Origin: an uncultured Nitrospirota bacterium | GTDB lineage: Bacteria > Nitrospirota > Nitrospiria > Nitrospirales > UBA8639 | Assembly (NCBI GenBank): GCA_937139405.1 | Contig: CAKZPV010000050.1 | Coordinates: 62,001 to 126,000 of the forward strand | Direction: 5' to 3' | DNA: 64,000 nucleotides | Part shown: positions 1-64,000 of the stretch, one piece after another | Numbering within the stretch: position 1 is the first letter of the stretch | Layout: each line of letters begins with the position of its first letter | The notes under the pieces: model-generated | What the model was told of the DNA's origin: nothing | Database searches by the model: none | The model's input: the letters and a program-made list of their open reading frames with translations, nothing else | Program-made: the position numbers and the translations under genes

Positions 1-2
1 TC

Positions 3-1142
3 AAGGAGCAATTTCCTCAAGTTCATGTCACTGTTGGAGGAAGTATTTTTACGCGATTGGTCGATAATCTGAGGCGTTGTGACCGCTTATTCGAAGTCAC
101 CGACGATTTTATTGTATTTGAAGGTGAAACTGCTCTTTTGGAAATGATTAATCAATTGGAGGGGAGAAAAGATTTCAGTAAGGTTCCTAATCTTATTTGG
201 CGAAATGAAGGGAAAATTACTGTGAATCAACCTTTTTATTCTGAGAATCTCACCGAGCATCCAGCTCCTAATTATAAAGGATTTCCGTTAGACCAATATT
301 TGGCACCTTACACCGTTTTGCCTGTTCAATTCTCACGAGGATGTTATTACAAGGATTGTGCATTTTGTGCTCTGACGTTGGATCACCAAAATTTTCGGCA
401 AAAAGATCCGATGAAAGTGGTAGATGAATTAGAGGCGTTATCGAAGCTACATGACACGCCCTATTTCTTTTTTACGGACGAATGTCTTGCCCTTTCACCT
501 ACAAAGCGACTCTGCAAAGAATTAATCGCACGAGGCTTAGATTTGCAATGGACAGCCGAGTTCCGGTTTGAAAAAAATCTGTCTCGTGAATTATTGAGCT
601 CTCTGCGCGAGGCGGGATGCCAAAAAATTGTGTTTGGGTTAGAGACGTATAATGCCCGGCTAATGGACTTTATGGTCAAGGGTATTACGCAGGAAAATGT
701 GGCGAGGATTTGTTCGGATTGTGTGGATCTAGGAATAGCAGTCCATTGTTATGTCATTGTTGGGTTCCCAACGGAAACGGAAGAAGAGTCACTCGAAACA
801 ATGAATTTCATTGTGGACAACACTAAACTGAATTCTTCCTACGGATTTTCATGTCAGCCTTGTCTCTTTGATTTGGAAAAAGAAGCTCCGATTATGAGTG
901 ATCCTGGATCCTATGGGGTTCAGCGAATTATGCGGCCGGCTTCTGAAGACTTAAGTCTTGGATTCTTTTATGAGGTAAAATCTGGAATGACCCCGGATCA
1001 AGCTGAAAAAGTCTATCAATATGTCTATGAGAAGATTAGCGAAGTCGTCTGTGAACTGCCGTTTAATTATTCCATGGCAGATGGATTGTTATACATAGCT
1101 CGTCATAATAAAGAGCGAGAAGCACAGCTTTCTGGAGTATAG
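3..1142 (+). CDS. B12-binding-type radical SAM protein, 5' end outside window
   Basis: The frame is open to the left edge: codons before the first possible start (TTG at 57) encode a segment ending VTVGGS, typical of the end of a cobalamin-binding domain, so the gene begins outside the window. The radical SAM core follows, with the cluster motif CYYKDCAFC. Its spacing is CX4CX2C instead of the usual CX3CX2C, a variant I associate with some B12-dependent radical SAM groups such as RiPP-maturation enzymes. Downstream blocks FGLET and IVGFPTETEEE fit the SAM-binding part of the barrel. Substrate unknown. The next gene starts 68 bases on, in the same direction. The family is clear; the reaction is not. 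Confidence 0.85.
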   Translation, partial: KEQFPQVHVTVGGSIFTRLVDNLRRCDRLFEVTDDFIVFEGETALLEMINQLEGRKDFSKVPNLIWRNEGKITVNQPFYSENLTEHPAPNYKGFPLDQYLAPYTVLPVQFSRGCYYKDCAFCALTLDHQNFRQKDPMKVVDELEALSKLHDTPYFFFTDECLALSPTKRLCKELIARGLDLQWTAEFRFEKNLSRELLSSLREAGCQKIVFGLETYNARLMDFMVKGITQENVARICSDCVDLGIAVHCYVIVGFPTETEEESLETMNFIVDNTKLNSSYGFSCQPCLFDLEKEAPIMSDPGSYGVQRIMRPASEDLSLGFFYEVKSGMTPDQAEKVYQYVYEKISEVVCELPFNYSMADGLLYIARHNKEREAQLSGV

Positions 1143-1210
1143 ACCATGTATTCTTTCATATGTAGTGACAGTCAAGAACATAGGATGGTTGCTGGTTCAA
1201 AGGTTTCACG

Positions 1211-2326
1211 ATGATTGCCGCGACAGAAAAAATCTCGGAGAAATTAGAAAATCCTGGTCTATTGTTCGAGTGGGGTCTTAAGAGTCTGCTTTTTGCAGCA
1301 TTTTTTGAGTTGGTGTTGTATCGGTTGGTTTCTCGCTTAGGAATGCATCTAGGGAAATTGGCGGAAAAATATGAAGCGGTACGAATTGGATTCCGGACCT
1401 TGTCGTCGTTAGGGTTTGTTCTGCTAAATATGACTGCGATTCTTGTCTTTCTAATTTTGGGTATTTTGATCGTCCAGAAATTACGAACGAAGATTTGGGT
1501 CGGGCAGTGGGACAAGGTAGTTATTCCTTTGGCGGCTCTCTTGGTTGTATGCACAGTAGGCTATCTATTTTACCCTCCGGCCATGTTGGGGTCGGTTGTC
1601 TATAACATTTTGGCCTTGTGCCTGCTGATCTTTCTCTTGGTGGAATATTGGGGGACCCATCGTTTGTTGAGTCAACGATTGATGGTGGGGACTTTTTTCC
1701 TAGGAATTACTGGGTGGCTCTACTATCAAACGATGTCAACTTCGTATGGGTTGTTGAATATTCTTGATGCCCCCCCGTTGGTTCATGAAGTGAATCGGTT
1801 AGGGGAGGCCTTGATGGTACTGTCCAGTATTTTGGTACTTTGGGCGTATGGCAGTACCTCATTTTTGTCGAAAAACAAATCGCAACGTAAGTGGGGGTTG
1901 TCCCTTTTAATCAGTGGAGGAAGCGTCTTTCTCATCCTCTTATTTATGGACTATTTTCTGACCTTGTGGAGTCCTGAAACCGCCCTAGAGGTTAGAAAGG
2001 CTGGCGAAGGGATAGGATGGATCTTCCAAATGGGGATGGGCTACACCTTTTATCTCCCCTTTGCCTTTTACGTAGCAGGGTTCACCTGTTGGGCCTATAC
2101 CGTCATTAAATTGGTTATTATTGGACGGCTGGCGGGTTATGGGTTGGGGCTGATGTTTATGGCGGGATATGCCCTTCAATTGTCCCATTTGACCTTGATG
2201 GTAGTGCTTGGGTTAATGTTATTAAATATTGATAAACGAGGGAGCTTAGGACGTCTTCGAAACAAAAATCATGAAGGAATTCTCTATCAACCAATTCGAC
2301 CCGTTTTCGGGGAACAAACACCGTAG
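1211..2326 (+). CDS. Polytopic membrane protein of unknown function
   Basis: A 371-residue protein that I do not recognise. About eight to ten hydrophobic segments cover nearly the whole length (for example near residues 25-45, 70-95, 105-125, 135-155, 160-175, 195-215, 230-250, 280-305 and 315-340), with a short polar C-terminal tail after NIDKRG. No catalytic motif, CXXCH or transporter signature stands out. The ATG at 1211 has AAAGG seven bases upstream. It lies between a radical SAM gene and a TPR gene on the same strand, 14 bases before the latter, so it is probably co-transcribed. It could be a membrane anchor or cytochrome-associated subunit of the neighbouring redox genes, but nothing in the protein itself shows that. 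Confidence 0.75.
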   Translation: MIAATEKISEKLENPGLLFEWGLKSLLFAAFFELVLYRLVSRLGMHLGKLAEKYEAVRIGFRTLSSLGFVLLNMTAILVFLILGILIVQKLRTKIWVGQWDKVVIPLAALLVVCTVGYLFYPPAMLGSVVYNILALCLLIFLLVEYWGTHRLLSQRLMVGTFFLGITGWLYYQTMSTSYGLLNILDAPPLVHEVNRLGEALMVLSSILVLWAYGSTSFLSKNKSQRKWGLSLLISGGSVFLILLFMDYFLTLWSPETALEVRKAGEGIGWIFQMGMGYTFYLPFAFYVAGFTCWAYTVIKLVIIGRLAGYGLGLMFMAGYALQLSHLTLMVVLGLMLLNIDKRGSLGRLRNKNHEGILYQPIRPVFGEQTP

Positions 2327-2340
2327 TTAGGATATATGCA

Positions 2341-3156
2341 ATGGAAGAACAATCTGCTGGAAGTCAAACGATGGAAGCCCAACCTGGTGAAGCCCCCACT
2401 GAAGAACGAGCTTTGACCGTAGATGAGGAAATTGCTGAGCTTGAGAAACTCCTAGGTGAAGAGCCGGATGATTTTCAAGCGCGCTGTAGGTTAGGTGAAC
2501 TCTATTTCAATAAAGGGCGTATGGATGAAGCCTTGTCCGAGGTCAAAAAATCCATTGAAATGGCCGAAGGCCTTCGAGTGGAAATGGATCGGTCTTTAGC
2601 GATGTATTATTCCAATCTAGGGACAATTTATGGAACCAAGGGCATGTTGGACGATGCGATTGCGCAATTCAAACGGGCCTTGGAGTTAAATGCATATGAT
2701 GTCTTGGCTTTATTCAACGTGGGGCGATTGCACAATGATAGGGCCGAGTATTTAGAAGCCAAAGAATACTTTGAGCGTCTTATTGAAATTTCATCAGAAG
2801 ATCCAATTGCTTGGTACAACCTAGCAGGCGTATATGAAAAGCTCGATGATCCGCAGGTTTCCGATTTCAATACCTTAGATATGGCCATGCAAGCCTATAT
2901 GAAAGTATTAGAGTTTGACCCGAATCATTTAGAGTCGAGTTTTAAGCTCATGGAGATAGCCTTAAACCTGAAGAAACCCGACATGGCCGTCAAAGTGATG
3001 GAAGATGCGGTAGAGAGCAACCCTGATGAACCCTTAGCCTATTACAACCTGATCAATACGTATGAAAAGTGCAAGATGTTCGACCAGGCGGAAGAGACGC
3101 GAAATCGTTTAAAGGAGCGATTTAGTAAGCGTTCTCGGGAAACCGCAAAAAAGTAA
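2341..3156 (+). CDS. TPR-repeat protein
   Basis: A 271-residue protein with an acidic N-terminal tail (residues 1-40) and about five tetratricopeptide repeats from residue 43 to 255. The repeats show the usual pattern of small and aromatic residues, for instance [18 protein letters not shown], then [18 protein letters not shown] and [18 protein letters not shown]. There is no signal peptide, so it is probably cytoplasmic or peripheral. A TAGGAT ribosome-binding site precedes the ATG, and tatA follows after 22 bases. TPR proteins are scaffolds for protein complexes; being beside tatA and redox genes suggests a role in assembly or export, which is inference. Confidence 0.85.
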
Positions 3157-3178
3157 TATCCTAGCAAGGAGACGAACT

Positions 3179-3499
3179 ATGTTTGGAAGTTTAGGCTTTA
3201 CAGAACTCATTCTTATCTTGGTCATCGTCCTCATTATTTTTGGTGCGGGAAAATTGCCGCAATTGGGTGAAGGTGTTGGAAAGGCAATAAAAGGGTTCAA
3301 GAAATCCGTCCAGGAAGCTGAACAGTATGATATTGATCCTCAAGCGCAGGCTGAAGAGGGTGTGACAGAGTCAACTGTTGCCCCTTCACAAATTGCTCAA
3401 CCGGTTCAGGCAGCTTCTGTGGAGGTTCCTTCGCAGCCACAACCTGAAATGGCACAGCCGGTCTCTCCAGAACCTGTCGCTACGCCAGCAAAGGCCTAG
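3179..3499 (+). CDS. tatA: Sec-independent protein translocase subunit TatA/TatE
   Basis: A 106-residue pore-forming component of the twin-arginine translocase, which moves folded and cofactor-loaded proteins across the cytoplasmic membrane. A short N-terminus carries one membrane span (about residues 7-22, [12 protein letters not shown]), followed by the diagnostic hinge [12 protein letters not shown] and the amphipathic helix ending [10 protein letters not shown]. The remaining tail is rich in Pro, Gln, Ala and Val, as in many TatA proteins. AAGGAG lies seven bases before the ATG. No tatB or tatC is adjacent. The gene sits in a group with predicted exported redox proteins, although the cytochromes here have Sec-type signals. 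Confidence 0.93.
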
Positions 3500-3589
3500 G
3501 GTCAGGAACCTTGAGACACCAGAGATTTTTGATGACAGGCGGATGAAAGCTTTGTGTTTTTTTAGCTAAAGAGGAGAGGTTGTATTTAT

Positions 3590-4840
3590 ATGGAAACAGA
3601 GACGCCTGTCGTAGTAGACGCAATTGAAACATTTGCAGGAAATGGCAAGTCTCGCAGTACTGGTGATGGCAAGCGAGCCGTAAAAGCTGGAATTCCTCTC
3701 CCCAACCAAGTCACCATTGATCGAAAAGGACAGTTTGTCTACATAGCCGAATGTGGTTCCGACCGAGTTCGACGGGTTGAGTTGGAAACGGGCCGACTCC
3801 ATAATTTTGCAGGAACTGGTGAAACCTGCTACAGCGGAGATTATGGGCCTTGTGGAGAAGCCGGATTATATCTCCCATTGGATGTGGCATGCGATTCTAA
3901 GAATAATCTGTATGTTTGTGATTCAGGCAGCAACCGTATTAGAAGAATTGATGCAGAAACAGGAATTATTACGACGGTTGTTGGTACAGGACAATGGGGG
4001 TTTAATGGTGATGGACCTGGGTTAGAAGTCAACTTGACCTATCCTGCGGCCATTGTTTTTGACCAGCATGATCGCTTGTTTATCGCGGATACTCAAGCCC
4101 ATCGAATTCGGCAGTATGATCTTGAGACCGGATTGGTCACTACTATTGGGGGATGTTGGACTGAGGAAGATGATGAAAGAATCAGTCCTCTGACAGCGCA
4201 AAACCTCATTGTCTTATCAGGCGATGCGATAGGGATTGATTTTAGTAATGACGAAGGCCTGTTGCGCCCAAAATGTTCTGATGGCTTAGATCTGAGCTTG
4301 TATTTAGATGATGGCAAACCTGCCATGGAATGTAAGTTTTATGATGTGGTGGATATTGATGTGGATGGTCACGGGGATCTCTATGTGACTGATAAAGGAA
4401 CCAATCGTATTCGAAAAATTAATATGAAGACGAGTACGGTCTCGACCATTGCAGGAGTGTGTCGGTTTGGATTTGATGGTGATGGGAAGCCAGCTGTCCA
4501 ATCTATGCTGAATGTTCCAGAAAGTGCTGTCGTAGATCAGGAAGGGAATGTCTATATTTCTGACTCCATGAATCACCGGATACGCAAGGTTGACGCTCAA
4601 ACGGGGATCATCACGACAGTGGTCGGTAATGGAGATAGTGGGTATGACGATAAGAATATGGGTGGTTGTGGTGCGGCTCGCTTTGTGGCCAAAGAAGATG
4701 CCGGGATGTTGAAGCACGGGGATGGACTGGCTGCTACCGAAGCGATCGTGAACACACCAGCTGGATTGACCTTAGACGCTGAAGGTCATTTATATATTTG
4801 TGAGCGTAATGAAAATAAAATTCGACGCGTGAAATTGTGA
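3590..4840 (+). CDS. NHL-repeat beta-propeller protein
   Basis: A 416-residue protein built of about six NHL repeats, each with the pattern 'LYVxDxGxNRIRxIDxxTGxIxTVxGTG' (for example around residues 100-135, 150-180, 255-290, 300-335 and 385-416). It should fold as one beta-propeller. No signal peptide is visible, which is unusual for this type; an export route, if any, is not evident. Several loops hold unusual cysteines (TCYSGDYGPCGEAG near residue 84; GVCRFG; MGGCGAARF), which could form disulfides or bind a cofactor. A strong GAGGAGAGG lies upstream of the ATG. NHL propellers usually bind proteins or ligands; the specific function is unknown. Confidence 0.88.
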   Translation: METETPVVVDAIETFAGNGKSRSTGDGKRAVKAGIPLPNQVTIDRKGQFVYIAECGSDRVRRVELETGRLHNFAGTGETCYSGDYGPCGEAGLYLPLDVACDSKNNLYVCDSGSNRIRRIDAETGIITTVVGTGQWGFNGDGPGLEVNLTYPAAIVFDQHDRLFIADTQAHRIRQYDLETGLVTTIGGCWTEEDDERISPLTAQNLIVLSGDAIGIDFSNDEGLLRPKCSDGLDLSLYLDDGKPAMECKFYDVVDIDVDGHGDLYVTDKGTNRIRKINMKTSTVSTIAGVCRFGFDGDGKPAVQSMLNVPESAVVDQEGNVYISDSMNHRIRKVDAQTGIITTVVGNGDSGYDDKNMGGCGAARFVAKEDAGMLKHGDGLAATEAIVNTPAGLTLDAEGHLYICERNENKIRRVKL

Positions 4841-5137
4841 TCGTCCTTTTCATTTATTAATTACATGACCACATAGTCCAACTCTTTTGGTTCGTGGCAC
4901 CATAAACTGACGCATCTATCCTTTCCGTGAAGTCATTTTTCCTGAATCAACGTCCTGTTCCCTCCGTGCGTGTGGCTCATGATTCTCTAGAGTCGACGTT
5001 CCGTCTCTCTAAAATGTTAAGATGGAATAACTGTCCTTGGATTGCAGGTGCCTAGGCTTAACATATCCTTATTGAGCGTTGATGATTCTTTAGCATTTAG
5101 TAAAAAAACATGTTCAATGATAATTAGGTAAGGTTAA
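4841..5137. other. Intergenic region with an 8-bp inverted repeat
   Basis: About 300 bases with no credible gene between the NHL gene and the haem-protein gene. It holds an inverted repeat (ATGTTAAG at 5014-5021 and CTTAACAT at 5057-5064) and the palindrome GCCTAGGC at 5050-5057, which overlaps the right arm. This may be an operator or the start of a new transcript. No convincing -35/-10 pair and no terminator with a T-run were found. Confidence 0.4.
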
Positions 5138-5995
5138 TTGAGGTTGAGTACTGTACCCAATAAAATTAAGGAAATTTTGAAACAGCCTCTCTGGTTGTGG
5201 GGAACGATGTGCCTGGGCTTGTTGTTTGTTTTGACTTGGTACGAAGTCCCCTTAGTGAGCTCACAAGGGATGGTGGTTCGGGCGCATTTCCAAGAAGGGG
5301 ATGTTCCTAGCCATCCTTCTGATCCTGCTTGGGAATCTGTCTCTCCTCTTCCGCTTCCGTTAAGTGGACAAATTATTACCCGTCCGGTCTGGCCAGAGCC
5401 GAGTGTTCGAGCATTATCTATTCGATCGATTCACAATGGAAAAGAAGTCGCATTTTTAATGGAATGGCAAGATGCCACCGTTAATGAATCCTTAACACCA
5501 GGGGTTTTTAGAGATGGTGCAGCGGTCGCTCTCCCCGTCGGTGATGCTCCGGCTTTCTTTTGCATGGGCCAGTTAGACCATTATGTGAATATTTGGCATT
5601 GGAAGGCGGACTGGCAAAGCGATGTCGATCGCCGAGCCGCGCGAGCTAAAGAATCGAGACGGAAACGAAAGGGGCCTCGTCGCTTTGAAGTCATTCCACG
5701 CCGACCCTCATCTGTCGAGGATCTCATTGGAGGTGGGTTTAGCACCTTAACGAGTAAGGAACGACAGGGACGAATTAAAGGACAGGCGGAATGGAAGCGA
5801 GGGCTCTGGCGAGTGGTCATGAAACGACCCCTCACCGTAGCGGGTGATGATCTTGAGAATGAAGCCATGCTGATCCCTGGTCGATTACAAGCAGTGGCCT
5901 TTGCCGTTTGGAATGGAGAAAACAAAGAACGAAATGGGCAGAAAGCTGTGGCGTCCTGGATGCAATTACAAATAGATCCGGTGGTTGAAAATTAG
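5138..5995 (+). CDS. Periplasmic haem-b protein, EB_dh / DMSO-reductase-family gamma-subunit type
   Basis: A 285-residue protein with an N-terminal hydrophobic segment (about residues 19-36) and a periplasmic beta-rich domain. The C-terminal signature AFAVWNGENKERNGQKAV matches the haem-binding domain of ethylbenzene dehydrogenase gamma subunit and related NxrC, chlorate and selenate reductase gamma subunits. In that family a Met and a Lys ligate haem b; here the candidates are the Met of FFCMGQ (about residue 146) and the Lys of NGQKAV (about residue 270). A highly basic insert (KESRRKRKGPRRF, about residues 170-182) is unusual. The TTG start is supported by a nearby AAGG and by the N-terminal anchor. 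No catalytic molybdenum subunit is in the window, so its partner is unknown. Confidence 0.82.
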   Translation: MRLSTVPNKIKEILKQPLWLWGTMCLGLLFVLTWYEVPLVSSQGMVVRAHFQEGDVPSHPSDPAWESVSPLPLPLSGQIITRPVWPEPSVRALSIRSIHNGKEVAFLMEWQDATVNESLTPGVFRDGAAVALPVGDAPAFFCMGQLDHYVNIWHWKADWQSDVDRRAARAKESRRKRKGPRRFEVIPRRPSSVEDLIGGGFSTLTSKERQGRIKGQAEWKRGLWRVVMKRPLTVAGDDLENEAMLIPGRLQAVAFAVWNGENKERNGQKAVASWMQLQIDPVVEN

Positions 5996-6045
5996 GGTAA
6001 GTCTGAAGGATAAGGGTTGCGTTTTTTTCAGAATCAAGCCATCAA

Positions 6046-6498
6046 ATGAGACCAATAGACTTTACAGAGAAGGCACTTGTTCTGGTGTTCTTCGGTTTCT
6101 TAGCGCTGGGGTTAGGGGGCACATCTACGTCCGTACTAGCGCAATCTCAAAGTGGGCAAATGACGGAAGAGAAAGCACTCGCACTTGCTGAGCAGTTTGG
6201 CGTCGATGTTGGAGAAGTTGATGAAGAAATTAAAGAGCTTCTTGGACTGACGAAAGCCGAAGGCGTAGTCGTCTTCGAGGTCATCGGAGGGTCCCCTGCA
6301 GAATTATCTGGCATTAAAGTCAAAGCGGTCATTAAGGAAGTCGATACCTTTGAAATTCGGACCTTGTTGGATTTGGGGAATGCGTTGGAAAAGACCATAG
6401 CAATGCCAAATTTTACAGTAGCCACATATGAACCAATGAATGGCGTCGGGGTCACCGGCGGGCTGAATTTCCATTTTGTGCGCGTCTTACAAGATTAG
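6046..6498 (+). CDS. Small exported PDZ-like protein
   Basis: A 150-residue protein with a Sec-type signal (hydrophobic residues about 9-26, cleavage likely near VLAQS) and then a charged helical stretch (TEEKALALAEQFGVDVGEVDEE). Residues 65-150 resemble a PDZ domain: GVVVFEVIGGSPAELSGIK matches the 'V..V..gSPA..aGlk' strand-turn-helix, followed by a strand-helix-strand (IRTLLDLGNALEKT, FTVATYEP). There is no protease domain, so it is probably a periplasmic adaptor. It lies between the haem-b gene (50 bases upstream) and the cytochrome genes (7 bases downstream), which suggests a role in assembling or docking those proteins. No clear ribosome-binding site. Confidence 0.75.
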   Translation: MRPIDFTEKALVLVFFGFLALGLGGTSTSVLAQSQSGQMTEEKALALAEQFGVDVGEVDEEIKELLGLTKAEGVVVFEVIGGSPAELSGIKVKAVIKEVDTFEIRTLLDLGNALEKTIAMPNFTVATYEPMNGVGVTGGLNFHFVRVLQD

Positions 6499-6505
6499 TA
6501 ATCAC

Positions 6506-7834
6506 ATGATGATGAATCAATTGCATGATCGGAAAGTATGGGGCTGGAGTATCCCACTTGTTCTCATTAGCAGTTTTTTCGTGGTAGTCGGTCTTGCTGG
6601 AATTGTCTTCGCTCAAGAAGATACTGTCTCTTTGGACGAAGACCTAACATGGATGGAAGAGATTGAAAAGACGTTTATCCCATCTGAACAATGCAAGCAA
6701 TGTCATGATCGCCATTATGAAGAATGGAAAGGTATGCGCGAGCAAACCATGGATCTCAAGACTTTTGGTCGTGTGGATGGTGCGCTACTACATGGAACGG
6801 CATTAACTTCTCCGGTTTTTCAAGCTGTTCTTGGCCTCTGGCTTGAAACGAAGCCTGACGCTGCTGAACGGAATCGTTGTCTTTCCTGTCATGTTCCTTC
6901 GGTGACCGTGTTTCCTCAACATACCGATCGAATAATTGAGCAGGTGATGAAGGGTGGAAAACATGTCAAAGTTGAAGGCATTAGCTGTAGTGCCTGTCAT
7001 TTAATTTCCGGGACCCAGGAAAATCCTAATGGACACCCAACGTTCAAAATTTCTGCTGGCGCGACGATCTTTGGGCCTTACGCCGAACCGGAAGAGAATC
7101 TTGTTCATCCCTCTAAGCAATCTAGTATTTATAAAGGGGCGCACTATTGTGCGTCCTGTCACTTCGGGAAAGTCAAAGATGTTATGCGGGAAGATATTCC
7201 TGGACAAATTCTGAAGGGGACGATTTGTCAGGACTGTCATATGGAACAATCGACGGGCAGTTCCACATCGCAACGTGGAGCCTTAACCCGGCCGATTGGT
7301 CGCCATTGGTTTCAAGGCATTGTCATTCCGGGAATTATGCTGAGTAACCGCAATCTCCAGGCTGAGTGGTTTTCTCGTGTGGATATTAAAGCCAAGGCAG
7401 GGCAGGGAGTGATTGCAGGCGAAGTGTTAGTAAAAAATGGCGCGCTGCCTCATACATTTCCTGGTGGAGACCCGGTGCTGAAACAATTTTTTGTCACCGT
7501 GACCCTCAAATCTGCCAATGGCCAAATTGTTGATCAATACGAAGAACGATTTGGCAAGACCTTTGAGGAGTTATTACGTGGACCAATCCCGCGACCATTG
7601 GTCAATGGGGGAACAACACGTCATATTCCCTTTTCGCTGAAGACCTCGCAAGATGCTAAAGGGTTGGTGTTGGAGGCAGCTCTGAGTTATGCCTTAATTC
7701 CAGAACCCACTTCAGAGTTGAAAGATGCCTATCTTGCAACCTTGCCAACCGATAAAGATCGTGAAAAAGCAGAAGCGATTATCAAAGACTATGCGACTCC
7801 TCGATTGCTCACGTTCCGTACCATGAATTTCTAA
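6506..7834 (+). CDS. Pentahaem cytochrome c, cytochrome c554/c-prime type
   Basis: From the first of three consecutive ATG codons this gives 442 residues. An earlier TTG at 6476 would overlap the PDZ gene and lengthen the signal peptide, so 6506 is preferred. A Sec signal (hydrophobic about 13-33, ending FAQ) is followed by five haem-attachment motifs: CKQCH, CLSCH, CSACH, CASCH and CQDCH. A conserved non-CXXCH histidine (GRHWFQG) may be a distal ligand. After about residue 275 there is a beta-rich C-terminal domain with LPHTFPGGD. It should be a periplasmic electron carrier or multihaem enzyme. The next gene is a paralogue with the same order of motifs. No strong ribosome-binding site; translational coupling to the upstream gene is plausible. 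Confidence 0.9.
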   Translation: MMMNQLHDRKVWGWSIPLVLISSFFVVVGLAGIVFAQEDTVSLDEDLTWMEEIEKTFIPSEQCKQCHDRHYEEWKGMREQTMDLKTFGRVDGALLHGTALTSPVFQAVLGLWLETKPDAAERNRCLSCHVPSVTVFPQHTDRIIEQVMKGGKHVKVEGISCSACHLISGTQENPNGHPTFKISAGATIFGPYAEPEENLVHPSKQSSIYKGAHYCASCHFGKVKDVMREDIPGQILKGTICQDCHMEQSTGSSTSQRGALTRPIGRHWFQGIVIPGIMLSNRNLQAEWFSRVDIKAKAGQGVIAGEVLVKNGALPHTFPGGDPVLKQFFVTVTLKSANGQIVDQYEERFGKTFEELLRGPIPRPLVNGGTTRHIPFSLKTSQDAKGLVLEAALSYALIPEPTSELKDAYLATLPTDKDREKAEAIIKDYATPRLLTFRTMNF

Positions 7835-7837
7835 GTT

Positions 7838-7862
7838 TTTGAGAAATGTTCATTTTCTCAAA
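7838..7862. promoter_or_regulatory. Inter-gene hairpin between the two cytochrome genes
   Basis: A perfect 9-bp inverted repeat, TTTGAGAAA and TTTCTCAAA, with a 7-base loop, begins three bases after the stop of the first cytochrome gene. No T-run follows, so it is not a standard intrinsic terminator. It could be an mRNA-stabilising or processing hairpin that sets the relative levels of the two cytochromes. Confidence 0.45.
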
Positions 7863-7892
7863 CGACTCGACTACTGTTAAAGGAAAAGGCTT

Positions 7893-9134
7893 ATGCATAA
7901 AGGGATGATTACCAAAACGCGGTTTCTTTTTCCCACTTTCGCTGTTGTGGGGTGTATGCTTGCGGTAACCATGTTGGTTGTGTATCTGCCCGCGGCAATA
8001 GCGGCCAAAAAACCTATGGAAAAAGCTTTTCCAAGCTCCGAAAAATGCAAACGCTGTCATCTCCGAGTCTTTGAAGAATATGAAGCCTCAGCTCAATCGC
8101 GCTCCATTGTCACGGCGCCATTTCGAATGACGTTGGAACGGTACTTGGCCAAAGCGGACAAGAAAGACCAGGCGATGTGTTTTCAATGCCATGCTCCGCA
8201 CATTGCGGAATATCCTGAGCTCTTGCCTCGGTTCATCAAAGAAGTACAATCCAAAGATCCTCACATGGATGGAGTTGGGTGCCCGCAGTGTCATTTGATT
8301 CATGATGTTGATGCCAAAATGCATCCTCCTGTCCCAACGTTTCAATTGGGAAAAACTATTTTTGGAGGCTATGACAAAGCCGCGGAAAATTTAGCCCATC
8401 AATCTGAAAAACTTGAATTGTTTCGGGATTCTCAATTTTGTGTGACCTGTCATGATTCGTTGCCTCAAACATCACAAGCAGCCAAAGACCTTCCCGGTTG
8501 GTTGGGCGATTGGAAAACGTCAGAAACCGAGAAGAATGGGCAACCCTGTCAGTCTTGTCATATGCCAGAAGCGGTTGCTGAATCAGCCAATGGCGAAAAA
8601 ATTAGGAAAGTGGCTAATCATAGTTTTCCTGGAAGGTTTGGAAAAGTCCGCGCTGAAGCCGTTGAGCTGGATTTTTCAACTTCAGTGAAAGGAAAAACCT
8701 CTCAGGTGGATGTGACGATCAAAAGTCTCGTCCCTCATAATTTGCCGTTGCCTCATCCTGGATGGTCTCGAGTGGTCGTAGACTTGGCAATTAAAGGGAA
8801 GAATCTGAAAACGGTCTATAGCGAACAGCGGTTTTATCAACGCGTGTTTGGGGGGGTAGATGGCAAAGAGACGGTGTTAGATTTTGAAGCAAAAAAAGTC
8901 TTACAAGATACCCTTCTCAAGCCAGAAGAAACCCGCATAGAAAAATTTACGTTCCCCACACCCAAAGACGCCCCTTCCATGGACGTTGTCGTCACACTGA
9001 CCTATGCACCTGTTCATGGGCCCAAAGATTTTCTGAAGGCTATTGAGCAGGATGCCCCTCTCGGTCAAAAAGACCGTGCCTTCCAAACGGTTCAAATCGC
9101 GCAAAAAAAGACGAATGTGCTTCTCAAGAAATAG
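7893..9134 (+). CDS. Pentahaem cytochrome c, paralogue of the preceding gene
   Basis: A 413-residue exported multihaem protein. The signal segment is about residues 9-32 (ending IAAKK). Five CXXCH motifs follow: CKRCH, CFQCH, CPQCH, CVTCH and CQSCH. Their order, the segment FGGYDKAAENLAHQ before the fourth haem (FGPYAEPEENLVHP in its neighbour), the extra histidine (NHSFPG) and a C-terminal beta domain with LPHPGW all parallel the upstream cytochrome, so the two arose by duplication. AAAGGAAAAGG lies just before the ATG. Probably a periplasmic electron-transfer partner or half of a heterodimer with its neighbour; the substrate cannot be read from sequence. Confidence 0.9.
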   Translation: MHKGMITKTRFLFPTFAVVGCMLAVTMLVVYLPAAIAAKKPMEKAFPSSEKCKRCHLRVFEEYEASAQSRSIVTAPFRMTLERYLAKADKKDQAMCFQCHAPHIAEYPELLPRFIKEVQSKDPHMDGVGCPQCHLIHDVDAKMHPPVPTFQLGKTIFGGYDKAAENLAHQSEKLELFRDSQFCVTCHDSLPQTSQAAKDLPGWLGDWKTSETEKNGQPCQSCHMPEAVAESANGEKIRKVANHSFPGRFGKVRAEAVELDFSTSVKGKTSQVDVTIKSLVPHNLPLPHPGWSRVVVDLAIKGKNLKTVYSEQRFYQRVFGGVDGKETVLDFEAKKVLQDTLLKPEETRIEKFTFPTPKDAPSMDVVVTLTYAPVHGPKDFLKAIEQDAPLGQKDRAFQTVQIAQKKTNVLLKK

Positions 9135-9632
9135 CGATAATTCCTTCCAGGTTTGCTCTTCGTAACAAAGGCTTCGCACCTACGTTCTCTCTCAATCTTT
9201 CCCATTATGGGCTTGTTGAATATTTCGGATCAGACCGAATGTATGGTTCTAATCCTATAGCTTTACGATGTGTATCAAGAATTCGTCTTGGGGGTTGCGA
9301 GTCAAGAAACGTTGGCCGGTGAAAACATCTCATGTGTGTCACCCATGATTGCGTCAACGTGCTTTTCTTGTTACCGGGTATTGCCCGACCAGTGTTGAAC
9401 TAGGGGGATCAAACATGTGCAGTGCTCCACATGTATGGGCGAAAAACCATATATTCTGTATGATCCGAGCCGTGCTGATATGAAACAATAGTCCGATCAT
9501 CAATTATTCGGTGACATTTCGCAAACGTGTGGTTGTGAAAATCACTACAGATTGCAGTATTTTATGACTAGCAGTATTATCCGGAAAAACTAGATACTAA
9601 CCTGTTAGGATTAAATTGGAGTCCATCTCGTT
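9135..9632. other. About 500 bases without a gene; hairpin and short direct repeats
   Basis: No tRNA or plausible coding sequence was seen. The region holds a 5-bp stem at 9224-9239 (TTCGG/CCGAA), a 7-bp inverted repeat at 9413-9434 (ACATGTG and CACATGT around an 8-base loop), and two copies of GCAGTATT at 9554-9561 and 9571-9578, 17 bases apart, close to the start of the FRG gene. These may be regulator sites. The stretch separates the redox group from an accessory-looking gene. Confidence 0.4.
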
Positions 9633-10409
9633 GTGGAAAATCATGAAATTCAAAACTGGGAATCTTGGAAATCAGAGATTTCAAAAGTAAGATCCAATGA
9701 ATCGAGATTGAAGACTGAAGATAGATATATATCGAGTTTGCTTTTTCGAGGGCATAGAGGTGGGAGCTGGAAATTAGAATCCACTTTGGAACGCAAGGGA
9801 ATTGAACTGCCAGCCATAAATTCGTTTTCGACGCAAATCAAAGAAATTAAGCTTGCATTTGAGTCGTATATGGGGTCTAACTGGTCATCGGAATTCAAAG
9901 CCAGTGATGCACCGTCCCCGCCTGAAGATTACGAATTCATGGTATATCTCCGTCATCATGGTTACCCCACACCTTTGCTTGATTGGAGCAGATCACCGTA
10001 CATTGCTTCCTTCTTCGCGTTTCAGTATCCAAGCTTAGAAAACACTGTTGCGGTTTACTCATTCAGAGAGTACGCTGGTGGAGTTAAAAGCGGATGTGCA
10101 AATGATTCAAGTGTTGTTGGCTGTGGTCCAATAATACGAACTCATAAAAGGCATTATATCCAGCAGGCAGAATACACGTATTGCAGGAAGAAGGTTGGTG
10201 AGGATTGGTATTATTCGGGCCATGAGAAAGCGTTAAATAAAAGCAGCGGAGACCAAGATATCTTACAAAAATATTTGCTGCCGGCATGCATTAGAAGTGA
10301 GGTGCTGGCTGAACTAGATTCCATGAATATAAATGCGTATACATTGTACGGATCGGAGGAGGGTCTTGCGGAAATGTTGGCAAATAGAGAGTACAGATAT
10401 AAATCCTAA
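9633..10409 (+). CDS. FRG-domain protein
   Basis: A 258-residue protein with the FRG signature: LLFRGH near residue 37 and HHGYPTPLLDWSRSPYIA near residue 109, followed by a hydrophobic helix FFAFQYP. FRG domains (named for Phe-Arg-Gly) occur in small accessory proteins, often close to mobile or defence genes, and their biochemical activity is not settled. The GTG start has GGAG about 11 bases upstream. The gene stands alone, with 498 bases of non-coding DNA before it and a convergent ilvD after it, and its composition looks more AT-rich than its neighbours. These points suggest acquisition by transfer, as inference. Confidence 0.8.
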   Translation: MENHEIQNWESWKSEISKVRSNESRLKTEDRYISSLLFRGHRGGSWKLESTLERKGIELPAINSFSTQIKEIKLAFESYMGSNWSSEFKASDAPSPPEDYEFMVYLRHHGYPTPLLDWSRSPYIASFFAFQYPSLENTVAVYSFREYAGGVKSGCANDSSVVGCGPIIRTHKRHYIQQAEYTYCRKKVGEDWYYSGHEKALNKSSGDQDILQKYLLPACIRSEVLAELDSMNINAYTLYGSEEGLAEMLANREYRYKS

Positions 10410-10536
10410 CATTGCCATAAACTCGGATGCATTTTTCTTTCGCTTTACTCACTTTAAACGCGCGCTGATTACGGCTCGCGTTCAGCATTTTCACGGCGCT
10501 ACGTGGAATAGGTCAGTAGCCTTATAAATTTAATCT

Positions 10537-12210
10537 TCAACTTGTGACGGCGCCTTGGGAGGCTGAGGACACTAGCTTGGCGTATTTGGCCATGACGCCA
10601 CTCGTATAGCGTGGTGTGGGCGGGGTCCATGTTTTGAGCCGAGTTTGGATGTCCTGATCCGATAGTTCCACATCTAATCGTCGATTGGTGATATCCATGT
10701 TGATGATGTCTCCGTTTTGCACTGCGGCGATGGGGCCACCTTTCGCCGCTTCGGGTGCGACATGTCCTGCCATGAGGCCGTGGGTTGCGCCGGAAAAACG
10801 TCCATCGGTTAAGAGAGTGACGGATTCACCCAACCCTGCTCCAACAATGGCGCTAGTGACGCCTAACATTTCCCGCATACCTGGCCCACCTTGTGGGCCT
10901 TCGTAACGAATGACGACAACATCACCGGCTTCGATGCCTCCCAGTTGAACGGCTTTAAATGCGTCTTCTTCGCATTCGAAGACTTTGGCTGGGCCTTTAT
11001 GGGTTAATTTTTTATGCCCTGCCACTTTCACCACACAGCCGTCAGGGGCCAAATTGCCTTTTAAGATAACCAGGCCTCCTGATGGTTTGATAGGATTGGC
11101 AACTCTATGGAGGACCTGTTGGCCTGCTGTTTCTTTGGCTGAGGCGGCTTCCTCTTTGAGAGATCGGCCGGTGACTGTGATTTGCTCTCCTTGTAGATGG
11201 CCTGCCTCCAAGAGCCATTTGGCTACTAGTGGAGTTCCACCTGCTTGATAGAGATCGGCTGCCATATACTGCCCACCTGGCTTCAAGTCTGCTAATAACG
11301 GTACTTTCCGGTTGATCGTATCGAAGTCATCGATAGTCAGCGGAACCGACAGCTCATGGGCAATAGACAGTAAATGCAGCACCCCATTTGTGGAACCGCC
11401 AGTGGTGGCAATGGCGGCAATAGCATTTTCCAGAGCTGGGCGTGTGATGATGTCTCGCGGCCGCAGATTCTTTTTCAACATGTTGATCAAGAGTTTTCCG
11501 CATTCTTTCGATACCTCATGTTTCTTGGGATCGAGTGCAGGAATACCGTTGAAGCCCATGGGCGAAATACCTAAAAATTCAAACGCAATGGCCATTGTAT
11601 TGGCTGTAAACTGACCTCCGCAGGCTCCCGCTCCAGGGCAGGCGCGTCGTTCTAATTCAGTGAGTTCTTCGGTGCTCATCTTCCCTCGAGAATGTGAGCC
11701 GACAGCCTCGAAGACGTCTTGAATCGAGACAGGTTTGCCATGGAATTCTCCGGGCATGATGGAGCCTCCATAAAGCATGAGTGAAGGAAGATTGAGACGG
11801 GCTAAGGCCATCACGCAGCCTGGGATAGTTTTATCACAACCTGAGATAGCGATGACGCCATCAAAGAGGTGTCCACGGACCGCGAGTTCGATGGAATCTG
11901 CAACAACCTCTCGGCTGATGAGCGAGGCTTTCATGCCTTCTGTGCCCATGCTGATGCCATCGGAGACGACGATGGTGTTGAATTCGATCGGTGTGCCACC
12001 GGCATCGCGAATCCCTTCTTTGATGCTGGCGGCCAGCTCGCGGAGATGATAGTTGCAAGGTGTGACCTCCGACCAGGTGTTGGCCACAGCGATCAGTGGT
12101 TTATTGAAGTCCTCATCCACCAAGCCGACGGCTCGTAACATGGCACGGGCGGGTGCTCGGTCGGGTCCTTCTGTTAAGGTTTTGCTATTATGTTTGAGAG
12201 ATTCAGCCAT
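10537..12210 (-). CDS. ilvD: Dihydroxy-acid dehydratase
   Basis: A 557-residue IlvD/Edd-family enzyme that converts 2,3-dihydroxy-isovalerate and 2,3-dihydroxy-3-methylvalerate to the 2-oxoacids in valine and isoleucine synthesis. The iron-sulfur and Mg2+ site motifs are all present: TPCNYHL (about residue 51), SGCDKTIPG (about residue 123) and [17 protein letters not shown] (about residue 190). The C-terminal part has [16 protein letters not shown]. Length is normal for the family. AAAAAGGAG lies about 8 bases before the ATG. It stands alone, with no other ilv gene nearby. Confidence 0.96.
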
Positions 12211-12401
12211 GAATGAGAACTCCTTTTTGGTCTATGATTTGATGCAAGCTTTGTGAGTAAGTCTGTGAGGATGCGTTTCAAGTTATTTATGAAGACAACG
12301 CGCGTAACCTAGGGCTTACGCCAGAAATACCTGTCAAAATTTGAATGTCTCATAACTGTAATGAAGGGGTCAATGCGGCGAAATCGTTTCTTTTCTGTGG
12401 C

Positions 12402-13307
12402 TTATCTCGCCGGTTGAGATGGCGTGACCGAGGTAAGGTAGTTTTGCAAACGGTGTTTCCCAGATTCTCCTGCGGTAGACGGTGTGCTGAGTATGAGCCA
12501 ATAAGGGTTTGGAAATTGGTACGTATCATCATGGCGATGTGCATCGAGAAAATCTCGTAATCGGGGGTGTTGTCGCCATTTTGGGAGTGGAGTGGTATCC
12601 ATCACGCTTTGTTGGAGATATTGTTCTAGCAGGCGATCTTCTCTAATCGAAATGGTGTGGGTACAGGGTAGCTCGCGGATGATATTCGTGGCTCCCAGTT
12701 CTTCTAACATCACCACGACGGATTCTGCTGAGAGGTAGGGTGGTGGCGTGTATTCAGCACAATGTTCATAAAACAATTGATGGATTTGAGGAAAAAAAGC
12801 TTGGTGCTTGGCTAATACAAAGCAGGCGGTGCCTCGTGTAGGATGAAGGGTTCTGAGGAGCTGTTGAAGTGCCATGTGCAAATGGGCTTGTTCAAGGCAA
12901 TATAATGATTGGATAGCCCAGGCGACATCATAAGTTCCAGTCTCGAGGACCTCTTGGGAATGTTCTAAGGTTGTTTGCCAACCATGTCGTGGGAGAAACG
13001 GTGCCTTGAGTGTTTCTTGACATGTGGCGAGACAATAATGGGAAGGATCAAGATAGTCGTATTGAATACGAAGTGTGACGGGTAATTGTGGCTGAAGCAT
13101 TTTGGGGAACCGTCCCGTTCCACAACCCACATCCAGTAATTGAAAATCTTCATGCTGTGTAAAAAACATTTTTTGCCAATTGATGGCTGCAATCAGTTGG
13201 GTGTAGTCATGCTCGACAATCTTGAACCATGCCTCGGGCTGTAGCACTCCTTTTTGGTAATATTGTAAAGAACGTTGGAGATTTGTGTTGAGGTTTGGAG
13301 GTGTCAT
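12402..13307 (-). CDS. Class I SAM-dependent methyltransferase
   Basis: From the ATG at 13307 (AAGG six bases upstream) this is 301 residues; a TTG ten codons earlier is less likely. SAM-binding motif I is LLDVGCGTGRFP at about residue 57 and an acidic motif (YDYLDPSH) follows. The middle region (YDVAWAIQSLYCLEQAHLHMALQQL) matches motif IV and the helix that follows in type-11-like methyltransferases. Substrate unknown. Its start codon shares the bases CATG with a possible start of the divergent gene on the + strand. It points the same way as ilvD but 191 bases away, so co-transcription is uncertain. Confidence 0.8.
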   Translation of the reverse strand: MTPPNLNTNLQRSLQYYQKGVLQPEAWFKIVEHDYTQLIAAINWQKMFFTQHEDFQLLDVGCGTGRFPKMLQPQLPVTLRIQYDYLDPSHYCLATCQETLKAPFLPRHGWQTTLEHSQEVLETGTYDVAWAIQSLYCLEQAHLHMALQQLLRTLHPTRGTACFVLAKHQAFFPQIHQLFYEHCAEYTPPPYLSAESVVVMLEELGATNIIRELPCTHTISIREDRLLEQYLQQSVMDTTPLPKWRQHPRLRDFLDAHRHDDTYQFPNPYWLILSTPSTAGESGKHRLQNYLTSVTPSQPAR

Positions 13308-14046
13308 GAGTAACCTTACTCTTGATGGAGTCAACAAGAGTCATCGTAACCCTGTCAGGTTTGTAGGGACAACCCAGAAAGGGTGGCCAACGTTTTTCGA
13401 TTCTCACGATACTCGGGTGTGCGTTTGGGAGAGCATATGCTTAGTTGTGGTAATAATTAATTTAGTGCTGTATCCAAGCCAAGGGGAAACGAGAGAGTTT
13501 CCTGCCGACTTGGCACAGCAATACGTGAGTCCTGAGCTGGCAGCGTTGAACTCACACCGTGTGTTTTTGGTGTCAGAACGGGCCAGTTCTGCCATGGTGA
13601 AAACCATCATGACATTGTTGGCTACACTTGATGAAGCGGAGGTTTTGCCATCTGAAGGAACGGCTCAAGCGAATCAAGTGATTCATGGGGTTATCCAATT
13701 ACAATCAGCTCTTATGAAATCACCATCTCCTGAGTTAGCAGCCTATTGGATGGCAGCTGAAGCTCATTGGACGAGTCAGCGTAATGACAGACAAGATGGA
13801 GTGTTGAGACGAGAAGGTTTGACGACTGAGGTTTTGGCTGCGTTGATTCTTTGGGATGAAGAGCATCCAATGTGGAAAGACCAGAAGGTGGTTTCAGCAA
13901 TGCAAGCGTTTAATGTGACCCATGAAGATTGGTTGTTCATGGTTAACCTCTTTCATCAAGCCAATATGGTGTTTCGTGAACAAGGGCGCTCCATTCACAA
14001 GGTCTACGATACATGGCGAGTGAACCTATCAGGTGGGGAGTCTTAA
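13306..14046 (+). CDS. Hypothetical exported protein
   Basis: Not recognised. Start choices: ATG at 13306 (GGAGG four bases upstream, 246 residues) or GTG at 13417, which would put the hydrophobic segment ICLVVVIINLVLYPSQGE at the very N-terminus as a normal signal peptide and avoid overlap with the divergent methyltransferase. The mature part is mostly helical (LALNSHRVFLVSERASSAMVKT-like stretches, then ELAAYWMAAEAHW), with no cysteine motif or known domain. It is convergent with the oxidoreductase gene that ends 12 bases downstream. Probably periplasmic; function unknown. Confidence 0.6.
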   Translation: MSNLTLDGVNKSHRNPVRFVGTTQKGWPTFFDSHDTRVCVWESICLVVVIINLVLYPSQGETREFPADLAQQYVSPELAALNSHRVFLVSERASSAMVKTIMTLLATLDEAEVLPSEGTAQANQVIHGVIQLQSALMKSPSPELAAYWMAAEAHWTSQRNDRQDGVLRREGLTTEVLAALILWDEEHPMWKDQKVVSAMQAFNVTHEDWLFMVNLFHQANMVFREQGRSIHKVYDTWRVNLSGGES

Positions 14047-14058
14047 TCTACGGTGGTT

Positions 14059-15030
14059 TTATTGCTGAAAATGGACTGGTTGTTTGGTATATGCTGCCTG
14101 ATAACAGGCCTCAGCGAGTTCCACTGCCCGAAGGCCATCTTCTCCAGTAATGGGAACCGGTTCACCTGTTTCTAGGGCCTGAAAAAAATCCTTGAGTATT
14201 AGTACGATCGTGGGGGTAGCTGGTATGAATTCTTCAGAAACGAGTTTTTCGTTTTCAAAGGTTTGTAGCAGGCCTTTTGTCCAATCACCTCGAATGCGTC
14301 CTTTTGTCCCAATAATTTCAATGTGGGTGACTCGTTCTGTACTGACTCTGCCGATATCTAAATGACAAGAAAGCCCTGAACCAGTCGAGATGGTAATCTT
14401 CGCATGCCTCTCAGGTAAGTTAGAAGAAGAACGAGTCATGTTCGCGGATACTGTAAGCGGCTCTTTCGGTATCATGCTACGAACCCAGTCCAACAGATGG
14501 ATGCCGAACTCTAAGAGAACTCCGTGAACGTTTCTTCTTTCCCCATTGGTCTCTGGCTGTTCTTCCAAGTGCATAGTTCCGCTTAAAGACTTCCAGGGGC
14601 CAAGGCTTTGGGCAATTTCTTGCAGTTTTCGAATGATCGGTTCGTATCTCAATGTATGCCCAGTCATAAGGGGAATGCCGGCTTGAGCGGCAGCTTCAAC
14701 GAGGTACTTCCCTTCCTGAGAATTCAAAGCGAGTGGTTTTTCGAGGAGAACAGCCTTTTGGCATTGTATCGCCTTCAAAGCGATTGGGACATTTAAGGCA
14801 GGTGGGGTGACGATCAGCACAGCTTTGATTGCCGGGTTGGCGACAAGGTTCCGATAGTCTGGGAAGAATTGAATATGGTGCTGAGCTGCTTGTCGATATC
14901 CTTCTTCTACTTGGCGGCGGCTAATGGCTATGAGTTTGCCGCCAGTTTCTTGATCAATGAGATGACGAAAATATCGACTACCGTGCCGTCCAAGTCCAAT
15001 GAGTCCTACTGGGATCGGTGTGTTCAGCAT
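14059..15030 (-). CDS. Gfo/Idh/MocA-family oxidoreductase
   Basis: A 323-residue NAD(P)-dependent sugar or cyclitol dehydrogenase-like protein. The Rossmann motif GLIGLGRHGSRYF lies at residues 9-21, followed by the family motif LEKPLALNSQEG near residue 97, whose EKP lysine is the usual catalytic or nicotinamide-binding residue. A C-terminal alpha/beta domain begins near residue 125. The substrate cannot be read. A hypothetical gene lies 53 bases upstream on the same strand and may be co-transcribed. Enzymes of this family often make sugar nucleotides, consistent with the envelope genes further along, but that link is only by proximity. Confidence 0.87.
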   Translation of the reverse strand: MLNTPIPVGLIGLGRHGSRYFRHLIDQETGGKLIAISRRQVEEGYRQAAQHHIQFFPDYRNLVANPAIKAVLIVTPPALNVPIALKAIQCQKAVLLEKPLALNSQEGKYLVEAAAQAGIPLMTGHTLRYEPIIRKLQEIAQSLGPWKSLSGTMHLEEQPETNGERRNVHGVLLEFGIHLLDWVRSMIPKEPLTVSANMTRSSSNLPERHAKITISTGSGLSCHLDIGRVSTERVTHIEIIGTKGRIRGDWTKGLLQTFENEKLVSEEFIPATPTIVLILKDFFQALETGEPVPITGEDGLRAVELAEACYQAAYTKQPVHFQQ

Positions 15031-15083
15031 TTAGTCCTGAAGTGTTTTGGTTGTGAAGAGAACGTTGAGTTCATTTTTCAAGT

Positions 15084-15797
15084 TTATTCTATTCGGATAA
15101 AACAAACCGGATCTCCCACAAGCGCTGTTGGATAGGTGGTTTCTTCGATGTAATATGAGCGTTGATGCGATTTGCACCAATGTTCAACCCAGGGAAGTTC
15201 TTCGACCGATGTTGTGAGCCACCCTGGCTGAGTCAGTTTAGCCATGCAATTTGAAAACAATTGAATGCCTGCTTTCCGTTCAGTTGAAAAGGCTGAAGTG
15301 TCAAAGACCAGAGGGTCTGCCCGACCATATGAGAAAAGGACTGACAAATTTGGAAATTCTTCTGGGTCGTTCAAGACGCTCACGATCCACAGATGATCAA
15401 ATTGTCCTGTTGCGGACTCAGCCGAACCACAGAAAAATAATAGATCGATTTCTCCTCTAGCCTTGTTAAGAATGTGCACTTCTGGTTCGCGAAGATTATA
15501 AGGGCAGACTGTCCGATTTAATTCTAGGTGTTCCATGAATAGAGGGGGAATCTCGGGAACACCAGCGCCAACATATAAACTCCGTCCTTGCGGTGGCAGA
15601 CGGATTTTGAGGGCTTTGGCAATCGCGATCCCCATTTTCTGGCATGGTCCGCGGCGGTCTTCCCAAAATTCATCGCCGCCTTCATCGCAATAAATTTGTC
15701 CTAGACCGTTGTAGTCAAGGGATTGATAGATTTGCTTAATCTGTTGTGTCGTTTTTTTTGTGAGGCGAGATAGCCTCATAAGGTGTTGAGGAGACAT
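15084..15797 (-). CDS. Conserved-looking hypothetical protein
   Basis: A 237-residue soluble protein that I do not recognise. GRSLYVGAGVPEIPP near residue 74 resembles a glycine-rich SAM-binding loop, but the next acidic motif is unconvincing, so I do not call it a methyltransferase. It has seven or so cysteines spread through the chain and no signal peptide or membrane span. It is upstream of, and co-oriented with, the Gfo/Idh/MocA gene. Length and codon use look like a real gene. Confidence 0.65.
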   Translation of the reverse strand: MSPQHLMRLSRLTKKTTQQIKQIYQSLDYNGLGQIYCDEGGDEFWEDRRGPCQKMGIAIAKALKIRLPPQGRSLYVGAGVPEIPPLFMEHLELNRTVCPYNLREPEVHILNKARGEIDLLFFCGSAESATGQFDHLWIVSVLNDPEEFPNLSVLFSYGRADPLVFDTSAFSTERKAGIQLFSNCMAKLTQPGWLTTSVEELPWVEHWCKSHQRSYYIEETTYPTALVGDPVCFIRIE

Positions 15798-16123
15798 GGT
15801 GGTCAGTATTTTGTTCCTTTTTATTTCACATTTAACTAAGAAAGCAAAGGCTCATTTCTCTTGTAAAGCTTGACCAATGTATCGAATTGGTGTAATCATT
15901 AGCCTCTTTCTAAGAGGCATTCTTTACCCGAGATGTTTCATTCCTCACGCTGATGAAACTGTTTCTCTTTTGAGCTACCATTGCTTTTTCTCCTTTAGTC
16001 GAAGCTTAGGCGTTTCGAGCCCACGTTTTTTTCTAATTCACCCCCTCCAACAGTATTATTCAGGTTCAATGCGTTGCTTCGTGCTGAATGTGTTTTTCGA
16101 TATGCATGTGAAAGGTTAGACAC
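15798..16123. other. Intergenic region upstream of kdsD
   Basis: About 325 bases between divergent genes. An 80-codon frame at 15877-16119 has no ribosome-binding site and reads as chance hydrophobic sequence, so it is not called. The region contains the promoter-like element listed separately and presumably drives kdsD rightward and the hypothetical gene leftward. Confidence 0.5.
15870..15898 (+). promoter_or_regulatory. Sigma70-like promoter candidate for kdsD
   Basis: TTGACC at 15870-15875 and TAATCA at 15893-15898 are separated by exactly 17 bases, a good match to the housekeeping consensus spacing. The spacer carries a short dyad (CCAAT and ATTGG around 7 bases) that a regulator could occupy. 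It points towards kdsD, 225 bases away, which implies a long untranslated leader if used. Confidence 0.35.
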
Positions 16124-17089
16124 ATGGATATTCTCGAAGAACTTCGTCGTGTCATTCGGTTGGAGGCAAGAGCCCTTACGCATTTAGAAGAGAATCTGAA
16201 TTCTCGATTTGCGGATGTCGTCAGAATGTTACAGGCTTGTCAGGGGAAAGTCATCCTTATGGGGGTAGGGAAGTCAGGTCTCATCGCAAACAAAATTGCG
16301 GCGACGATGGTCTCCACAGGGACGCCTGCGGTCTTTCTTCATGGTTCAGAAGGGATGCATGGCGATATTGGAATTGTGGCTAAAGACGATATTGTCATTG
16401 CTGTGGGCAAGTCAGGAGAAAGTGAAGAGTTGCTGGCTCTACTTCCTTTTATTCGGAAGATTGGGGCACAGATTATTTCTATTACTGCTAGACCTGAGTC
16501 AAGGCTTGCAAGTGAGAGTGACCATGTCCTTGTTACGCCAATTGAAGAAGAGGCCTGTCCGTTAAATATGGCTCCTACCTGTAGTACGACATCTGCCTTA
16601 GTCTTGGGGGATGCTATTGCGATGGCCTTGATGAAACTTCGTAATTTTCAACCTGATGATTTTGCATTATTTCACCCTGGGGGCCAATTAGGGAAGCGAT
16701 TGCTTTTGACCGTTGACGATTGCATGCGAAAAGGTGACGCCAATCCAGTCATTGATTTGTCGAAGTCTATTCGGACAATGTTGTGTGAAATGACAAGCAA
16801 ACGAGCCGGTGCCGTTTCTGTCATTGATGATCAATCAAGACTTCTTGGAATCATTACCGATTTTGATATTCGACGCACCCTGGAAGAGGGTCAAGATTTG
16901 TTTGCGATGGCGATTGCTGACGTGATGAATACGAAACCAAGTTTTGTGTATGCTGATGAAAAAGCCGTCTCTGCACTTGAATTTATGGAAAAACGTGAAA
17001 AGCCGATTTCCGTGCTACCAGTTCTAAATCGCCAAGATATTGTTGTTGGGATCATTCACCTTCATGATCTTATTTCGCGAGGATTATAA
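16124..17089 (+). CDS. kdsD: D-arabinose 5-phosphate isomerase, KpsF/GutQ family
   Basis: A 321-residue enzyme that interconverts ribulose 5-phosphate and arabinose 5-phosphate, the first step to Kdo for LPS inner core. The SIS domain (about residues 30-180) has VILMGVGKSGLIANKIA, HGSEGMHGDIG and VGKSGESEE, the phosphosugar-binding loops. Two CBS domains follow (about residues 200-255 and 265-321; LLGIITDFDIRR in the first, VVGIIHLHDL in the second). Length matches E. coli KdsD. An O-antigen ligase-type gene follows 96 bases later. kdsA, kdsB and kdsC are not in the window. Confidence 0.93.
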   Translation: MDILEELRRVIRLEARALTHLEENLNSRFADVVRMLQACQGKVILMGVGKSGLIANKIAATMVSTGTPAVFLHGSEGMHGDIGIVAKDDIVIAVGKSGESEELLALLPFIRKIGAQIISITARPESRLASESDHVLVTPIEEEACPLNMAPTCSTTSALVLGDAIAMALMKLRNFQPDDFALFHPGGQLGKRLLLTVDDCMRKGDANPVIDLSKSIRTMLCEMTSKRAGAVSVIDDQSRLLGIITDFDIRRTLEEGQDLFAMAIADVMNTKPSFVYADEKAVSALEFMEKREKPISVLPVLNRQDIVVGIIHLHDLISRGL

Positions 17090-17185
17090 TATTTTCACCA
17101 GAAGTTAAAGGGAAAATTACACCACATCGACGATGACAGATAATTCGGTGGCGAGGGTTTTCTTATTTGAAGAGAGGGGGACTAT

Positions 17186-18502
17186 TTGTTTGCCCAATCT
17201 CGCTTCCTCCTGAAGAATACGTCTTTTTATTCTACGTTTTCTCAAGGGGTTTGGACGATCCAAGGGGGAGGCTTATTTCTTCTTACGGTTTTTAGTTTTT
17301 TCCCGTCACTATTCCATTTACAAGAAATTCTTTTTTTCGTGCTTTTAGGATTAGCCCTCTTTGTCGGATGGCTCGAGGAAAAAGATCTTAGAGTCCGAAC
17401 CCCTATTGATCTTCCATTATTCTTGTTGTTGGTATGGATTCTTTTGTGTATTCCATTTTCTTTGAATCCCGAATACAGTTTTGTCGAATGGCGAAAACTT
17501 ATTGCTCAGTGCTTAGTCTTTTATTGGGCTGTTTTTGTCCTGCGTGAGATTTCCCTGAGACCGCAGGGCGAAAGTTTCTGCCTTCCTTTCAAAACGATAG
17601 AAGTTAGTAGATCCACCTCTCCACAAAATGTGTTCCTAGGAGTGCTTGTCAGTACGATGCTGCTGGCAGTTTTGGCGCTAATAGATTTTATAGATCGCGG
17701 GGGGAATTGGCAGGACAGAAATATTAGAGCCCTTGTTCCAGGATCAGATTATAACTGGTTGAGCACTTATATGGTTCTCGCTATGCCAGTTATTGTGTAT
17801 GTTGGAATGACCACACGTTTGTTGTGGGAAAAAATATTTTCCATTGGAGCAGGTGTTCTGGGTCTGATTGCCCATGCTGCCTCATATACACGAGCTGGTT
17901 GGTTGGCTGCCGCCGTACAACTTTTCTCTTGGAGCCTTATTACGCGACGACGTGTTCTGTTCATCAGTCTTATCCTTGGACTGATTCTAGTTTTTGTTGC
18001 TTCGAGAGAGATTACTCAGATGGGATTTCATGCTGATACGCTCCATTCCTGGACGTTAGAAGCACGAATCCAAGTTTGGGGTTTAGGAATTGATCAAATG
18101 ATCAGTCATCCTATTGTAGGTATTGGATATGGAAATAACATTTTCCAGCCTGTTTTAGTTAATTCACCTATGGGGGATAGTCCTATGCATCTACATAATA
18201 CCCCCCTGATGATAGGTGTTGGGAGCGGGATCCCAGGGTTAGTGTTTTTTTTGTGGGTTTTTGCTCGTCTAGGGGTTGAGCTTTTGCCTAGAAAACCAAA
18301 AAAAGATTGGACTGATTTTGACATTCTCAAGTTTTGTCTAGGAATAGTCTTGGTGGGTTTCTTCTGTCGAAACTTGTTTGATTATATGTTTGCCGGAAGT
18401 TTGGCGTATTTGTTTTGGATCTTGATGGCTTGTGGGCAAGAGTCTCAGAAAGGAATGGCCTCGACTTACAAGAATCAGGAAACGAGGCTGAGTAATGTGT
18501 GA
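17186..18502 (+). CDS. O-antigen ligase / Wzy-C-type membrane protein
   Basis: A 438-residue polytopic protein with about ten to twelve membrane spans and a large periplasmic loop near residues 285-335. The loop holds the Wzy_C signature: EARIQVWGLGIDQMISHPI, then GIGYGNN and MHLHNTPLMIGVGSGIPGL, including the functionally important His and Arg. The family includes WaaL ligases, which attach O-chains to lipid A-core, and Wzy polymerases. Because the polysaccharide locus downstream uses an ABC exporter, which needs a ligase but no Wzy, WaaL is the better guess. The TTG start has GAGAGGGGG six bases upstream. Likely co-transcribed with kdsD. Confidence 0.83.
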   Translation: MFAQSRFLLKNTSFYSTFSQGVWTIQGGGLFLLTVFSFFPSLFHLQEILFFVLLGLALFVGWLEEKDLRVRTPIDLPLFLLLVWILLCIPFSLNPEYSFVEWRKLIAQCLVFYWAVFVLREISLRPQGESFCLPFKTIEVSRSTSPQNVFLGVLVSTMLLAVLALIDFIDRGGNWQDRNIRALVPGSDYNWLSTYMVLAMPVIVYVGMTTRLLWEKIFSIGAGVLGLIAHAASYTRAGWLAAAVQLFSWSLITRRRVLFISLILGLILVFVASREITQMGFHADTLHSWTLEARIQVWGLGIDQMISHPIVGIGYGNNIFQPVLVNSPMGDSPMHLHNTPLMIGVGSGIPGLVFFLWVFARLGVELLPRKPKKDWTDFDILKFCLGIVLVGFFCRNLFDYMFAGSLAYLFWILMACGQESQKGMASTYKNQETRLSNV

Positions 18503-19216
18503 AGAAATTTTTTAGCATCACCATCTTAAATGGGCACGTCAATGTAATTAAAAGTTCGTGGTCGTAAAGTTCAAGCTGAATGTCTGGTCTTATGTCTTTG
18601 ATTTCTTCTTCGAATAAGGTCGTTGGGAAGGGCATTGTGTGTTGGAAGTTAGAAGAAAATAGAGAGTTGTGTGCAAGAAATCTTAGCGCACTAATTTCCA
18701 TTTGGTGTTTATACAGAGTCCATGCTCTCGACGAGAAGAAATGAAATCTCAAAAAATGTACAAGAAACATGCGAAATTCCGAGCATTTCAGGGGAAGATT
18801 TAGGGAAGTGCAGGAACAACTAGGAGTCAACAGCTACGCTCAAGGGGGAGGTGTTCGGAATATATTTTTTTGTCGAAAAAATTTTCTCGGTTATTGGCGT
18901 TCTGCATCCGATTTCATGAATTTCTTCTGATTTTTGTAGGTTTTCAAGCGCTCGATTTCTCTAATGTTAAAAACTTTTCCGTGTTTGGAAAATATGATCG
19001 TTTAATTTCTGAATTTTTCTCTCATGTACAAGAAAAAACCAATGTAAAAACAATATCTTACATGCAAGTGCCTTAGGCATTCTATGCCTGGCAAAAGTTT
19101 TGCTCAAGCTTGAAGTAGAAGTGTTAAAGACGCTTCCTATCCATAGCTAACAAAACGGATTGCTCAGACATGTGGAAATTTGCAACACAGGATCAAGAAA
19201 AGGAGAACAACGGTCG
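18503..19216. other. About 700 bases without a convincing gene
   Basis: AT-rich and irregular. A 167-codon minus-strand frame (18327-18830) overlaps the ligase gene and reads as random sequence; a 68-codon + frame at 18870-19076 lacks a start signal. A structured element at 19070-19103 is listed separately. The segment may contain the promoter for the STN-like gene; no strong consensus is seen. Confidence 0.5.
19070..19103 (+). promoter_or_regulatory. Tandem inverted repeats upstream of the STN-like gene
   Basis: GCC-TT-AGGCAT is followed by TCT and then ATGCCT-GGC, a nine-pair stem with a two-base bulge and a three-base loop (19070-19092). The right arm runs into a second palindrome, GCAAAA-G-TTTTGC (19091-19103). 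The two structures are mutually overlapping by two bases. The second half is too tight for an RNA loop and looks more like a protein-binding dyad. There is no downstream T-run for a terminator. Confidence 0.4.
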
Positions 19217-19951
19217 ATGAGTACTTATCCCAGTGCAAACCGAAGTCAAGAGAAAGTTCAACGGTTAGTCGCGGGAATTTTGTTACTTGGTTGGTTGGTT
19301 TTAGGAAATGGGAGCCTTGGAATCGCATCAGAAACACACTCTCCGCTGGGGATACAAAGGGATCGTATTAGCGGAGTACTTACTCAGGTTCCTTTACGCA
19401 TGATATTAGATCAGCTTCAGGAGAAATTAGCTATTAATTATGTTGCGCCTAGGGAAGAACTCGATAAGCCCGTTTCTGTCAATTTAACTGGTGAACCGGT
19501 GAGCAACGCCCTCTCAAAAATTCTGGCTTCGTGGGACTATGCCTTACAAGTTGATCAACAGGGAACAGTACATCAAATTTTTGTGGTTGCCAAAATGGAG
19601 CCAACTGCAATTGAGGAAAATGCAATAACAACATTCGAATCAAAAAAGGCAATTTTCTCCGGAAAAATAATGAGTAGTGAACCTATTCTTAGTACTCCTA
19701 GGGCAGTGGTGTCTTTACCTGAGGTAGATGTGATTCAACATCCTGAGGAGAATGCGCTAGTTACTCCTATGTTTGTTGAGCGTCCCCATAGTTTGGAGCC
19801 TATGGTCATTCAATCTCCTCAAGGGAAGTCAATGAATATTCAACCGTCATCGAATTTTATGGAAGTGATTCCCGCATCTGGATACCCACCGATGAACATT
19901 CTTCCAGCTTCTGAAGATGCACAAAGGGAATCTGTTGAAGGCTATAACTGA
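19217..19951 (+). CDS. Exported protein with STN (secretin/TonB N-terminal)-like domain
   Basis: From the ATG at 19217, preceded by AAAAGGAG, the product is 244 residues; an upstream TTG at 19160 lacks such a site. A hydrophobic segment at about residues 19-36 (GILLLGWLVLGNGSLGIA) is a signal peptide. Residues about 45-130 fit an STN domain: ISGVLTQVPLRMILDQLQEK, then VSVNLTGEPVSNALSKIL and a closing strand IFVVAK. The C-terminal 110 residues are low complexity, rich in Pro, Ser, Glu and Ile. STN domains sit in secretins and TonB receptors; here no barrel follows, so it may be an accessory or pilot component of a secretion or pilus system. Confidence 0.75.
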   Translation: MSTYPSANRSQEKVQRLVAGILLLGWLVLGNGSLGIASETHSPLGIQRDRISGVLTQVPLRMILDQLQEKLAINYVAPREELDKPVSVNLTGEPVSNALSKILASWDYALQVDQQGTVHQIFVVAKMEPTAIEENAITTFESKKAIFSGKIMSSEPILSTPRAVVSLPEVDVIQHPEENALVTPMFVERPHSLEPMVIQSPQGKSMNIQPSSNFMEVIPASGYPPMNILPASEDAQRESVEGYN

Positions 19952-20121
19952 AAAGAGAATAGCTTTCCTGAAAAATGATTTTTTGTCTTCAACAAACGTA
20001 GGGTAAGATGAAACTTTAATATAGAGAAATGAGAAATGAGGTTATCCAGAAAAGGAATAATAAAGGTATTAATATGTCTCTTTTTTTTCCGCGATACCCT
20101 GCCAATGATCACTTGAGAGAT

Positions 20122-20157
20122 AGGTAAAAGGAAGTAAATCCTTTGAGCGAAGCCTAA
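20122..20157 (+). promoter_or_regulatory. Possible structured mRNA leader of the repeat-protein gene
   Basis: An outer stem TAGG/CCTA (20122-20125 with 20154-20157) encloses a 6-bp hairpin AAAGGA/TCCTTT (20128-20133 with 20140-20145) and a purine-rich internal strand TGAGCGAAG. It ends 29 bases before the preferred start codon. The layout faintly recalls one half of a c-di-GMP-I (GEMM) aptamer, but the second helix and the conserved GACGCAAAGCC are absent, so no riboswitch class is assigned. Confidence 0.3.
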
Positions 20158-20186
20158 TTATCCGAGAGAAGAAAGGAATGAAATTC

Positions 20187-21848
20187 ATGAAAAAGGAAAA
20201 ACCAAATTCCACATTGTGGTTGATAGGTGGGTTAGCGGCACTAACATTTCTGTGTGTAGGGTCAATAGCAGCTGCACAAACCGTGACGTCTTACAATGAT
20301 TTGGCTTGGGGGGCTGGCCAGCTAAATACAAATATTACCACGTTTACCTCTCCGGCCGGTGGATCAGGGTTGCTCAGTACGGGGAAATTGAAAAATTTTG
20401 ATAATGGTGCTGCGACTGATGTGACGCTGACTGTTACTGGAGGGACATTTGATGGTACGGCTCAAGCTACACAGGGCGCCAATCCAACAATGGGAGATGC
20501 CTTTACTATCTTTGATGGGAAAGTGAACGGTCTGGGTGCTATTTCTTATATAAGTGCAGGAAACCCGGATCTGGTACTTACCTTTACAGACATGAGTCCG
20601 AATAAGGTTTATGATTTGACCTTCTTTGCCGATCGTGATGCGAACGCTTGGGATCGAGCATCTTTAGTGACCATCTCTGGGCAAGATGCTTTTGTGAATA
20701 CAAGTTCCGTCGCATCGGATAATCCCGATACTGGGAATTTCCCTGGGGGTGTTATATTTACGGGACCTACATCTCCTGTCACACGGTTGCCGGCAGATAA
20801 TAATAATGGATATGTTGCACGATTTAGCACTATCAAGTCTGGCAGCGATGGCACGGTTGTGCTAACCATCAGTTTTGATGGTTCTGTGCCCGAGCAATTC
20901 AAAGGGAAATATGCCAGTGCGCTTCGGCTTATTGAATCAGGAAATACCACTAATGATATAGATGGTGATGGCAAGGCCGACATTGTGCTGCGGAATATGA
21001 ACACTGGAGATGCAGGGGCGTGGTTGGGGAATGGGCTGACACTTGGGTCAACGGGCCTCATTGCTGCGGGAGTGGCAGCCGAATGGGTTGTTGTAGGCAA
21101 TGGCGATTTGGATGGTGATGGCAAAGCTGATATTGTGTTACGTAATTCGGTGACTGGGGATGTAGGAGTATGGCTCGGGAATGGGCTGACACTCGGGTCG
21201 ACAGGCGTCATTGCTACGGGAGTGGCAGCAGAATGGATCATTGTCGGTCTGGGTGATTTGGATGGTGATGGCAAGGATGATATTGTGGTGCGCAATACTT
21301 CCACAGGTGATGTTGGGGCATGGCTGGGCAATGGACTGACGCTCGGGTCGACAGGCATCATTGCCACTGGGGTAGCGACCGAATGGGTCGTAGCGGGCCT
21401 GGGAGATGTCAATGGTGATGGCAAGGACGATATTGTGGTGCGCAATACCTCCACCGGGGATGTAGGAGTGTGGCTTGGGAATGGGTTGACGCTCGGGTCG
21501 ACAGGCGTCATTGCGGCAGGAGTCGAGGCCGTATGGGTCATTGTCGGTCTCGGTGATTTAGATGGTGACGGCAAGGACGACATAGTCGTGCGCAATACGG
21601 TTGATGGGTCGATAGGGGCGTGGCTTGGGAATGGGTTGACGCTCGGGTCGACAGGCGTGATTGCGGGACCGGGTACCGTATGGACCGTAGCAGACATTGG
21701 TGATGTGAATGGTGATGGCAAGGCTGATATTGTGTTACGTAATTCGGTGACTGGGGACGTAGGAGTGTGGCTCGGGAATGGGCTGACGCTCGGGTCGACA
21801 GGCGTCATTGCTGCTGCTGTACCCTTGGAATGGAAGATCAAACCCTAG
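20187..21848 (+). CDS. Secreted protein with six VCBS/FG-GAP-type calcium-loop repeats
   Basis: Starting at the second ATG (20187), which is nine bases from GAAAGGA, the protein has 553 residues; the ATG at 20178 abuts that site. A signal peptide (about residues 9-30, ending AAAQT) leads into a beta-sandwich-like domain of about 225 residues rich in Thr, Gly and Asn, without a recognised active site. Residues about 257-553 are six repeats of about 50 residues, each beginning D(L/V/I)(D/N)GDGKxDIV, a calcium-binding DxDGDGxxD loop, and containing WLGNGLTLGSTG. Such proteins are extracellular or surface-bound. A neighbour carries the same repeats. No LPXTG or PEP-CTERM anchor is seen. Confidence 0.85.
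   Translation: MKKEKPNSTLWLIGGLAALTFLCVGSIAAAQTVTSYNDLAWGAGQLNTNITTFTSPAGGSGLLSTGKLKNFDNGAATDVTLTVTGGTFDGTAQATQGANPTMGDAFTIFDGKVNGLGAISYISAGNPDLVLTFTDMSPNKVYDLTFFADRDANAWDRASLVTISGQDAFVNTSSVASDNPDTGNFPGGVIFTGPTSPVTRLPADNNNGYVARFSTIKSGSDGTVVLTISFDGSVPEQFKGKYASALRLIESGNTTNDIDGDGKADIVLRNMNTGDAGAWLGNGLTLGSTGLIAAGVAAEWVVVGNGDLDGDGKADIVLRNSVTGDVGVWLGNGLTLGSTGVIATGVAAEWIIVGLGDLDGDGKDDIVVRNTSTGDVGAWLGNGLTLGSTGIIATGVATEWVVAGLGDVNGDGKDDIVVRNTSTGDVGVWLGNGLTLGSTGVIAAGVEAVWVIVGLGDLDGDGKDDIVVRNTVDGSIGAWLGNGLTLGSTGVIAGPGTVWTVADIGDVNGDGKADIVLRNSVTGDVGVWLGNGLTLGSTGVIAAAVPLEWKIKP
20955..21848 (+). repeat. Six tandem coding repeats of about 150 bp
   Basis: Units begin at 20955, 21105, 21255, 21405, 21555 and 21702; all are 150 bp except the fifth (147 bp) and the shortened last. 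Within units the stretch encoding WLGNGLTLGSTG is nearly invariant at DNA level. Units 2 and 6 are the closest pair: 21126-21215 and 21723-21812 differ at three of 90 positions. The array is prone to unequal recombination and to assembly collapse. Confidence 0.9.
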
Positions 21849-22058
21849 ACGGGTAAGTGATCGATATTCTCCTGAAGAAGGTAGCCGCTTTTTCGAGCGA
21901 GGAAAAACTGCTTTCGATCTGGCAGAATGAATAGAGGACAGGTCGGTGGTGAACATCATCCATTCACCATCGGCCCCCTAATTTATTCTTAAGAATAAGG
22001 AAGTCCCCCTTTTGATGCGTATCGGTTTACATAGGATATAGACCAGCCCGCCCCCAGG

Positions 22059-22097
22059 AATATAGATTAGTTTTGGCCAGCAAAACTAATCTATATT
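22059..22097. repeat. 17-bp perfect inverted repeat with 5-base loop
   Basis: The left arm (22059-22075) begins AATATAGATTAG and ends TTTTG; the right arm (22081-22097) is its exact reverse complement; the loop is GCCAG. Both arms are AT-rich. No T-run lies outside the stem on either side, so a simple intrinsic terminator is unlikely on either strand. It may be a bidirectional stop of another type, a dispersed chromosomal repeat, or a small mobile-element relic. Confidence 0.8.
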
Positions 22098-22233
22098 ACC
22101 TAGTTTCCTATAGGATATTCTGGAAAATGGTTATGAGTTGCATTTCTAACAACAGATTGGAAGTTTAAGCCAAGGTCTATTGATACGAGTTCACTTGTGT
22201 AATTCCCCCGCAGTGAAGAGGTAGTACACAATC

Positions 22234-22262
22234 ATTAGAAAATAATTTTCTTCTCGTCTAAT
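22234..22262. promoter_or_regulatory. Nested AT-rich dyad before the phosphatase gene
   Basis: ATTAGA (22234-22239) and TCTAAT (22257-22262) form an outer dyad; inside, AGAAAAT-A-ATTTTCT (22237-22251) is a 15-base palindrome overlapping the outer left arm. It lies about 50 bases upstream of the likely GTG start, a position suited to an operator. No -10/-35 pair can be assigned with confidence. Confidence 0.35.
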
Positions 22263-22312
22263 AGTTGGTCTCCGCGGATGCAACCCAGTTCCTCCCAGGA
22301 ATAGGAGAAATC

Positions 22313-24382
22313 GTGCACATAATGAAGTTGTGGGTGACTCTTTGTTTGCTGGTTCTGTCTAGCTTGCCGGCTAATGCGGCCGTTTTGCGGGAACCGTACC
22401 TGCAATTGGTTACGCCGACATCTATCACAATAGTCTGGCAAACCGACTTAGCTTCGGCTAATGATAGTCGTGTCCAATACGGCACTGTGTCTGGCATTTT
22501 GAATCAAACGGCATTTGGGGCTGCTACTATTCCCCCCTCTAATGCTTCTGCTAAAAATCATGTGGTGACGATCACTGGATTGAGTCCTTCTACCACATAT
22601 TTCTATAACGTGGGGACAGTAACAAATGGTTTTCAAGCCGGTGGGACGACGAACCATTTTCTTGTAACTGCCCCAACTGTGGGGACGGCCACTTCTTTTC
22701 GAGCTTGGGTCCTTGGCGATTCTGGCGATGGCGGTGGTGATCAGACTAATGTTCGAAATGCCATGTTGACTGAGACCGCCTCCAATCCTCCGGCGCCAGA
22801 CCTTATTCTACATGCGGGAGATATGGCATACGACAATGGCACCGATGCTGAATTTACCAGCAATCACTTTACTATCTATCAGGATATTCTCCGTCATACC
22901 CCCTTGTGGCCGACCTTAGGGAATCATGAAGCTGTCTCGGTTAACACTCCTATGGGAATTGGGCCTTACTACGAGGCTCATGTTCTGCCGACCAGCGCTG
23001 AAGCCGGGGGAGTCTCTTCTGGCACTGAGGCGTACTATTCCTTTAATTACGCCAATACTCACTTTATTGTGCTTGATTCCATGGATAGTAATCGAGCACC
23101 AGGCTCCCAGATGTTGACGTGGTTACAAGCAGACCTTTCGGCAACTACTCAGGAATGGGTCATTGCCTTTTTCCACCATCCTCCGTATACCAAAGGCTCG
23201 CATGATTCAGATAGTAATGTCGACTCCGGCGGCCGCCTAACTGATATGCGTGAAGATGTCCTTCCCATTCTAGAAGCTGGTGGAGTGGACCTTGTTCTCG
23301 GAGGGCATTCGCACATCTACGAAAGGTCTTATCCCTTACGCGGTGCATTTGGAAAGGGCACGAGTCCAAATTTTGCTACCCCAGATTTTAATACGCTGCT
23401 CTCAAGCGGCAATATCCTCGAGACAGGAAATGGTAACCCAGGGAGTGGTGGGGCATACAAAAATGGGACCGTCTACGTAGTTGCAGGTCATGGTGGGAGA
23501 TCGATTGGCAGTGGTAGTGCAAATCACCCAGTCATGTTTTTCTCGGAAAAAGAGTTTGGCTCGGTGCTGTTGGATGTCAATGGGCCCATCCTAACGGTTC
23601 GAAATGTTCGAGTAAATGGGGCGATCACAGATACGTTCTCCATCAACAAGACTGGTTTGGGAAATATTGTTTTGCGGAATAAAGCCACCGGGGATGTGGG
23701 TGTGTGGTTGATGAATGGGTTAATGATTGGGTCGGCGGGTGTGATTGCAGCAGCAGTGCCGGCGACATGGGGCATTGTCGGCCTTGGTGATGTGGACGGT
23801 GACGGCAAGGATGATATTGTGTTGCGCAATGCGGTCACTGGAGATGTGCAGGTATGGCTGGGAACTGGTGGACTGACCCTCGGTTCGACCGGCACAATTG
23901 CAGCAGCGGTGGATCTCGTATGGGTTATTGTAGGCCTCGGAGATTTAGATGGTGATGGCAAGGATGACATTGTGCTACGTAACACGGTCGATGGGTCTGT
24001 GGGCGCATGGTTGGGAAATGGTCTGACGCTCGGTGCAACGGGCATCATTGCGGGAGCACCATCAGAATGGGTCATTGCTGGTCTTGGTGATTTGGATGGA
24101 AATGGTACGGACGATATTGTGCTGCGCAATATGAATACTGGAGATGTGGGAGTGTGGCTTGGGAATGGGCTCACGCTCGGTGCCGCGGGCATCATTGCCT
24201 CAGGAGTGGCTGCCGAATGGATCATTGCCGGCCTCGGTGATTTGGATGGGAATGGTACGGACGATGTTGTGGTGCACAATACGGTCACCGGGGATGTGGG
24301 GGCGTGGCTGGGTAATGGATTGACGCTCGGTGCGACGGGCATCCTTGCGACCACGGTACCCTTGGAATGGGAGATTCAATAA
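22313..24382 (+). CDS. Secreted purple-acid-phosphatase-type metallophosphoesterase with C-terminal VCBS-like repeats
   Basis: The GTG at 22313 has AGGAG five bases upstream and gives 689 residues; ATG at 22322 is the alternative. A signal peptide (MKLWVTLCLLVLSSLPANA) precedes a fibronectin-like N-domain (REPYLQLVTPTSITIVWQT to about residue 115), as in purple acid phosphatases. The catalytic domain carries the full dinuclear-metal motif set: GDSGDGG, GDMAYDNG, GNHEAV, FFHHPPY and GGHSHIYER. It should hydrolyse phosphate esters outside the cytoplasm. From about residue 445 there are five of the 50-residue repeats found in the upstream gene; the first lacks the DxDGDG loop. The fusion suggests the repeats anchor or localise the enzyme. 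Confidence 0.9.
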   Translation: MHIMKLWVTLCLLVLSSLPANAAVLREPYLQLVTPTSITIVWQTDLASANDSRVQYGTVSGILNQTAFGAATIPPSNASAKNHVVTITGLSPSTTYFYNVGTVTNGFQAGGTTNHFLVTAPTVGTATSFRAWVLGDSGDGGGDQTNVRNAMLTETASNPPAPDLILHAGDMAYDNGTDAEFTSNHFTIYQDILRHTPLWPTLGNHEAVSVNTPMGIGPYYEAHVLPTSAEAGGVSSGTEAYYSFNYANTHFIVLDSMDSNRAPGSQMLTWLQADLSATTQEWVIAFFHHPPYTKGSHDSDSNVDSGGRLTDMREDVLPILEAGGVDLVLGGHSHIYERSYPLRGAFGKGTSPNFATPDFNTLLSSGNILETGNGNPGSGGAYKNGTVYVVAGHGGRSIGSGSANHPVMFFSEKEFGSVLLDVNGPILTVRNVRVNGAITDTFSINKTGLGNIVLRNKATGDVGVWLMNGLMIGSAGVIAAAVPATWGIVGLGDVDGDGKDDIVLRNAVTGDVQVWLGTGGLTLGSTGTIAAAVDLVWVIVGLGDLDGDGKDDIVLRNTVDGSVGAWLGNGLTLGATGIIAGAPSEWVIAGLGDLDGNGTDDIVLRNMNTGDVGVWLGNGLTLGAAGIIASGVAAEWIIAGLGDLDGNGTDDVVVHNTVTGDVGAWLGNGLTLGATGILATTVPLEWEIQ
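23655..24379 (+). repeat. Five tandem coding repeats, same family as 20955-21848
   Basis: A degenerate first unit is followed by units starting at 23789, 23942, 24089 and 24239 (spacings 153, 147 and 150). Encoded units share DxDGxGxDDIV and WLGNGLTLG with the upstream array, but have TLGATG or TLGAAG where the other array has TLGSTG, and two have DLDGNGTDD loops. The arrays therefore diverged as separate sets after duplication. Confidence 0.88.
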
Positions 24383-25396
24383 AGGATCTCTAAATGAGGC
24401 CGTGGCCTCAGCATATGACCTTTTTGACGGAAAAGACACAGTTACAGGCTCGTTTGACGGCAGATAGAAAGAAGACTTTTCTGAGTTTTCATTGCTGGCA
24501 ACATTTGATCTAAATCATTACCCACAATATTTAAGTAGTTTTCTGCGAAGCCCTCCTTGATTGGCCCACCCTGTAGACTCGATTCTCACTGGAATTATTT
24601 TTTAAATTCCTGGTTTTTCTAATCCTCTAGCGAATAAGAAACGCAGGTAGAGTATGCGATAAATAAATCCCAGAGGGCTTTCCTTTTGTGCTTATCTACA
24701 TTCTGATTCTTTACAAACCACGATGACATATCTGAGCATTTTGAACGGTGTTGCTGCTAGGAGGTGAATTTGTTACAAACACTGGCATATAGGAAAAAAG
24801 AAGATAGAATTGAGCCTTTGAAATGTCTTATAGGTTATGTCAAAATTGAAAATTGGTTTTCTAGAAATTATTTCTTACTCTGATCCCCTCAGTATGCGTC
24901 CCCGAATTTCATGAAAGTTTTTCTTGTCCTAACTTCGTTCTACGACATAGTTATCCTTCTCCATCCTAATGGCGGGCTATCGAATTGGAGCGGCATGCTT
25001 GATAGCGCATGAGGAAAAAACCGTCAAGTTAAATTCTAAGATATCAGAAGAGTTTTACAATGAAAGGGATTTTCTTCAAAAATATGAACAATCAATATTT
25101 TTTCAGTGTCGTATCTCTTATCCCTACATGAACATCTCTGACAGTTGCCTGTGAAATATTCTGGCACATTTGAACCATGGCTGGAGCCCTTCTTTAGGTT
25201 GTGAACCTCTCCCACCTACAATATATTCACAAACTGATGCCATGAAGGAACTTATTCTATGTCATGAGATGTTGCATGGTTAATCTTGACGTGGAACATG
25301 TTTAGCGTTGTTTTGGGATTCCCTTAGTGAGTCTAAATTCATGGAGAATTTAATGAGAATCGCTTAGGCCGTATTCGGATTCTAGGGATACATTTG
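24383..25396. other. About 1 kb without a recognisable gene, upstream of the polysaccharide locus
   Basis: AT-rich and low in long open frames. A 61-codon frame at 24969-25154 has no ribosome-binding site and no family resemblance. No tRNA, transposase remnant or terminator hairpin was found, and no ops/JUMPstart-like GGCGGTAG element. A TTGACG at 25286 has no good -10 at the right distance. The long leader in front of wzm may hold the locus promoter and regulatory sites. Confidence 0.5.
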
Positions 25397-26227
25397 ATGA
25401 ACCCACATTCAGCACCGCCAACCTCACCAAGGTCCATGGTTCAAAGTCTTTGGTGTAACAGACAAATTATTTTCCACATGACCAAACGTGAAGTTCTCGG
25501 TCGTTATAAGGGTTCGGTCATGGGTTTGGTATGGTCTTTTCTAAACCCACTGTTCCTGTTAGTCGTATATACATTCGTCTTTTCAGTGGTATTCAAGGCA
25601 CGTTGGGGGTTGGGAGAAGATGAAAGTAAAACTCAGTTTGCCATCGTGCTGTTTGCAGGCCTAATCGTCCATGGGCTTTTTTCAGAAGTTCTCAATCGAG
25701 CGCCAGGCCTAATTCTTTCAAATGTTAATTACGTGAAGAAGGTGATATTTCCACTAGAAATACTTCCTGGAGTTGCCATGGGAGCGGCGTTATTCCATAG
25801 TCTGGTTAGTTTTGGTGTGCTCCTGGCTGCTTTTTTTCTCATAAAAGGTTTTTTACATTGGACAATTCTCTTTGTTCCGCTTGTGTTGTTGTCCCTGGTT
25901 GTGCTTACCCTTGGCCTAGCATGGTTGTTGGCCTCATGTGGAGTATTTCTGCGCGATGTGGGACAGACAGTCAATATTATGACAATGGTCATGTTGTTTC
26001 TTTCTCCTGTTTTTTATCCTGTAACAGCTCTTCCAGAGGAACTCCAGACATGGATTTGGTTAAATCCTTTGACATTTATTATAGAGCAGACCCGGGAAGT
26101 GCTTGTTTGGGGTCATTCGCCAGATTGGGTTGGGCTAAGTATTTATGGATTGGTTTCGTGCGCTATTGCTTGGTTAGGGTACCTCTGGTTTCAAAAGACT
26201 CGCCGGGGGTTTGCTGATGTCCTTTGA
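25397..26227 (+). CDS. wzm: ABC-2 polysaccharide export permease (Wzm-like)
   Basis: A 276-residue inner-membrane permease of the Wzm/TagG/KpsM type that carries undecaprenyl-linked O-chains across the cytoplasmic membrane. The N-terminal motif REVLGRYKGSVMGLVWSFL (residues about 30-50) is diagnostic; six spans follow, and the C-terminal region has the typical FLSPVFYP and LNPLTFIIEQTREV. ATG at 25397 follows AGGGA by eight bases (a TTG is one codon earlier). The ATPase gene overlaps its end by 11 bases, so the two are translationally coupled. Confidence 0.93.
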   Translation: MNPHSAPPTSPRSMVQSLWCNRQIIFHMTKREVLGRYKGSVMGLVWSFLNPLFLLVVYTFVFSVVFKARWGLGEDESKTQFAIVLFAGLIVHGLFSEVLNRAPGLILSNVNYVKKVIFPLEILPGVAMGAALFHSLVSFGVLLAAFFLIKGFLHWTILFVPLVLLSLVVLTLGLAWLLASCGVFLRDVGQTVNIMTMVMLFLSPVFYPVTALPEELQTWIWLNPLTFIIEQTREVLVWGHSPDWVGLSIYGLVSCAIAWLGYLWFQKTRRGFADVL

Positions 26228-27692
26228 ACATACGAATACGATTTCTCTTCCTTTAATCATGAATAATGAAATGAGGCAAGAGAATACAAATTTTGACGGA
26301 GTAGCCCCTAGTTTAGCTATCAATGTCAGTCATTTGAGTAAACGTTACGAAATCTATGATACTCCGCGCGATCGCTTGAAACAGTTTGTTCTTCCCATGA
26401 TTCAGGGGTTAACTGGGAATACACCAAAACAATATTTTAAGGAATTTTGGGCGCTTCAAGATATTTCTTTCCAAGTTGAGGTTGGAGAGACTGTGGCCAT
26501 CGTTGGACGTAATGGATCTGGTAAATCGACCTTACTCCAAATAATTAGTGGTACCTTAATGCCGTCTTCTGGCCGGGTCGAAACGCATGGCCGTATTGCC
26601 GCATTATTGGAGTTAGGGTCGGGGTTCAATCCAGAGTTTAGCGGAAGAGAAAATGTCTATCTGAGCGCAGTTGTGTTAGGCCTGAGTAAGGAAGAAGTGG
26701 ATGACAAATTCGATGACATTGCTGCATTTGCTGATATCGGAGCGTTTTTAGACCAACCTACAAAAACCTATAGCTCTGGAATGTTGATGCGGCTGGCTTT
26801 TTCCGTAAACACATGTTTAGAACCTGACATTCTCATTGTTGATGAAGCCTTGAGCGTTGGAGACGTCCCTTTCCAGTCAAAATGTTTTAAGCGGCTTAGA
26901 AAATTGAGCGACGCTGGAACAAGCATTTTATTGGTTTCCCATGACATATCAACTGTACGCTCTATTTGCCGGCGTGCACTTTGGTTGCAACAGGGCGGGT
27001 CTGAAATGTGGGGTGAGGCCAAAGAAGTGGCTAAAAAATATGAAAAATTTTGTTGGCAGGAACAAGGCGTGGTCTTGGAAGCACCGGAAATCGAAACAAA
27101 AGAATTTTCTAACCCACCTAGTTTGTCTGCAAATGGAGATGAAAGTTTCTTGGGTATTCCAGATCTTCTGTTCGAGCCAAATCCTACTTTTGAATCGAAT
27201 CGGCAGGGTTCAAGTATGGGAACCAAAGTTGTCAGAATAAAAAATTTCCTGATGTTGAATAAGGATGGTTGTGTTGCGCTGTCTTGTGAATATGATGAAA
27301 TTTTGAATTTATATTACCTCTTAGAGGTGTGTGAGGTAATCAATTCGGATTTTGTCCTTGGGTTTAGAATGCGTGACATAAAAGGGAATTTCGTCTTTTC
27401 TGCTTGCGATTTGAACAAAGTTCAGCGAATGGAGGCTAGTCCTGGGGATCGGTTTGTTCTTTCGACCACTATGAAAATCCCATTGGCTCATCAAGACTAT
27501 GTCATCTTAACAGGGGTTTTTGGTTTTAAGGACGGTATGGCCTTTAATAATACAGTGTATGATTTTTCTCAAGCGATGATTTGGGATGTCATTGAGGATG
27601 CAGCCTATTTGAAAGTTCATCCACATAAAGTAATACCTATGCCAGGTCCAGTCAACGCATCATTTGATCTTAATATAGAAAAATTATATTGA
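26217..27692 (+). CDS. wzt: ABC transporter ATP-binding protein with C-terminal glycan-recognition-type domain (Wzt-like)
   Basis: A 491-residue ATPase partner of the preceding permease. Walker A is GRNGSGKST (about residue 97), the signature is YSSGMLMRLAF (about residue 184; SSGM replaces LSGGQ, as usual in Wzt), Walker B is ILIVDEALS (about residue 203) and the switch is LLVSHD. Residues about 335-490 form a beta-sandwich domain like that of Wzt, where it recognises the capped end of the O-chain before export. A methyl-capped end would fit the methyltransferases that follow. The linker (about 255-330) is long. ATG 26217 is preceded by GGGGG. Confidence 0.93.
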   Translation: MSFEHTNTISLPLIMNNEMRQENTNFDGVAPSLAINVSHLSKRYEIYDTPRDRLKQFVLPMIQGLTGNTPKQYFKEFWALQDISFQVEVGETVAIVGRNGSGKSTLLQIISGTLMPSSGRVETHGRIAALLELGSGFNPEFSGRENVYLSAVVLGLSKEEVDDKFDDIAAFADIGAFLDQPTKTYSSGMLMRLAFSVNTCLEPDILIVDEALSVGDVPFQSKCFKRLRKLSDAGTSILLVSHDISTVRSICRRALWLQQGGSEMWGEAKEVAKKYEKFCWQEQGVVLEAPEIETKEFSNPPSLSANGDESFLGIPDLLFEPNPTFESNRQGSSMGTKVVRIKNFLMLNKDGCVALSCEYDEILNLYYLLEVCEVINSDFVLGFRMRDIKGNFVFSACDLNKVQRMEASPGDRFVLSTTMKIPLAHQDYVILTGVFGFKDGMAFNNTVYDFSQAMIWDVIEDAAYLKVHPHKVIPMPGPVNASFDLNIEKLY

Positions 27693-27883
27693 TTCTTGAC
27701 GTGTTGAGAATCCCTCGAAAGTGTCTCTCTTGAATAACGGACAATGTTGAAATTAGGTGTGATGCAAATAGAGATAGGGGCTGGTAGACGTTTTTGCTCG
27801 GCCATTATGGCCCACGTGAATATGAGTACTCGTGTTTATGTTGAATTGAAAAAATCCAAGGTGTCGTAAAAGCGAACCGATTC

Positions 27884-28591
27884 ATGATTGGTTTTGAGTT
27901 TTTTCAGAAATTTTTCTCTGGCGAAGAAGAATTGAATATTTTTGATGTAGGTGCCCATCATGGCGATTCGATAAAAGAGTTTCTTGACGTTTTCAAGAAC
28001 AGTATAGTTTTTGGGTTTGAGCCTGATACCGAAAACTTTAATTATCTCGAAAAACGATTTTTGGGTTATTCCCAGGTACGTTTACACAATACAGCCGTTA
28101 GTCATTCCACGGAAATCGGGCAGCTTTATCGGAATAATTACGATGCGACGCATTCTCTTTTTCATATTGATGAGAAAGAAATCAATCGCTGGGCTGATGA
28201 TTCTGACTTTCATGAGGAAGGAGTTTTGGAAGTCCAGCAGGTTACCTTAGACATGTTTTGTACTCAGAACGCCATCAATCGGATAGATATTTTAAAGTTA
28301 GATATTCAGGGCGGGGAATTGTTGGCCTTTCAGGGAGCAAAAAAAAATCTGCAAGCGCAGGCGGTTAAATGTATTTTTTGTGAAGTAGAGTTTCGACCAT
28401 TGTATAAAGATCAACCATTATTTTGGGACATCACATCGCATTTGCGTTCGGTAGGATATCACTTTGTTAATATTGTGTGTCCAAAAATCTCAGAAATGGG
28501 GGTCCTAGCATGGGCTGATGCCATTTATGTCAATGGTCCTCTTTGGCAGTCTATTGCCCAACAACACTCAGCTGGGAAGATAAAGCACTAA
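27884..28591 (+). CDS. FkbM-family methyltransferase
   Basis: A 235-residue SAM-dependent O-methyltransferase-like protein. Motif I is IFDVGAHHGDSIKEF (about residue 20), the acidic residue after strand 2 is in FGFEPD, and the FkbM-type motif DILKLDIQGGELLAFQGA is near residue 138. Members methylate hydroxyls on macrolides, glycolipids and surface glycans. It is the first of three FkbM genes in this locus and sits 191 bases after wzt, so O-chain methylation or capping is likely but unproven. No clear ribosome-binding site. Confidence 0.85.
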   Translation: MIGFEFFQKFFSGEEELNIFDVGAHHGDSIKEFLDVFKNSIVFGFEPDTENFNYLEKRFLGYSQVRLHNTAVSHSTEIGQLYRNNYDATHSLFHIDEKEINRWADDSDFHEEGVLEVQQVTLDMFCTQNAINRIDILKLDIQGGELLAFQGAKKNLQAQAVKCIFCEVEFRPLYKDQPLFWDITSHLRSVGYHFVNIVCPKISEMGVLAWADAIYVNGPLWQSIAQQHSAGKIKH

Positions 28592-28609
28592 AAATTATAG
28601 TGGCAAATT

Positions 28610-29311
28610 GTGGCTAAGATGATTTTAACAAGAATACCAGGACGTTCCGATATAGAGTTGCCGGCCTTTTATGAAAGTTTCGAATGGTACTACCCAAACT
28701 GTGAGTTGCAGACCAAGGAATGGTTTGTGAAAAATGCGCAGCAGGATTGGGTGTATCTAGATTGCGGCGCAAATATTGGATACTACAGTATCCTTTTTTC
28801 TCAACTTTCGCCACAAGGAGTTGTGCATGCTGTTGAGCCCACTTCTACGGTGGAAATGCTTGAAAAAAATCTTGCTTATCATGACTGCAAAAATGTTACT
28901 GTTCATCAAATCGCCGTAGGACAATCTAGTGGGCGACGTGTTGAAAAAATTTATCGAATCTGGGGTGGTGCACCAGAAGAAATCGAATGTGATTTTTCGA
29001 CTGTCGATCAGCTGGTGGAACAACTTAATTTGAAAAGGCTAGATTGCCTAAAAATTGACGTTGATTCTTTTGACTTTGAAGTGCTCATGGGTGCCGAGAT
29101 GACCTTGCAGCGGTTTGATCCCTGGTTGGTGGTTGAGTTAAATCATGCCCTTAGTGTTCGTGGGTATTCCAATATGGCTGCATTATCCTGGTTGCTCGAC
29201 CGAGGGTATCTGCATGGTCTCGTAATGGATTATGATAATTTTATTTTTCGGCGTTCGGCACCAAGCTCAGATTTTTTTACTTCAAAAACTCTTCAATTGA
29301 ATTTTCCGTAG
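28610..29311 (+). CDS. FkbM-family methyltransferase
   Basis: A 233-residue protein from GTG at 28610 (ATG at 28619 is equally possible). Motif I VYLDCGANIGYYSILFS lies near residue 48, VEPTSTVEML marks the ribose-binding acid, and LDCLKIDVDSFDFEVLMGA is the FkbM motif near residue 150. It differs enough from the preceding FkbM gene that the two probably act on different positions or sugars. The gap to the upstream gene is 18 bases and to the next gene 1 base, so the three are one transcript. Confidence 0.85.
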   Translation: MAKMILTRIPGRSDIELPAFYESFEWYYPNCELQTKEWFVKNAQQDWVYLDCGANIGYYSILFSQLSPQGVVHAVEPTSTVEMLEKNLAYHDCKNVTVHQIAVGQSSGRRVEKIYRIWGGAPEEIECDFSTVDQLVEQLNLKRLDCLKIDVDSFDFEVLMGAEMTLQRFDPWLVVELNHALSVRGYSNMAALSWLLDRGYLHGLVMDYDNFIFRRSAPSSDFFTSKTLQLNFP

Positions 29312-29312
29312 C

Positions 29313-30146
29313 ATGAAATCAATTGATGATTTTAATCATTTTCCCTATGCGTTGCCCCTGGCTAGGTTGGGGGAGTTTTTCCCTTGGTATAACTGGTTTG
29401 GTGGCGAGCTGCCTTCTCCCACGAAAAAGGATTTAAGTCAATGGAATTTAGAAGAAGACGATAAGCCAATATTTCAATATATTTATAAGGCTCATCAGTC
29501 TAAGAGACATTTAGAGTTTGGAACGTGGCAAGGGTGGGGGACCAGACTTTGTCTGGAATCTTGTTCTGAGGCAAACGTTTGGACAATTAATTTATCTGAA
29601 GGAGAGGCCAGGCCTGACGGGACATGGGCTTACGGACAACGGGTGTTTGATGACAAGGATTCTCCACAGAACATTGTGATGGAATGTGTTGGGAACGATG
29701 AATTAGGTCCGCAAAATTATCATAGAACTGATGCTGGTGGTTATATCGGGCGTCTTTATCGGGAAAAAGGTTTAGAGAATAGAGTGTGTCAGATTTATTG
29801 TGATAGCCGAGACTGGAAAATTTCTGACTTTCCCCAAGATTTTTTTGATAGTGTGCTGATTGACGGAGGGCATCAACCGGATGTGGTCATTAACGATACG
29901 AGGAAAGCTTTACAGGTTTTGCGTCCAGGCGGATTAATAATATGGCATGACTTTTGTCCTTTACAGAATATTCGGTCACAAATTGAATCTGTTAAGGGAG
30001 TTACTGCCGGCATCGAACAGATTGTCTCAGAATTGCAGATGCATCTAGAAAAAATATGTTGGATCAATCCAAGCTGGATTCTTATTGGTAGGAAAAAACC
30101 CAAGCATAAAGCATACTGGATTCAGAAGTTAGTAGGAATTTTTTAA
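29313..30146 (+). CDS. Class I SAM-dependent methyltransferase
   Basis: A 277-residue protein. Motif I is LEFGTWQGWGTRLCLES (about residue 65); FFDSVLIDGGHQPDVVINDT (written here as its two halves FFDSVLIDGGH and QPDVVINDT, near residue 185) is the metal- or substrate-binding acidic motif of the Methyltransf_24/cephalosporin-hydroxylase-like group; LRPGGLIIWHDF closes the fold. It starts 1 base after the previous stop codon. Likely another modifier of the exported glycan; substrate unknown. Confidence 0.8.
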   Translation: MKSIDDFNHFPYALPLARLGEFFPWYNWFGGELPSPTKKDLSQWNLEEDDKPIFQYIYKAHQSKRHLEFGTWQGWGTRLCLESCSEANVWTINLSEGEARPDGTWAYGQRVFDDKDSPQNIVMECVGNDELGPQNYHRTDAGGYIGRLYREKGLENRVCQIYCDSRDWKISDFPQDFFDSVLIDGGHQPDVVINDTRKALQVLRPGGLIIWHDFCPLQNIRSQIESVKGVTAGIEQIVSELQMHLEKICWINPSWILIGRKKPKHKAYWIQKLVGIF

Positions 30147-30323
30147 CCGACGTAAAGGTAGTCCGACTTAGCCAAAATTCAATCACTTTTTAAATAATCT
30201 ACCCCCCAATATTCTTTAACGTATCTCCCCAATCGAGAAAATTCCACTCACTGGTATGCCGAAAAAATTCCTGGAGAAAAAGAAGTCTCTCCATTTTCGA
30301 ATAGCGAGGAAAAAATCTGCTAC

Positions 30324-32294
30324 ATGACCCAATTTGACCCAAAGTGTCATTTTATTCGTGTCGCGAGCGCTGCCCCTGAACTTCGTGTGGCTGATGTGGC
30401 TTTCAATAGCTCTCAAATTCTTAAGGCCATGAATGTGGCTACGGGTCGAGGAGCCTCTATCATACTTTTTCCCGAACTCTCACTGACTGGTTCTACATGT
30501 GCGGACCTCTTCACTCAATCCATTTTGTTGGAAGGCGCGTTAGATGCTATTCAGGCTCTCGCTGCAGATACTGCAAAAAGTAGCGTTCATGCTATTGTGG
30601 GGTTGCCACTATCCTTCCATGGCAGATTGTATAACTGTGCCGCCTTATTAGGAAATGGAAGAATTTTGGGTGTTGTTCCCAAAATCTATTTGCCTATGCG
30701 TGGGGAATTTTATGAAGGACGCTGGTTTACGTCTGGGACCTGCATCACGACGACCGAGTTAATGATCGGCGATAGAGGAGTACCGTTTGGGGAAAATCTG
30801 CTTTTTAAGGTAATGGAGAATCCAAGTTGTATTCTAGGTATCGAAATTTGTGAAGATCTCTGGGCTGTCGAGCCGCCCAGCGGAAAGCAAGCTTTAGCTG
30901 GGGGAACTATCATTTTTAACCCTTCTGCCAGTAATGAATCCCTGGGCAAAAGTACGTATCGAAGGGATTTAGTAACAGCACAATCAGCTCGCTGTCTAGC
31001 AGGATATGTGTATGCCTCTTCTGGACCTGGGGAATCGTCTACGGATGTTGTCTATTCTGGGCATTGTATGGTTGCTGAAAATGGTACGATCTTAGCCGAG
31101 TCCGAACGTTTTTCTTTCGACACCCAGATTATTTATGCTGATATCGATTTAAATAGATTACATCACGAACGACTTTGTCACAGCTCCTTTTCTGAAGGCG
31201 TTTCAAGTCGGGGGTTTCAGTATATTGCTTGTGATAATTTAAGCTTCGGCCCCAACCCATCCTCCACAGATTTGTTGCGACCCAATTCCCCCACACCATT
31301 TGTGCCATCTGACCCTCATGAGCGGGCCTCGACTTGTCGAGAAATTTTTTCTATTCAGTCAACCGGTTTGGCTAAAAGGATTAAGCATCTTGGGCAAACC
31401 AGAGTCGCGCTTGGGATTTCAGGAGGGCTGGATTCGACCTTAGCTCTTTTGGCTACTGTCCATGCCTTTGATGTCTTAAAGTTAGAACGATGTGGAATTT
31501 TGGCAGTGACTATGCCTGGCTTAGGAACTAGCTTGGGTACCAAAAGTAATGCGGAAGACCTTGCAAGATTGCTGAATGTTGAATTACGTGTCATTCCCAT
31601 TCATGCTGCCGTCAGTCAACATTTCAATGATATTGGCCATGACCCCAATATTTTTGATGTCACATTTGAAAATACACAGGCTCGAGAACGCACGCAAATC
31701 CTCATGGACCTCGCTAACACAATCGGTGGAATGGTTGTGGGGACTGGAGACCTTTCTGAGGCTGCTTTAGGTTGGTGTACGTTTAATGGTGATCATATGT
31801 CGATGTATCACATTAATGTAGGGATTCCTAAAACGCTCGTGCGTTTTATGATTGAATGGTGTGCGGATGAAGAGTTTTCCGGAGAAATATCTACAGTGCT
31901 TCGTAACATATGTTCAACGCCAATTTCACCAGAGCTTCTTCCCGTGGGAAAAGATGGTGAACTCAAGCAACAGACAGAAGAGCTTGTTGGACCGTATGAG
32001 TTACATGACTATTTTCTTTTTCAGATGATACGCCATGGACATCGCCCAGCAAAAATTCTTTATCTCGCAGAACTGGCATTTAACAATCGATATGATCGTT
32101 CCACTATTCTACGGTGGCTGGAGGTGTTTATTCGTAGATTTTTCAGCCAACAATTTAAGCGGTCCTCCATGCCAGATGGTCCAAAGGTTGGCTCAGTTGC
32201 GCTTTCCCCTCGCGGTGACTGGCGTATGCCTAGCGATGCATCTGCTGAATCCTGGCTGAGCGAAATACGCTTACTTCAAGACGAAATTGTCTGA
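30324..32294 (+). CDS. nadE: Glutamine-dependent NAD+ synthetase
   Basis: A 656-residue two-domain enzyme that amidates nicotinic acid adenine dinucleotide to NAD+ using ammonia from glutamine. The N-terminal nitrilase-type glutaminase has the Glu-Lys-Cys triad: FPELSLTG (about residue 48), VPKIYLP (about residue 118) and GIEICEDLW (Cys about residue 174). The C-terminal synthetase has the PP-loop [12 protein letters not shown] (about residue 362) and the conserved [14 protein letters not shown]. Length agrees with the bacterial glutamine-dependent type. It is out of place among glycan genes, co-oriented with them, with 177 bases upstream and 28 downstream. Confidence 0.95.
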
Positions 32295-32322
32295 AAACCA
32301 TAATTTATTCTGAGAGGATACA

Positions 32323-33336
32323 ATGAAGGAAAATCTGATTGTCGTGTGTGGGGCTGGTGGATTTATCGGCGGATTTCTTGTTGCAGACTTATTGAAACAG
32401 GGTTATGCCAATGTTCGGGCAGTAGATATTAAGCCGATAGAGAGATGGTATCAACGGTTCGAGGATGTAGAAAATATTGCTTCACTAGATTTAAAAGAGC
32501 TAGCAGGATGTCGACGAGTGATGAAGGACGCCTATTGGGTCTATAACCTTGCTGCTGATATGGGTGGAATGGGGTTTATTGAGAATAATAAAGCTCTCTG
32601 TATGTTAAGTGTTCTCATCAATACACACCTTCTTCAGGCTGCTCGTGAAGCCGATGTGCAGCGTTTTTTCTATTCTTCATCTGCTTGTGTCTATAACGAT
32701 AAAAAACAAACTGATCCGGGTGTGACGGGACTTAAAGAGACGGATGCGTACCCAGGTATGCCAGAAGATGGGTATGGTTGGGAGAAACTGTTTAGCGAGC
32801 GCATGTGTCGGCATTTCACGGAAGATTTTGGAATCATCACAAGAGTTGCTCGGTATCATAATGTCTATGGCCCTCTGGGGACCTATGATGGGGGACGCGA
32901 AAAGGCGCCGGCAGCGATTTGTCGAAAAGTGGCGCAAGCAAAGTTAATCGGACATCAGGAAATTGAAATTTGGGGGAGTGGTGAGCAAACACGAAGTTTC
33001 ATGTATATCGATGATTGTCTTAAAGGTACACAGGACATTATGCGAAGTGAGCACATTACCTTCCCCATCAATCTGGGAAGTGCTGAAAAAGTTTCCATTA
33101 ACCAGTTAGTTGACATCGTTGAAAGCATTGCCGGAATTACATTAAAGCGGTGCTACAATCTTGACGCGCCGAAGGGCGTCAATGGGCGGAATAGTGATAA
33201 CACCATGATTGAAGAGATGCTTGAGTGGGAACCCTCCATTCCTTTACGAACAGGATTGGAGAAAACCTATTCATGGATTTATGATCAGATTCAAAGTGGA
33301 AAATCAAAGGATTCAGTCGTGAATCTAGTATCGTGA
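32323..33336 (+). CDS. NAD-dependent epimerase, GDP-mannose 3,5-epimerase-like
   Basis: A 337-residue extended SDR. The nucleotide motif GAGGFIGGFLV lies at residues 10-20, the catalytic region has YSSSACVYN, and the YxxxK pair is in DGYGWEKLF. The block NVYGPLGTYDGGREKAPAA, followed by ICRK, strongly resembles plant GDP-D-mannose 3,5-epimerase, which makes GDP-L-galactose; the closing SFMYIDDCLKG also agrees. I therefore predict a GDP-mannose-derived sugar (L-galactose or a gulose) in the glycan. GAGAGGA lies six bases before the ATG. No GDP-mannose pyrophosphorylase is in the window. Confidence 0.85.
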   Translation: MKENLIVVCGAGGFIGGFLVADLLKQGYANVRAVDIKPIERWYQRFEDVENIASLDLKELAGCRRVMKDAYWVYNLAADMGGMGFIENNKALCMLSVLINTHLLQAAREADVQRFFYSSSACVYNDKKQTDPGVTGLKETDAYPGMPEDGYGWEKLFSERMCRHFTEDFGIITRVARYHNVYGPLGTYDGGREKAPAAICRKVAQAKLIGHQEIEIWGSGEQTRSFMYIDDCLKGTQDIMRSEHITFPINLGSAEKVSINQLVDIVESIAGITLKRCYNLDAPKGVNGRNSDNTMIEEMLEWEPSIPLRTGLEKTYSWIYDQIQSGKSKDSVVNLVS

Positions 33337-33458
33337 TTTTTGGGTTCATGAACAAGGAGATTTTTTGACAAGAAACATTCAACCAAGGGGAAAAATAAGG
33401 AGATAGGGTATTCATCTCTTGATGTTAGAAAGAAGTACTAATTTTTGCAGTTCATAAA

Positions 33459-34544
33459 ATGGATATTCGTAACCTATTAAGAAAAATATTTGGACATTCA
33501 ATGGAATACCCTTCAAGTTATTCAGCAATGACTCGTTTGTTAGTCGGGAAAAACGTTTTTGAATCTCATCCCTTAACCGTATTAGATGTTGGCTGTAGCG
33601 GAGGCATCTCTCCGATTTGGCGTATTTTTGAGCCATCATTGTCAGCGCTAGGAATTGATCCCGTTGTCGCAGAATGTGAGCGGCTTAATGCCAAAGAGAG
33701 CAGCTCAACAGTTCGGTATCGCCCTGCTTTTGTTGGTCTGCCAGATCAACACCCGTTTGTGCAAAAAAGAGGTAATAGAGATCCTTGGGGAGGGAATCCG
33801 TGGAATAGGCTCAGTGCCCATTTTGGCTCACAGATATTGCAGTCTAAGACAAAAGAATCGGATAAACTAGCCGTTCTTAATGATTGGCAAGGTTCAGAAT
33901 TGGTTGCCCCCACCTCAAAGATTGGGGTGGATGATCTGGTCTCTGAAGAGGATTTATCACCATTAGATTTCATTAAAGTTGATGTGGATGGCTACGATTT
34001 AGATGTGATTCTTTCTGCAGAACAGACGGTAAAAAATTCACCAGTCCTGGGATTTACCTTAGAGGTGAATTTTTACGGTAGTACGGATGACACTGATCAC
34101 ACCTTTCATAATACGGATAAACTGATGCGTCAGTGGGGTTTTGATTTATTTGAATTATCAATGAGACGCTATTCTGCTGCGGCATTGCCTGCCCCATATG
34201 AATGGGATGGGCCTGCTCAAACAGTCTTTGGGCGCCCTTATCAGGGGGATGCAGTGTATCTTAGAGACCCTATGGCTGCCGGCACCCGAGGTGCTCCGAT
34301 GTCTCCGGAATTATCACCGTACAAATTACTAAAATTGGCGTGTTTGTTTGAATGTTTTGGACTGCCCGATCATGCAGCGGAGTTAATTCACTCTAACAGC
34401 GCAAATCTGAAAAGTCTTTTCGACCCTCATGAACTTTTAAATATTCTTGCCCATGAAGTCGATCCCTCTATGAGTAGTTATTCCGAATATATAGAAAAAT
34501 TCAAGGCTGACCCAACTGCATTCTATCGATCCAGAAGAAGTTAA
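33459..34544 (+). CDS. FkbM-family methyltransferase, long form
   Basis: A 361-residue protein with motif I LTVLDVGCSGGISPIW (about residue 40), the acid in LGIDPVVAECERL and the FkbM motif LDFIKVDVDGYDLDVILSA (about residue 168). After the roughly 230-residue methyltransferase core there is an extra C-terminal part of about 120 residues, mostly helical, ending RSRRS, with no family I can name. It stops directly before the TTG of the SGNH-hydrolase gene. Third FkbM gene of the locus. Confidence 0.83.
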   Translation: MDIRNLLRKIFGHSMEYPSSYSAMTRLLVGKNVFESHPLTVLDVGCSGGISPIWRIFEPSLSALGIDPVVAECERLNAKESSSTVRYRPAFVGLPDQHPFVQKRGNRDPWGGNPWNRLSAHFGSQILQSKTKESDKLAVLNDWQGSELVAPTSKIGVDDLVSEEDLSPLDFIKVDVDGYDLDVILSAEQTVKNSPVLGFTLEVNFYGSTDDTDHTFHNTDKLMRQWGFDLFELSMRRYSAAALPAPYEWDGPAQTVFGRPYQGDAVYLRDPMAAGTRGAPMSPELSPYKLLKLACLFECFGLPDHAAELIHSNSANLKSLFDPHELLNILAHEVDPSMSSYSEYIEKFKADPTAFYRSRRS

Positions 34545-36212
34545 TTGTCTTGCACTAAAAAGTGGTTTGCCAAATTCGTATCGCCAATCTTCCCTCAGCG
34601 AAGGAGCTCTGCAGGGAATAATTCGAGAATGGGAACGATAAAATCCATTGTTTTTTCAATTATTCCTGCAGTGATTTTTTTCGGTTTGATCGAAGGTGCT
34701 TCACAATTGTATTGGAGGTATCTAGAACAACAAGCCTTAAATGCGACTCTGGCTAACGGGGAGAAGACTTTGCGCAATGATGCAATTAATTTTATCAAAC
34801 AACCCGATGCGGTTCTTGGTTATCGCCTTCGGTCAAATTTAGCGAATTTGACCAATAGCAAAGGGTTTGCTCAAGCAGAAGAGATAGAGGAAAGGCGTAT
34901 TCCTGGGTCCCTTCGAATAGTATCTGTTGGGGAATCTACGACTCAAGGACTCTTTCAAGGCAATTATCCATTTTTCTTATCTCAAATACTAAAAAATGAA
35001 TTGCGTGGCTATCAAGGCGATCCTGAGGTATTGAATGCTGGTGTGAGTGGCTGGGTTAGTGACCAGTGGACAAAGTACAGCGAGAATGTCTTAAGGAAAT
35101 ATGCCCCAGACGTTGTTATTTTTTATGGAGGTTGGAATGACTTTCAGTCTTATGACCCGTTCAATGGTATCCCAAAGCTCTCTTGGTTTCAGACAAATTA
35201 CGGATCTTTTCCTTCCTCGGTGGGTTATCTGAAATCTGTGACTTTAGGCAGTGCGATTTTTCAGAAAATGAACCCACCCAGGCCTGAGAGGCTCTCTCCT
35301 GTGACCGTTAACTGGAAAGTTATGAAAGATGCGAAACTGCAAATTTCTTCGACGCAGGAAACGAAAGCAAAATTAGAGAAAACAGGTTATGTATCGATCC
35401 TTGTAGATGCCTCACACTTTAGGAGTGAATCTGGGAAATCTTATCGTGTCAAATTTAATGGAAAAGGTACGAGTTCAGCCTTGTTGCGTATTAATGGTTA
35501 CAGCGATGAAACTTGGCCTCTATACGCAGAATGTCCTATACTTTTATCAGAAAACTGGAAGAAAATAGATTGCCCCTTTAAAAAGCCTCCTGATGATCAT
35601 GGAGTGCAATTTTCTATCTTCCCTCGCAATGACAATCCCCTGAGTTTTACAGTAAAGAATTTTAAGCTATTTCTGAACGAACCGGATGGTTCTGAAAAAA
35701 TTGTTGCTTCCAATCATAGGCTTTCCAGTGTTGAAATTCCCAAAGGTATTTATCGTTTTTTGTTTGAAAATATGACTCAAAGTATAAGAGCATTTTCTGA
35801 AAGTAATCCAAATGTCAAAATCGTGGTTTCATCATTAGTCTCTCGGTGGCCAATGGATACGGAGGACCAATTTAGGAGTAAATTTGGCCATGTTTGGTGG
35901 ATGGAAGGCCATCGAGTCGGGCGTAATGACGCAGCCTTACTACTACAAAGGCTTAATAAAGAACTAGAGCAATTTTCAGTTGATAATGACTTGATTTTTG
36001 TTGATATGGCCAAAGTTTTTAGTACTCTTGATCGTCAACGATTGATGATCGATTTTTGTCACATGACGGAAGATGGATATAAAATTATGGCAGGGACATT
36101 TTATCAAGAATTACATCGACGGAATATTGTAAGGGGAATAGAACATTCTGAGTATCACCACTTACTTCAAAAATACAACATAAATAGGCCACAAAACTTT
36201 TCAGTGAATTAA
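34545..36212 (+). CDS. Membrane-anchored SGNH/GDSL hydrolase-like protein
   Basis: A 555-residue protein. The TTG at 34545 directly follows the upstream stop; an ATG at 34629 would place the hydrophobic anchor (IVFSIIPAVIFFGLIEGA) near the N-terminus and is a fair alternative. The SGNH blocks are present: VGESTTQG (nucleophile Ser), NAGVSGW (oxyanion Gly), FYGGWNDF (Asn) and the Asp-His pair in DFCHMTEDGY near the C-terminus. Between them sits an insert of about 200 residues with a carbohydrate-binding-like beta character. Such proteins esterify or de-esterify surface glycans. Which direction applies here cannot be read from sequence. Confidence 0.78.
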   Translation: MSCTKKWFAKFVSPIFPQRRSSAGNNSRMGTIKSIVFSIIPAVIFFGLIEGASQLYWRYLEQQALNATLANGEKTLRNDAINFIKQPDAVLGYRLRSNLANLTNSKGFAQAEEIEERRIPGSLRIVSVGESTTQGLFQGNYPFFLSQILKNELRGYQGDPEVLNAGVSGWVSDQWTKYSENVLRKYAPDVVIFYGGWNDFQSYDPFNGIPKLSWFQTNYGSFPSSVGYLKSVTLGSAIFQKMNPPRPERLSPVTVNWKVMKDAKLQISSTQETKAKLEKTGYVSILVDASHFRSESGKSYRVKFNGKGTSSALLRINGYSDETWPLYAECPILLSENWKKIDCPFKKPPDDHGVQFSIFPRNDNPLSFTVKNFKLFLNEPDGSEKIVASNHRLSSVEIPKGIYRFLFENMTQSIRAFSESNPNVKIVVSSLVSRWPMDTEDQFRSKFGHVWWMEGHRVGRNDAALLLQRLNKELEQFSVDNDLIFVDMAKVFSTLDRQRLMIDFCHMTEDGYKIMAGTFYQELHRRNIVRGIEHSEYHHLLQKYNINRPQNFSVN

Positions 36213-36407
36213 GAAATGTAGACCGTTGTTTGGCATAGATGCCTATGTGCATTGATTTTATTGGGTTGTTATAGGGTAAAAGTGAAAACACTTGGCATGT
36301 AATGGATCCAGGTACTTTCTGAAGCTTATAGGTTTTTATAATATATTCTTGCAATTAACGTGAGTGTGCGATCGACTGCGCTCAGGTCCTTATTTTTAAG
36401 GAATGTG

Positions 36408-37805
36408 ATGAAGAGTTGGCTGTCTCAAAATAGTTGGCTGTCTAAGACTTTTTACAAAATATTTTCTCTCCCTATAGATAGGGTGAGGTTGGGTCATATT
36501 TTCCAGTTAGGGAGATTAAAAGAAATATATCGAATTTATTGGTTGAATGATGATTCGAAAATTGTCGATCAGATTGCCAAGGTTAGTCCTCAGGAAATTC
36601 AGAGTTTACTACGATATGATCCTTGGTTGAAAAATCTTATGATGAATTATTGGGAATTTGCGGTTGGGAAGACGATCTTAACGACCCATCCGTGGGATGT
36701 CTGCATCCCGATTTGTGATGTGTGCAATGCCCGTTGCACGTTTTGTACTTCCTGGCTGGAAGGAAAAGAACAAATAACTCTGCAACAATTAGATCGGTTT
36801 GAGTCTATCGTGCGATTTGGGCGAAGAATAGGCTTGGCAGGTCATGGGGAGCCGTTAGCGCATCCGTTAATTATTGAAATATTAGATCGTATTAAGGATT
36901 GGATTGATCCTCGGGCAGCCTGTTATGTCATAACCAACGGGGTGTACCTCGAATCATTAATGGATCGCTTAATATCCGCGAGGGTCACGAGCTATGCCAT
37001 CAGTCTCAACGCCGCGTCTCCTGAAACTCATCAATCTGTTATGGGACTCAAGGTTGGTTCCTTTGAAAAAATCATGGAATCAATTCAGCGACTTGTCGCT
37101 ATGAGAGATGCTGGCGAAGGCAATTGGATTAGTATCAGTCTGGTCGTGACTCAGCAAAACTTTCATGAGATTGAAAAGTTTGTTGAGCTGGGAAATCGTC
37201 TTCGGGTTAATAATATACAAATTAAAACTCTTTCGGGAGTGAGTGGCGAAATTCCAGGTTTAAATTACCATGAGCTTCCCCCATACTTGCATCCTGACTT
37301 TCAGGCACTGAAACAACGTGCTGTTGAGGCTATTGATAAGTCGTCTGTGAGCGTTCAAGTAGATACAGCTTCATGGGAAGTTCCTATTTTTTCAGGTGAG
37401 ATGGAAGAAAAAATTCGATCTGTCCCCTTGATCAATATTTCGCGAGACGATGCGATACGAAGTAAAGAGGTTCGCCAGTTTTGGCGTGGGCAGGAAAAAT
37501 TTGCTGTGAAGACTAAGGGTGAATTTCAGAATTTTGTTGACGATTTTGACGGAAATAATCCATTTGGTCGGACCCCTCGGTATGCCTGTCCTTCCCCCTA
37601 TCACACTCTCTATATCAATGATTTTTCATATTCAATGGTTCCTTGTTGTTATCTGAATGCGGTTCCAGGCTATGAACAGAACTTTTATGATGGATCTGGG
37701 GATTTTCTTCAAGCCTGGAATAGTCCAGGTATGGTAGAGCTCCGTCAACGATTGAAAGAGGGCCCATTGTTCAATATGTGCACGAAATGTCCGTCCACAT
37801 TTTAA
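36408..37805 (+). CDS. Radical SAM protein with SPASM-like C-terminus
   Basis: From ATG 36408 (AAGGA five bases upstream) the product has 465 residues; a GTG at 36360 is the longer option. The cluster motif is CDVCNARCTFC (CX3CX2C at its end) near residue 105, and GHGEPLAHP is the SAM-binding glycine motif. The C-terminal part has cysteines in YACPSPYH, MVPCCYLN and MCTKCPSTF, fitting auxiliary iron-sulfur binding (SPASM/Twitch type). Its N-terminal 90 residues are basic and helical. In a glycan locus it might do a radical dehydration, epimerisation or cross-link on a sugar or carrier, but the substrate is unknown. Confidence 0.8.
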   Translation: MKSWLSQNSWLSKTFYKIFSLPIDRVRLGHIFQLGRLKEIYRIYWLNDDSKIVDQIAKVSPQEIQSLLRYDPWLKNLMMNYWEFAVGKTILTTHPWDVCIPICDVCNARCTFCTSWLEGKEQITLQQLDRFESIVRFGRRIGLAGHGEPLAHPLIIEILDRIKDWIDPRAACYVITNGVYLESLMDRLISARVTSYAISLNAASPETHQSVMGLKVGSFEKIMESIQRLVAMRDAGEGNWISISLVVTQQNFHEIEKFVELGNRLRVNNIQIKTLSGVSGEIPGLNYHELPPYLHPDFQALKQRAVEAIDKSSVSVQVDTASWEVPIFSGEMEEKIRSVPLINISRDDAIRSKEVRQFWRGQEKFAVKTKGEFQNFVDDFDGNNPFGRTPRYACPSPYHTLYINDFSYSMVPCCYLNAVPGYEQNFYDGSGDFLQAWNSPGMVELRQRLKEGPLFNMCTKCPSTF

Positions 37806-37822
37806 AGGTGAGCAAAGATTGC

Positions 37823-39136
37823 ATGAGAAGTAAATTTCACAATCCAAAAGATCCTCCCTACTTATCCATCGTCGCGGCATCAAGAAATGATGATCATGGG
37901 GGAGATCCACTTATTCGAACTCAAATTTTTATCAAAAACTTTGCCCTTCAATGTGAATTTTTTCAACTACCCGCGGAAATAATTTTAGTTGATTGGAACC
38001 CTGTCGTCGGTCGTCCTGGTTTGGCGGCAGTATTAGACCTGCCGTCTGAGTCTACATTTTGTCAGGCACGTGTTGTGACTGTCCCAACATCGCTCCACCA
38101 ACAATTGAAGTATGCGGAACAATTGCCATTATTTCAAATGATTGCCAAAAATGTAGGTATTCAGCGGGCTTGTGGGCAATTCATTCTCGCTACCAATATC
38201 GATATTATTTTCTCAAATGAATTAATTCAATTTATTGCGCAGCAAAAACTCAATCCACGGAAACTCTACCGGGTAGATCGAAACGATATTCATGGTGGTT
38301 TAACCAAAGATGCTAGCTTAGATGAGGTTCTTAACCACGCATGGTCAAGTCCCATTCGATCGAACCGTCGTTTTTGTCCAGAACCGCTGGTCAAACATTT
38401 ATATGATCGTGAGATCTTTACGCGAGACTGTCTGCCAGGCAAAGATTTTTGCAGAGAGCGTGAGGGGGTTGAGGTGTTATGTGACAATGGCGTATGGCAG
38501 GTTTGTCCTCAACGATCAGTGAAAATGACGCATCTTCATACCAATGCATGTGGGGATTTTACACTTCTGTCGCGTGAGGGATGGGAGGCAATTAGAGGGT
38601 ACCCTGAATTCGTTTCTTATTCATTTAACATTGACAGCATGGGAGTAATTGCTGCGCACTATGCAGGCTATGAGGAGGTTTCCTTATTGCCTCCTTGTGT
38701 CTGTTTTCATATTGAGCATGGACTTGGCTCTGGTTGGACTCCAGAGGGAGAGAAAACTTTATTCGACAGATTGCGCGAAGCGGGAATATTGAATCCAGAA
38801 TGGCCGGTGTTGACTCCGTTAGTTGATCAAATGCGTAAAAAACAAAGATCGTTGAAGTTCAATCATGCAGGTTGGGGGCTTGCTAAATTTTCATTGCCTG
38901 AACAAGTTCTAGGAGATCCCGAGCCTATTTCTCCTGATATTTTAGTCAAATTGGCAGAGGAAGCAGAAACACAGAATGTTTCAGCCATCTACCCCACTTA
39001 TGATCTGGATCTATTAACCCTGGCACATGAACGGCGGTTGCGAATGAATGGCAATGGATGGATGGCATTTTATGATATCTCCTGGTTTTATTCAAAAGTG
39101 AAATCCTGGGTAGGGAGAAGATTGTATTGGATGTGA
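37823..39136 (+). CDS. Glycosyltransferase-like protein (GT-A fold)
   Basis: The start is uncertain: ATG 37823 gives 437 residues; GTG codons upstream overlap the radical SAM gene. The N-terminal strand YLSIVAASRNDDHGGD and IILVDWNPVVGRPGL resemble the nucleotide-binding start of GT-A transferases, and ILATNIDIIFSNELI fits the acidic metal site. The family is not one I can name, and the middle region has several cysteines. It lies 17 bases after the radical SAM gene and probably acts with it. Role by context: sugar transfer or polymer tailoring. Confidence 0.65.
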   Translation: MRSKFHNPKDPPYLSIVAASRNDDHGGDPLIRTQIFIKNFALQCEFFQLPAEIILVDWNPVVGRPGLAAVLDLPSESTFCQARVVTVPTSLHQQLKYAEQLPLFQMIAKNVGIQRACGQFILATNIDIIFSNELIQFIAQQKLNPRKLYRVDRNDIHGGLTKDASLDEVLNHAWSSPIRSNRRFCPEPLVKHLYDREIFTRDCLPGKDFCREREGVEVLCDNGVWQVCPQRSVKMTHLHTNACGDFTLLSREGWEAIRGYPEFVSYSFNIDSMGVIAAHYAGYEEVSLLPPCVCFHIEHGLGSGWTPEGEKTLFDRLREAGILNPEWPVLTPLVDQMRKKQRSLKFNHAGWGLAKFSLPEQVLGDPEPISPDILVKLAEEAETQNVSAIYPTYDLDLLTLAHERRLRMNGNGWMAFYDISWFYSKVKSWVGRRLYWM

Positions 39137-39152
39137 GAGGATTGAATTCTCC

Positions 39153-39773
39153 ATGATAAAAAATATTCATCAGGTTAAGGAGCTCCAACAGTGGGAAGTA
39201 CTCAAGCGAGAGTGTGTGTTTGAAGGCCAACCTTGGATAAGGTTGTGGAGAGAGACTCTTCGTTTGCCAGATGGGCGAATGGTTGAGGGCTATTATCAAT
39301 TGGACCAACGTGATTATGTTGAGATTGTTGCTTGGCAAAACGGTAAGGTCTTGGGTTTATGGCGTTATAAACACGGGCCAAGACGGGTCAATCTCGGACT
39401 GCCTGCTGGGTATCTTGAAGAAGAGGAAGATGCCCTACGTGCGGCTCGCCGAGAATTACACGAAGAGGCCGGAATAATTTCTGATCACTGGAAATATCTT
39501 GGCGCGTTTTGCATTGATGGGAATCGTGGTCCAGCCCGTGCCCATATTTGCGTGGCTACAGATTGTCATGGAGTCAGTTCCTCTGTTTCAGATGACCTAG
39601 AAGAGCACATAGGAGAATGGTTAACACCCGAGCAATGGCGCGAGAATTTGGAATTAGGAACGGTCGCAACCATGGGCGCAGCCTTAGCTGTGTATTCTTG
39701 TATTTTAAGGAATTTCCAGGAAAAGGGTAGTTCAACATTAACTGTGTTTGAAGGTGATATTGATGATCAATGA
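39153..39773 (+). CDS. NUDIX hydrolase
   Basis: A 206-residue protein with a complete Nudix box beginning at GYLEEEEDALRAARRELHEE and closing AGI (about residues 86-108), which fits GX5EX7REUXEEXGU. Upstream strands (GRMVEGYYQLDQRDYVEIVA) match ADP-ribose pyrophosphatase-like members. It would cleave a nucleoside diphosphate linked to another moiety, for example a nucleotide sugar. It overlaps the dehydrogenase gene by 11 bases, so the pair is translationally coupled. Confidence 0.87.
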   Translation: MIKNIHQVKELQQWEVLKRECVFEGQPWIRLWRETLRLPDGRMVEGYYQLDQRDYVEIVAWQNGKVLGLWRYKHGPRRVNLGLPAGYLEEEEDALRAARRELHEEAGIISDHWKYLGAFCIDGNRGPARAHICVATDCHGVSSSVSDDLEEHIGEWLTPEQWRENLELGTVATMGAALAVYSCILRNFQEKGSSTLTVFEGDIDDQ

Positions 39774-41145
39774 TGTCTCTGTAATTGGGTTGGGCAAACT
39801 TGGGGGTACCATGGCTGGCTGTCTGGCGAGTCGGGGGTTCAATGTCATTGGAGTCGACGTGTCACAAAAAGCTGTGAATTCTTTGAATGCGGGTCATGCT
39901 CCTGCCCAAGAATCCGGATTAGATGAGCTTATTCAACAGAACAAGCAACGCATTCGTGCCACACTGGATCATGAAGATGCCATCTTGAATACTGATTTGA
40001 GCTTTGTCATCGTTCCAACCCCTAGTGATGAGCGAGGGGCTTTTACGATCCAGTATGCTGCGTATGCATTTGAGGCGATAGGAAAAGCTCTGGCTAAACG
40101 TGAAAAGTATCATACTGTTGTTTTGACCAGCACCGTCTTGCCAGGAGCCACACGATATGGGCTCCTTCCTATTCTCGAAAAATTCTCTGGTAAACAATGC
40201 GGCAAGGATTTTGGTCTATGCTATAGTCCAGAGTTTATTGCTCTGGGGACTGTTATTCGTGATTTCTTGAATCCTGATTTTTACTTGGTTGGGGAATTCG
40301 ATGAGCGTTCTGGAGCGACCCTGGAATCCGTTAATTCCCGGGTCGCGTTGAATCAGGCTCACTCCAAAAGGATGAGTATTGAAAATGCTGAGCTTGCCAA
40401 GCTTTCAGTTAATAGTTTTGTGACGTTGAAAATTAGTTATGCCAATATGTTGGCTGATCTTTGCGAACGGATTCCCGGTGGAGATGTGGATGTCGTGAGT
40501 GATGCGATTGGTTTAGATAAACGCATTGGCAGACGATATCTCACGGGCGGCTTTGGGTATGGTGGCCCTTGTTTCCCTCGCGACAATGTGGCGCTCAATT
40601 TTATTGGGAATTATTTAGGTGCCTCAACACCGTTGCTTGAAGTCAATGATAATTATAATCGTACAATTTCTCCACGCTTTGTGGATAAGTTAACGCCGCA
40701 TCTCAGAAAGGGCGCGACTGTTGCTGTTTTAGGGCTTGCCTATAAGCCATTGTCTCATGTCATCGAAGAATCTGCTGGGATCTATCTCTGTCTGGCTTTG
40801 TCTAATAAAGGATTTCGGGTGATAGGGTTTGATCCACTTGCTAGAGAAGAAGCCAACTCTGCTCTTAAAATGCATGCCTTGGTTTCTGATTCTTTACCAG
40901 CATGTTTGCAAGATGCTGAATGTATTTTGGTCACAACCCCAGACGAGATGTTTAAGTCGCTGAATCCGGAGGAATGTTTGCTGGGCAAGGAGTCGGTCAC
41001 TATTGTGGATTTTTGGCGTTGTCTGCCTGAGGTTTTTCATGATCATCCGAAAATTCAATATATTCCTGTCGGGCGATGTACCGGGAATGCAGGTATGGCG
41101 AGTATAGAAACACTCAGGGGACTTTGGGCCGAGTCTACTGATTAA
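39763..41145 (+). CDS. Nucleotide-sugar dehydrogenase (UDP-glucose/GDP-mannose DH family)
   Basis: A 460-residue enzyme (ATG 39763; GAAGGTGA upstream) that oxidises the C6 alcohol of a nucleotide sugar to a carboxylate with two NAD+. The Rossmann motif is VIGLGKLGGTMAG, the catalytic lysine region is KLSVNSFVTLKISYAN, and the nucleophilic cysteine lies in GYGGPCFPRDN (about residue 270). The C-terminal domain has LGLAYKPLSHVIEES. Product likely a uronic acid or aminouronic acid for the glycan. The sugar (UDP-Glc, UDP-ManNAc or GDP-Man) is not resolved, although GDP-mannose chemistry is suggested by the nearby epimerase. Confidence 0.9.
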   Translation: MINDVSVIGLGKLGGTMAGCLASRGFNVIGVDVSQKAVNSLNAGHAPAQESGLDELIQQNKQRIRATLDHEDAILNTDLSFVIVPTPSDERGAFTIQYAAYAFEAIGKALAKREKYHTVVLTSTVLPGATRYGLLPILEKFSGKQCGKDFGLCYSPEFIALGTVIRDFLNPDFYLVGEFDERSGATLESVNSRVALNQAHSKRMSIENAELAKLSVNSFVTLKISYANMLADLCERIPGGDVDVVSDAIGLDKRIGRRYLTGGFGYGGPCFPRDNVALNFIGNYLGASTPLLEVNDNYNRTISPRFVDKLTPHLRKGATVAVLGLAYKPLSHVIEESAGIYLCLALSNKGFRVIGFDPLAREEANSALKMHALVSDSLPACLQDAECILVTTPDEMFKSLNPEECLLGKESVTIVDFWRCLPEVFHDHPKIQYIPVGRCTGNAGMASIETLRGLWAESTD

Positions 41146-41160
41146 TTCACGAGCATCTCC

Positions 41161-42738
41161 ATGAACATTTTATTTGTGTTGTATGGAGATTTTGGCAGTA
41201 ACAGTGCCAATCCTTTGGTACTTTATGCCAGGGAGCTTTCTCAGAGAGGTCATTGTTGTGCTATTGCGGTTCCTTCTAGTCTAGAAACTGTTAGTCTTCA
41301 TGCTCATATAGCTTTTCGTCCATTTCTCTACGCAGATGTATTAGCCAATCCTTCATCAGTTTTTTCTGACGGTCGTCCGGCCGATGTTATTCACGCCTGT
41401 ACTCCTCGCGAAGTCGTTCGGCGTTTTACGACTTTATATATGGCTAAACAGCCAACTCCCCTGGTTCTCTATTTAGAAGATCATGAGCAGTGGATTTCCG
41501 CCAGGACTTTAGGGTTGGATGAAGAAATGTTGATTCGACATACTGAGCAAGAAATATCTGAGATGACACCTCTGTTCCTTGCGCATCCTTTTTATTCTGA
41601 TAGTTTTATTGGAATGGCGGATGCCGTTGCCGTTATACAGGATAAGTTGAAAGCATTTGTGCCTTCATGGGTCTATTGCAAAACTGTCATGATCGGCGTG
41701 GATTTAGACTTTTTTTACCCTAGACCTCCTGATCCCATATTAAGGAAGCGGTATGGGCTGATGGAATCTGAAAAGGTTTTGGTGTACCACGGTGTGGTCC
41801 ATGATTTTACGAGGCCCGGAATTCGGAATTTATGTGAAGCCGTTGGAATAATTAATCAGAAGGGATTTCAATGTCGTCTCTTACGGACGGGACCCTATCC
41901 GCTAGAATTTCCTGTAAAATTGTCGTCTCAATGTACTCCGTTCATCAGTGATTTAGGGCTACTGCCTAAACCAGCATTGCCGGGCTTATTGGCGCTAGCT
42001 GATGTTTGCGTCCAACCCGGGGGAAAAAATCCTTTTGAAGATCTCCGGCTACCAGGAAAAATTCCTGAGTGGTTGGCTATGGGACGACCCGTTGTGATGC
42101 CCGATACCAATATTGCACATCTTTTCCAGGATGGGGAAAATGCCATTTTTTTGCAAAATGGATCTCCAGAGGAAATCGCGGAAAAGTGTATAAATTTATT
42201 TTGTCATCCCCAAATGGCGAATGAGATGGGAAGAGCTGGTAGGACTTTTGCGGAAAATTTTTTTGATGTTCGTCGTCAGGCTGCTGTGTTGGAGGAAGTG
42301 TATCTTACTGCATGCAAAAAGTTTTCCCCTTCCATTTCCGCTGTCGTATGGCAAGCTCAAGCTGATGATTATTCTCCAGTATTGAGATTGGCGAGTAAAT
42401 TGAATTTAATTGGGAGTGCGAGGGGAACGAATGATTACGATTGCGGAGAATTAATGCAAGAATATGGCAAGCTTCTTGACGATAGGTGTCAACGGTTGAA
42501 GGCTCTTGAGTCCCGTCTTAGCGAAAGTCTACGAGGGAAGGGGATCATAAAGAGTTTGATTGCTAAAATTTTTACTTTTCCTTTAAGAGTTTTTTCCATG
42601 TTTTTGCAGAAAGTATTTGGGCTTGGAGAGTCGGATGATTGGTTGAGGATCGAATTTGAAAAAGGCATTAAAATTTTTCGTTGTGAAGGATGGGTTGGAT
42701 TACGATTTCGATTGAAAAGAAAACTTCGTAATAGATAA
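41161..42738 (+). CDS. Glycosyltransferase family 4 (GT-B fold)
   Basis: A 525-residue protein. The N-domain begins MNILFVLYGDFG; the C-terminal nucleotide-binding domain has VYHGVVHDF, then ADVCVQPGGKNPFEDLRLP and PEWLAMGRPVVMPD, matching GT-B retaining transferases of family 4. Beyond about residue 390 an extra 135 residues are helical and basic with hydrophobic patches (FTFPLRVFSMFLQKVFGLG), which may attach it to the membrane face. It transfers a sugar onto the lipid-linked chain; donor unknown. Confidence 0.86.
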   Translation: MNILFVLYGDFGSNSANPLVLYARELSQRGHCCAIAVPSSLETVSLHAHIAFRPFLYADVLANPSSVFSDGRPADVIHACTPREVVRRFTTLYMAKQPTPLVLYLEDHEQWISARTLGLDEEMLIRHTEQEISEMTPLFLAHPFYSDSFIGMADAVAVIQDKLKAFVPSWVYCKTVMIGVDLDFFYPRPPDPILRKRYGLMESEKVLVYHGVVHDFTRPGIRNLCEAVGIINQKGFQCRLLRTGPYPLEFPVKLSSQCTPFISDLGLLPKPALPGLLALADVCVQPGGKNPFEDLRLPGKIPEWLAMGRPVVMPDTNIAHLFQDGENAIFLQNGSPEEIAEKCINLFCHPQMANEMGRAGRTFAENFFDVRRQAAVLEEVYLTACKKFSPSISAVVWQAQADDYSPVLRLASKLNLIGSARGTNDYDCGELMQEYGKLLDDRCQRLKALESRLSESLRGKGIIKSLIAKIFTFPLRVFSMFLQKVFGLGESDDWLRIEFEKGIKIFRCEGWVGLRFRLKRKLRNR

Positions 42739-42804
42739 AGGCAACCACATATGCACCTAAGGTTTCTAAACGGAAATGTGGGAGATAAACTATATTGAAA
42801 TTAA

Positions 42805-42966
42805 ATGTATCCTTCTCCTTCTCCATTGGATCCAATTGCTACAGTAACTAATCAAGATGGAAATTCTGTCCAACAATCCGAGCGACCGCTGAGTGCGACA
42901 GTGGATTTTGATAAGAATGTGTTTGAAAAATCTTGTGTGGTGTCTAGAAATTTTCCTGTAAAGTAG
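42805..42966 (+). CDS. Possible small protein, 53 residues
   Basis: A short open frame in the 276-base gap between two glycosyltransferase genes: starts MYPSPSPLDPIATVTNQ, ends NFPVK. It is polar, without a signal peptide, membrane span or zinc site. The upstream sequence lacks a ribosome-binding site. It could be a real small protein, the stub of a decayed gene, or chance. Confidence 0.25.
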   Translation: MYPSPSPLDPIATVTNQDGNSVQQSERPLSATVDFDKNVFEKSCVVSRNFPVK

Positions 42967-43014
42967 GCTGAAAGTCATTTTGTTTAACGTTTAGAAAAAA
43001 GTGATCGAAGCATA

Positions 43015-44010
43015 TTGAGGACGCACCATCTTGTCAGTGTCATAGTTGTTAATTGGAATGGAAAATTTTTTTTAAATGAATGCCTGTCGGCTTTAAGTTT
43101 GCAGACGTATTCCCCTTACGAAGTTATCTTTGTGGACAATGGTTCTATTGATGGATCTATTGATTTTGTTCGAAAAAACTTTTCTTGGGTTCGCATTTGC
43201 AAGCTCCAGGAAAATCGCGGATTTTCAGGCGGAAATCTTGAAGGGCTAAAGCAATGTCGGGGGGAATTAATTGCGTTAGTGAATAACGATACACGTGCTG
43301 ATGGGAAGTGGTTGGAGAATCTTGTGGAGCCTATGCATGTTGACTCTACCATTGGTATTTGTGCTTCAAAAATTCTGGTAGACGGAACCAAGAAAATCAA
43401 CAGTGCTGGCGATGGATTGACGACAGCTGGAGTTGGTTTTAATCGAGGTTTGTGGAAAGATCGTACTTCCTATGCAGATCAAGAATCTGTGTTTGGGGCT
43501 TGCGGTGGTGCAGGGCTTTATCGGCGGACGATGTTAGAAGAAATTGGATTTCTAGACGATGATTTTTTTCTCTATGATGAGGATGTTGATCTCAATTTTC
43601 GAGCACAACTTTCCGGATGGAAATGTGTCTATGTTCCTGGGGCCTTTATTTATCATAAAGTTAATGGAACTTCGGGGCGACTGAGTGATATGCATGTCTA
43701 TTATCATACAAGAAATCTTGAATTTGTTTGGATCAAAAACATGCCAACGGGATTGATGTTGAGGTTTGCCCACCATAAGCTGATTCAAGCGCTCGGTTCT
43801 TTTTTTTACCTCTGTCTTCGGCACGGCAAATGGAAAGCCTTTTTCAGAGGAAAAAGGGATGCACTGCGATTATTTCCTAGAATGTTGAAGAAACGTCGAG
43901 ATATACAAAGGCAAAGGAAGGTGACCAATAAGGAGATTAAGTCGCTGCTTACTCCAATCTTTAGTAGAGAGCTCATCCAACAGAAAATCCAACAGTTTAT
44001 AAAGGGATAA
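43015..44010 (+). CDS. Glycosyltransferase family 2 (rhamnosyltransferase-like)
   Basis: A 331-residue GT-A transferase. LVSVIVVNWNGKFFLNECL begins the fold (residue 6), VIFVDNGSIDGS binds the nucleotide, LIALVNNDTRADGKWLENL holds the metal-binding acid, and FFLYDEDVDLNFRAQLSGW is the acceptor-side acidic motif of the WcaE/RfbF-like group. The start is TTG at 43015 since no in-frame ATG lies nearby. dTDP-rhamnose made by the rfb genes at 54884-58320 is a plausible donor. A basic C-terminus may contact the membrane. Confidence 0.87.
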   Translation: MRTHHLVSVIVVNWNGKFFLNECLSALSLQTYSPYEVIFVDNGSIDGSIDFVRKNFSWVRICKLQENRGFSGGNLEGLKQCRGELIALVNNDTRADGKWLENLVEPMHVDSTIGICASKILVDGTKKINSAGDGLTTAGVGFNRGLWKDRTSYADQESVFGACGGAGLYRRTMLEEIGFLDDDFFLYDEDVDLNFRAQLSGWKCVYVPGAFIYHKVNGTSGRLSDMHVYYHTRNLEFVWIKNMPTGLMLRFAHHKLIQALGSFFYLCLRHGKWKAFFRGKRDALRLFPRMLKKRRDIQRQRKVTNKEIKSLLTPIFSRELIQQKIQQFIKG

Positions 44011-44036
44011 AGGAATGTGATAAAACGGAGTATGGC

Positions 44037-45185
44037 GTGAAAGTCGCCATTGTCCATGATTGGTTGACCGGCATGCGTGGGGGAGAGCGGTGTTTGGAAG
44101 CCTTGTGTGAGCTTTTTCCTGATGCGCCGATTTATACTTTGGTCTATGTCAAAGGCAGTGTCTCAGAATCTATTGAATGCCATCCCATTATCGCGAGCTA
44201 TCTGAATCTTCTCCCATTGGTCAAAAAACGGTATCCCTATTTTCTTCCTTTTTTCCCCTCGGCTATCCAATCTTTTAAATTGGATAGTTTTGATTTAATC
44301 CTGAGTTCCAGCCATTGTGTGGCGAAAGGCATACGAGTACCTGATGGGACTTGTCACGTATCTTACATTCATACACCCATGCGATATATTTGGGATGCGC
44401 ATGAACAATATTTTGGGGAGAGAACATTCTTTAGTTTTAAGAACATCGGGATGGCAATTTTTCGAAAACGACTACAGCAGTGGGACGTGGACTCTAATAC
44501 TCATGTGCACGGGTTTATCGCCAATTCTCACAATGTGGCTGAGCGAATCAACCGTCATTACGGACGTGAGGCTTCAGTGGTTCATCCACCGGTAGCATGG
44601 CATTCTTTTGAGGCCTCTGATTGTGATGAGAAATTTTATTTGATGGTCACAGCTTTTGCGCCTTATAAACGTATAGATTTAGCGATTCAAGCTGCCAATA
44701 AATTGAAAATATCGCTAAAAATTATTGGTAAGGGTCAAGAGGAAAATAGATTGAAGCGACTGGCTGGTCCGACGGTAGAGTTTCTTTGTGGTGAAACTGA
44801 TAGAGGCGTTCGGGAAATATACAAAAAATGTCGAGCTGTCCTCTTTCCAGGTGAAGAAGATTTTGGTATCGTGCCTTTAGAAGCGATGGCGAGTGGGAAA
44901 CCGGTCATTGCCTATGGTAAAGGAGGGGCGCTGGAGACTGTTATTCCCTTAAATCCAGTTATTTCTATCGATCAGCCAAAGCATCCTACAGGGGTATTTT
45001 TTTATGAGCAAACAGTAGATGCCCTCAGCGAAGCGATTCAGTTATTTGAAAAGCGAAGAAGCGAATTCCAACCACAGGCCATTCGAGCCCATGTTAAAGG
45101 TTTTGACCGAACATATTTCAAGGAACATATCAAGCAGGTAATTATGACGAATTATGAGCAATTCCGTCAGTGCCACGCATGCTGA
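44037..45185 (+). CDS. Glycosyltransferase family 4, mannosyltransferase-like
   Basis: A 382-residue GT-B transferase from GTG 44037. The N-terminus KVAIVHDWLTGMRGGERCL and the block SYIHTPMRYIWD are typical of the WbdA/WbaZ-type mannosyltransferase group. The C-domain has FYLMVTAFAPYKRIDLAI and the EX7E-type motif FPGEEDFGIVPLEAMASGK. With the GDP-mannose epimerase in the locus, GDP-mannose or a derivative is a likely donor. It overlaps the initiating transferase gene by seven bases. Confidence 0.88.
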   Translation: MKVAIVHDWLTGMRGGERCLEALCELFPDAPIYTLVYVKGSVSESIECHPIIASYLNLLPLVKKRYPYFLPFFPSAIQSFKLDSFDLILSSSHCVAKGIRVPDGTCHVSYIHTPMRYIWDAHEQYFGERTFFSFKNIGMAIFRKRLQQWDVDSNTHVHGFIANSHNVAERINRHYGREASVVHPPVAWHSFEASDCDEKFYLMVTAFAPYKRIDLAIQAANKLKISLKIIGKGQEENRLKRLAGPTVEFLCGETDRGVREIYKKCRAVLFPGEEDFGIVPLEAMASGKPVIAYGKGGALETVIPLNPVISIDQPKHPTGVFFYEQTVDALSEAIQLFEKRRSEFQPQAIRAHVKGFDRTYFKEHIKQVIMTNYEQFRQCHAC

Positions 45186-46579
45186 AACGCCATTCCGAAT
45201 TTTTTAAAAATCTTCTATTCCTTTCTGACCTTTTTCTTATCAGCGCTTGCTGGCTTGCGGCCTATTTTATTCGTTTTTTCGCCCCTATCTTCCCTGTGAC
45301 AAAGGGAATACCTCCGATTGAACCTTATTTGTGGCTACTTTTTCCTATCATTCTTGTGTGGGGAGTCTGTTTTTCCTCTCTAAACCTCTACCGTCCGAGA
45401 CGAATGGGATCTCATTTAGCAGAATTTATTGATTTGGGAAAAGCCAATACGCTCTGCATTTTGATTCTTGTCGCGCTCACATTTTTTTCGAAGACCTTTG
45501 AATTTTCTCGTCTTGTTATTCTGTACTTTTGGTTATTGAATTTAGTGGTTCTAGGATTTTCACGAATGGTGTTCCGCGAAATCCTTAGAATCTTGCGTCG
45601 GTTGGGATATAACCAACGTCATGTGGTGATTATTGGAGCAGGAACCTTAGGACAGCGAGTTGTTCAAATGCTGCAGGTTCACCCCGAGTTAGGGATGACA
45701 GTGCGTGGATACTTGTCCAGAAACGAGGACAAAGTTGGCCAATTGTTGCAAGGAGTCCCTGTTCTTGGAACGTTTCAGAAAGCATCTGAATTCCTCGCTC
45801 GTCAAGTTGATGTTGTGTTTTTGTGTTTGCCTCCCAATGTGGAAGGAGAGGCTGAACGGCTAATGGAAATTCTTTCTGCCACCACTGCTGAAGTCAAAAT
45901 CATCCCCTCTATTTACGAATTTATTACCTTAAGAGCTGAGGCTGAAATTTTTAGCGGCCTTCCTATCATTACGCTACAAGGTTCACCGCTCTATGGGTGG
46001 AATTTATTCTTGAAACGTTGGTTCGATGTAGCTGGAGCGCTAGTGGCACTGGGTGTGACGCTCCCGCTTATGGGCCTAATTGCCCTAACCATTAAAGTGA
46101 CCTCTCCCGGTCCTGTGTTGTACCGTCAGAAGCGTTTAGGGTTAGATGGGAGTTCCTTTGAAATCATCAAATTTCGAACCATGGTTCTGAATGCCGAGTC
46201 AAAAACAGGGCCAGTTTGGGCACAATCAGGCGATGTGAGGTGCACGGCAATGGGAAAGATATTGAGGCAAACCAGCTTTGATGAATTGCCCCAATTTTGG
46301 AATGTTCTTAAAGGGGAGATGAGTATTGTTGGTCCGCGTCCAGAGCGACCTGAGTTTATTCAAAAATTCCGAGAACAATTTCCTCAATACAATCTTCGAC
46401 ACAAAATGAAAGCGGGTATTACAGGATGGGCGCAGGTCAATGGCTTTCGAGGGAATACATCATGGGAAAAACGACTTGCGCATGATATGTATTACATCGA
46501 ACATTGGTCATTCTGGTTGGATATAAAAATTATGCTTCTGACCTTTTGGAAAGGGTTTATTCACCGAGAAGCGTATTGA
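45179..46579 (+). CDS. Undecaprenyl-phosphate sugar-1-phosphate transferase (WbaP-like)
   Basis: A 466-residue polyisoprenyl-phosphate hexose-1-phosphate transferase that starts glycan synthesis on undecaprenyl phosphate. It has four N-terminal spans (about residues 10-120), a Rossmann-like middle domain (VVIIGAGTLGQRVVQML) and the catalytic bacterial-sugar-transferase domain from about residue 280: KRWFDVAGA, SPGPVLYRQKRLG, FEIIKFRTM, SFDELPQFWNVLKGEMS, VGPRPERPEF. ATG 45179 overlaps the upstream stop; a GTG three codons earlier is possible. Last gene of the locus, convergent with metG. Confidence 0.92.
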   Translation: MLKRHSEFFKNLLFLSDLFLISACWLAAYFIRFFAPIFPVTKGIPPIEPYLWLLFPIILVWGVCFSSLNLYRPRRMGSHLAEFIDLGKANTLCILILVALTFFSKTFEFSRLVILYFWLLNLVVLGFSRMVFREILRILRRLGYNQRHVVIIGAGTLGQRVVQMLQVHPELGMTVRGYLSRNEDKVGQLLQGVPVLGTFQKASEFLARQVDVVFLCLPPNVEGEAERLMEILSATTAEVKIIPSIYEFITLRAEAEIFSGLPIITLQGSPLYGWNLFLKRWFDVAGALVALGVTLPLMGLIALTIKVTSPGPVLYRQKRLGLDGSSFEIIKFRTMVLNAESKTGPVWAQSGDVRCTAMGKILRQTSFDELPQFWNVLKGEMSIVGPRPERPEFIQKFREQFPQYNLRHKMKAGITGWAQVNGFRGNTSWEKRLAHDMYYIEHWSFWLDIKIMLLTFWKGFIHREAY

Positions 46580-46618
46580 AGTATTGAATAAAAGGCGCGA
46601 ATGTTTTCCCTTTCCCAA

Positions 46619-48595
46619 TTATTTCACCTTGGTGCCGACAGGTATGTCTTCAGAGACGCCGAGTAATCCCAGCATTTCGTTCTCTCCGGCGGCGAGGACC
46701 ATGCCTTGTGATTCTATGCCCATGAGTTTTGCTGGCTTGAGATTCGCTACTACTACAATGGTTTTTCCCACCAAGTCTTCTGGCGCGTATTTCTTGCCGA
46801 TACCTGCCACTATCTGACGGTGTTCTGTCCCGATATCTACCTTCAGCTTTAAGAGTTTTGACGATTTCGGTACTCGTTCGGCTTCAAGAATTTTTGCGAT
46901 TTTTAATTGGACTTTTTGGAACTCATCAATTCCTATCATCGGTGCGTCGTGAGAAGTTAAAGGAGATGGTGCCAGAGGTACTGTTTGAGTGTTTTTTCCT
47001 GTCGTGAGAGGTGGATTTGGTGAAAAAGCGGGCTGGGATTCCTCTGTTCTTGGCATGTCTTTTTTAGGAAACAATGATGCACCTTTCGTGACTGGGTTGA
47101 TATATGCGTATTCGCCCCAGTTTGGATAGTTCAAAAACGCGGAATTTGAAATGTCTACTGTCAACCCTAATCGGGTTTTCATGCTCTCTGCGGTGTGAGG
47201 CATGAATGGCATAAGAGCGTAGGTCAGAAATCGTAAAGTTTCTGCCAGATGGAATAAGACGGTGTGAAGCCTTGGTGTCTTTTCAGGATCTTTTGCTAAC
47301 ACCCAAGGTGCCGTTTTATCGATATATTGATTGGCCATTTGAACTAATCCGAATATAGTTTCTAAGGCACGATGAAACTCCAAGCTATAAAGGTGGTGTT
47401 CAATTTTCTCAAAAAGGGTCGATGCGGTCTGTTGGAGTTGATGGTCCCATTCAGTTTCCGTTTCGGGGGCATTTGATGGAATCATATTCTTGGAGAAATT
47501 GCCGAGCATTGCGAGAGATCGAGAAACAAAATTCCCCAAGTCATTAGCGAGTTCCGCTTGGTAGCGGCCATGAAAGGTCGTCAAAGAAAAATCGCCATCT
47601 TGGCCAAATGGCACTTCGCGGAGCAAAAAATATCGAAAAGCATCGGTGCCGAATTCTTGTACCATGGCATGTGGATCAACCACATTTCCGCGACTTTTTG
47701 ACATCTTTTCCCCATTCATAGTCCACCATCCATGGGCAAAGATGGATTGCGGGAGCGGTCGCTCCATGCCCATGAGCATCGTAGACCAATACACCGCGTG
47801 GGTCGTGAGAATATCTTTACCGACTAAGTGAACGGATGCAGGCCAGAATTCTGAAGCTTTTGGATGAGAAGAGAGATATTCTAATCCTGAAAGGTAGTTG
47901 ACCAGTGCATCGAACCACACATAGGTGACGCAGTCACGGTCAAAAGGTAGTTCGATTCCCCATGAGAGACGTGATTTGGGTCGTGAAATGGAGAGATCCT
48001 CGAGAGGCTTTTGTAGAAACCCGAGCACTTCATTGCGTCGAGATTCAGGCTGAATAAAATCAAGGTGAGTCTGTATATGTTCTTTGAGTTGATCTTGAAA
48101 TTGACTCATGCGAAAAAAATAGTTGCGCTCACTGACTTGTTCCACGGGGCGCTGACAATCGGGGCAGAGACCTTTTTTCACGTCCTTTTCTGTCCAAAAA
48201 CGTTCGTCGAAAGTGCAGTACCATCCTGTGTATTCGGCTTGATAAATCAGTCCCTTGTCATAAAGGTTCTGTAAGTAGCGTTGTACAACGGTTTGGTGTT
48301 GAGGATCGGTAGTGCGAACAAAGCCGTCTTGGGCAATGTTCAATTTCGTCCACAAATCCTTGAATTTAGGCATGAGCTGATCGCAATGGGTTTGCGGATC
48401 AATGTTCGCCTTTGACGCGGCCTGCTGTACTTTTTGACCATGTTCGTCTAACCCAGTGAGAAAAAACACCTCATATCCTCGCAGACGATAAAAACGGGCT
48501 AACACATCAGCGGCAATCGTCGTATAGGCATGGCCGATATGTGGTACATCATTGACATAATAAATGGGCGTGGTGACGTAAAACCGCTTAGACAT
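46619..48595 (-). CDS. metG: Methionyl-tRNA synthetase
   Basis: A 658-residue class I aminoacyl-tRNA synthetase. The HIGH-type motif is in NDVPHIGHAYTT (residue about 15), a zinc knuckle region has YCTFDERFW and LCPDCQRP, and the KMSKS loop is GEKMSKSRGNVV. The anticodon-binding helices follow. After a Pro/Thr-rich linker (about residues 510-555), a C-terminal EMAP/OB tRNA-binding domain ends the protein (VQLKIAKILEAERVPKS, SQGMVLAA). It is downstream of holB and tmk on the same strand. Confidence 0.97.
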   Translation of the reverse strand: MSKRFYVTTPIYYVNDVPHIGHAYTTIAADVLARFYRLRGYEVFFLTGLDEHGQKVQQAASKANIDPQTHCDQLMPKFKDLWTKLNIAQDGFVRTTDPQHQTVVQRYLQNLYDKGLIYQAEYTGWYCTFDERFWTEKDVKKGLCPDCQRPVEQVSERNYFFRMSQFQDQLKEHIQTHLDFIQPESRRNEVLGFLQKPLEDLSISRPKSRLSWGIELPFDRDCVTYVWFDALVNYLSGLEYLSSHPKASEFWPASVHLVGKDILTTHAVYWSTMLMGMERPLPQSIFAHGWWTMNGEKMSKSRGNVVDPHAMVQEFGTDAFRYFLLREVPFGQDGDFSLTTFHGRYQAELANDLGNFVSRSLAMLGNFSKNMIPSNAPETETEWDHQLQQTASTLFEKIEHHLYSLEFHRALETIFGLVQMANQYIDKTAPWVLAKDPEKTPRLHTVLFHLAETLRFLTYALMPFMPHTAESMKTRLGLTVDISNSAFLNYPNWGEYAYINPVTKGASLFPKKDMPRTEESQPAFSPNPPLTTGKNTQTVPLAPSPLTSHDAPMIGIDEFQKVQLKIAKILEAERVPKSSKLLKLKVDIGTEHRQIVAGIGKKYAPEDLVGKTIVVVANLKPAKLMGIESQGMVLAAGENEMLGLLGVSEDIPVGTKVK

Positions 48596-48681
48596 AACGA
48601 AAAGATTCCTTTGGTTCAGGAGAAAGAAAAGTCTTGTTTAGTTTTAGGCCGTTCCGTTCTATCGGAAGACCATTTTTAAGG

Positions 48682-49707
48682 TTATTCATGCGTAGAAACA
48701 AGATCTAAGTGATCCTGTAGATGGAAGAAAAACTGTTCCAACCGAATTTGCATGTTCAGATTCCGTTGATGCCCTCGTTCAAGCTGATGTAATTCTTGCA
48801 AGAGTTCAATGATAGCTGAAGGCGTGATTTGTTTCGCTAACTGCTGAATGGTGTGTACTTGGTCGCGATAGAACATGGGAGTCTTTGATTCGTCTAATGC
48901 TAGCAAGAGCACGTCTCGAAGAGCTTGCTGAAACCAATAGATGGCTTCTGGAACTTGGTTGGCCTTTACGAGGCTTTCGCTCATATCAAATACCTGCGCT
49001 GCTGAAGTCAGTGGTTCGCCAAATAACAAGGCCCAGTATTGTCGAAGTTTGATTTTTAATTCTTCAGGGTCTAAGCGGAGGGCCTGTCCCAGCCGGCCTT
49101 CCGAGAAGGCAGAGACTAGCGTGGTGTCATTTGATTTCATGGATGTATGTTGCGTGAGAAACGCATCAATGTCATGTATTGGCAAGGGAGCAAATCGAAG
49201 TGCAATACATCGTGATCGAATTGTGGGTAAGAGATGTTCAGGGCGGCTGGAGATGAGGAGGAAGAGGCAGTGGTCTGGAGGATCTTCCAATGTTTTCAAT
49301 AAAGCGTTTGCTGCCTCAATGGTCATGGTGTCAGCGTCATCAATAAGGCAGATCTTATGTGATCCCACAAGCGGACGATAAATGACCAAATGTTCGATAG
49401 CGCGAATTTGGTCAATTTTTATCTTTGGATTTTGTTTTTGCCCCTCTTCAGGCTGGATAAGTAAACAATCAGGATGGATGGCTTGTTCAACTTGATGACA
49501 TGACCGACAGGTCCCACAGGCATCAGGCGTTGAATCATTTTGCCGATGTTCGCAGTGAAGTAATTGAGTAAGGGCCATTGCGGTGTATCGTTTCCCAATA
49601 GCTGGTTCGCCATGAAAGAGATAGGCATGGCCAAGGTGATTTATCTTGACCGCAGTTTGCAGCCATTTGATGGGACGTTGATGCCCGATGATGTGATGAA
49701 ATGGCAT
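48682..49707 (-). CDS. holB: DNA polymerase III delta-prime subunit
   Basis: A 341-residue clamp-loader subunit. The AAA+ N-domain has a modified P-loop, FHGEPAIGKRYTAM, with Arg in place of the Thr/Ser after GK, which agrees with delta-prime not acting as an ATPase. A zinc module follows (CGTCRSCHQ and an upstream Cys), then KIKIDQIRAIE, CLIDDADTMTIEAANALLK and the arginine-finger motif SSRPEHLLPTIRSRC. The C-terminal collar domain is helical. It starts 28 bases after the tmk stop, the usual tmk-holB pairing in bacteria. Confidence 0.94.
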   Translation of the reverse strand: MPFHHIIGHQRPIKWLQTAVKINHLGHAYLFHGEPAIGKRYTAMALTQLLHCEHRQNDSTPDACGTCRSCHQVEQAIHPDCLLIQPEEGQKQNPKIKIDQIRAIEHLVIYRPLVGSHKICLIDDADTMTIEAANALLKTLEDPPDHCLFLLISSRPEHLLPTIRSRCIALRFAPLPIHDIDAFLTQHTSMKSNDTTLVSAFSEGRLGQALRLDPEELKIKLRQYWALLFGEPLTSAAQVFDMSESLVKANQVPEAIYWFQQALRDVLLLALDESKTPMFYRDQVHTIQQLAKQITPSAIIELLQELHQLERGHQRNLNMQIRLEQFFFHLQDHLDLVSTHE

Positions 49708-49735
49708 TTTTCAGAATTATTTCCGAATGACGAAT

Positions 49736-50452
49736 TTATTTGTTTCCCGAAGATTGGATCAAACGTAGAGACTTTGTATGGTAGATCATCTGTTCAACAA
49801 TGGCTGCAATATGTGAGGTTAAGGCCTGTGGCGATTGCCGTGCATCAACTTTTTTAATTCGAGTCGGGTTTTCTTTAGCCAAAGAGACAAACCCACGACG
49901 GACGCGTTGATGAAAGGCGAATGATTCTTGATCGAGTCGGTCTTGTTTTTTAGACTGTTGGCGTCTGGCTAAACCCTCCTGAATGGGGAGATCAAGGAAA
50001 AATGTCAAATGAGGCTGGAGTCTATTTGCAATAAATTGCTGAGTCTGGTTCAGCATCGATTTATCGAGCCTACGTGCATAGCCTTGATAGGCCATCGTAG
50101 AGTCAAAAAACCGATCACACAGGACAATCATTCCCTTCTCCAAGGCGGGTTGAATGACATGTGCGATATGTTGAGCGCGAGCGGCAAAAATGAGCATGGC
50201 TTCGCAGGCGGGTGTGATAGGCTCTATTAGAGCATTGGGTTGTACCCGAGTGAGCATGAGTTTTCGAATTCGTTCAGCTAGCGGAGTGCCCCCGGGCTCT
50301 CGAGTTTCGAGGACGTGGAAGCCTTGGCCTCGTAGGGAACGAGCGAGGCTTCGACATTGGGTAGACTTGCCAGAACCTTCCGTACCTTCGAATGTAATAA
50401 AGGCTCCGCTGCGGGAACGAGATTTCTTGTTGTGATGGCTTGTGAATTTCAT
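49736..50452 (-). CDS. tmk: Thymidylate kinase
   Basis: A 238-residue dTMP kinase from ATG 50452 (AGAGG eight bases upstream; a TTG lies one codon before). The P-loop is FEGTEGSGKSTQ, the substrate motif is TREPGGTPLAERIR, and DRFFDSTMAYQGYAR is the DR(Y/F) motif that binds dTMP. The lid region contains RRQQSKKQDRLDQE. The N-terminus carries about 17 extra, mostly basic residues before the first strand compared with typical enzymes of about 210 residues. Confidence 0.95.
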   Translation of the reverse strand: MKFTSHHNKKSRSRSGAFITFEGTEGSGKSTQCRSLARSLRGQGFHVLETREPGGTPLAERIRKLMLTRVQPNALIEPITPACEAMLIFAARAQHIAHVIQPALEKGMIVLCDRFFDSTMAYQGYARRLDKSMLNQTQQFIANRLQPHLTFFLDLPIQEGLARRQQSKKQDRLDQESFAFHQRVRRGFVSLAKENPTRIKKVDARQSPQALTSHIAAIVEQMIYHTKSLRLIQSSGNK

Positions 50453-50603
50453 CAAAAATGCCTCTTGGCACTATAGTCTAAGTCATTGAAATTCTAAAGA
50501 AAAGTCTTGCCCGTATGCTATTGGAATTGTAAGATACTTGAGGCGTTCTCTGTCTTTTTTTCAGAGTACTTGTTCTTGTGACGATGAAGACCTGTCATTT
50601 TCC

Positions 50604-51281
50604 ATGAATACCTTACGCGCCTCTCTTAAACGATATTTCCTCACCGGGTTGCTCGTGATCACTCCGATTTGGGGTACTATTCTCATTTTAAAAACCCTAT
50701 TTGTCACGGTAGATAGCATTCTCGGGACAGCCTTAGCCGATTTAGTTTTGCCGGATTATTATTTTCCTGGTCTTGGGATCATGGCTCTGGTGTTGTTAAT
50801 CCTGTTTGCCGGCGTTTTAGCAACAAATTTTTTGGGAAAGCGGATGGTGAGCCGTTGGGAAGAGTTTTTAGATCGCGTGCCTATCGTACGGGGTATTTAT
50901 GCCACATTGAAGTCCATGATGGACATTCTATCTTTTAAACAGCGGGAAAAATATGACAAGGTTGTCATGATTCAGTTCCCTAAAAATGGGAATTATTGCC
51001 TCGCGTTTGTGACCGGGGAGACCCGAGAAGAAATTCAATGTTTAGCCTCAGAACCGCTGGTCCACGTGTTTGTACCGACTTCTCCTAATCCGACTTCAGG
51101 TTATTTTTTGCTTGTACCAGAATCGGAAGTTGTTCCGGTAGAGATGAGTGTTGAAGAGGCTATGAAATTGATTGTATCCGGAGGATTCTATTCTCCACAG
51201 GAAAAATCCTCTGGCATTGAATTTGCTCAAAAAACCAGTACAATGAGTGTTAAGCCTACGCCGAAAGTTTCTGCACCATAA
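50604..51281 (+). CDS. DUF502 family membrane protein
   Basis: From ATG 50604 the protein has 225 residues, starting MNTLRASLKRYFLTGLLV, the usual N-terminus of this family; a TTG at 50538 adds 22 unlikely residues. Two membrane spans (about residues 12-35 and 57-80) are followed by the conserved RVPIVRGIYATLKSMMD and a cytoplasmic or periplasmic beta domain with VFVPTSPNPTSGYFLLVP. The biochemical function of the family is not established. The C-terminal tail is Ser/Thr/Pro-rich. glmU begins 32 bases downstream. Confidence 0.88.
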   Translation: MNTLRASLKRYFLTGLLVITPIWGTILILKTLFVTVDSILGTALADLVLPDYYFPGLGIMALVLLILFAGVLATNFLGKRMVSRWEEFLDRVPIVRGIYATLKSMMDILSFKQREKYDKVVMIQFPKNGNYCLAFVTGETREEIQCLASEPLVHVFVPTSPNPTSGYFLLVPESEVVPVEMSVEEAMKLIVSGGFYSPQEKSSGIEFAQKTSTMSVKPTPKVSAP

Positions 51282-51313
51282 AATGGCATATTGTCTGATT
51301 TTTACCTGTTCTC

Positions 51314-52825
51314 ATGAGTAGCCAAAATAACACATCGGTCATCATTCTTGCCGCAGGACAAGGCACACGAATGAAATCAATGTTACCAAAAGTGCTGCAT
51401 TCTGTTGCAGGACGTCCCATGTTGGGCTACGCGATGCTCCAAGCCCGTGAGATTGCTAGTAAAAATGTGGCTGTCGTAATAGGTCATGGAGCCGATCACG
51501 TACGAGCCTATTTGGAAGAGGAACAGGCCCAATTCAATCCTGTTCTTGTCGTGGAACAAACCCAGCAACTAGGGACTGGGCATGCTGTTCAATTAGCCTA
51601 TCCAGCACTTGTAAGGGATTCCTCCTCCGTAGCAAGCCAGTATGTGATCATGTGTGGTGACACACCCTTATTAACCACGAAAACTGTTTCAACATTAGTG
51701 AATTATCATCAATCTGAAGGCGCGACACTGACATTATTAACCACCATTTTGCCCGATCCTAGTGGGTATGGCCGAGTCATTCGTGGGAAAGTAGGAACGG
51801 TTTGCCGGGTTGTTGAAGATCGAGATGCTTCGCCAGAGGAAAAACAGGTATCTGAAATTAATGTCGGGACCTATGTTGTGGAAGCCAAATTTCTTGAAAA
51901 AGCTCTTGGGCAACTACACCCTCAAAATGCACAAGGAGAATATTACCTCACTGACATTATTGAGATGGCAGTTCAGGAAGAAAAGAAAGTTGTGGCGTGG
52001 GTGACCAAAGATTCTTTAGAAACGACCGGGGTGAATACGCGGGTGCATCTGGCACTGGCGGAAAAAGAAATGCGTCGTCGGATTTGTGATCGGTTGATGT
52101 TGGATGGAGTCACGATATTAGATCCGGAGCATGTGGTGGTCGACCATCAAGTGACGGTTGGTCGGGATACCGTCCTTCATCCAGGGGTCGTGCTTGAGGG
52201 CCAGACTCAGGTTGGTGAACAATGTACGATTCGTGCTAATTCACGAATTGCCAATTCGATTGTGCATCGAGGGGTCACTATTCAAGATACTTGTGTGCTT
52301 CAGGATTCAACAGTTGAAGAGGAAGCTGTAATTGGTCCGATGGCTCATCTGCGACCAGGAACAGTAATCCATCGAAAAGCCAAGATCGGAAACTTTGTGG
52401 AACTGAAAAAAACCGAGGTTGGGGAGGGGTCAAAGGTGAATCACCTCAGTTATCTTGGGGATACCTGCATCGGCGAGAATGTCAATGTTGGTGCTGGAAC
52501 CATTACCTGTAATTATGATGGCTATCGAAAGGCAAAAACTATTATTGAAGACAATGTGTTTATTGGAAGCGATGTTCAACTCATTGCCCCTGTCACTATT
52601 GGTGCTGGGGCCATAATCGCTGCGGGGACGACCGTTACCGAAAACGTTCCGGCTGATGCCTTAGGCATATCTCGTGTGTCACAGATTAATAAAGAAGGAA
52701 CGGCATCACGTCGCCGAGCCTTGTTGGATCCCTCGGTTCTCCCCTCCAATGGTAAAAGCGGTAAGGCTGAAGAGCAGCCTTCAATAACACCGGTTCTTCA
52801 GAAGCAAGAAGAATCACCAAAATAA
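51314..52825 (+). CDS. glmU: Bifunctional UDP-N-acetylglucosamine pyrophosphorylase / glucosamine-1-phosphate acetyltransferase
   Basis: A 503-residue enzyme that acetylates glucosamine-1-phosphate and then couples it to UTP. The N-terminal uridyltransferase has ILAAGQGTRMKSMLPKVLH and MCGDTPLL; the C-terminal left-handed beta-helix has the hexapeptide repeats and the acetyl-CoA-site region KIGNFVELKKTEVGEGSK, HLSYLGDTCIG and GTITCNYDGYRK. About 45 extra residues at the C-terminus are Ser/Pro/Lys/Glu-rich and beyond the normal end of the enzyme (about 456 residues). UDP-GlcNAc feeds peptidoglycan and LPS. glmS follows. Confidence 0.96.
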   Translation: MSSQNNTSVIILAAGQGTRMKSMLPKVLHSVAGRPMLGYAMLQAREIASKNVAVVIGHGADHVRAYLEEEQAQFNPVLVVEQTQQLGTGHAVQLAYPALVRDSSSVASQYVIMCGDTPLLTTKTVSTLVNYHQSEGATLTLLTTILPDPSGYGRVIRGKVGTVCRVVEDRDASPEEKQVSEINVGTYVVEAKFLEKALGQLHPQNAQGEYYLTDIIEMAVQEEKKVVAWVTKDSLETTGVNTRVHLALAEKEMRRRICDRLMLDGVTILDPEHVVVDHQVTVGRDTVLHPGVVLEGQTQVGEQCTIRANSRIANSIVHRGVTIQDTCVLQDSTVEEEAVIGPMAHLRPGTVIHRKAKIGNFVELKKTEVGEGSKVNHLSYLGDTCIGENVNVGAGTITCNYDGYRKAKTIIEDNVFIGSDVQLIAPVTIGAGAIIAAGTTVTENVPADALGISRVSQINKEGTASRRRALLDPSVLPSNGKSGKAEEQPSITPVLQKQEESPK

Positions 52826-52880
52826 GGCTCTGGGTATATTTCTCCCGATTGGCCTCGTGAAGGTCTACATTTCACCTTAA

Positions 52881-52907
52881 GATATTTCATGAATTTACCG
52901 AAATATC
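52881..52907 (+). promoter_or_regulatory. AT-rich hairpin in the glmU-glmS gap
   Basis: GATATTTC (52881-52888) and GAAATATC (52900-52907) form a perfect 8-bp stem with an 11-base loop, 53 bases before the glmS start. There is no T-run for a terminator, and the conserved core of the glmS ribozyme is not present. It may be an operator or a processing site. Confidence 0.35.
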
Positions 52908-52960
52908 ACATATCTTTCTGCAACGGTCTATAACTAAATAAAATAAGGAAGTGCGAGCTT

Positions 52961-54790
52961 ATGTGTGGGATTATTGGATATGTCGGGCGGGAATCTGCAG
53001 TGCCAATTTTGCTATCTGGGTTACGGCGCCTCGAATATCGTGGCTATGACTCCGCAGGTCTTGCTATTCAGCATAATGGAAATCTAGAGATTCGAAGAAG
53101 TGAGGGGAAGCTAAGCAATTTGGAGGCAGTACTCCATAAGACCTCTATTGAAGGAAGTACAGGCATTGGGCACACTCGTTGGGCAACACATGGTCGACCT
53201 TCTGAGCAAAATGCGCATCCTCACCGTTCAGGAGACCTGGTGCTTGTTCATAATGGCATTATTGAAAATTTTCTGACCTTACGACATCAATTGGAATCGG
53301 AAGGACATCGGTTTGAGTCCGAAACCGATACCGAAGTCATTGCACATTTATTGTCTTCTGTGATGAAGAGAGAGAGTCGTTTGGATCAAGCGATTCGTCA
53401 GGTAGCCCATGAGTTACATGGGAACTATGCCATTGCAGTCATGTCTTTGGCTGAACCAGGACGAATTGTGGTGAGTCGTTCAGGATGTCCTCTCGTGATT
53501 GGGTTGAATGGAACAGGTGCTTTTTTAGCATCAGATGTCACTCCTCTATTGGAATATACTCGAGAAGTGTTGTTTTTAGAAGATGGTGAAGTGGCCATAT
53601 TGCAAGAATCTGAGATCAAGGTTTTTGATCCCGAAGGTCAGCCAAAGGAATATCAAGCTGAAACCATTCATTGGGATGCAGAGGCCGCTGAAAAAGGCGG
53701 GTATCCAGATTTTATGATGAAGGAAATTCATGAACAGCCCCAGGTCATCATGGATACACTTCGTGGGCGATTTAATTACGAATCGGGAGAGGCGGATCTT
53801 CCGGATTTGGTCATGACGAAAGAAGAACTTTTAGGTGCGAGAAGGTTTTGGATTGTTGCTTGTGGGACATCTTGGCATGCGGGATTGGTCGGAAAATATC
53901 TTTTTGAGGAGATGGTTCGTCGACCGATTCAAGTCGACATTGGCTCCGAATTTCGATATCGCGACCCCATGATCCAACCCAATGACTTGTTTATTGCTAT
54001 TTCTCAGTCTGGTGAAACTGCTGACACGTTGGCCGCTGCACGTGAAGCCAAGCGGCGTGGCGCGCGCGTTCTGGCAATAGTGAATGCCGTGGGGAGCACT
54101 TTAGCCCGCGAAGCTGACGGAGTCATCTATACGCGTTGCGGACCAGAAATTAGCGTGGCATCCACCAAAGCGTTTACGGGGCAAGTGATTGCTTTGTATT
54201 TATTGGTTCTGCACGTGGGACGGGTTCACGAAGTGTTGAGTCCAGAAGAAGGACGGTGGTGGTTGGATCATTTTCTCCTGCTTCCCGGCCAAGTTGAGCA
54301 TATCTTAAAACAAGAGAATATGATTGAATCCATTGCCAAACAGTATGCGAAAAAACGAAATTTCTTGTACTTAGGACGAGGTATTAATTATCCCATCGCC
54401 TTAGAGGGAGCCCTTAAACTTAAAGAAATTTCCTATATTCATGCAGAGGGTTATGCGGCAGGAGAAATGAAGCATGGTCCGATTGCATTAATTGATAGTG
54501 AAATGCCAGTAGTCGTGCTTTCGCCCAAAGATCGTCTGTATGAAAAATCTGTGAGCAATCTGATGGAAGTGCGTGCGAGGAGCGCTCCTGTCATTGCGTT
54601 TGTTTCAGAAGGGGATCATGCTTTAGATCAAGTAGCTGATCATGTCTTTGCGATTCCAGATGTTCATCCTCTATTGACGCCTATTCTATTTACCGTCGGT
54701 CTTCAACTCTTAGCGTATCATATTGCTGTGCAGCGTGGATTGGATGTCGATCGACCTCGAAACCTTGCCAAAAGTGTGACCGTGGAATAA
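52961..54790 (+). CDS. glmS: Glutamine-fructose-6-phosphate aminotransferase
   Basis: A 609-residue enzyme that makes glucosamine-6-phosphate, the entry to UDP-GlcNAc. The N-terminus MCGIIGYVG exposes Cys2 as the glutaminase nucleophile, with GIGHTRWATHG and HNGIIENF nearby. Two SIS domains (about residues 285-420 and 455-600) have CGTSWHAGL, ISQSGETADT and EGALKLKEISY. The C-terminus DRPRNLAKSVTVE is conserved. AAGGAAG lies about 11 bases before the ATG. Length is exactly as usual. Confidence 0.97.
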   Translation: MCGIIGYVGRESAVPILLSGLRRLEYRGYDSAGLAIQHNGNLEIRRSEGKLSNLEAVLHKTSIEGSTGIGHTRWATHGRPSEQNAHPHRSGDLVLVHNGIIENFLTLRHQLESEGHRFESETDTEVIAHLLSSVMKRESRLDQAIRQVAHELHGNYAIAVMSLAEPGRIVVSRSGCPLVIGLNGTGAFLASDVTPLLEYTREVLFLEDGEVAILQESEIKVFDPEGQPKEYQAETIHWDAEAAEKGGYPDFMMKEIHEQPQVIMDTLRGRFNYESGEADLPDLVMTKEELLGARRFWIVACGTSWHAGLVGKYLFEEMVRRPIQVDIGSEFRYRDPMIQPNDLFIAISQSGETADTLAAAREAKRRGARVLAIVNAVGSTLAREADGVIYTRCGPEISVASTKAFTGQVIALYLLVLHVGRVHEVLSPEEGRWWLDHFLLLPGQVEHILKQENMIESIAKQYAKKRNFLYLGRGINYPIALEGALKLKEISYIHAEGYAAGEMKHGPIALIDSEMPVVVLSPKDRLYEKSVSNLMEVRARSAPVIAFVSEGDHALDQVADHVFAIPDVHPLLTPILFTVGLQLLAYHIAVQRGLDVDRPRNLAKSVTVE

Positions 54791-54883
54791 TTGTTGAAAA
54801 TTCGGTCATACATTCTTCTTCTTTTTCTGTCGCGTGCAGTCATACGATTTTAACATTGTTCTCCTCTTCTAAAAGATAACGGT

Positions 54884-55972
54884 ATGATGGATTCAATGGT
54901 TGTGACGGGAGGCGTGGGGTTTATTGGCGCGAATTTTGTTCGTATGGTTTTAGCCAAGACAGACGTGAGAGTTGTGGTAGTGGATAAATTAACCTATGCC
55001 GGTCATCGTGAAAGTTTGGAAGACTTGTGGGAAAATTCTCGATTGCAGTTTGCTCACGCTGACATTGCCGATGAAGCTGAAATGGCCCGAGTGGTTGATA
55101 CATTTTGCCCTCGATGGGTGGTGAATTTTGCTGCTGAATCACACGTGGATAGATCAATTGACGATCCGCATCCTTTTATTCACACCAATGTGACGGGGAC
55201 ATTGGTGTTACTCGATACGGTCAGACTTTTTCTGAGCAAGGCTGAGACTGATCAGCGGCAACGGTTTAGATTTCTGCATGTTTCCACGGATGAGGTCTAT
55301 GGGACATTAGGCAAAACTGGTTTGTTCACGGAAGAAACCAACTATGCTCCGAATTCTCCTTATGCAGCCTCAAAGGCCAGTGCTGATCATTTGGTCAGGG
55401 CATATTTCCATACCTATGATGTTCCCACGATTATTACTAATTGTTCGAATAATTATGGGCCCTATCAGTTTCCTGAGAAACTCATTCCTCTTATGGTGTT
55501 GAATGCTTTGGAAGGCAACGCTCTGCCGATTTATGGAGATGGGCAAAATATTCGTGATTGGTTGTTTGTCGAGGATCATTGTGAGGGGTTGTTACGCGTA
55601 CTCGAGGAAGGTATCCCTGGCGAAAAATACAATTTAGGGGGACAGTCAGAACGTTCAAATATGGAAGTCATTGATGCGGTTTGCCACATTCTCGATGAAG
55701 TCGTTCCCTGTGAATCGAATCCTGCTCTGGTGAATCGCGGAATACGCCAGTATGAGGATCTCAAAACGTTTGTTCCTGATCGTCCCGGGCATGATTTTCG
55801 ATATGCAATTGATCCAACAAAAATTCAAACACAATTGAGATGGGTCCCGACTCATACCTTTGAATCAGGTTTGCTTCGAACGATCCGGTGGTATGTGAAT
55901 AATCGTGCATGGTGTGAGGTTGTCACCAAGCAATCTTACCAAGGTGAACGACTTGGATTATCAGATGCCTAG
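54884..55972 (+). CDS. rfbB: dTDP-glucose 4,6-dehydratase
   Basis: A 362-residue extended SDR, second enzyme of dTDP-L-rhamnose synthesis. NAD motif TGGVGFIGANFVR at residues 8-20; AAESHVDRSI, the catalytic STDEVYG and the YxxxK in SPYAASKASADH are in place; RDWLFVEDHCEGL and NLGGQSERSNMEV complete the family pattern. First gene of rfbB-rfbA-rfbC-rfbD, all on the same strand with gaps of 63, 12 and -4 bases. Confidence 0.96.
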   Translation: MMDSMVVTGGVGFIGANFVRMVLAKTDVRVVVVDKLTYAGHRESLEDLWENSRLQFAHADIADEAEMARVVDTFCPRWVVNFAAESHVDRSIDDPHPFIHTNVTGTLVLLDTVRLFLSKAETDQRQRFRFLHVSTDEVYGTLGKTGLFTEETNYAPNSPYAASKASADHLVRAYFHTYDVPTIITNCSNNYGPYQFPEKLIPLMVLNALEGNALPIYGDGQNIRDWLFVEDHCEGLLRVLEEGIPGEKYNLGGQSERSNMEVIDAVCHILDEVVPCESNPALVNRGIRQYEDLKTFVPDRPGHDFRYAIDPTKIQTQLRWVPTHTFESGLLRTIRWYVNNRAWCEVVTKQSYQGERLGLSDA

Positions 55973-56035
55973 ATTCATTGACCGAAGCGGGCAGTTAAAT
56001 TGTCAGTTGACTATGAAGAATATTGAGAGCAGCGC

Positions 56036-56914
56036 ATGGCAAAGTTAAAAGGCCTTATACTGGCCGGTGGGTCTGGAACACGACTGTACCCTCTTACCCA
56101 CGCGGTGAGTAAGCAGCTTGTCCCTGTTTTTGACAAACCGATGATTTACTATCCCTTATCAACGCTCATGCTAGCTGGCATCCAAGATGTTTTGGTCATT
56201 ACGACTCCACATGAACAAGATGGATTTGTACGGTTGCTCGGTGATGGCAGTCATCTAGGCTTGAATATTCAATATGCAGTCCAACCGAGACCGGAAGGGA
56301 TTGCTCAGGCCTTTGTCATTGGTCGAGAGTTTATTGCACAGGATCGAGTCGCCCTTATTCTTGGGGATAATATTTTCTATGGGCATGGCTTGTCAGGATA
56401 TTTGCTTGAAGCGGCTGCTCAGCGCGAAGGCGCTCAAGTCTTTGCTTATCAAGTTCGTGATCCAGAACGCTATGGAGTCGTGACGTTTAATGATGAAGGG
56501 CAAGCAACGAGCTTGGAAGAAAAGCCTGTTCATCCTCAATCGGGCTTTGCCGTGACGGGGTTATATTTTTACGACAATAGTGTTGTGTCAATTTCTGATT
56601 CTCTTAAGCCTTCGGTCAGAGGTGAGTTGGAAATCACCGATGTGAATAGAATGTATTTAGAAAACGCTTCACTTCACGTTCGAGTATTGAGTCGAGGGAT
56701 TGCATGGTTAGATACGGGTACTCATGAGTCTCTCATGCAAGCTGCACAATATATTCAGGTGTTGCAGGAGCGACAGGGTTTAATGGTGGCGTGTCCAGAA
56801 GAGATTGCGTATACCATGGGGTATATTCAAGCTGGAGATGTATTAAAGTTAGCGACACGAATGAAAGACAACAGGTATGGACAATATTTGCTCAGCTTGG
56901 TGAATGGATCGTAA
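56036..56914 (+). CDS. rfbA: Glucose-1-phosphate thymidylyltransferase
   Basis: A 292-residue nucleotidyltransferase that makes dTDP-glucose from dTTP and glucose-1-phosphate. [13 protein letters not shown], then [19 protein letters not shown], and [14 protein letters not shown] are the nucleotide, sugar and metal motifs; [20 protein letters not shown] and [13 protein letters not shown] are conserved in RmlA. Length is standard. First step of the dTDP-rhamnose pathway. Confidence 0.97.
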
Positions 56915-56926
56915 ATTTAACTCCTC

Positions 56927-57481
56927 ATGAAAATTTTGACGACTTCGTTGCCTGGTGTTCTTGTTATAGAACCAGATGTCTATCGTGATGAGCGGGGATG
57001 GTTTTTAGAAACGTATCATTGTGATAAATATGAGGAAGGAGGAATTTCTTTTTCATTCGTCCAGGATAATTGTTCCTCATCGGTGCGCGGGACACTTCGT
57101 GGGCTGCATGCCCAGATGTCACGGCCTCAAGGGAAGTTGGTACGAGTGATTAAAGGAGAAATTTTCGATGTGGCTGTAGATATTCGTCGAGGATCTCCCT
57201 CGTTTGCCTCTTGGGAATGTGTGACGTTGACAGCAGAAAATTTCAAGCAAATCTATATTCCTCCGGGGTTTGCCCATGGATTTTTCGTTCTTTCAGAGAT
57301 GGCAGAGGTGGAGTATAAATGTACGGATATCTATACCCCGGGCGATGAGATCACGATTGCCTGGAATGATGATCAAATTGGTATTCACTGGCCAAATGAT
57401 TATCCGATTCTTTCTCCCAAAGACGCTGCTGGACTTTCCTTGCGAGCGTTGTGGGATAAACTTCCTAACCACCAAATATGA
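56927..57481 (+). CDS. rfbC: dTDP-4-dehydrorhamnose 3,5-epimerase
   Basis: A 184-residue cupin-fold epimerase, third enzyme of dTDP-L-rhamnose synthesis. The conserved ERGWFLETYH, FVQDNCSSSVRGTLRGLHAQ (catalytic His in RGLH), LVRVIKGEIFDVAVDIRRGS and IPPGFAHGF motifs are all seen; YKCTDIYTPGDE holds the catalytic Tyr region. The stop codon overlaps the rfbD start by four bases (ATGA). Confidence 0.96.
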   Translation: MKILTTSLPGVLVIEPDVYRDERGWFLETYHCDKYEEGGISFSFVQDNCSSSVRGTLRGLHAQMSRPQGKLVRVIKGEIFDVAVDIRRGSPSFASWECVTLTAENFKQIYIPPGFAHGFFVLSEMAEVEYKCTDIYTPGDEITIAWNDDQIGIHWPNDYPILSPKDAAGLSLRALWDKLPNHQI

Positions 57482-58320
57482 AATTTTCTAAATTAGTGGT
57501 TACGGGTGCTCAAGGACAATTGGGGCAAGCGTTAAGAGCGCAGTTTGTCGATCAAGAGGTGATTGCGTGGGATTCCCGTGCGCTCGATATTTGTCAACTT
57601 GAGTATGTTCGAAAAGCGTTGAATCAGATACAACCCGATCTTGTTTTGAATGCTGCAGCGTTCACTCAGGTGGATCAAGCGGAAATACAGCAAGAAGCGG
57701 CGTATCGTGGGAATGCCTTGGGACCAAGGAATCTCGCATTAGCAACACATGAGATGAATATTCCTCTTGTACATTTCTCAACTGATTATGTTTTTGATGG
57801 TCGACAAGCGCGTCCTTATCATGAGTTTGATTGTCCCAATCCGCAGTCAGTCTATGGGCAGAGCAAATTAGCTGGAGAAGAAGCTGTTCAAAGAAATAAT
57901 CCCAAGCATTTCATTGTTCGAACAGCATGGCTGTATCATATTATTGGGAAAAACTTTCCTCAGACGATATTGCGTTTAGCCAATCAAGGACATATTCGGG
58001 TGGTGAACGATCAATTTGGCTCGCCAACCTATTGCCCACATTTAGCACGGGCCGTTTCCCGGCTAATCGAGACCGAGTCATATGGAACCTATCATTTGGC
58101 AGGGTCTGGTGGCACAAGTTGGTATGAATTTACCAAATTCCTCTATCAAACCCGTGGAATCCAAGCTGAGGTTACGCCAATTACGACCGCTGAATACCCC
58201 TTGCCTGCCCCACGTCCTCCCTATGCGATTTTGACTTCGATACAGGATCCTGCCATTACGTTGCCAGCCTGGGAAGAGGGTGTTCGAGAATTTTCCGTTG
58301 ATTGTACAGGATCAAATTGA
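57478..58320 (+). CDS. rfbD: dTDP-4-dehydrorhamnose reductase
   Basis: A 280-residue SDR that reduces dTDP-4-keto-L-rhamnose to dTDP-L-rhamnose. The nucleotide motif GAQGQLGQALR (residues 10-20), NAAAFTQVDQAE, HFSTDYVFDG and the YxxxK in SVYGQSKLAGEE are present, plus VNDQFGSPTY near residue 178. Overlaps rfbC by four bases, so translation is coupled. Completes the rhamnose set. Confidence 0.96.
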   Translation: MKFSKLVVTGAQGQLGQALRAQFVDQEVIAWDSRALDICQLEYVRKALNQIQPDLVLNAAAFTQVDQAEIQQEAAYRGNALGPRNLALATHEMNIPLVHFSTDYVFDGRQARPYHEFDCPNPQSVYGQSKLAGEEAVQRNNPKHFIVRTAWLYHIIGKNFPQTILRLANQGHIRVVNDQFGSPTYCPHLARAVSRLIETESYGTYHLAGSGGTSWYEFTKFLYQTRGIQAEVTPITTAEYPLPAPRPPYAILTSIQDPAITLPAWEEGVREFSVDCTGSN

Positions 58321-58370
58321 TGACCGTCTCCTATCTTTTCCCGACTCTGCTGTGGAGATACGCCTAACGC

Positions 58371-59183
58371 ATGGGTTACATCGAAGCGGTGGTCTTAGCC
58401 GTCATTCAAGGACTTACTGAATTTTTGCCAGTCTCCTCTTCTGGACATTTGGTCATGGCGCAGCATTGGTTTGGACAATTCAGCGAGGAGAATTTGCTCT
58501 ATGACGTCATGCTGCATATGGCGACGGTGACAGCGATTCTTCTCTATTTTTGGCAAGATCTTCTGACGCTTGGCAAGGGTTATGTGGGCTTACCGACTGA
58601 ACCGGGTAGTATGTTTCAAGGCTGTGAACGCCAGACTATTCATTATGTGTTATTGGCCTCCGTCCCCACTGCGATTATTGGTTTAGGTGTGCAATCAATT
58701 GGAATTGAAACATTGGCACAACCATCGCTTGTGTCTGTGATGTTTTTAGTAACCGGCGGCATTCTATGGGGGACTCGCGGAGGGACATCTGCTCGCACGG
58801 CAAAGGAAATGAGACCTTGGGATGCACTCTTGATTGGAATAATTCAGGGTGCCGCCGTCTTCCCAGGAATTTCTCGTTCAGGTTCCACCATTGCGGGAGG
58901 CATAATTTTGGGATTGGATCGGGAATTGGCGGCACGCTTTTCATTGTTGATTTCAATGCCGGCGATTGTTGGAGCCACGCTCCTAGAATTAGTGAAAGTC
59001 TTAGGAGAAACCCATGATTCACTCGAGGTCTATTTGGTGGGAATGGGTGTTGCGGCTGTTGTTGGGTATTGGTCGATTGGGGTCATTCTACGGTTAGTCC
59101 GTCACAATCATTTTTATTTATTTTCGTATTATCTCTGGCCTCTAGGAATGAGCATTCTCCTCTGGGGTATCTTCAATTCGTGA
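58371..59183 (+). CDS. uppP: Undecaprenyl-diphosphatase (BacA family)
   Basis: A 270-residue integral membrane phosphatase that recycles undecaprenyl diphosphate to the monophosphate lipid carrier. The two family motifs are clear: GLTEFLPVSSSGHLVMAQ (residues 14-31, with the EX2-4PVSSSGH active-site residues) and FPGISRSGSTIAGGI (about residue 164). About seven to eight membrane spans. It follows the rhamnose genes and supplies carrier for the WbaP-initiated glycan and for peptidoglycan. Confidence 0.96.
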   Translation: MGYIEAVVLAVIQGLTEFLPVSSSGHLVMAQHWFGQFSEENLLYDVMLHMATVTAILLYFWQDLLTLGKGYVGLPTEPGSMFQGCERQTIHYVLLASVPTAIIGLGVQSIGIETLAQPSLVSVMFLVTGGILWGTRGGTSARTAKEMRPWDALLIGIIQGAAVFPGISRSGSTIAGGIILGLDRELAARFSLLISMPAIVGATLLELVKVLGETHDSLEVYLVGMGVAAVVGYWSIGVILRLVRHNHFYLFSYYLWPLGMSILLWGIFNS

Positions 59184-59374
59184 TATGCGTACTTGTTAGC
59201 TATTAGGCTTCGGGTCCCCCATCCTCCGTGTGCGTTGTTTAACATATCTATTCTCATACGCTGGTTCAGTTTCCATGCGAGTTGGTTTCTCTAGGGCTAT
59301 TCAAATTGTGGACCTGTCTAGCATCGAAAGCTCTGTGAAGTTGAGATAAGCAATGCTCCATAGTTGATTGTGTC

Positions 59375-60838
59375 ATGAAGGAAACGCCTCAATTCTCTCC
59401 CTCCTTGTCAGTCTCTGATGCAGATTTACCCAACGAGCTGAATTTTTCCCCTACTCTGACAGCGCTATGTTTGATGATTTGTTTATGTGGGTTTGCGTTG
59501 ATTCAGTGGAGCGTTTCTTCTTCTGAGGTCATGTCGGAATCAGTGACGGCCAGTCGTGATTTGGAGCGGCTGGCCAGTCGCATGTTGGGTTTTGAGTCAC
59601 GGTTTTCAGAACTCTCCACGGTTGAACAAAGCATATTTCGTCTCTGGAGAAAAGATGGTGATACTCAAGAACAGTTACGCGAGTGGTATGCGGAATTGCC
59701 ACATGAGCGACGCAATCCTTTAGATGAATTGTATGCAGGAATATTAAACGGCGAAGCTGAATTGAGAACAGATCTTCTTGAGTCAATAGAGGTGTGGAAA
59801 TCAGGAATTTCTCCGGCACCAAAACTTAGCCAAATCCTCGATTGGGTTTATTTAAATGGAAGCAATGTAGATAGTGGTTATGACATGTTTCAAGCTCAAT
59901 TGGCTGAAGAGGTTCCAGCTAATTGGTTTTATTTTCAATTGGCCGGACGGTTAGCTAGTCAATCAGGCAATCAGGTATTACAAGAAAACTTGCAGCAGCA
60001 ATTTCAACTATTAACTGACCAGCACTTGTGGAAATGGCGAGCGTTCATCATCTTCGAAATCGCTCTGGCAGGAGTAGGTCTCATGTGCTTGGTCTATCTG
60101 CTCATCATGTGGTTTAAGCAGCGGGAGGTTCAGAATGTAGGAACTTTTAATCAGCGGATATCTCCATGGTTGTTCCATGAAGGGTTCGCTGTGTTGGTTC
60201 GTGGAGGAGCCTTGTCGATTGTGCTCATTGCCCTTGTGTCCGTTGTACCGGATGGCGAGAACATCTTAGAGAATTATGGATCCCTTTTTTTATATCTCCC
60301 TACAGTGGGCCTGGCTATAATGTTGCTGGGGCGACCTCCAAGTCAATCTCTCTTGCAGGTGTTCGGTTGCAAGGATCTGTTTCAACGCTTTAAATCTTCT
60401 TTCCCAATATTATTGGGTGTTATTGCATTAGGGCTGATGGGTGATTGGTTTATTATGTTTGGGGGCGAGGTCTTCGAAGCCTCCGTCCATTGGACAGAAT
60501 GGTTTCTTCCACAAGTGGTCTGGGGAAGCCAAGCAGAGTTACTGAAAATGGCTATAGAGGTGGTTGTGCTTGCTCCGATATTTGAAGAAATAATTTTTCG
60601 GGGCCTGGTTTTTTTGACGTTACGGACGAAATTTAGTTTTCCTATTTCTATGATTGGAAGCGCAGCGGTTTTTGCTTTGGCTCATGGATATGGACCAATC
60701 GCATTTCTCACAGTATTCTGGAGTGGACTATTGTGGGCCTGGATTTATGAACGGACAGGAAGTGTGTTTCCTGGCATATGTGCGCATGCTATTAATAATG
60801 GATTGGTCCTTTTTTTTCTTGTCGCGATTTTTCGGTAG
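59375..60838 (+). CDS. CPBP-family intramembrane glutamic-type protease
   Basis: A 487-residue membrane protein. One N-terminal span (about residues 30-48) is followed by a helical extracytoplasmic region of about 170 residues (to about 215), then a multispan C-terminal half. The protease motifs of the CAAX/Abi (PF02517) family lie at the end: FEEIIFRG (about residue 402), FALAHGYGP and HAINNG. Members process prenylated proteins in eukaryotes; bacterial ones have varied or unknown substrates. The long N-terminal extension is unusual and may recognise a substrate. Confidence 0.88.
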   Translation: MKETPQFSPSLSVSDADLPNELNFSPTLTALCLMICLCGFALIQWSVSSSEVMSESVTASRDLERLASRMLGFESRFSELSTVEQSIFRLWRKDGDTQEQLREWYAELPHERRNPLDELYAGILNGEAELRTDLLESIEVWKSGISPAPKLSQILDWVYLNGSNVDSGYDMFQAQLAEEVPANWFYFQLAGRLASQSGNQVLQENLQQQFQLLTDQHLWKWRAFIIFEIALAGVGLMCLVYLLIMWFKQREVQNVGTFNQRISPWLFHEGFAVLVRGGALSIVLIALVSVVPDGENILENYGSLFLYLPTVGLAIMLLGRPPSQSLLQVFGCKDLFQRFKSSFPILLGVIALGLMGDWFIMFGGEVFEASVHWTEWFLPQVVWGSQAELLKMAIEVVVLAPIFEEIIFRGLVFLTLRTKFSFPISMIGSAAVFALAHGYGPIAFLTVFWSGLLWAWIYERTGSVFPGICAHAINNGLVLFFLVAIFR

Positions 60839-60846
60839 GGCGAAAC

Positions 60847-61680
60847 TTATGTTGTCCCAATTTCAATAGAATCTAGTGCTTCGTACAGATCGGGGAAGCG
60901 GAACGTGTAATCTAACTCGGTATGCAATTTGTGAATCGAAATCTGTTTCCCTGCGTTCTGTGACTTGGTGAGGGGAGGGATAGTGATTTGCCATTTTGAT
61001 GAGGCGACAGTGCATATTTCAGCCCAGGTCCGTGGGTGACCATCACTTGCCAGATACGTGCTTCCATCGGAAGCCTGTTCAAGGGCCTGTAGGCAAATGG
61101 CTGCGGCGTCTTCGACGTGAAGCAGATTCACCCATTTTTTTGTGTTCTGGATTTTGCCTTTTCGTATCCAATCATACACATGACGCCTTGGCCCATAGAG
61201 GCCAGCCAGGCGGATTACCACAGCTCCATAGTGCGTGCGAAGATATTCTTCTGTCTGTACGCGCGGCAGATGTGTCTTGAGATATGTGTTTTCGGTAATG
61301 GGGTGACCATCTGGAATGTAAGCGGACGTACTTCCCATCACAAGCAATCGTCCAGAAAATTGTGAACGGGTCAATAAGAAATTTTTGACCAGGTCAAATG
61401 GGATAGCTGGGAAACACCAAACGAGGTCTGCTGGGTCGGGTACATTTCCCCAAGTGCTATCCTGGGCCAAATCAAATCGTATGCGGTGTTCTGGAAAAAT
61501 ACTGTCTAATTGGGTATGTGGGCTTCGACTGGTAGCAAAAGCCAGCCCCCCTTTTTCAATTGCCTGTTGATAGACATGAAGGCCTGTATAACCCGCTCCC
61601 AGAATAACGAGTGGGTGTTGTTGTTGTGACGTATACAATGGAGGAGAAATCGACAAAACTGTTGGGCTTGCGACGTTCAA
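60847..61680 (-). CDS. NAD(P)-binding SDR-like epimerase/reductase
   Basis: A 277-residue protein. The Rossmann motif PLVILGAGYTGLHVYQ lies at about residue 24; MGSTSAYIPDG and VIRLAGLYGPRRHVYDWI follow the atypical-SDR pattern of YeeZ-like proteins. The usual YxxxK is not obvious, so enzymatic activity is uncertain. The only upstream start in frame is TTG at 61680. It is convergent with the protease gene, eight bases apart. Confidence 0.78.
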   Translation of the reverse strand: MNVASPTVLSISPPLYTSQQQHPLVILGAGYTGLHVYQQAIEKGGLAFATSRSPHTQLDSIFPEHRIRFDLAQDSTWGNVPDPADLVWCFPAIPFDLVKNFLLTRSQFSGRLLVMGSTSAYIPDGHPITENTYLKTHLPRVQTEEYLRTHYGAVVIRLAGLYGPRRHVYDWIRKGKIQNTKKWVNLLHVEDAAAICLQALEQASDGSTYLASDGHPRTWAEICTVASSKWQITIPPLTKSQNAGKQISIHKLHTELDYTFRFPDLYEALDSIEIGTT

Positions 61681-61731
61681 TAGTTGGCAAGGGTGGAAAG
61701 GACTTGATAGTGGATCAGCCCTAACTCTGAA

Positions 61732-62250
61732 CTATTCTTGTTGATCGGCAATATAATGTTGCGCGTATCGTGAATAATTTGAGGCCGACTCCTTGATCCA
61801 TGAAACTTCATCATCAGACAGCGTGCGTTTGATTTTGGCTGGAGACCCGATCACAAGACTCTTAGATGGTATTTGCATGCGTTCCGTGACCAAACTACCT
61901 GCACCGATTATGCAGTCCTCTTCCACAATCGCTCCGTCCATGATAATGGAGCCCATCCCGACAAGTACGCGATCACGAATCGTACATCCATGCAAGATGA
62001 CACGATGTCCAATGGTAATATCATCTCCGAGGGTTAACGGATAGGTATTGTGTGTCACATGTAACAGAGAAAGGTCTTGGATGTTCGTTCGATGCCCAAT
62101 GCGAATAAAATGAACATCCCCTCGGACAACGGCATGAAACCAGACACTAGAATCTGATCCAATGACGACATCTCCGATCACCATAGCTGTGTCTTCAATG
62201 AAAGTATTATCTGCCACAAGCGGTTTGACGCCTCGATATGATTTCAACAT
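61732..62250 (-). CDS. Gamma-class carbonic anhydrase-like hexapeptide-repeat protein
   Basis: A 172-residue left-handed beta-helix protein of the YrdA/PaaY/CaiE group. Hexapeptide repeats run from about residue 15 to 140; candidate zinc histidines lie in LLHVTHN and IGHRVILHGC. The C-terminal helix (SDDEVSWIKESASNY) is typical. Homologues range from active carbonic anhydrases to inactive forms; the residues seen here are compatible with metal binding. Minus strand, between the SDR-like gene and a small membrane protein gene. Confidence 0.88.
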   Translation of the reverse strand: MLKSYRGVKPLVADNTFIEDTAMVIGDVVIGSDSSVWFHAVVRGDVHFIRIGHRTNIQDLSLLHVTHNTYPLTLGDDITIGHRVILHGCTIRDRVLVGMGSIIMDGAIVEEDCIIGAGSLVTERMQIPSKSLVIGSPAKIKRTLSDDEVSWIKESASNYSRYAQHYIADQQE

Positions 62251-62303
62251 AGGGGTAATTCTTTAGCCTAAGGTAAAAAAGTTAGTCATCATACACAAGT
62301 CAT

Positions 62304-62831
62304 TCAAATCTGAATCAGTAGGGAGCAGATGACTAAAGTCGTAAGAATTGCAAGAGTGGCCAGATAAATGGTGACGCTTCGATCCGCTGTCCAATCAGAT
62401 TGCCAATGCTTCGGAAAGAGTGCATTTCCGGTTGGTTGCCATCCTTCTTGATAGAGGCCGAGGGTCTGCTCTAATTCAATTAATTGCTGCTTTGCCATCC
62501 GATGCCGTTCAGCATGTTGGAGTATTAAATAGGCGAATAGGCTAGAAAATATTCCTACACCTGAAATCGCGAGCCATCGAGTGAGAGATGGAGCTGTTTC
62601 CCAAGGGGCCATAGGTAAGAGAGTAACAAGGGAGAACGCCAAAAAGGTACTGGCAAAGGCTGTTAGTCGCATCATTTGTTCTCGGCGCTTGAAGACTTCA
62701 TCTTTGAAGAGAGGATAGAGCACACGAAAAACTTCTAATTGCACATCGGTTGGTTCCACTGTAGCCAAACTGGGATGACTCCTATTCTTACTCTTGGATA
62801 TTATCAACTTCTTAAATGCTGCATCATCCAT
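62304..62831 (-). CDS. Small membrane protein, unknown
   Basis: A 175-residue protein with three predicted membrane spans (about residues 52-70, 85-105 and 152-174) and a cytoplasmic N-terminus with Lys-rich sequence. Between spans two and three is a charged segment (HAERHRMAKQQLIELEQTL). No domain recognised. Its start overlaps the end of the hydrolase gene by 28 bases, so the two are translationally coupled. Confidence 0.72.
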   Translation of the reverse strand: MDDAAFKKLIISKSKNRSHPSLATVEPTDVQLEVFRVLYPLFKDEVFKRREQMMRLTAFASTFLAFSLVTLLPMAPWETAPSLTRWLAISGVGIFSSLFAYLILQHAERHRMAKQQLIELEQTLGLYQEGWQPTGNALFPKHWQSDWTADRSVTIYLATLAILTTLVICSLLIQI

Positions 62832-63607
62832 TGGCTTAGATGATTGGTCATGAGTCGAAATTCTTCAGGTCGGCCAAATTGATGGCCTGCACCTTCAATT
62901 AACTTCAATTGTTTTGTTGTCGTGAGTGTTGTCAATAAGCGATCAATTTGCGACCGAGGGATGAGTTCATCTTGGCCGCCATGAACGACCAAGGTAGGCA
63001 TGTGTATGTGAGACAGGGCCGCATAGGCATCATAGGTGAGACATTCTTCATAAAAACGATAATGCAAGGGGACGGGTGAGTCATCACCTACAATATTGGG
63101 GATGTGGTCGGTAGCTTTCCAGCGTTCCATGGCTTCATGTCCAAATTCCAACCGCAAGGTTTCCGGGAAATCCACAACTGGGCATTTAAGCCCCAAGGCC
63201 TTAAGTGTGGGCTGTCTGGCGGCTGAGAGAATCGCAAGTAAACCGCCAAAGCTTGATCCAACGAGGCCAAGTCGATTCATTCCTCGTTTTTGTAATATTT
63301 CAAAAGCTGCATCGAGTTGATTTTCGCATTGTTTGAGGGACATGGTTGAGAAATGTTCACGAGTGTCTCCCATGCCATACCAATCAAATCGAAATGTGGC
63401 GATGCCTTGGGGAACGAGGAGTTCGGTGAGTCGACGGTTCGTACGACTCTGTTTATCAGAAAGAAACCCATGACAGAGAATGGCGCATTGGTGAGTTGGC
63501 GTGGAAGGTTCGGCTAAAATGGCTTGAGTAGAGAGACCGAAGGCATTTAAAAATTTTACATGAGTTTCTAGTATGTGTTCTTCGTGCTGTGACGAAACCG
63601 TCTCCAT
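62804..63607 (-). CDS. Alpha/beta hydrolase
   Basis: A 267-residue serine hydrolase-fold protein. The nucleophile elbow is GSSFGG (about residue 118), the acid is in VVHGGQDELIPRSQ and the histidine in EGAGHQFG. The early CHGFLSDKQSRTNRR fits the oxyanion strand of the acyl-peptidase/esterase-like group. No signal peptide. Substrate unknown. thiD ends six bases upstream, so they are probably co-transcribed. Confidence 0.86.
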   Translation of the reverse strand: METVSSQHEEHILETHVKFLNAFGLSTQAILAEPSTPTHQCAILCHGFLSDKQSRTNRRLTELLVPQGIATFRFDWYGMGDTREHFSTMSLKQCENQLDAAFEILQKRGMNRLGLVGSSFGGLLAILSAARQPTLKALGLKCPVVDFPETLRLEFGHEAMERWKATDHIPNIVGDDSPVPLHYRFYEECLTYDAYAALSHIHMPTLVVHGGQDELIPRSQIDRLLTTLTTTKQLKLIEGAGHQFGRPEEFRLMTNHLSQWMMQHLRS

Positions 63608-63613
63608 TGTTGC

Positions 63614-64000
63614 TTAGGCTTGAAGAAAGTAGAAGTGGTCCGTTGGTCCATGGCCTTTCCCGAGCGTGAAGCTATGGCGAATGGCTTTGGTTGTGTACGT
63701 TTTTGCCGCTTCGATGGCATCGGCAATGGGTTTCCCTTTCGCGAGATTTGCGGTAATGGCTGATGCCAAGGTGCAACCCGTCCCATGGGTATTCTGAGTC
63801 TGTATATATTCACCTGTATACATTCGAAAAAATCGGCCATCGTAGAGGAGGTCTGTGCCTGGTTGTTCTTTGAGGTGCCCGCCTGTAATCAACACATATT
63901 GGCAGCCTAATTGATGGATGATTTTGGCGGCCGTTCGAGCATCAGCAATGCTGTTGATCGTCATCCCTGATAATGTTTCAGCTTCATGAATATTTGGAGT
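63614..64000 (-). CDS. thiD: Hydroxymethylpyrimidine/phosphomethylpyrimidine kinase, 5' end outside window
   Basis: The C-terminal 128 residues of a ribokinase-fold enzyme of thiamin synthesis; the frame stays open to the right edge. TPNIHEAETLSG near the edge is the conserved ThiD segment, VLITGGHL follows, and NTHGTGCTLASAI holds the anion hole and the catalytic Asp position (here GTGC, as in ThiD). The enzyme phosphorylates HMP and HMP-phosphate. Some ThiD enzymes act on vitamin B6, which cannot be excluded from the fragment. Confidence 0.92.
   Translation of the reverse strand, partial: TPNIHEAETLSGMTINSIADARTAAKIIHQLGCQYVLITGGHLKEQPGTDLLYDGRFFRMYTGEYIQTQNTHGTGCTLASAITANLAKGKPIADAIEAAKTYTTKAIRHSFTLGKGHGPTDHFYFLQA

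Follow-up and report, generated by a model that had tools for sequence, protein, structure and literature searches.

Beta-propellers built from VCBS-like repeats are typically tied to carbohydrate recognition (PMC9218822). The propeller of UmbA4, a component of the Streptomyces umbrella particle, has been solved with teichuronic acid bound; the glycan occupies sites on the blades, and the calcium loops are conserved across blades while the pocket positions diverge (PMC13274773). A different sugar pocket, that of PVL and tachylectin-2, is marked by a GW motif in loop DA′ (PMC8023676). Nothing relevant was found in the literature searched on a described counterpart of the repeat module reported here, on an STN protein paired with FG-GAP repeats, or on a purple acid phosphatase in Nitrospira.

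Repeat units and predicted fold of P2 and P3

The window, that is, the whole 64,000-nt stretch of DNA from an uncultured Nitrospirota bacterium that was analysed, encodes eleven tandem units of 47–51 residues, six in P2, each of 48–50 residues, and five in the neighbouring P3, as a sequence-only reading of the same DNA had counted at about 50 residues each. Both proteins end with their repeats. Ten of the 11 units have an intact calcium loop of the form D-x-[DN]-G-[DN]-G-x-x-D, the one degenerate loop, already recognized in that reading, being that of P3 unit 1 (INKTGLGN). The motif WLGNGLTLG, which had been claimed for every unit, is exact in nine; P3 units 1 and 2 differ (WLMNGLMIG and WLGTGGLTLG, respectively), and the WLMNG spelling of the former is the usual one in congeners. 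Pfam matches the repeats to FG-GAP_3 (E 1.4e-33 for P2 and 1.4e-16 for P3) and also assigns FG-GAP to them. Given these FG-GAP_3 E values and a mean column identity of 77% across the eleven units, the repeats lie far beyond chance. A sequence comparison of the module profile with the PDB returned integrin alpha chains as the only matches.

Among 451 repeats of the genus, a strict DxDxDG-type loop is found in 353. Conserved positions are the loop, W12, W23, G27 and W43, with free variation at about ten others. Two of the conserved residues, W at position 23 (98% of the 451) and G at position 27 (94%), were placed in loop CD on the basis of AlphaFold2-predicted strands. The PVL/tachylectin-type GW motif is absent as such from the genus repeats, in which the Trp of loop DA′ alone is kept (89%), preceded mostly by A, D, E, V or N and not by G.

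The AlphaFold2 model of the P2 module, generated from an alignment of module relatives from the window and other loci with congener sequences excluded, consists of six four-stranded blades (24 strands) with a pLDDT of about 90. Its top structural match was 9oee_A, UmbA4 with teichuronic acid (Z 31.2, rmsd 2.5, 299 residues), and the model aligns along the entire ring of that structure. Unrelated six-bladed propellers followed at Z 17 (best 17.1) and fungal GlcNAc lectins at Z 16. UmbA4 was again the first match for the five-unit P3 module, at Z 22.1. The P2 repeats are accordingly modelled as a ring of four-stranded blades of the VCBS/FG-GAP class; the fold and the calcium sites of the module are both predictions, and the fold belongs to a known class. 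An integrin-type seven-bladed propeller was ruled out by the six blades and the ∼49-residue units, and a fibre-like VCBS repeat was set aside given the predicted ring.

The front part of P3 matches Pur_ac_phosph_N (E 3e-13; 50.6 bits, cut-off 30) and Metallophos (E 9.9e-17; 62.4 bits, cut-off 21.5) in Pfam, and its relatives in the PDB are plant purple acid phosphatases (8e-12). All of the metal-ligand motifs sought (DxG, GDxxY, GNHE, xxxH and GHxH) are present in the translation, as GDSG, GDMAY, GNHE, FFHH and GHSH. By its domains, PDB relatives and motifs, P3 is a purple-acid-type phosphatase. The front domain of P2 had no Pfam or PDB match and was seen only in the genus, where 10 of 21 genomes, its own among them, encode it. 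A trypsin-like N-terminal domain was found neither in P3, which has the purple-acid-phosphatase domain in that place, nor in the front part of P2, where Pfam gave no match. That a phosphatase and another secreted protein share a C-terminal module, as first proposed, was borne out.

Features of the P2-P3 locus, with positions in the window
Feature	Position	Strand	Description
Wzy/O-antigen-ligase-like gene	17186-18502		Upstream side of P2/P3; Pfam Wzy_C
STN-like gene	19160..19951	+	Signal peptide, STN/secretin-N0-like segment, tail of M-x-(I/V)-x-P motifs
P2	20178..21848	+	Signal peptide, unclassified N-terminal domain, six-repeat C-terminal module
P2 module	20955..21845	+	Six four-stranded blades, predicted six-bladed beta-propeller (AlphaFold2)
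Inverted repeat	22059..22097	no strand	Perfect 17-bp arms, 5-nt loop, between P2 and P3
P3	22322..24382	+	Signal peptide, purple-acid-phosphatase N and metallophosphoesterase domains, five-repeat C-terminal module
P3 module	23642..24379	+	Five units; unit 1 with degenerate calcium loop
Wzm/Wzt exporter pair	25394-27692		Downstream side of P2/P3; ABC2_membrane; ABC_tran with Wzt_C

Polysaccharide-export genes flank P2-P3 on both sides, Wzy-like on one and Wzm/Wzt on the other, and a KpsF-like protein (SIS and CBS domains) is encoded further upstream. Translation of P2 can start at 20178, 20187 being the second ATG. The start of P3 is most likely 22322 rather than the TTG at 22265, since the signal peptide begins there and the G015 ortholog agrees; that of the STN-like protein is likely the ATG at 19217. 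A mobile element between P2 and P3 was ruled out, the 17-bp inverted repeat being single-copy in the genome.

The P2-P3 pair and the spread of the module in the genus

Wherever a genome has both P2 and P3 and its contigs permit a test, the two are adjacent. They are neighbours in G000, G002, G004 (where the repeats, at a contig end, stand for P2), G010, G014 and G019, and in G007 and G015 each lies at a contig end, as expected of a split pair; G020 has the phosphatase carrier and no P2 relative. Since the pair is conserved, the objection that the two genes might not be kept together falls away. P2-type and phosphatase domains are also fused in a protein of 1420–1505 residues that has PKD domains and lacks the repeats, encoded on another contig in the window's own genome and beside P2 and P3 in G010, G014 and G019. 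Because the front domains occur fused in one protein and the adjacency is conserved, a functional link between P2 and the phosphatase is probable, and since the fusion protein is without repeats, such a link needs no module. The first interpretation was that P2 could be a scaffold and P3 its cargo, the two assembling by module-module contacts. Conserved adjacency and a fusion found in the own genome and three congeners would suit a complex of this kind, but the fusion protein dispenses with the very repeats that would make the contacts, and the filaments of UmbA4 form via a bridging glycan (PMC13274773). Co-assembly through the module found no support, and we regard it as very improbable.

The search that had been suggested for other proteins with the module in relatives found it on many secreted proteins of the genus. 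Of the 21 genomes of the genus, 15 gave strong module matches, compared with 1 of the 176 others sampled from the order; in other phyla the blade type as such is widespread. Complete carriers from congeners numbered 65, of which 60 have exactly six repeats and 62 have a module that runs to the last residue; one exceptional carrier has it near the N terminus. A single genome, G019, holds 96 repeats spread over about 17 proteins. The front parts of the carriers include purple acid phosphatase, the P2 domain, PASTA, PKD, bacterial Ig, fn3, InlB-type repeats, SBBP and an HExxH protein. A hydropathy scan revealed no strong C-terminal membrane span. The fixed copy number and C-terminal place on unrelated front parts suggest one shared role.

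A tree of the modules gave two patterns. Within the G003/G010/G014/G019 clade the modules have diverged and follow carrier orthology. In the window's lineage the P2, P3 and C8 modules cluster by genome (100/99), unlike their front domains, which are orthologous across species, and the modules there were homogenized or exchanged, though not very recently. The longest exact stretch that P2 and P3 have in common at the DNA level is 21 bp and identity between the two genes is at most 78%, so that the homogenization apparent in the protein tree is not a recent one; tract conversion of the two genes in recent times was rejected on the same values.

These patterns bear on another account of the repeats, namely that they are ordinary FG-GAP propellers, duplicated in the genome, that serve separate binding jobs and have no common docking function. 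FG-GAP/VCBS propellers are widespread, VCBS-like propellers are known for repeated amplification (PMC9218822), and the divergence of sister-clade modules along carrier orthology is what would be expected of modules with their own ligands. However, six repeats and a C-terminal place on many unrelated front parts point to one shared role, other genera of the group are without the module, and the modules of P2, P3 and C8 cluster by genome when the front domains to which they are attached are orthologous. This account is, in our estimate, rather unlikely. The sequence-only reading had allowed that the repeats might match an ordinary FG-GAP family with no link between their carriers; the first half of that statement proved correct, but the two carriers of the window are conserved as a pair. 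Taken together, these findings uphold the idea of a shared module in the form of a genus-wide C-terminal cap, with better support than at first reading.

An STN-like gene family beside the carriers

The STN-like protein of the window scores 13 bits against Pfam STN (PF07660), for which the cut-off is 28.4. Weak matches to STN were obtained for 7 of 13 family members (best E 9e-4), and no relatives of the family were found in the PDB. Spaced Met residues are invariant in the family alignment, and four or five M-x-(I/V/M)-x-P motifs make up the tail in each of the 13 aligned rows, against a background of 0.26 such motifs per 1000 residues in proteins of the window. Relatives at 29–63% identity were identified in 14 of the 15 module-positive genomes, the window's own included, the exception being G009. 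The six module-negative congeners yielded one weak relative (G005), which is tail-less and has no carrier beside it. As far as sequence comparison reaches, the family appears limited to the genus.

At all 19 places where the contig reaches far enough, a gene of this family lies no more than about 6 kb from a repeat carrier; six further copies were left out at contig ends. Four arrangements were distinguished: directly upstream of P2 (G000, G015 and G007); 70–90 bp downstream of a 568-residue carrier (many congeners and the Nitrospirota record L077); about 4 kb downstream of a carrier of 628 residues, separated from it by a BBP2_2 barrel and followed by Wzm/Wzt; and, in G007, upstream of a carrier 1207 residues long. 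The separate arrangements constitute partly independent evidence; co-occurrence in one clade does not.

One explanation for this linkage is that the module acts as a C-terminal export or display signal for which the STN/MxIxP proteins are the dedicated periplasmic partner, by a logic like that of type IX CTDs. It would account for the near-obligate C-terminal place and fixed size of the module, for a family gene beside the carrier in four arrangements, for the near-confinement of that gene to module-positive congeners and for the repeated motif of its tail, and the barrel that adjoins it in one arrangement is an outer-membrane protein. Set against these points are the subthreshold STN match, the lack of a PDB relative for the family, a module-positive genome with no STN gene and a carrier with its module on the N-terminal side; moreover, two of the arrangements sit in polysaccharide loci, which could explain the co-location, and the co-distribution may stem from a single clade. 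We judge this explanation unlikely. More specifically, the genus may possess an undescribed system in which a six-bladed C-terminal address tag, carried by about 17 proteins, is recognized by the STN partner, which would hand the tagged proteins on to the outer membrane or matrix; we think this quite unlikely. Searches of NCBIfam and Pfam at E up to 1 gave no match to a type IX CTD or PEP-CTERM sorting family in P2 or P3, and a reading of the module as a T9SS or PEP-CTERM tag was dropped. The STN gene had initially been proposed as an export accessory. Its linkage to the carriers stands at every testable place and lends unexpected weight to a role as partner, its assignment to STN falls short of the threshold, and the accessory role is a guess.

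Candidate function and comparison with known systems

The simplest function for the module is retention by glycan, STN-linked sorting being the most interesting alternative. As a calcium-stabilized domain, the module would hold secreted proteins at the surface or in polysaccharide, a proposal that we consider the most likely of those weighed and give an even chance. Carriers would leave the cytoplasm by a Sec signal peptide with the propeller at the C terminus, and by binding glycan the propeller, of six blades or, in P3, five units, would then keep them on the cell surface or within polysaccharide outside the cell. Held at the surface, P3 could release phosphate from organic esters, and P2 would be a second held protein and its partner. 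The variety of carriers, the fixed size of the module, the propeller fold and the polysaccharide context were counted in favour of retention; we infer that the module binds glycan, that its carriers are kept outside the cell and that the polysaccharide of the locus is the ligand. Against retention, likeness of fold at 20% identity is no proof of glycan binding, the GW pocket motif is reduced to Trp, not all carriers belong to polysaccharide loci (the 568-residue class, for example, does not), and the proposal does not account for crossing of the outer membrane.

Should the module serve as a tag for retention or sorting, it would account for how phosphatases and further secreted proteins are kept at the surface in this genus, and would enlarge the short list of known C-terminal sorting schemes in two-membrane bacteria. 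The locus also supplies genes through which phosphate scavenging and biofilm building could be tested in a hard-to-grow lineage. A fixed-blade propeller used as a general C-terminal cap and tied to one small gene family was not encountered in the literature searched.

Of the known systems, UmbA4 (PDB 9oee; PMC13274773) likewise has six four-stranded blades in a C-terminal position, is secreted and has conserved cation loops. Identity to the module is only about 20%, however, and the front part of UmbA is trypsin-like whereas those here are a phosphatase and an unclassified domain; the blades of the window also differ from those of UmbA4 in being near-identical to one another. With the VCBS/FG-GAP supercluster (PF13517, PF01839; PMC8023676) the module shares the DxDxDG loop, a signal peptide and Ig-like companions, but it is locked at six C-terminal blades of 49 residues, with GW reduced to W. 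The bacterial integrin-type propeller (PMC3192720) resembles it in having one calcium loop per blade and a match to the FG-GAP profile, yet has seven blades from units of about 60 residues, compared with six of 49 here. Finally, P3 shares with plant-type purple acid phosphatases (PDB 6git, 2qfp) the N-terminal domain and all metal-ligand motifs, a likeness known from sequence, and adds to them a predicted C-terminal propeller.

Carrier arrays and position of the six-blade module

Four long genes in a row, each ending in the six-blade module (FG-GAP-type repeats, predicted to form a six-bladed beta-propeller), are found in two congener genomes (L074:2565-16267 in G003 and L075:3312-18000 in G019), and among the genes scanned in these arrays three are PASTA-rich. 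Both arrays are adjoined by a large, oppositely oriented gene, which by eye looks caspase-like, and in L199:195-3578 a gene similar to it adjoins a carrier. An exception to the C-terminal position of the module was observed in G014 (L191:5386-7863), where it lies near the N terminus and is followed by carboxypeptidase-regulatory-like domains. Carriers interrupted by stop codons, with copies of the STN family of small secreted proteins adjoining, are present at L204 (G016, contig C511) and L205 (G003, contig C14).

Features within the window

The inverted repeat is present as a single copy in the own genome, and no T run follows it.

Coordinates of two window features
Feature	Position	Location	Basis
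Perfect 17-bp inverted repeat, 5-nt loop	22059-22097	Between P2 (secreted, six-repeat module) and P3 (secreted phosphatase)	
Multihaem cytochrome c protein	6476-7834		CxxCH-type Pfam matches

Phosphatase domains

On contig C4 of the own genome, the phosphatase domain and the P2 front domain are joined, together with PKD domains, in a single protein of 1505 residues (L057:4758-9275), with no FG-GAP repeat in the fusion; the locus also encodes a TPR protein along with a BBP2_2 outer-membrane barrel. Two neighbouring proteins of G014 (L065, 6394-8670 and 10101-14372) have phosphatase domains that are almost identical within one genome, which suggests gene conversion inside this locus.
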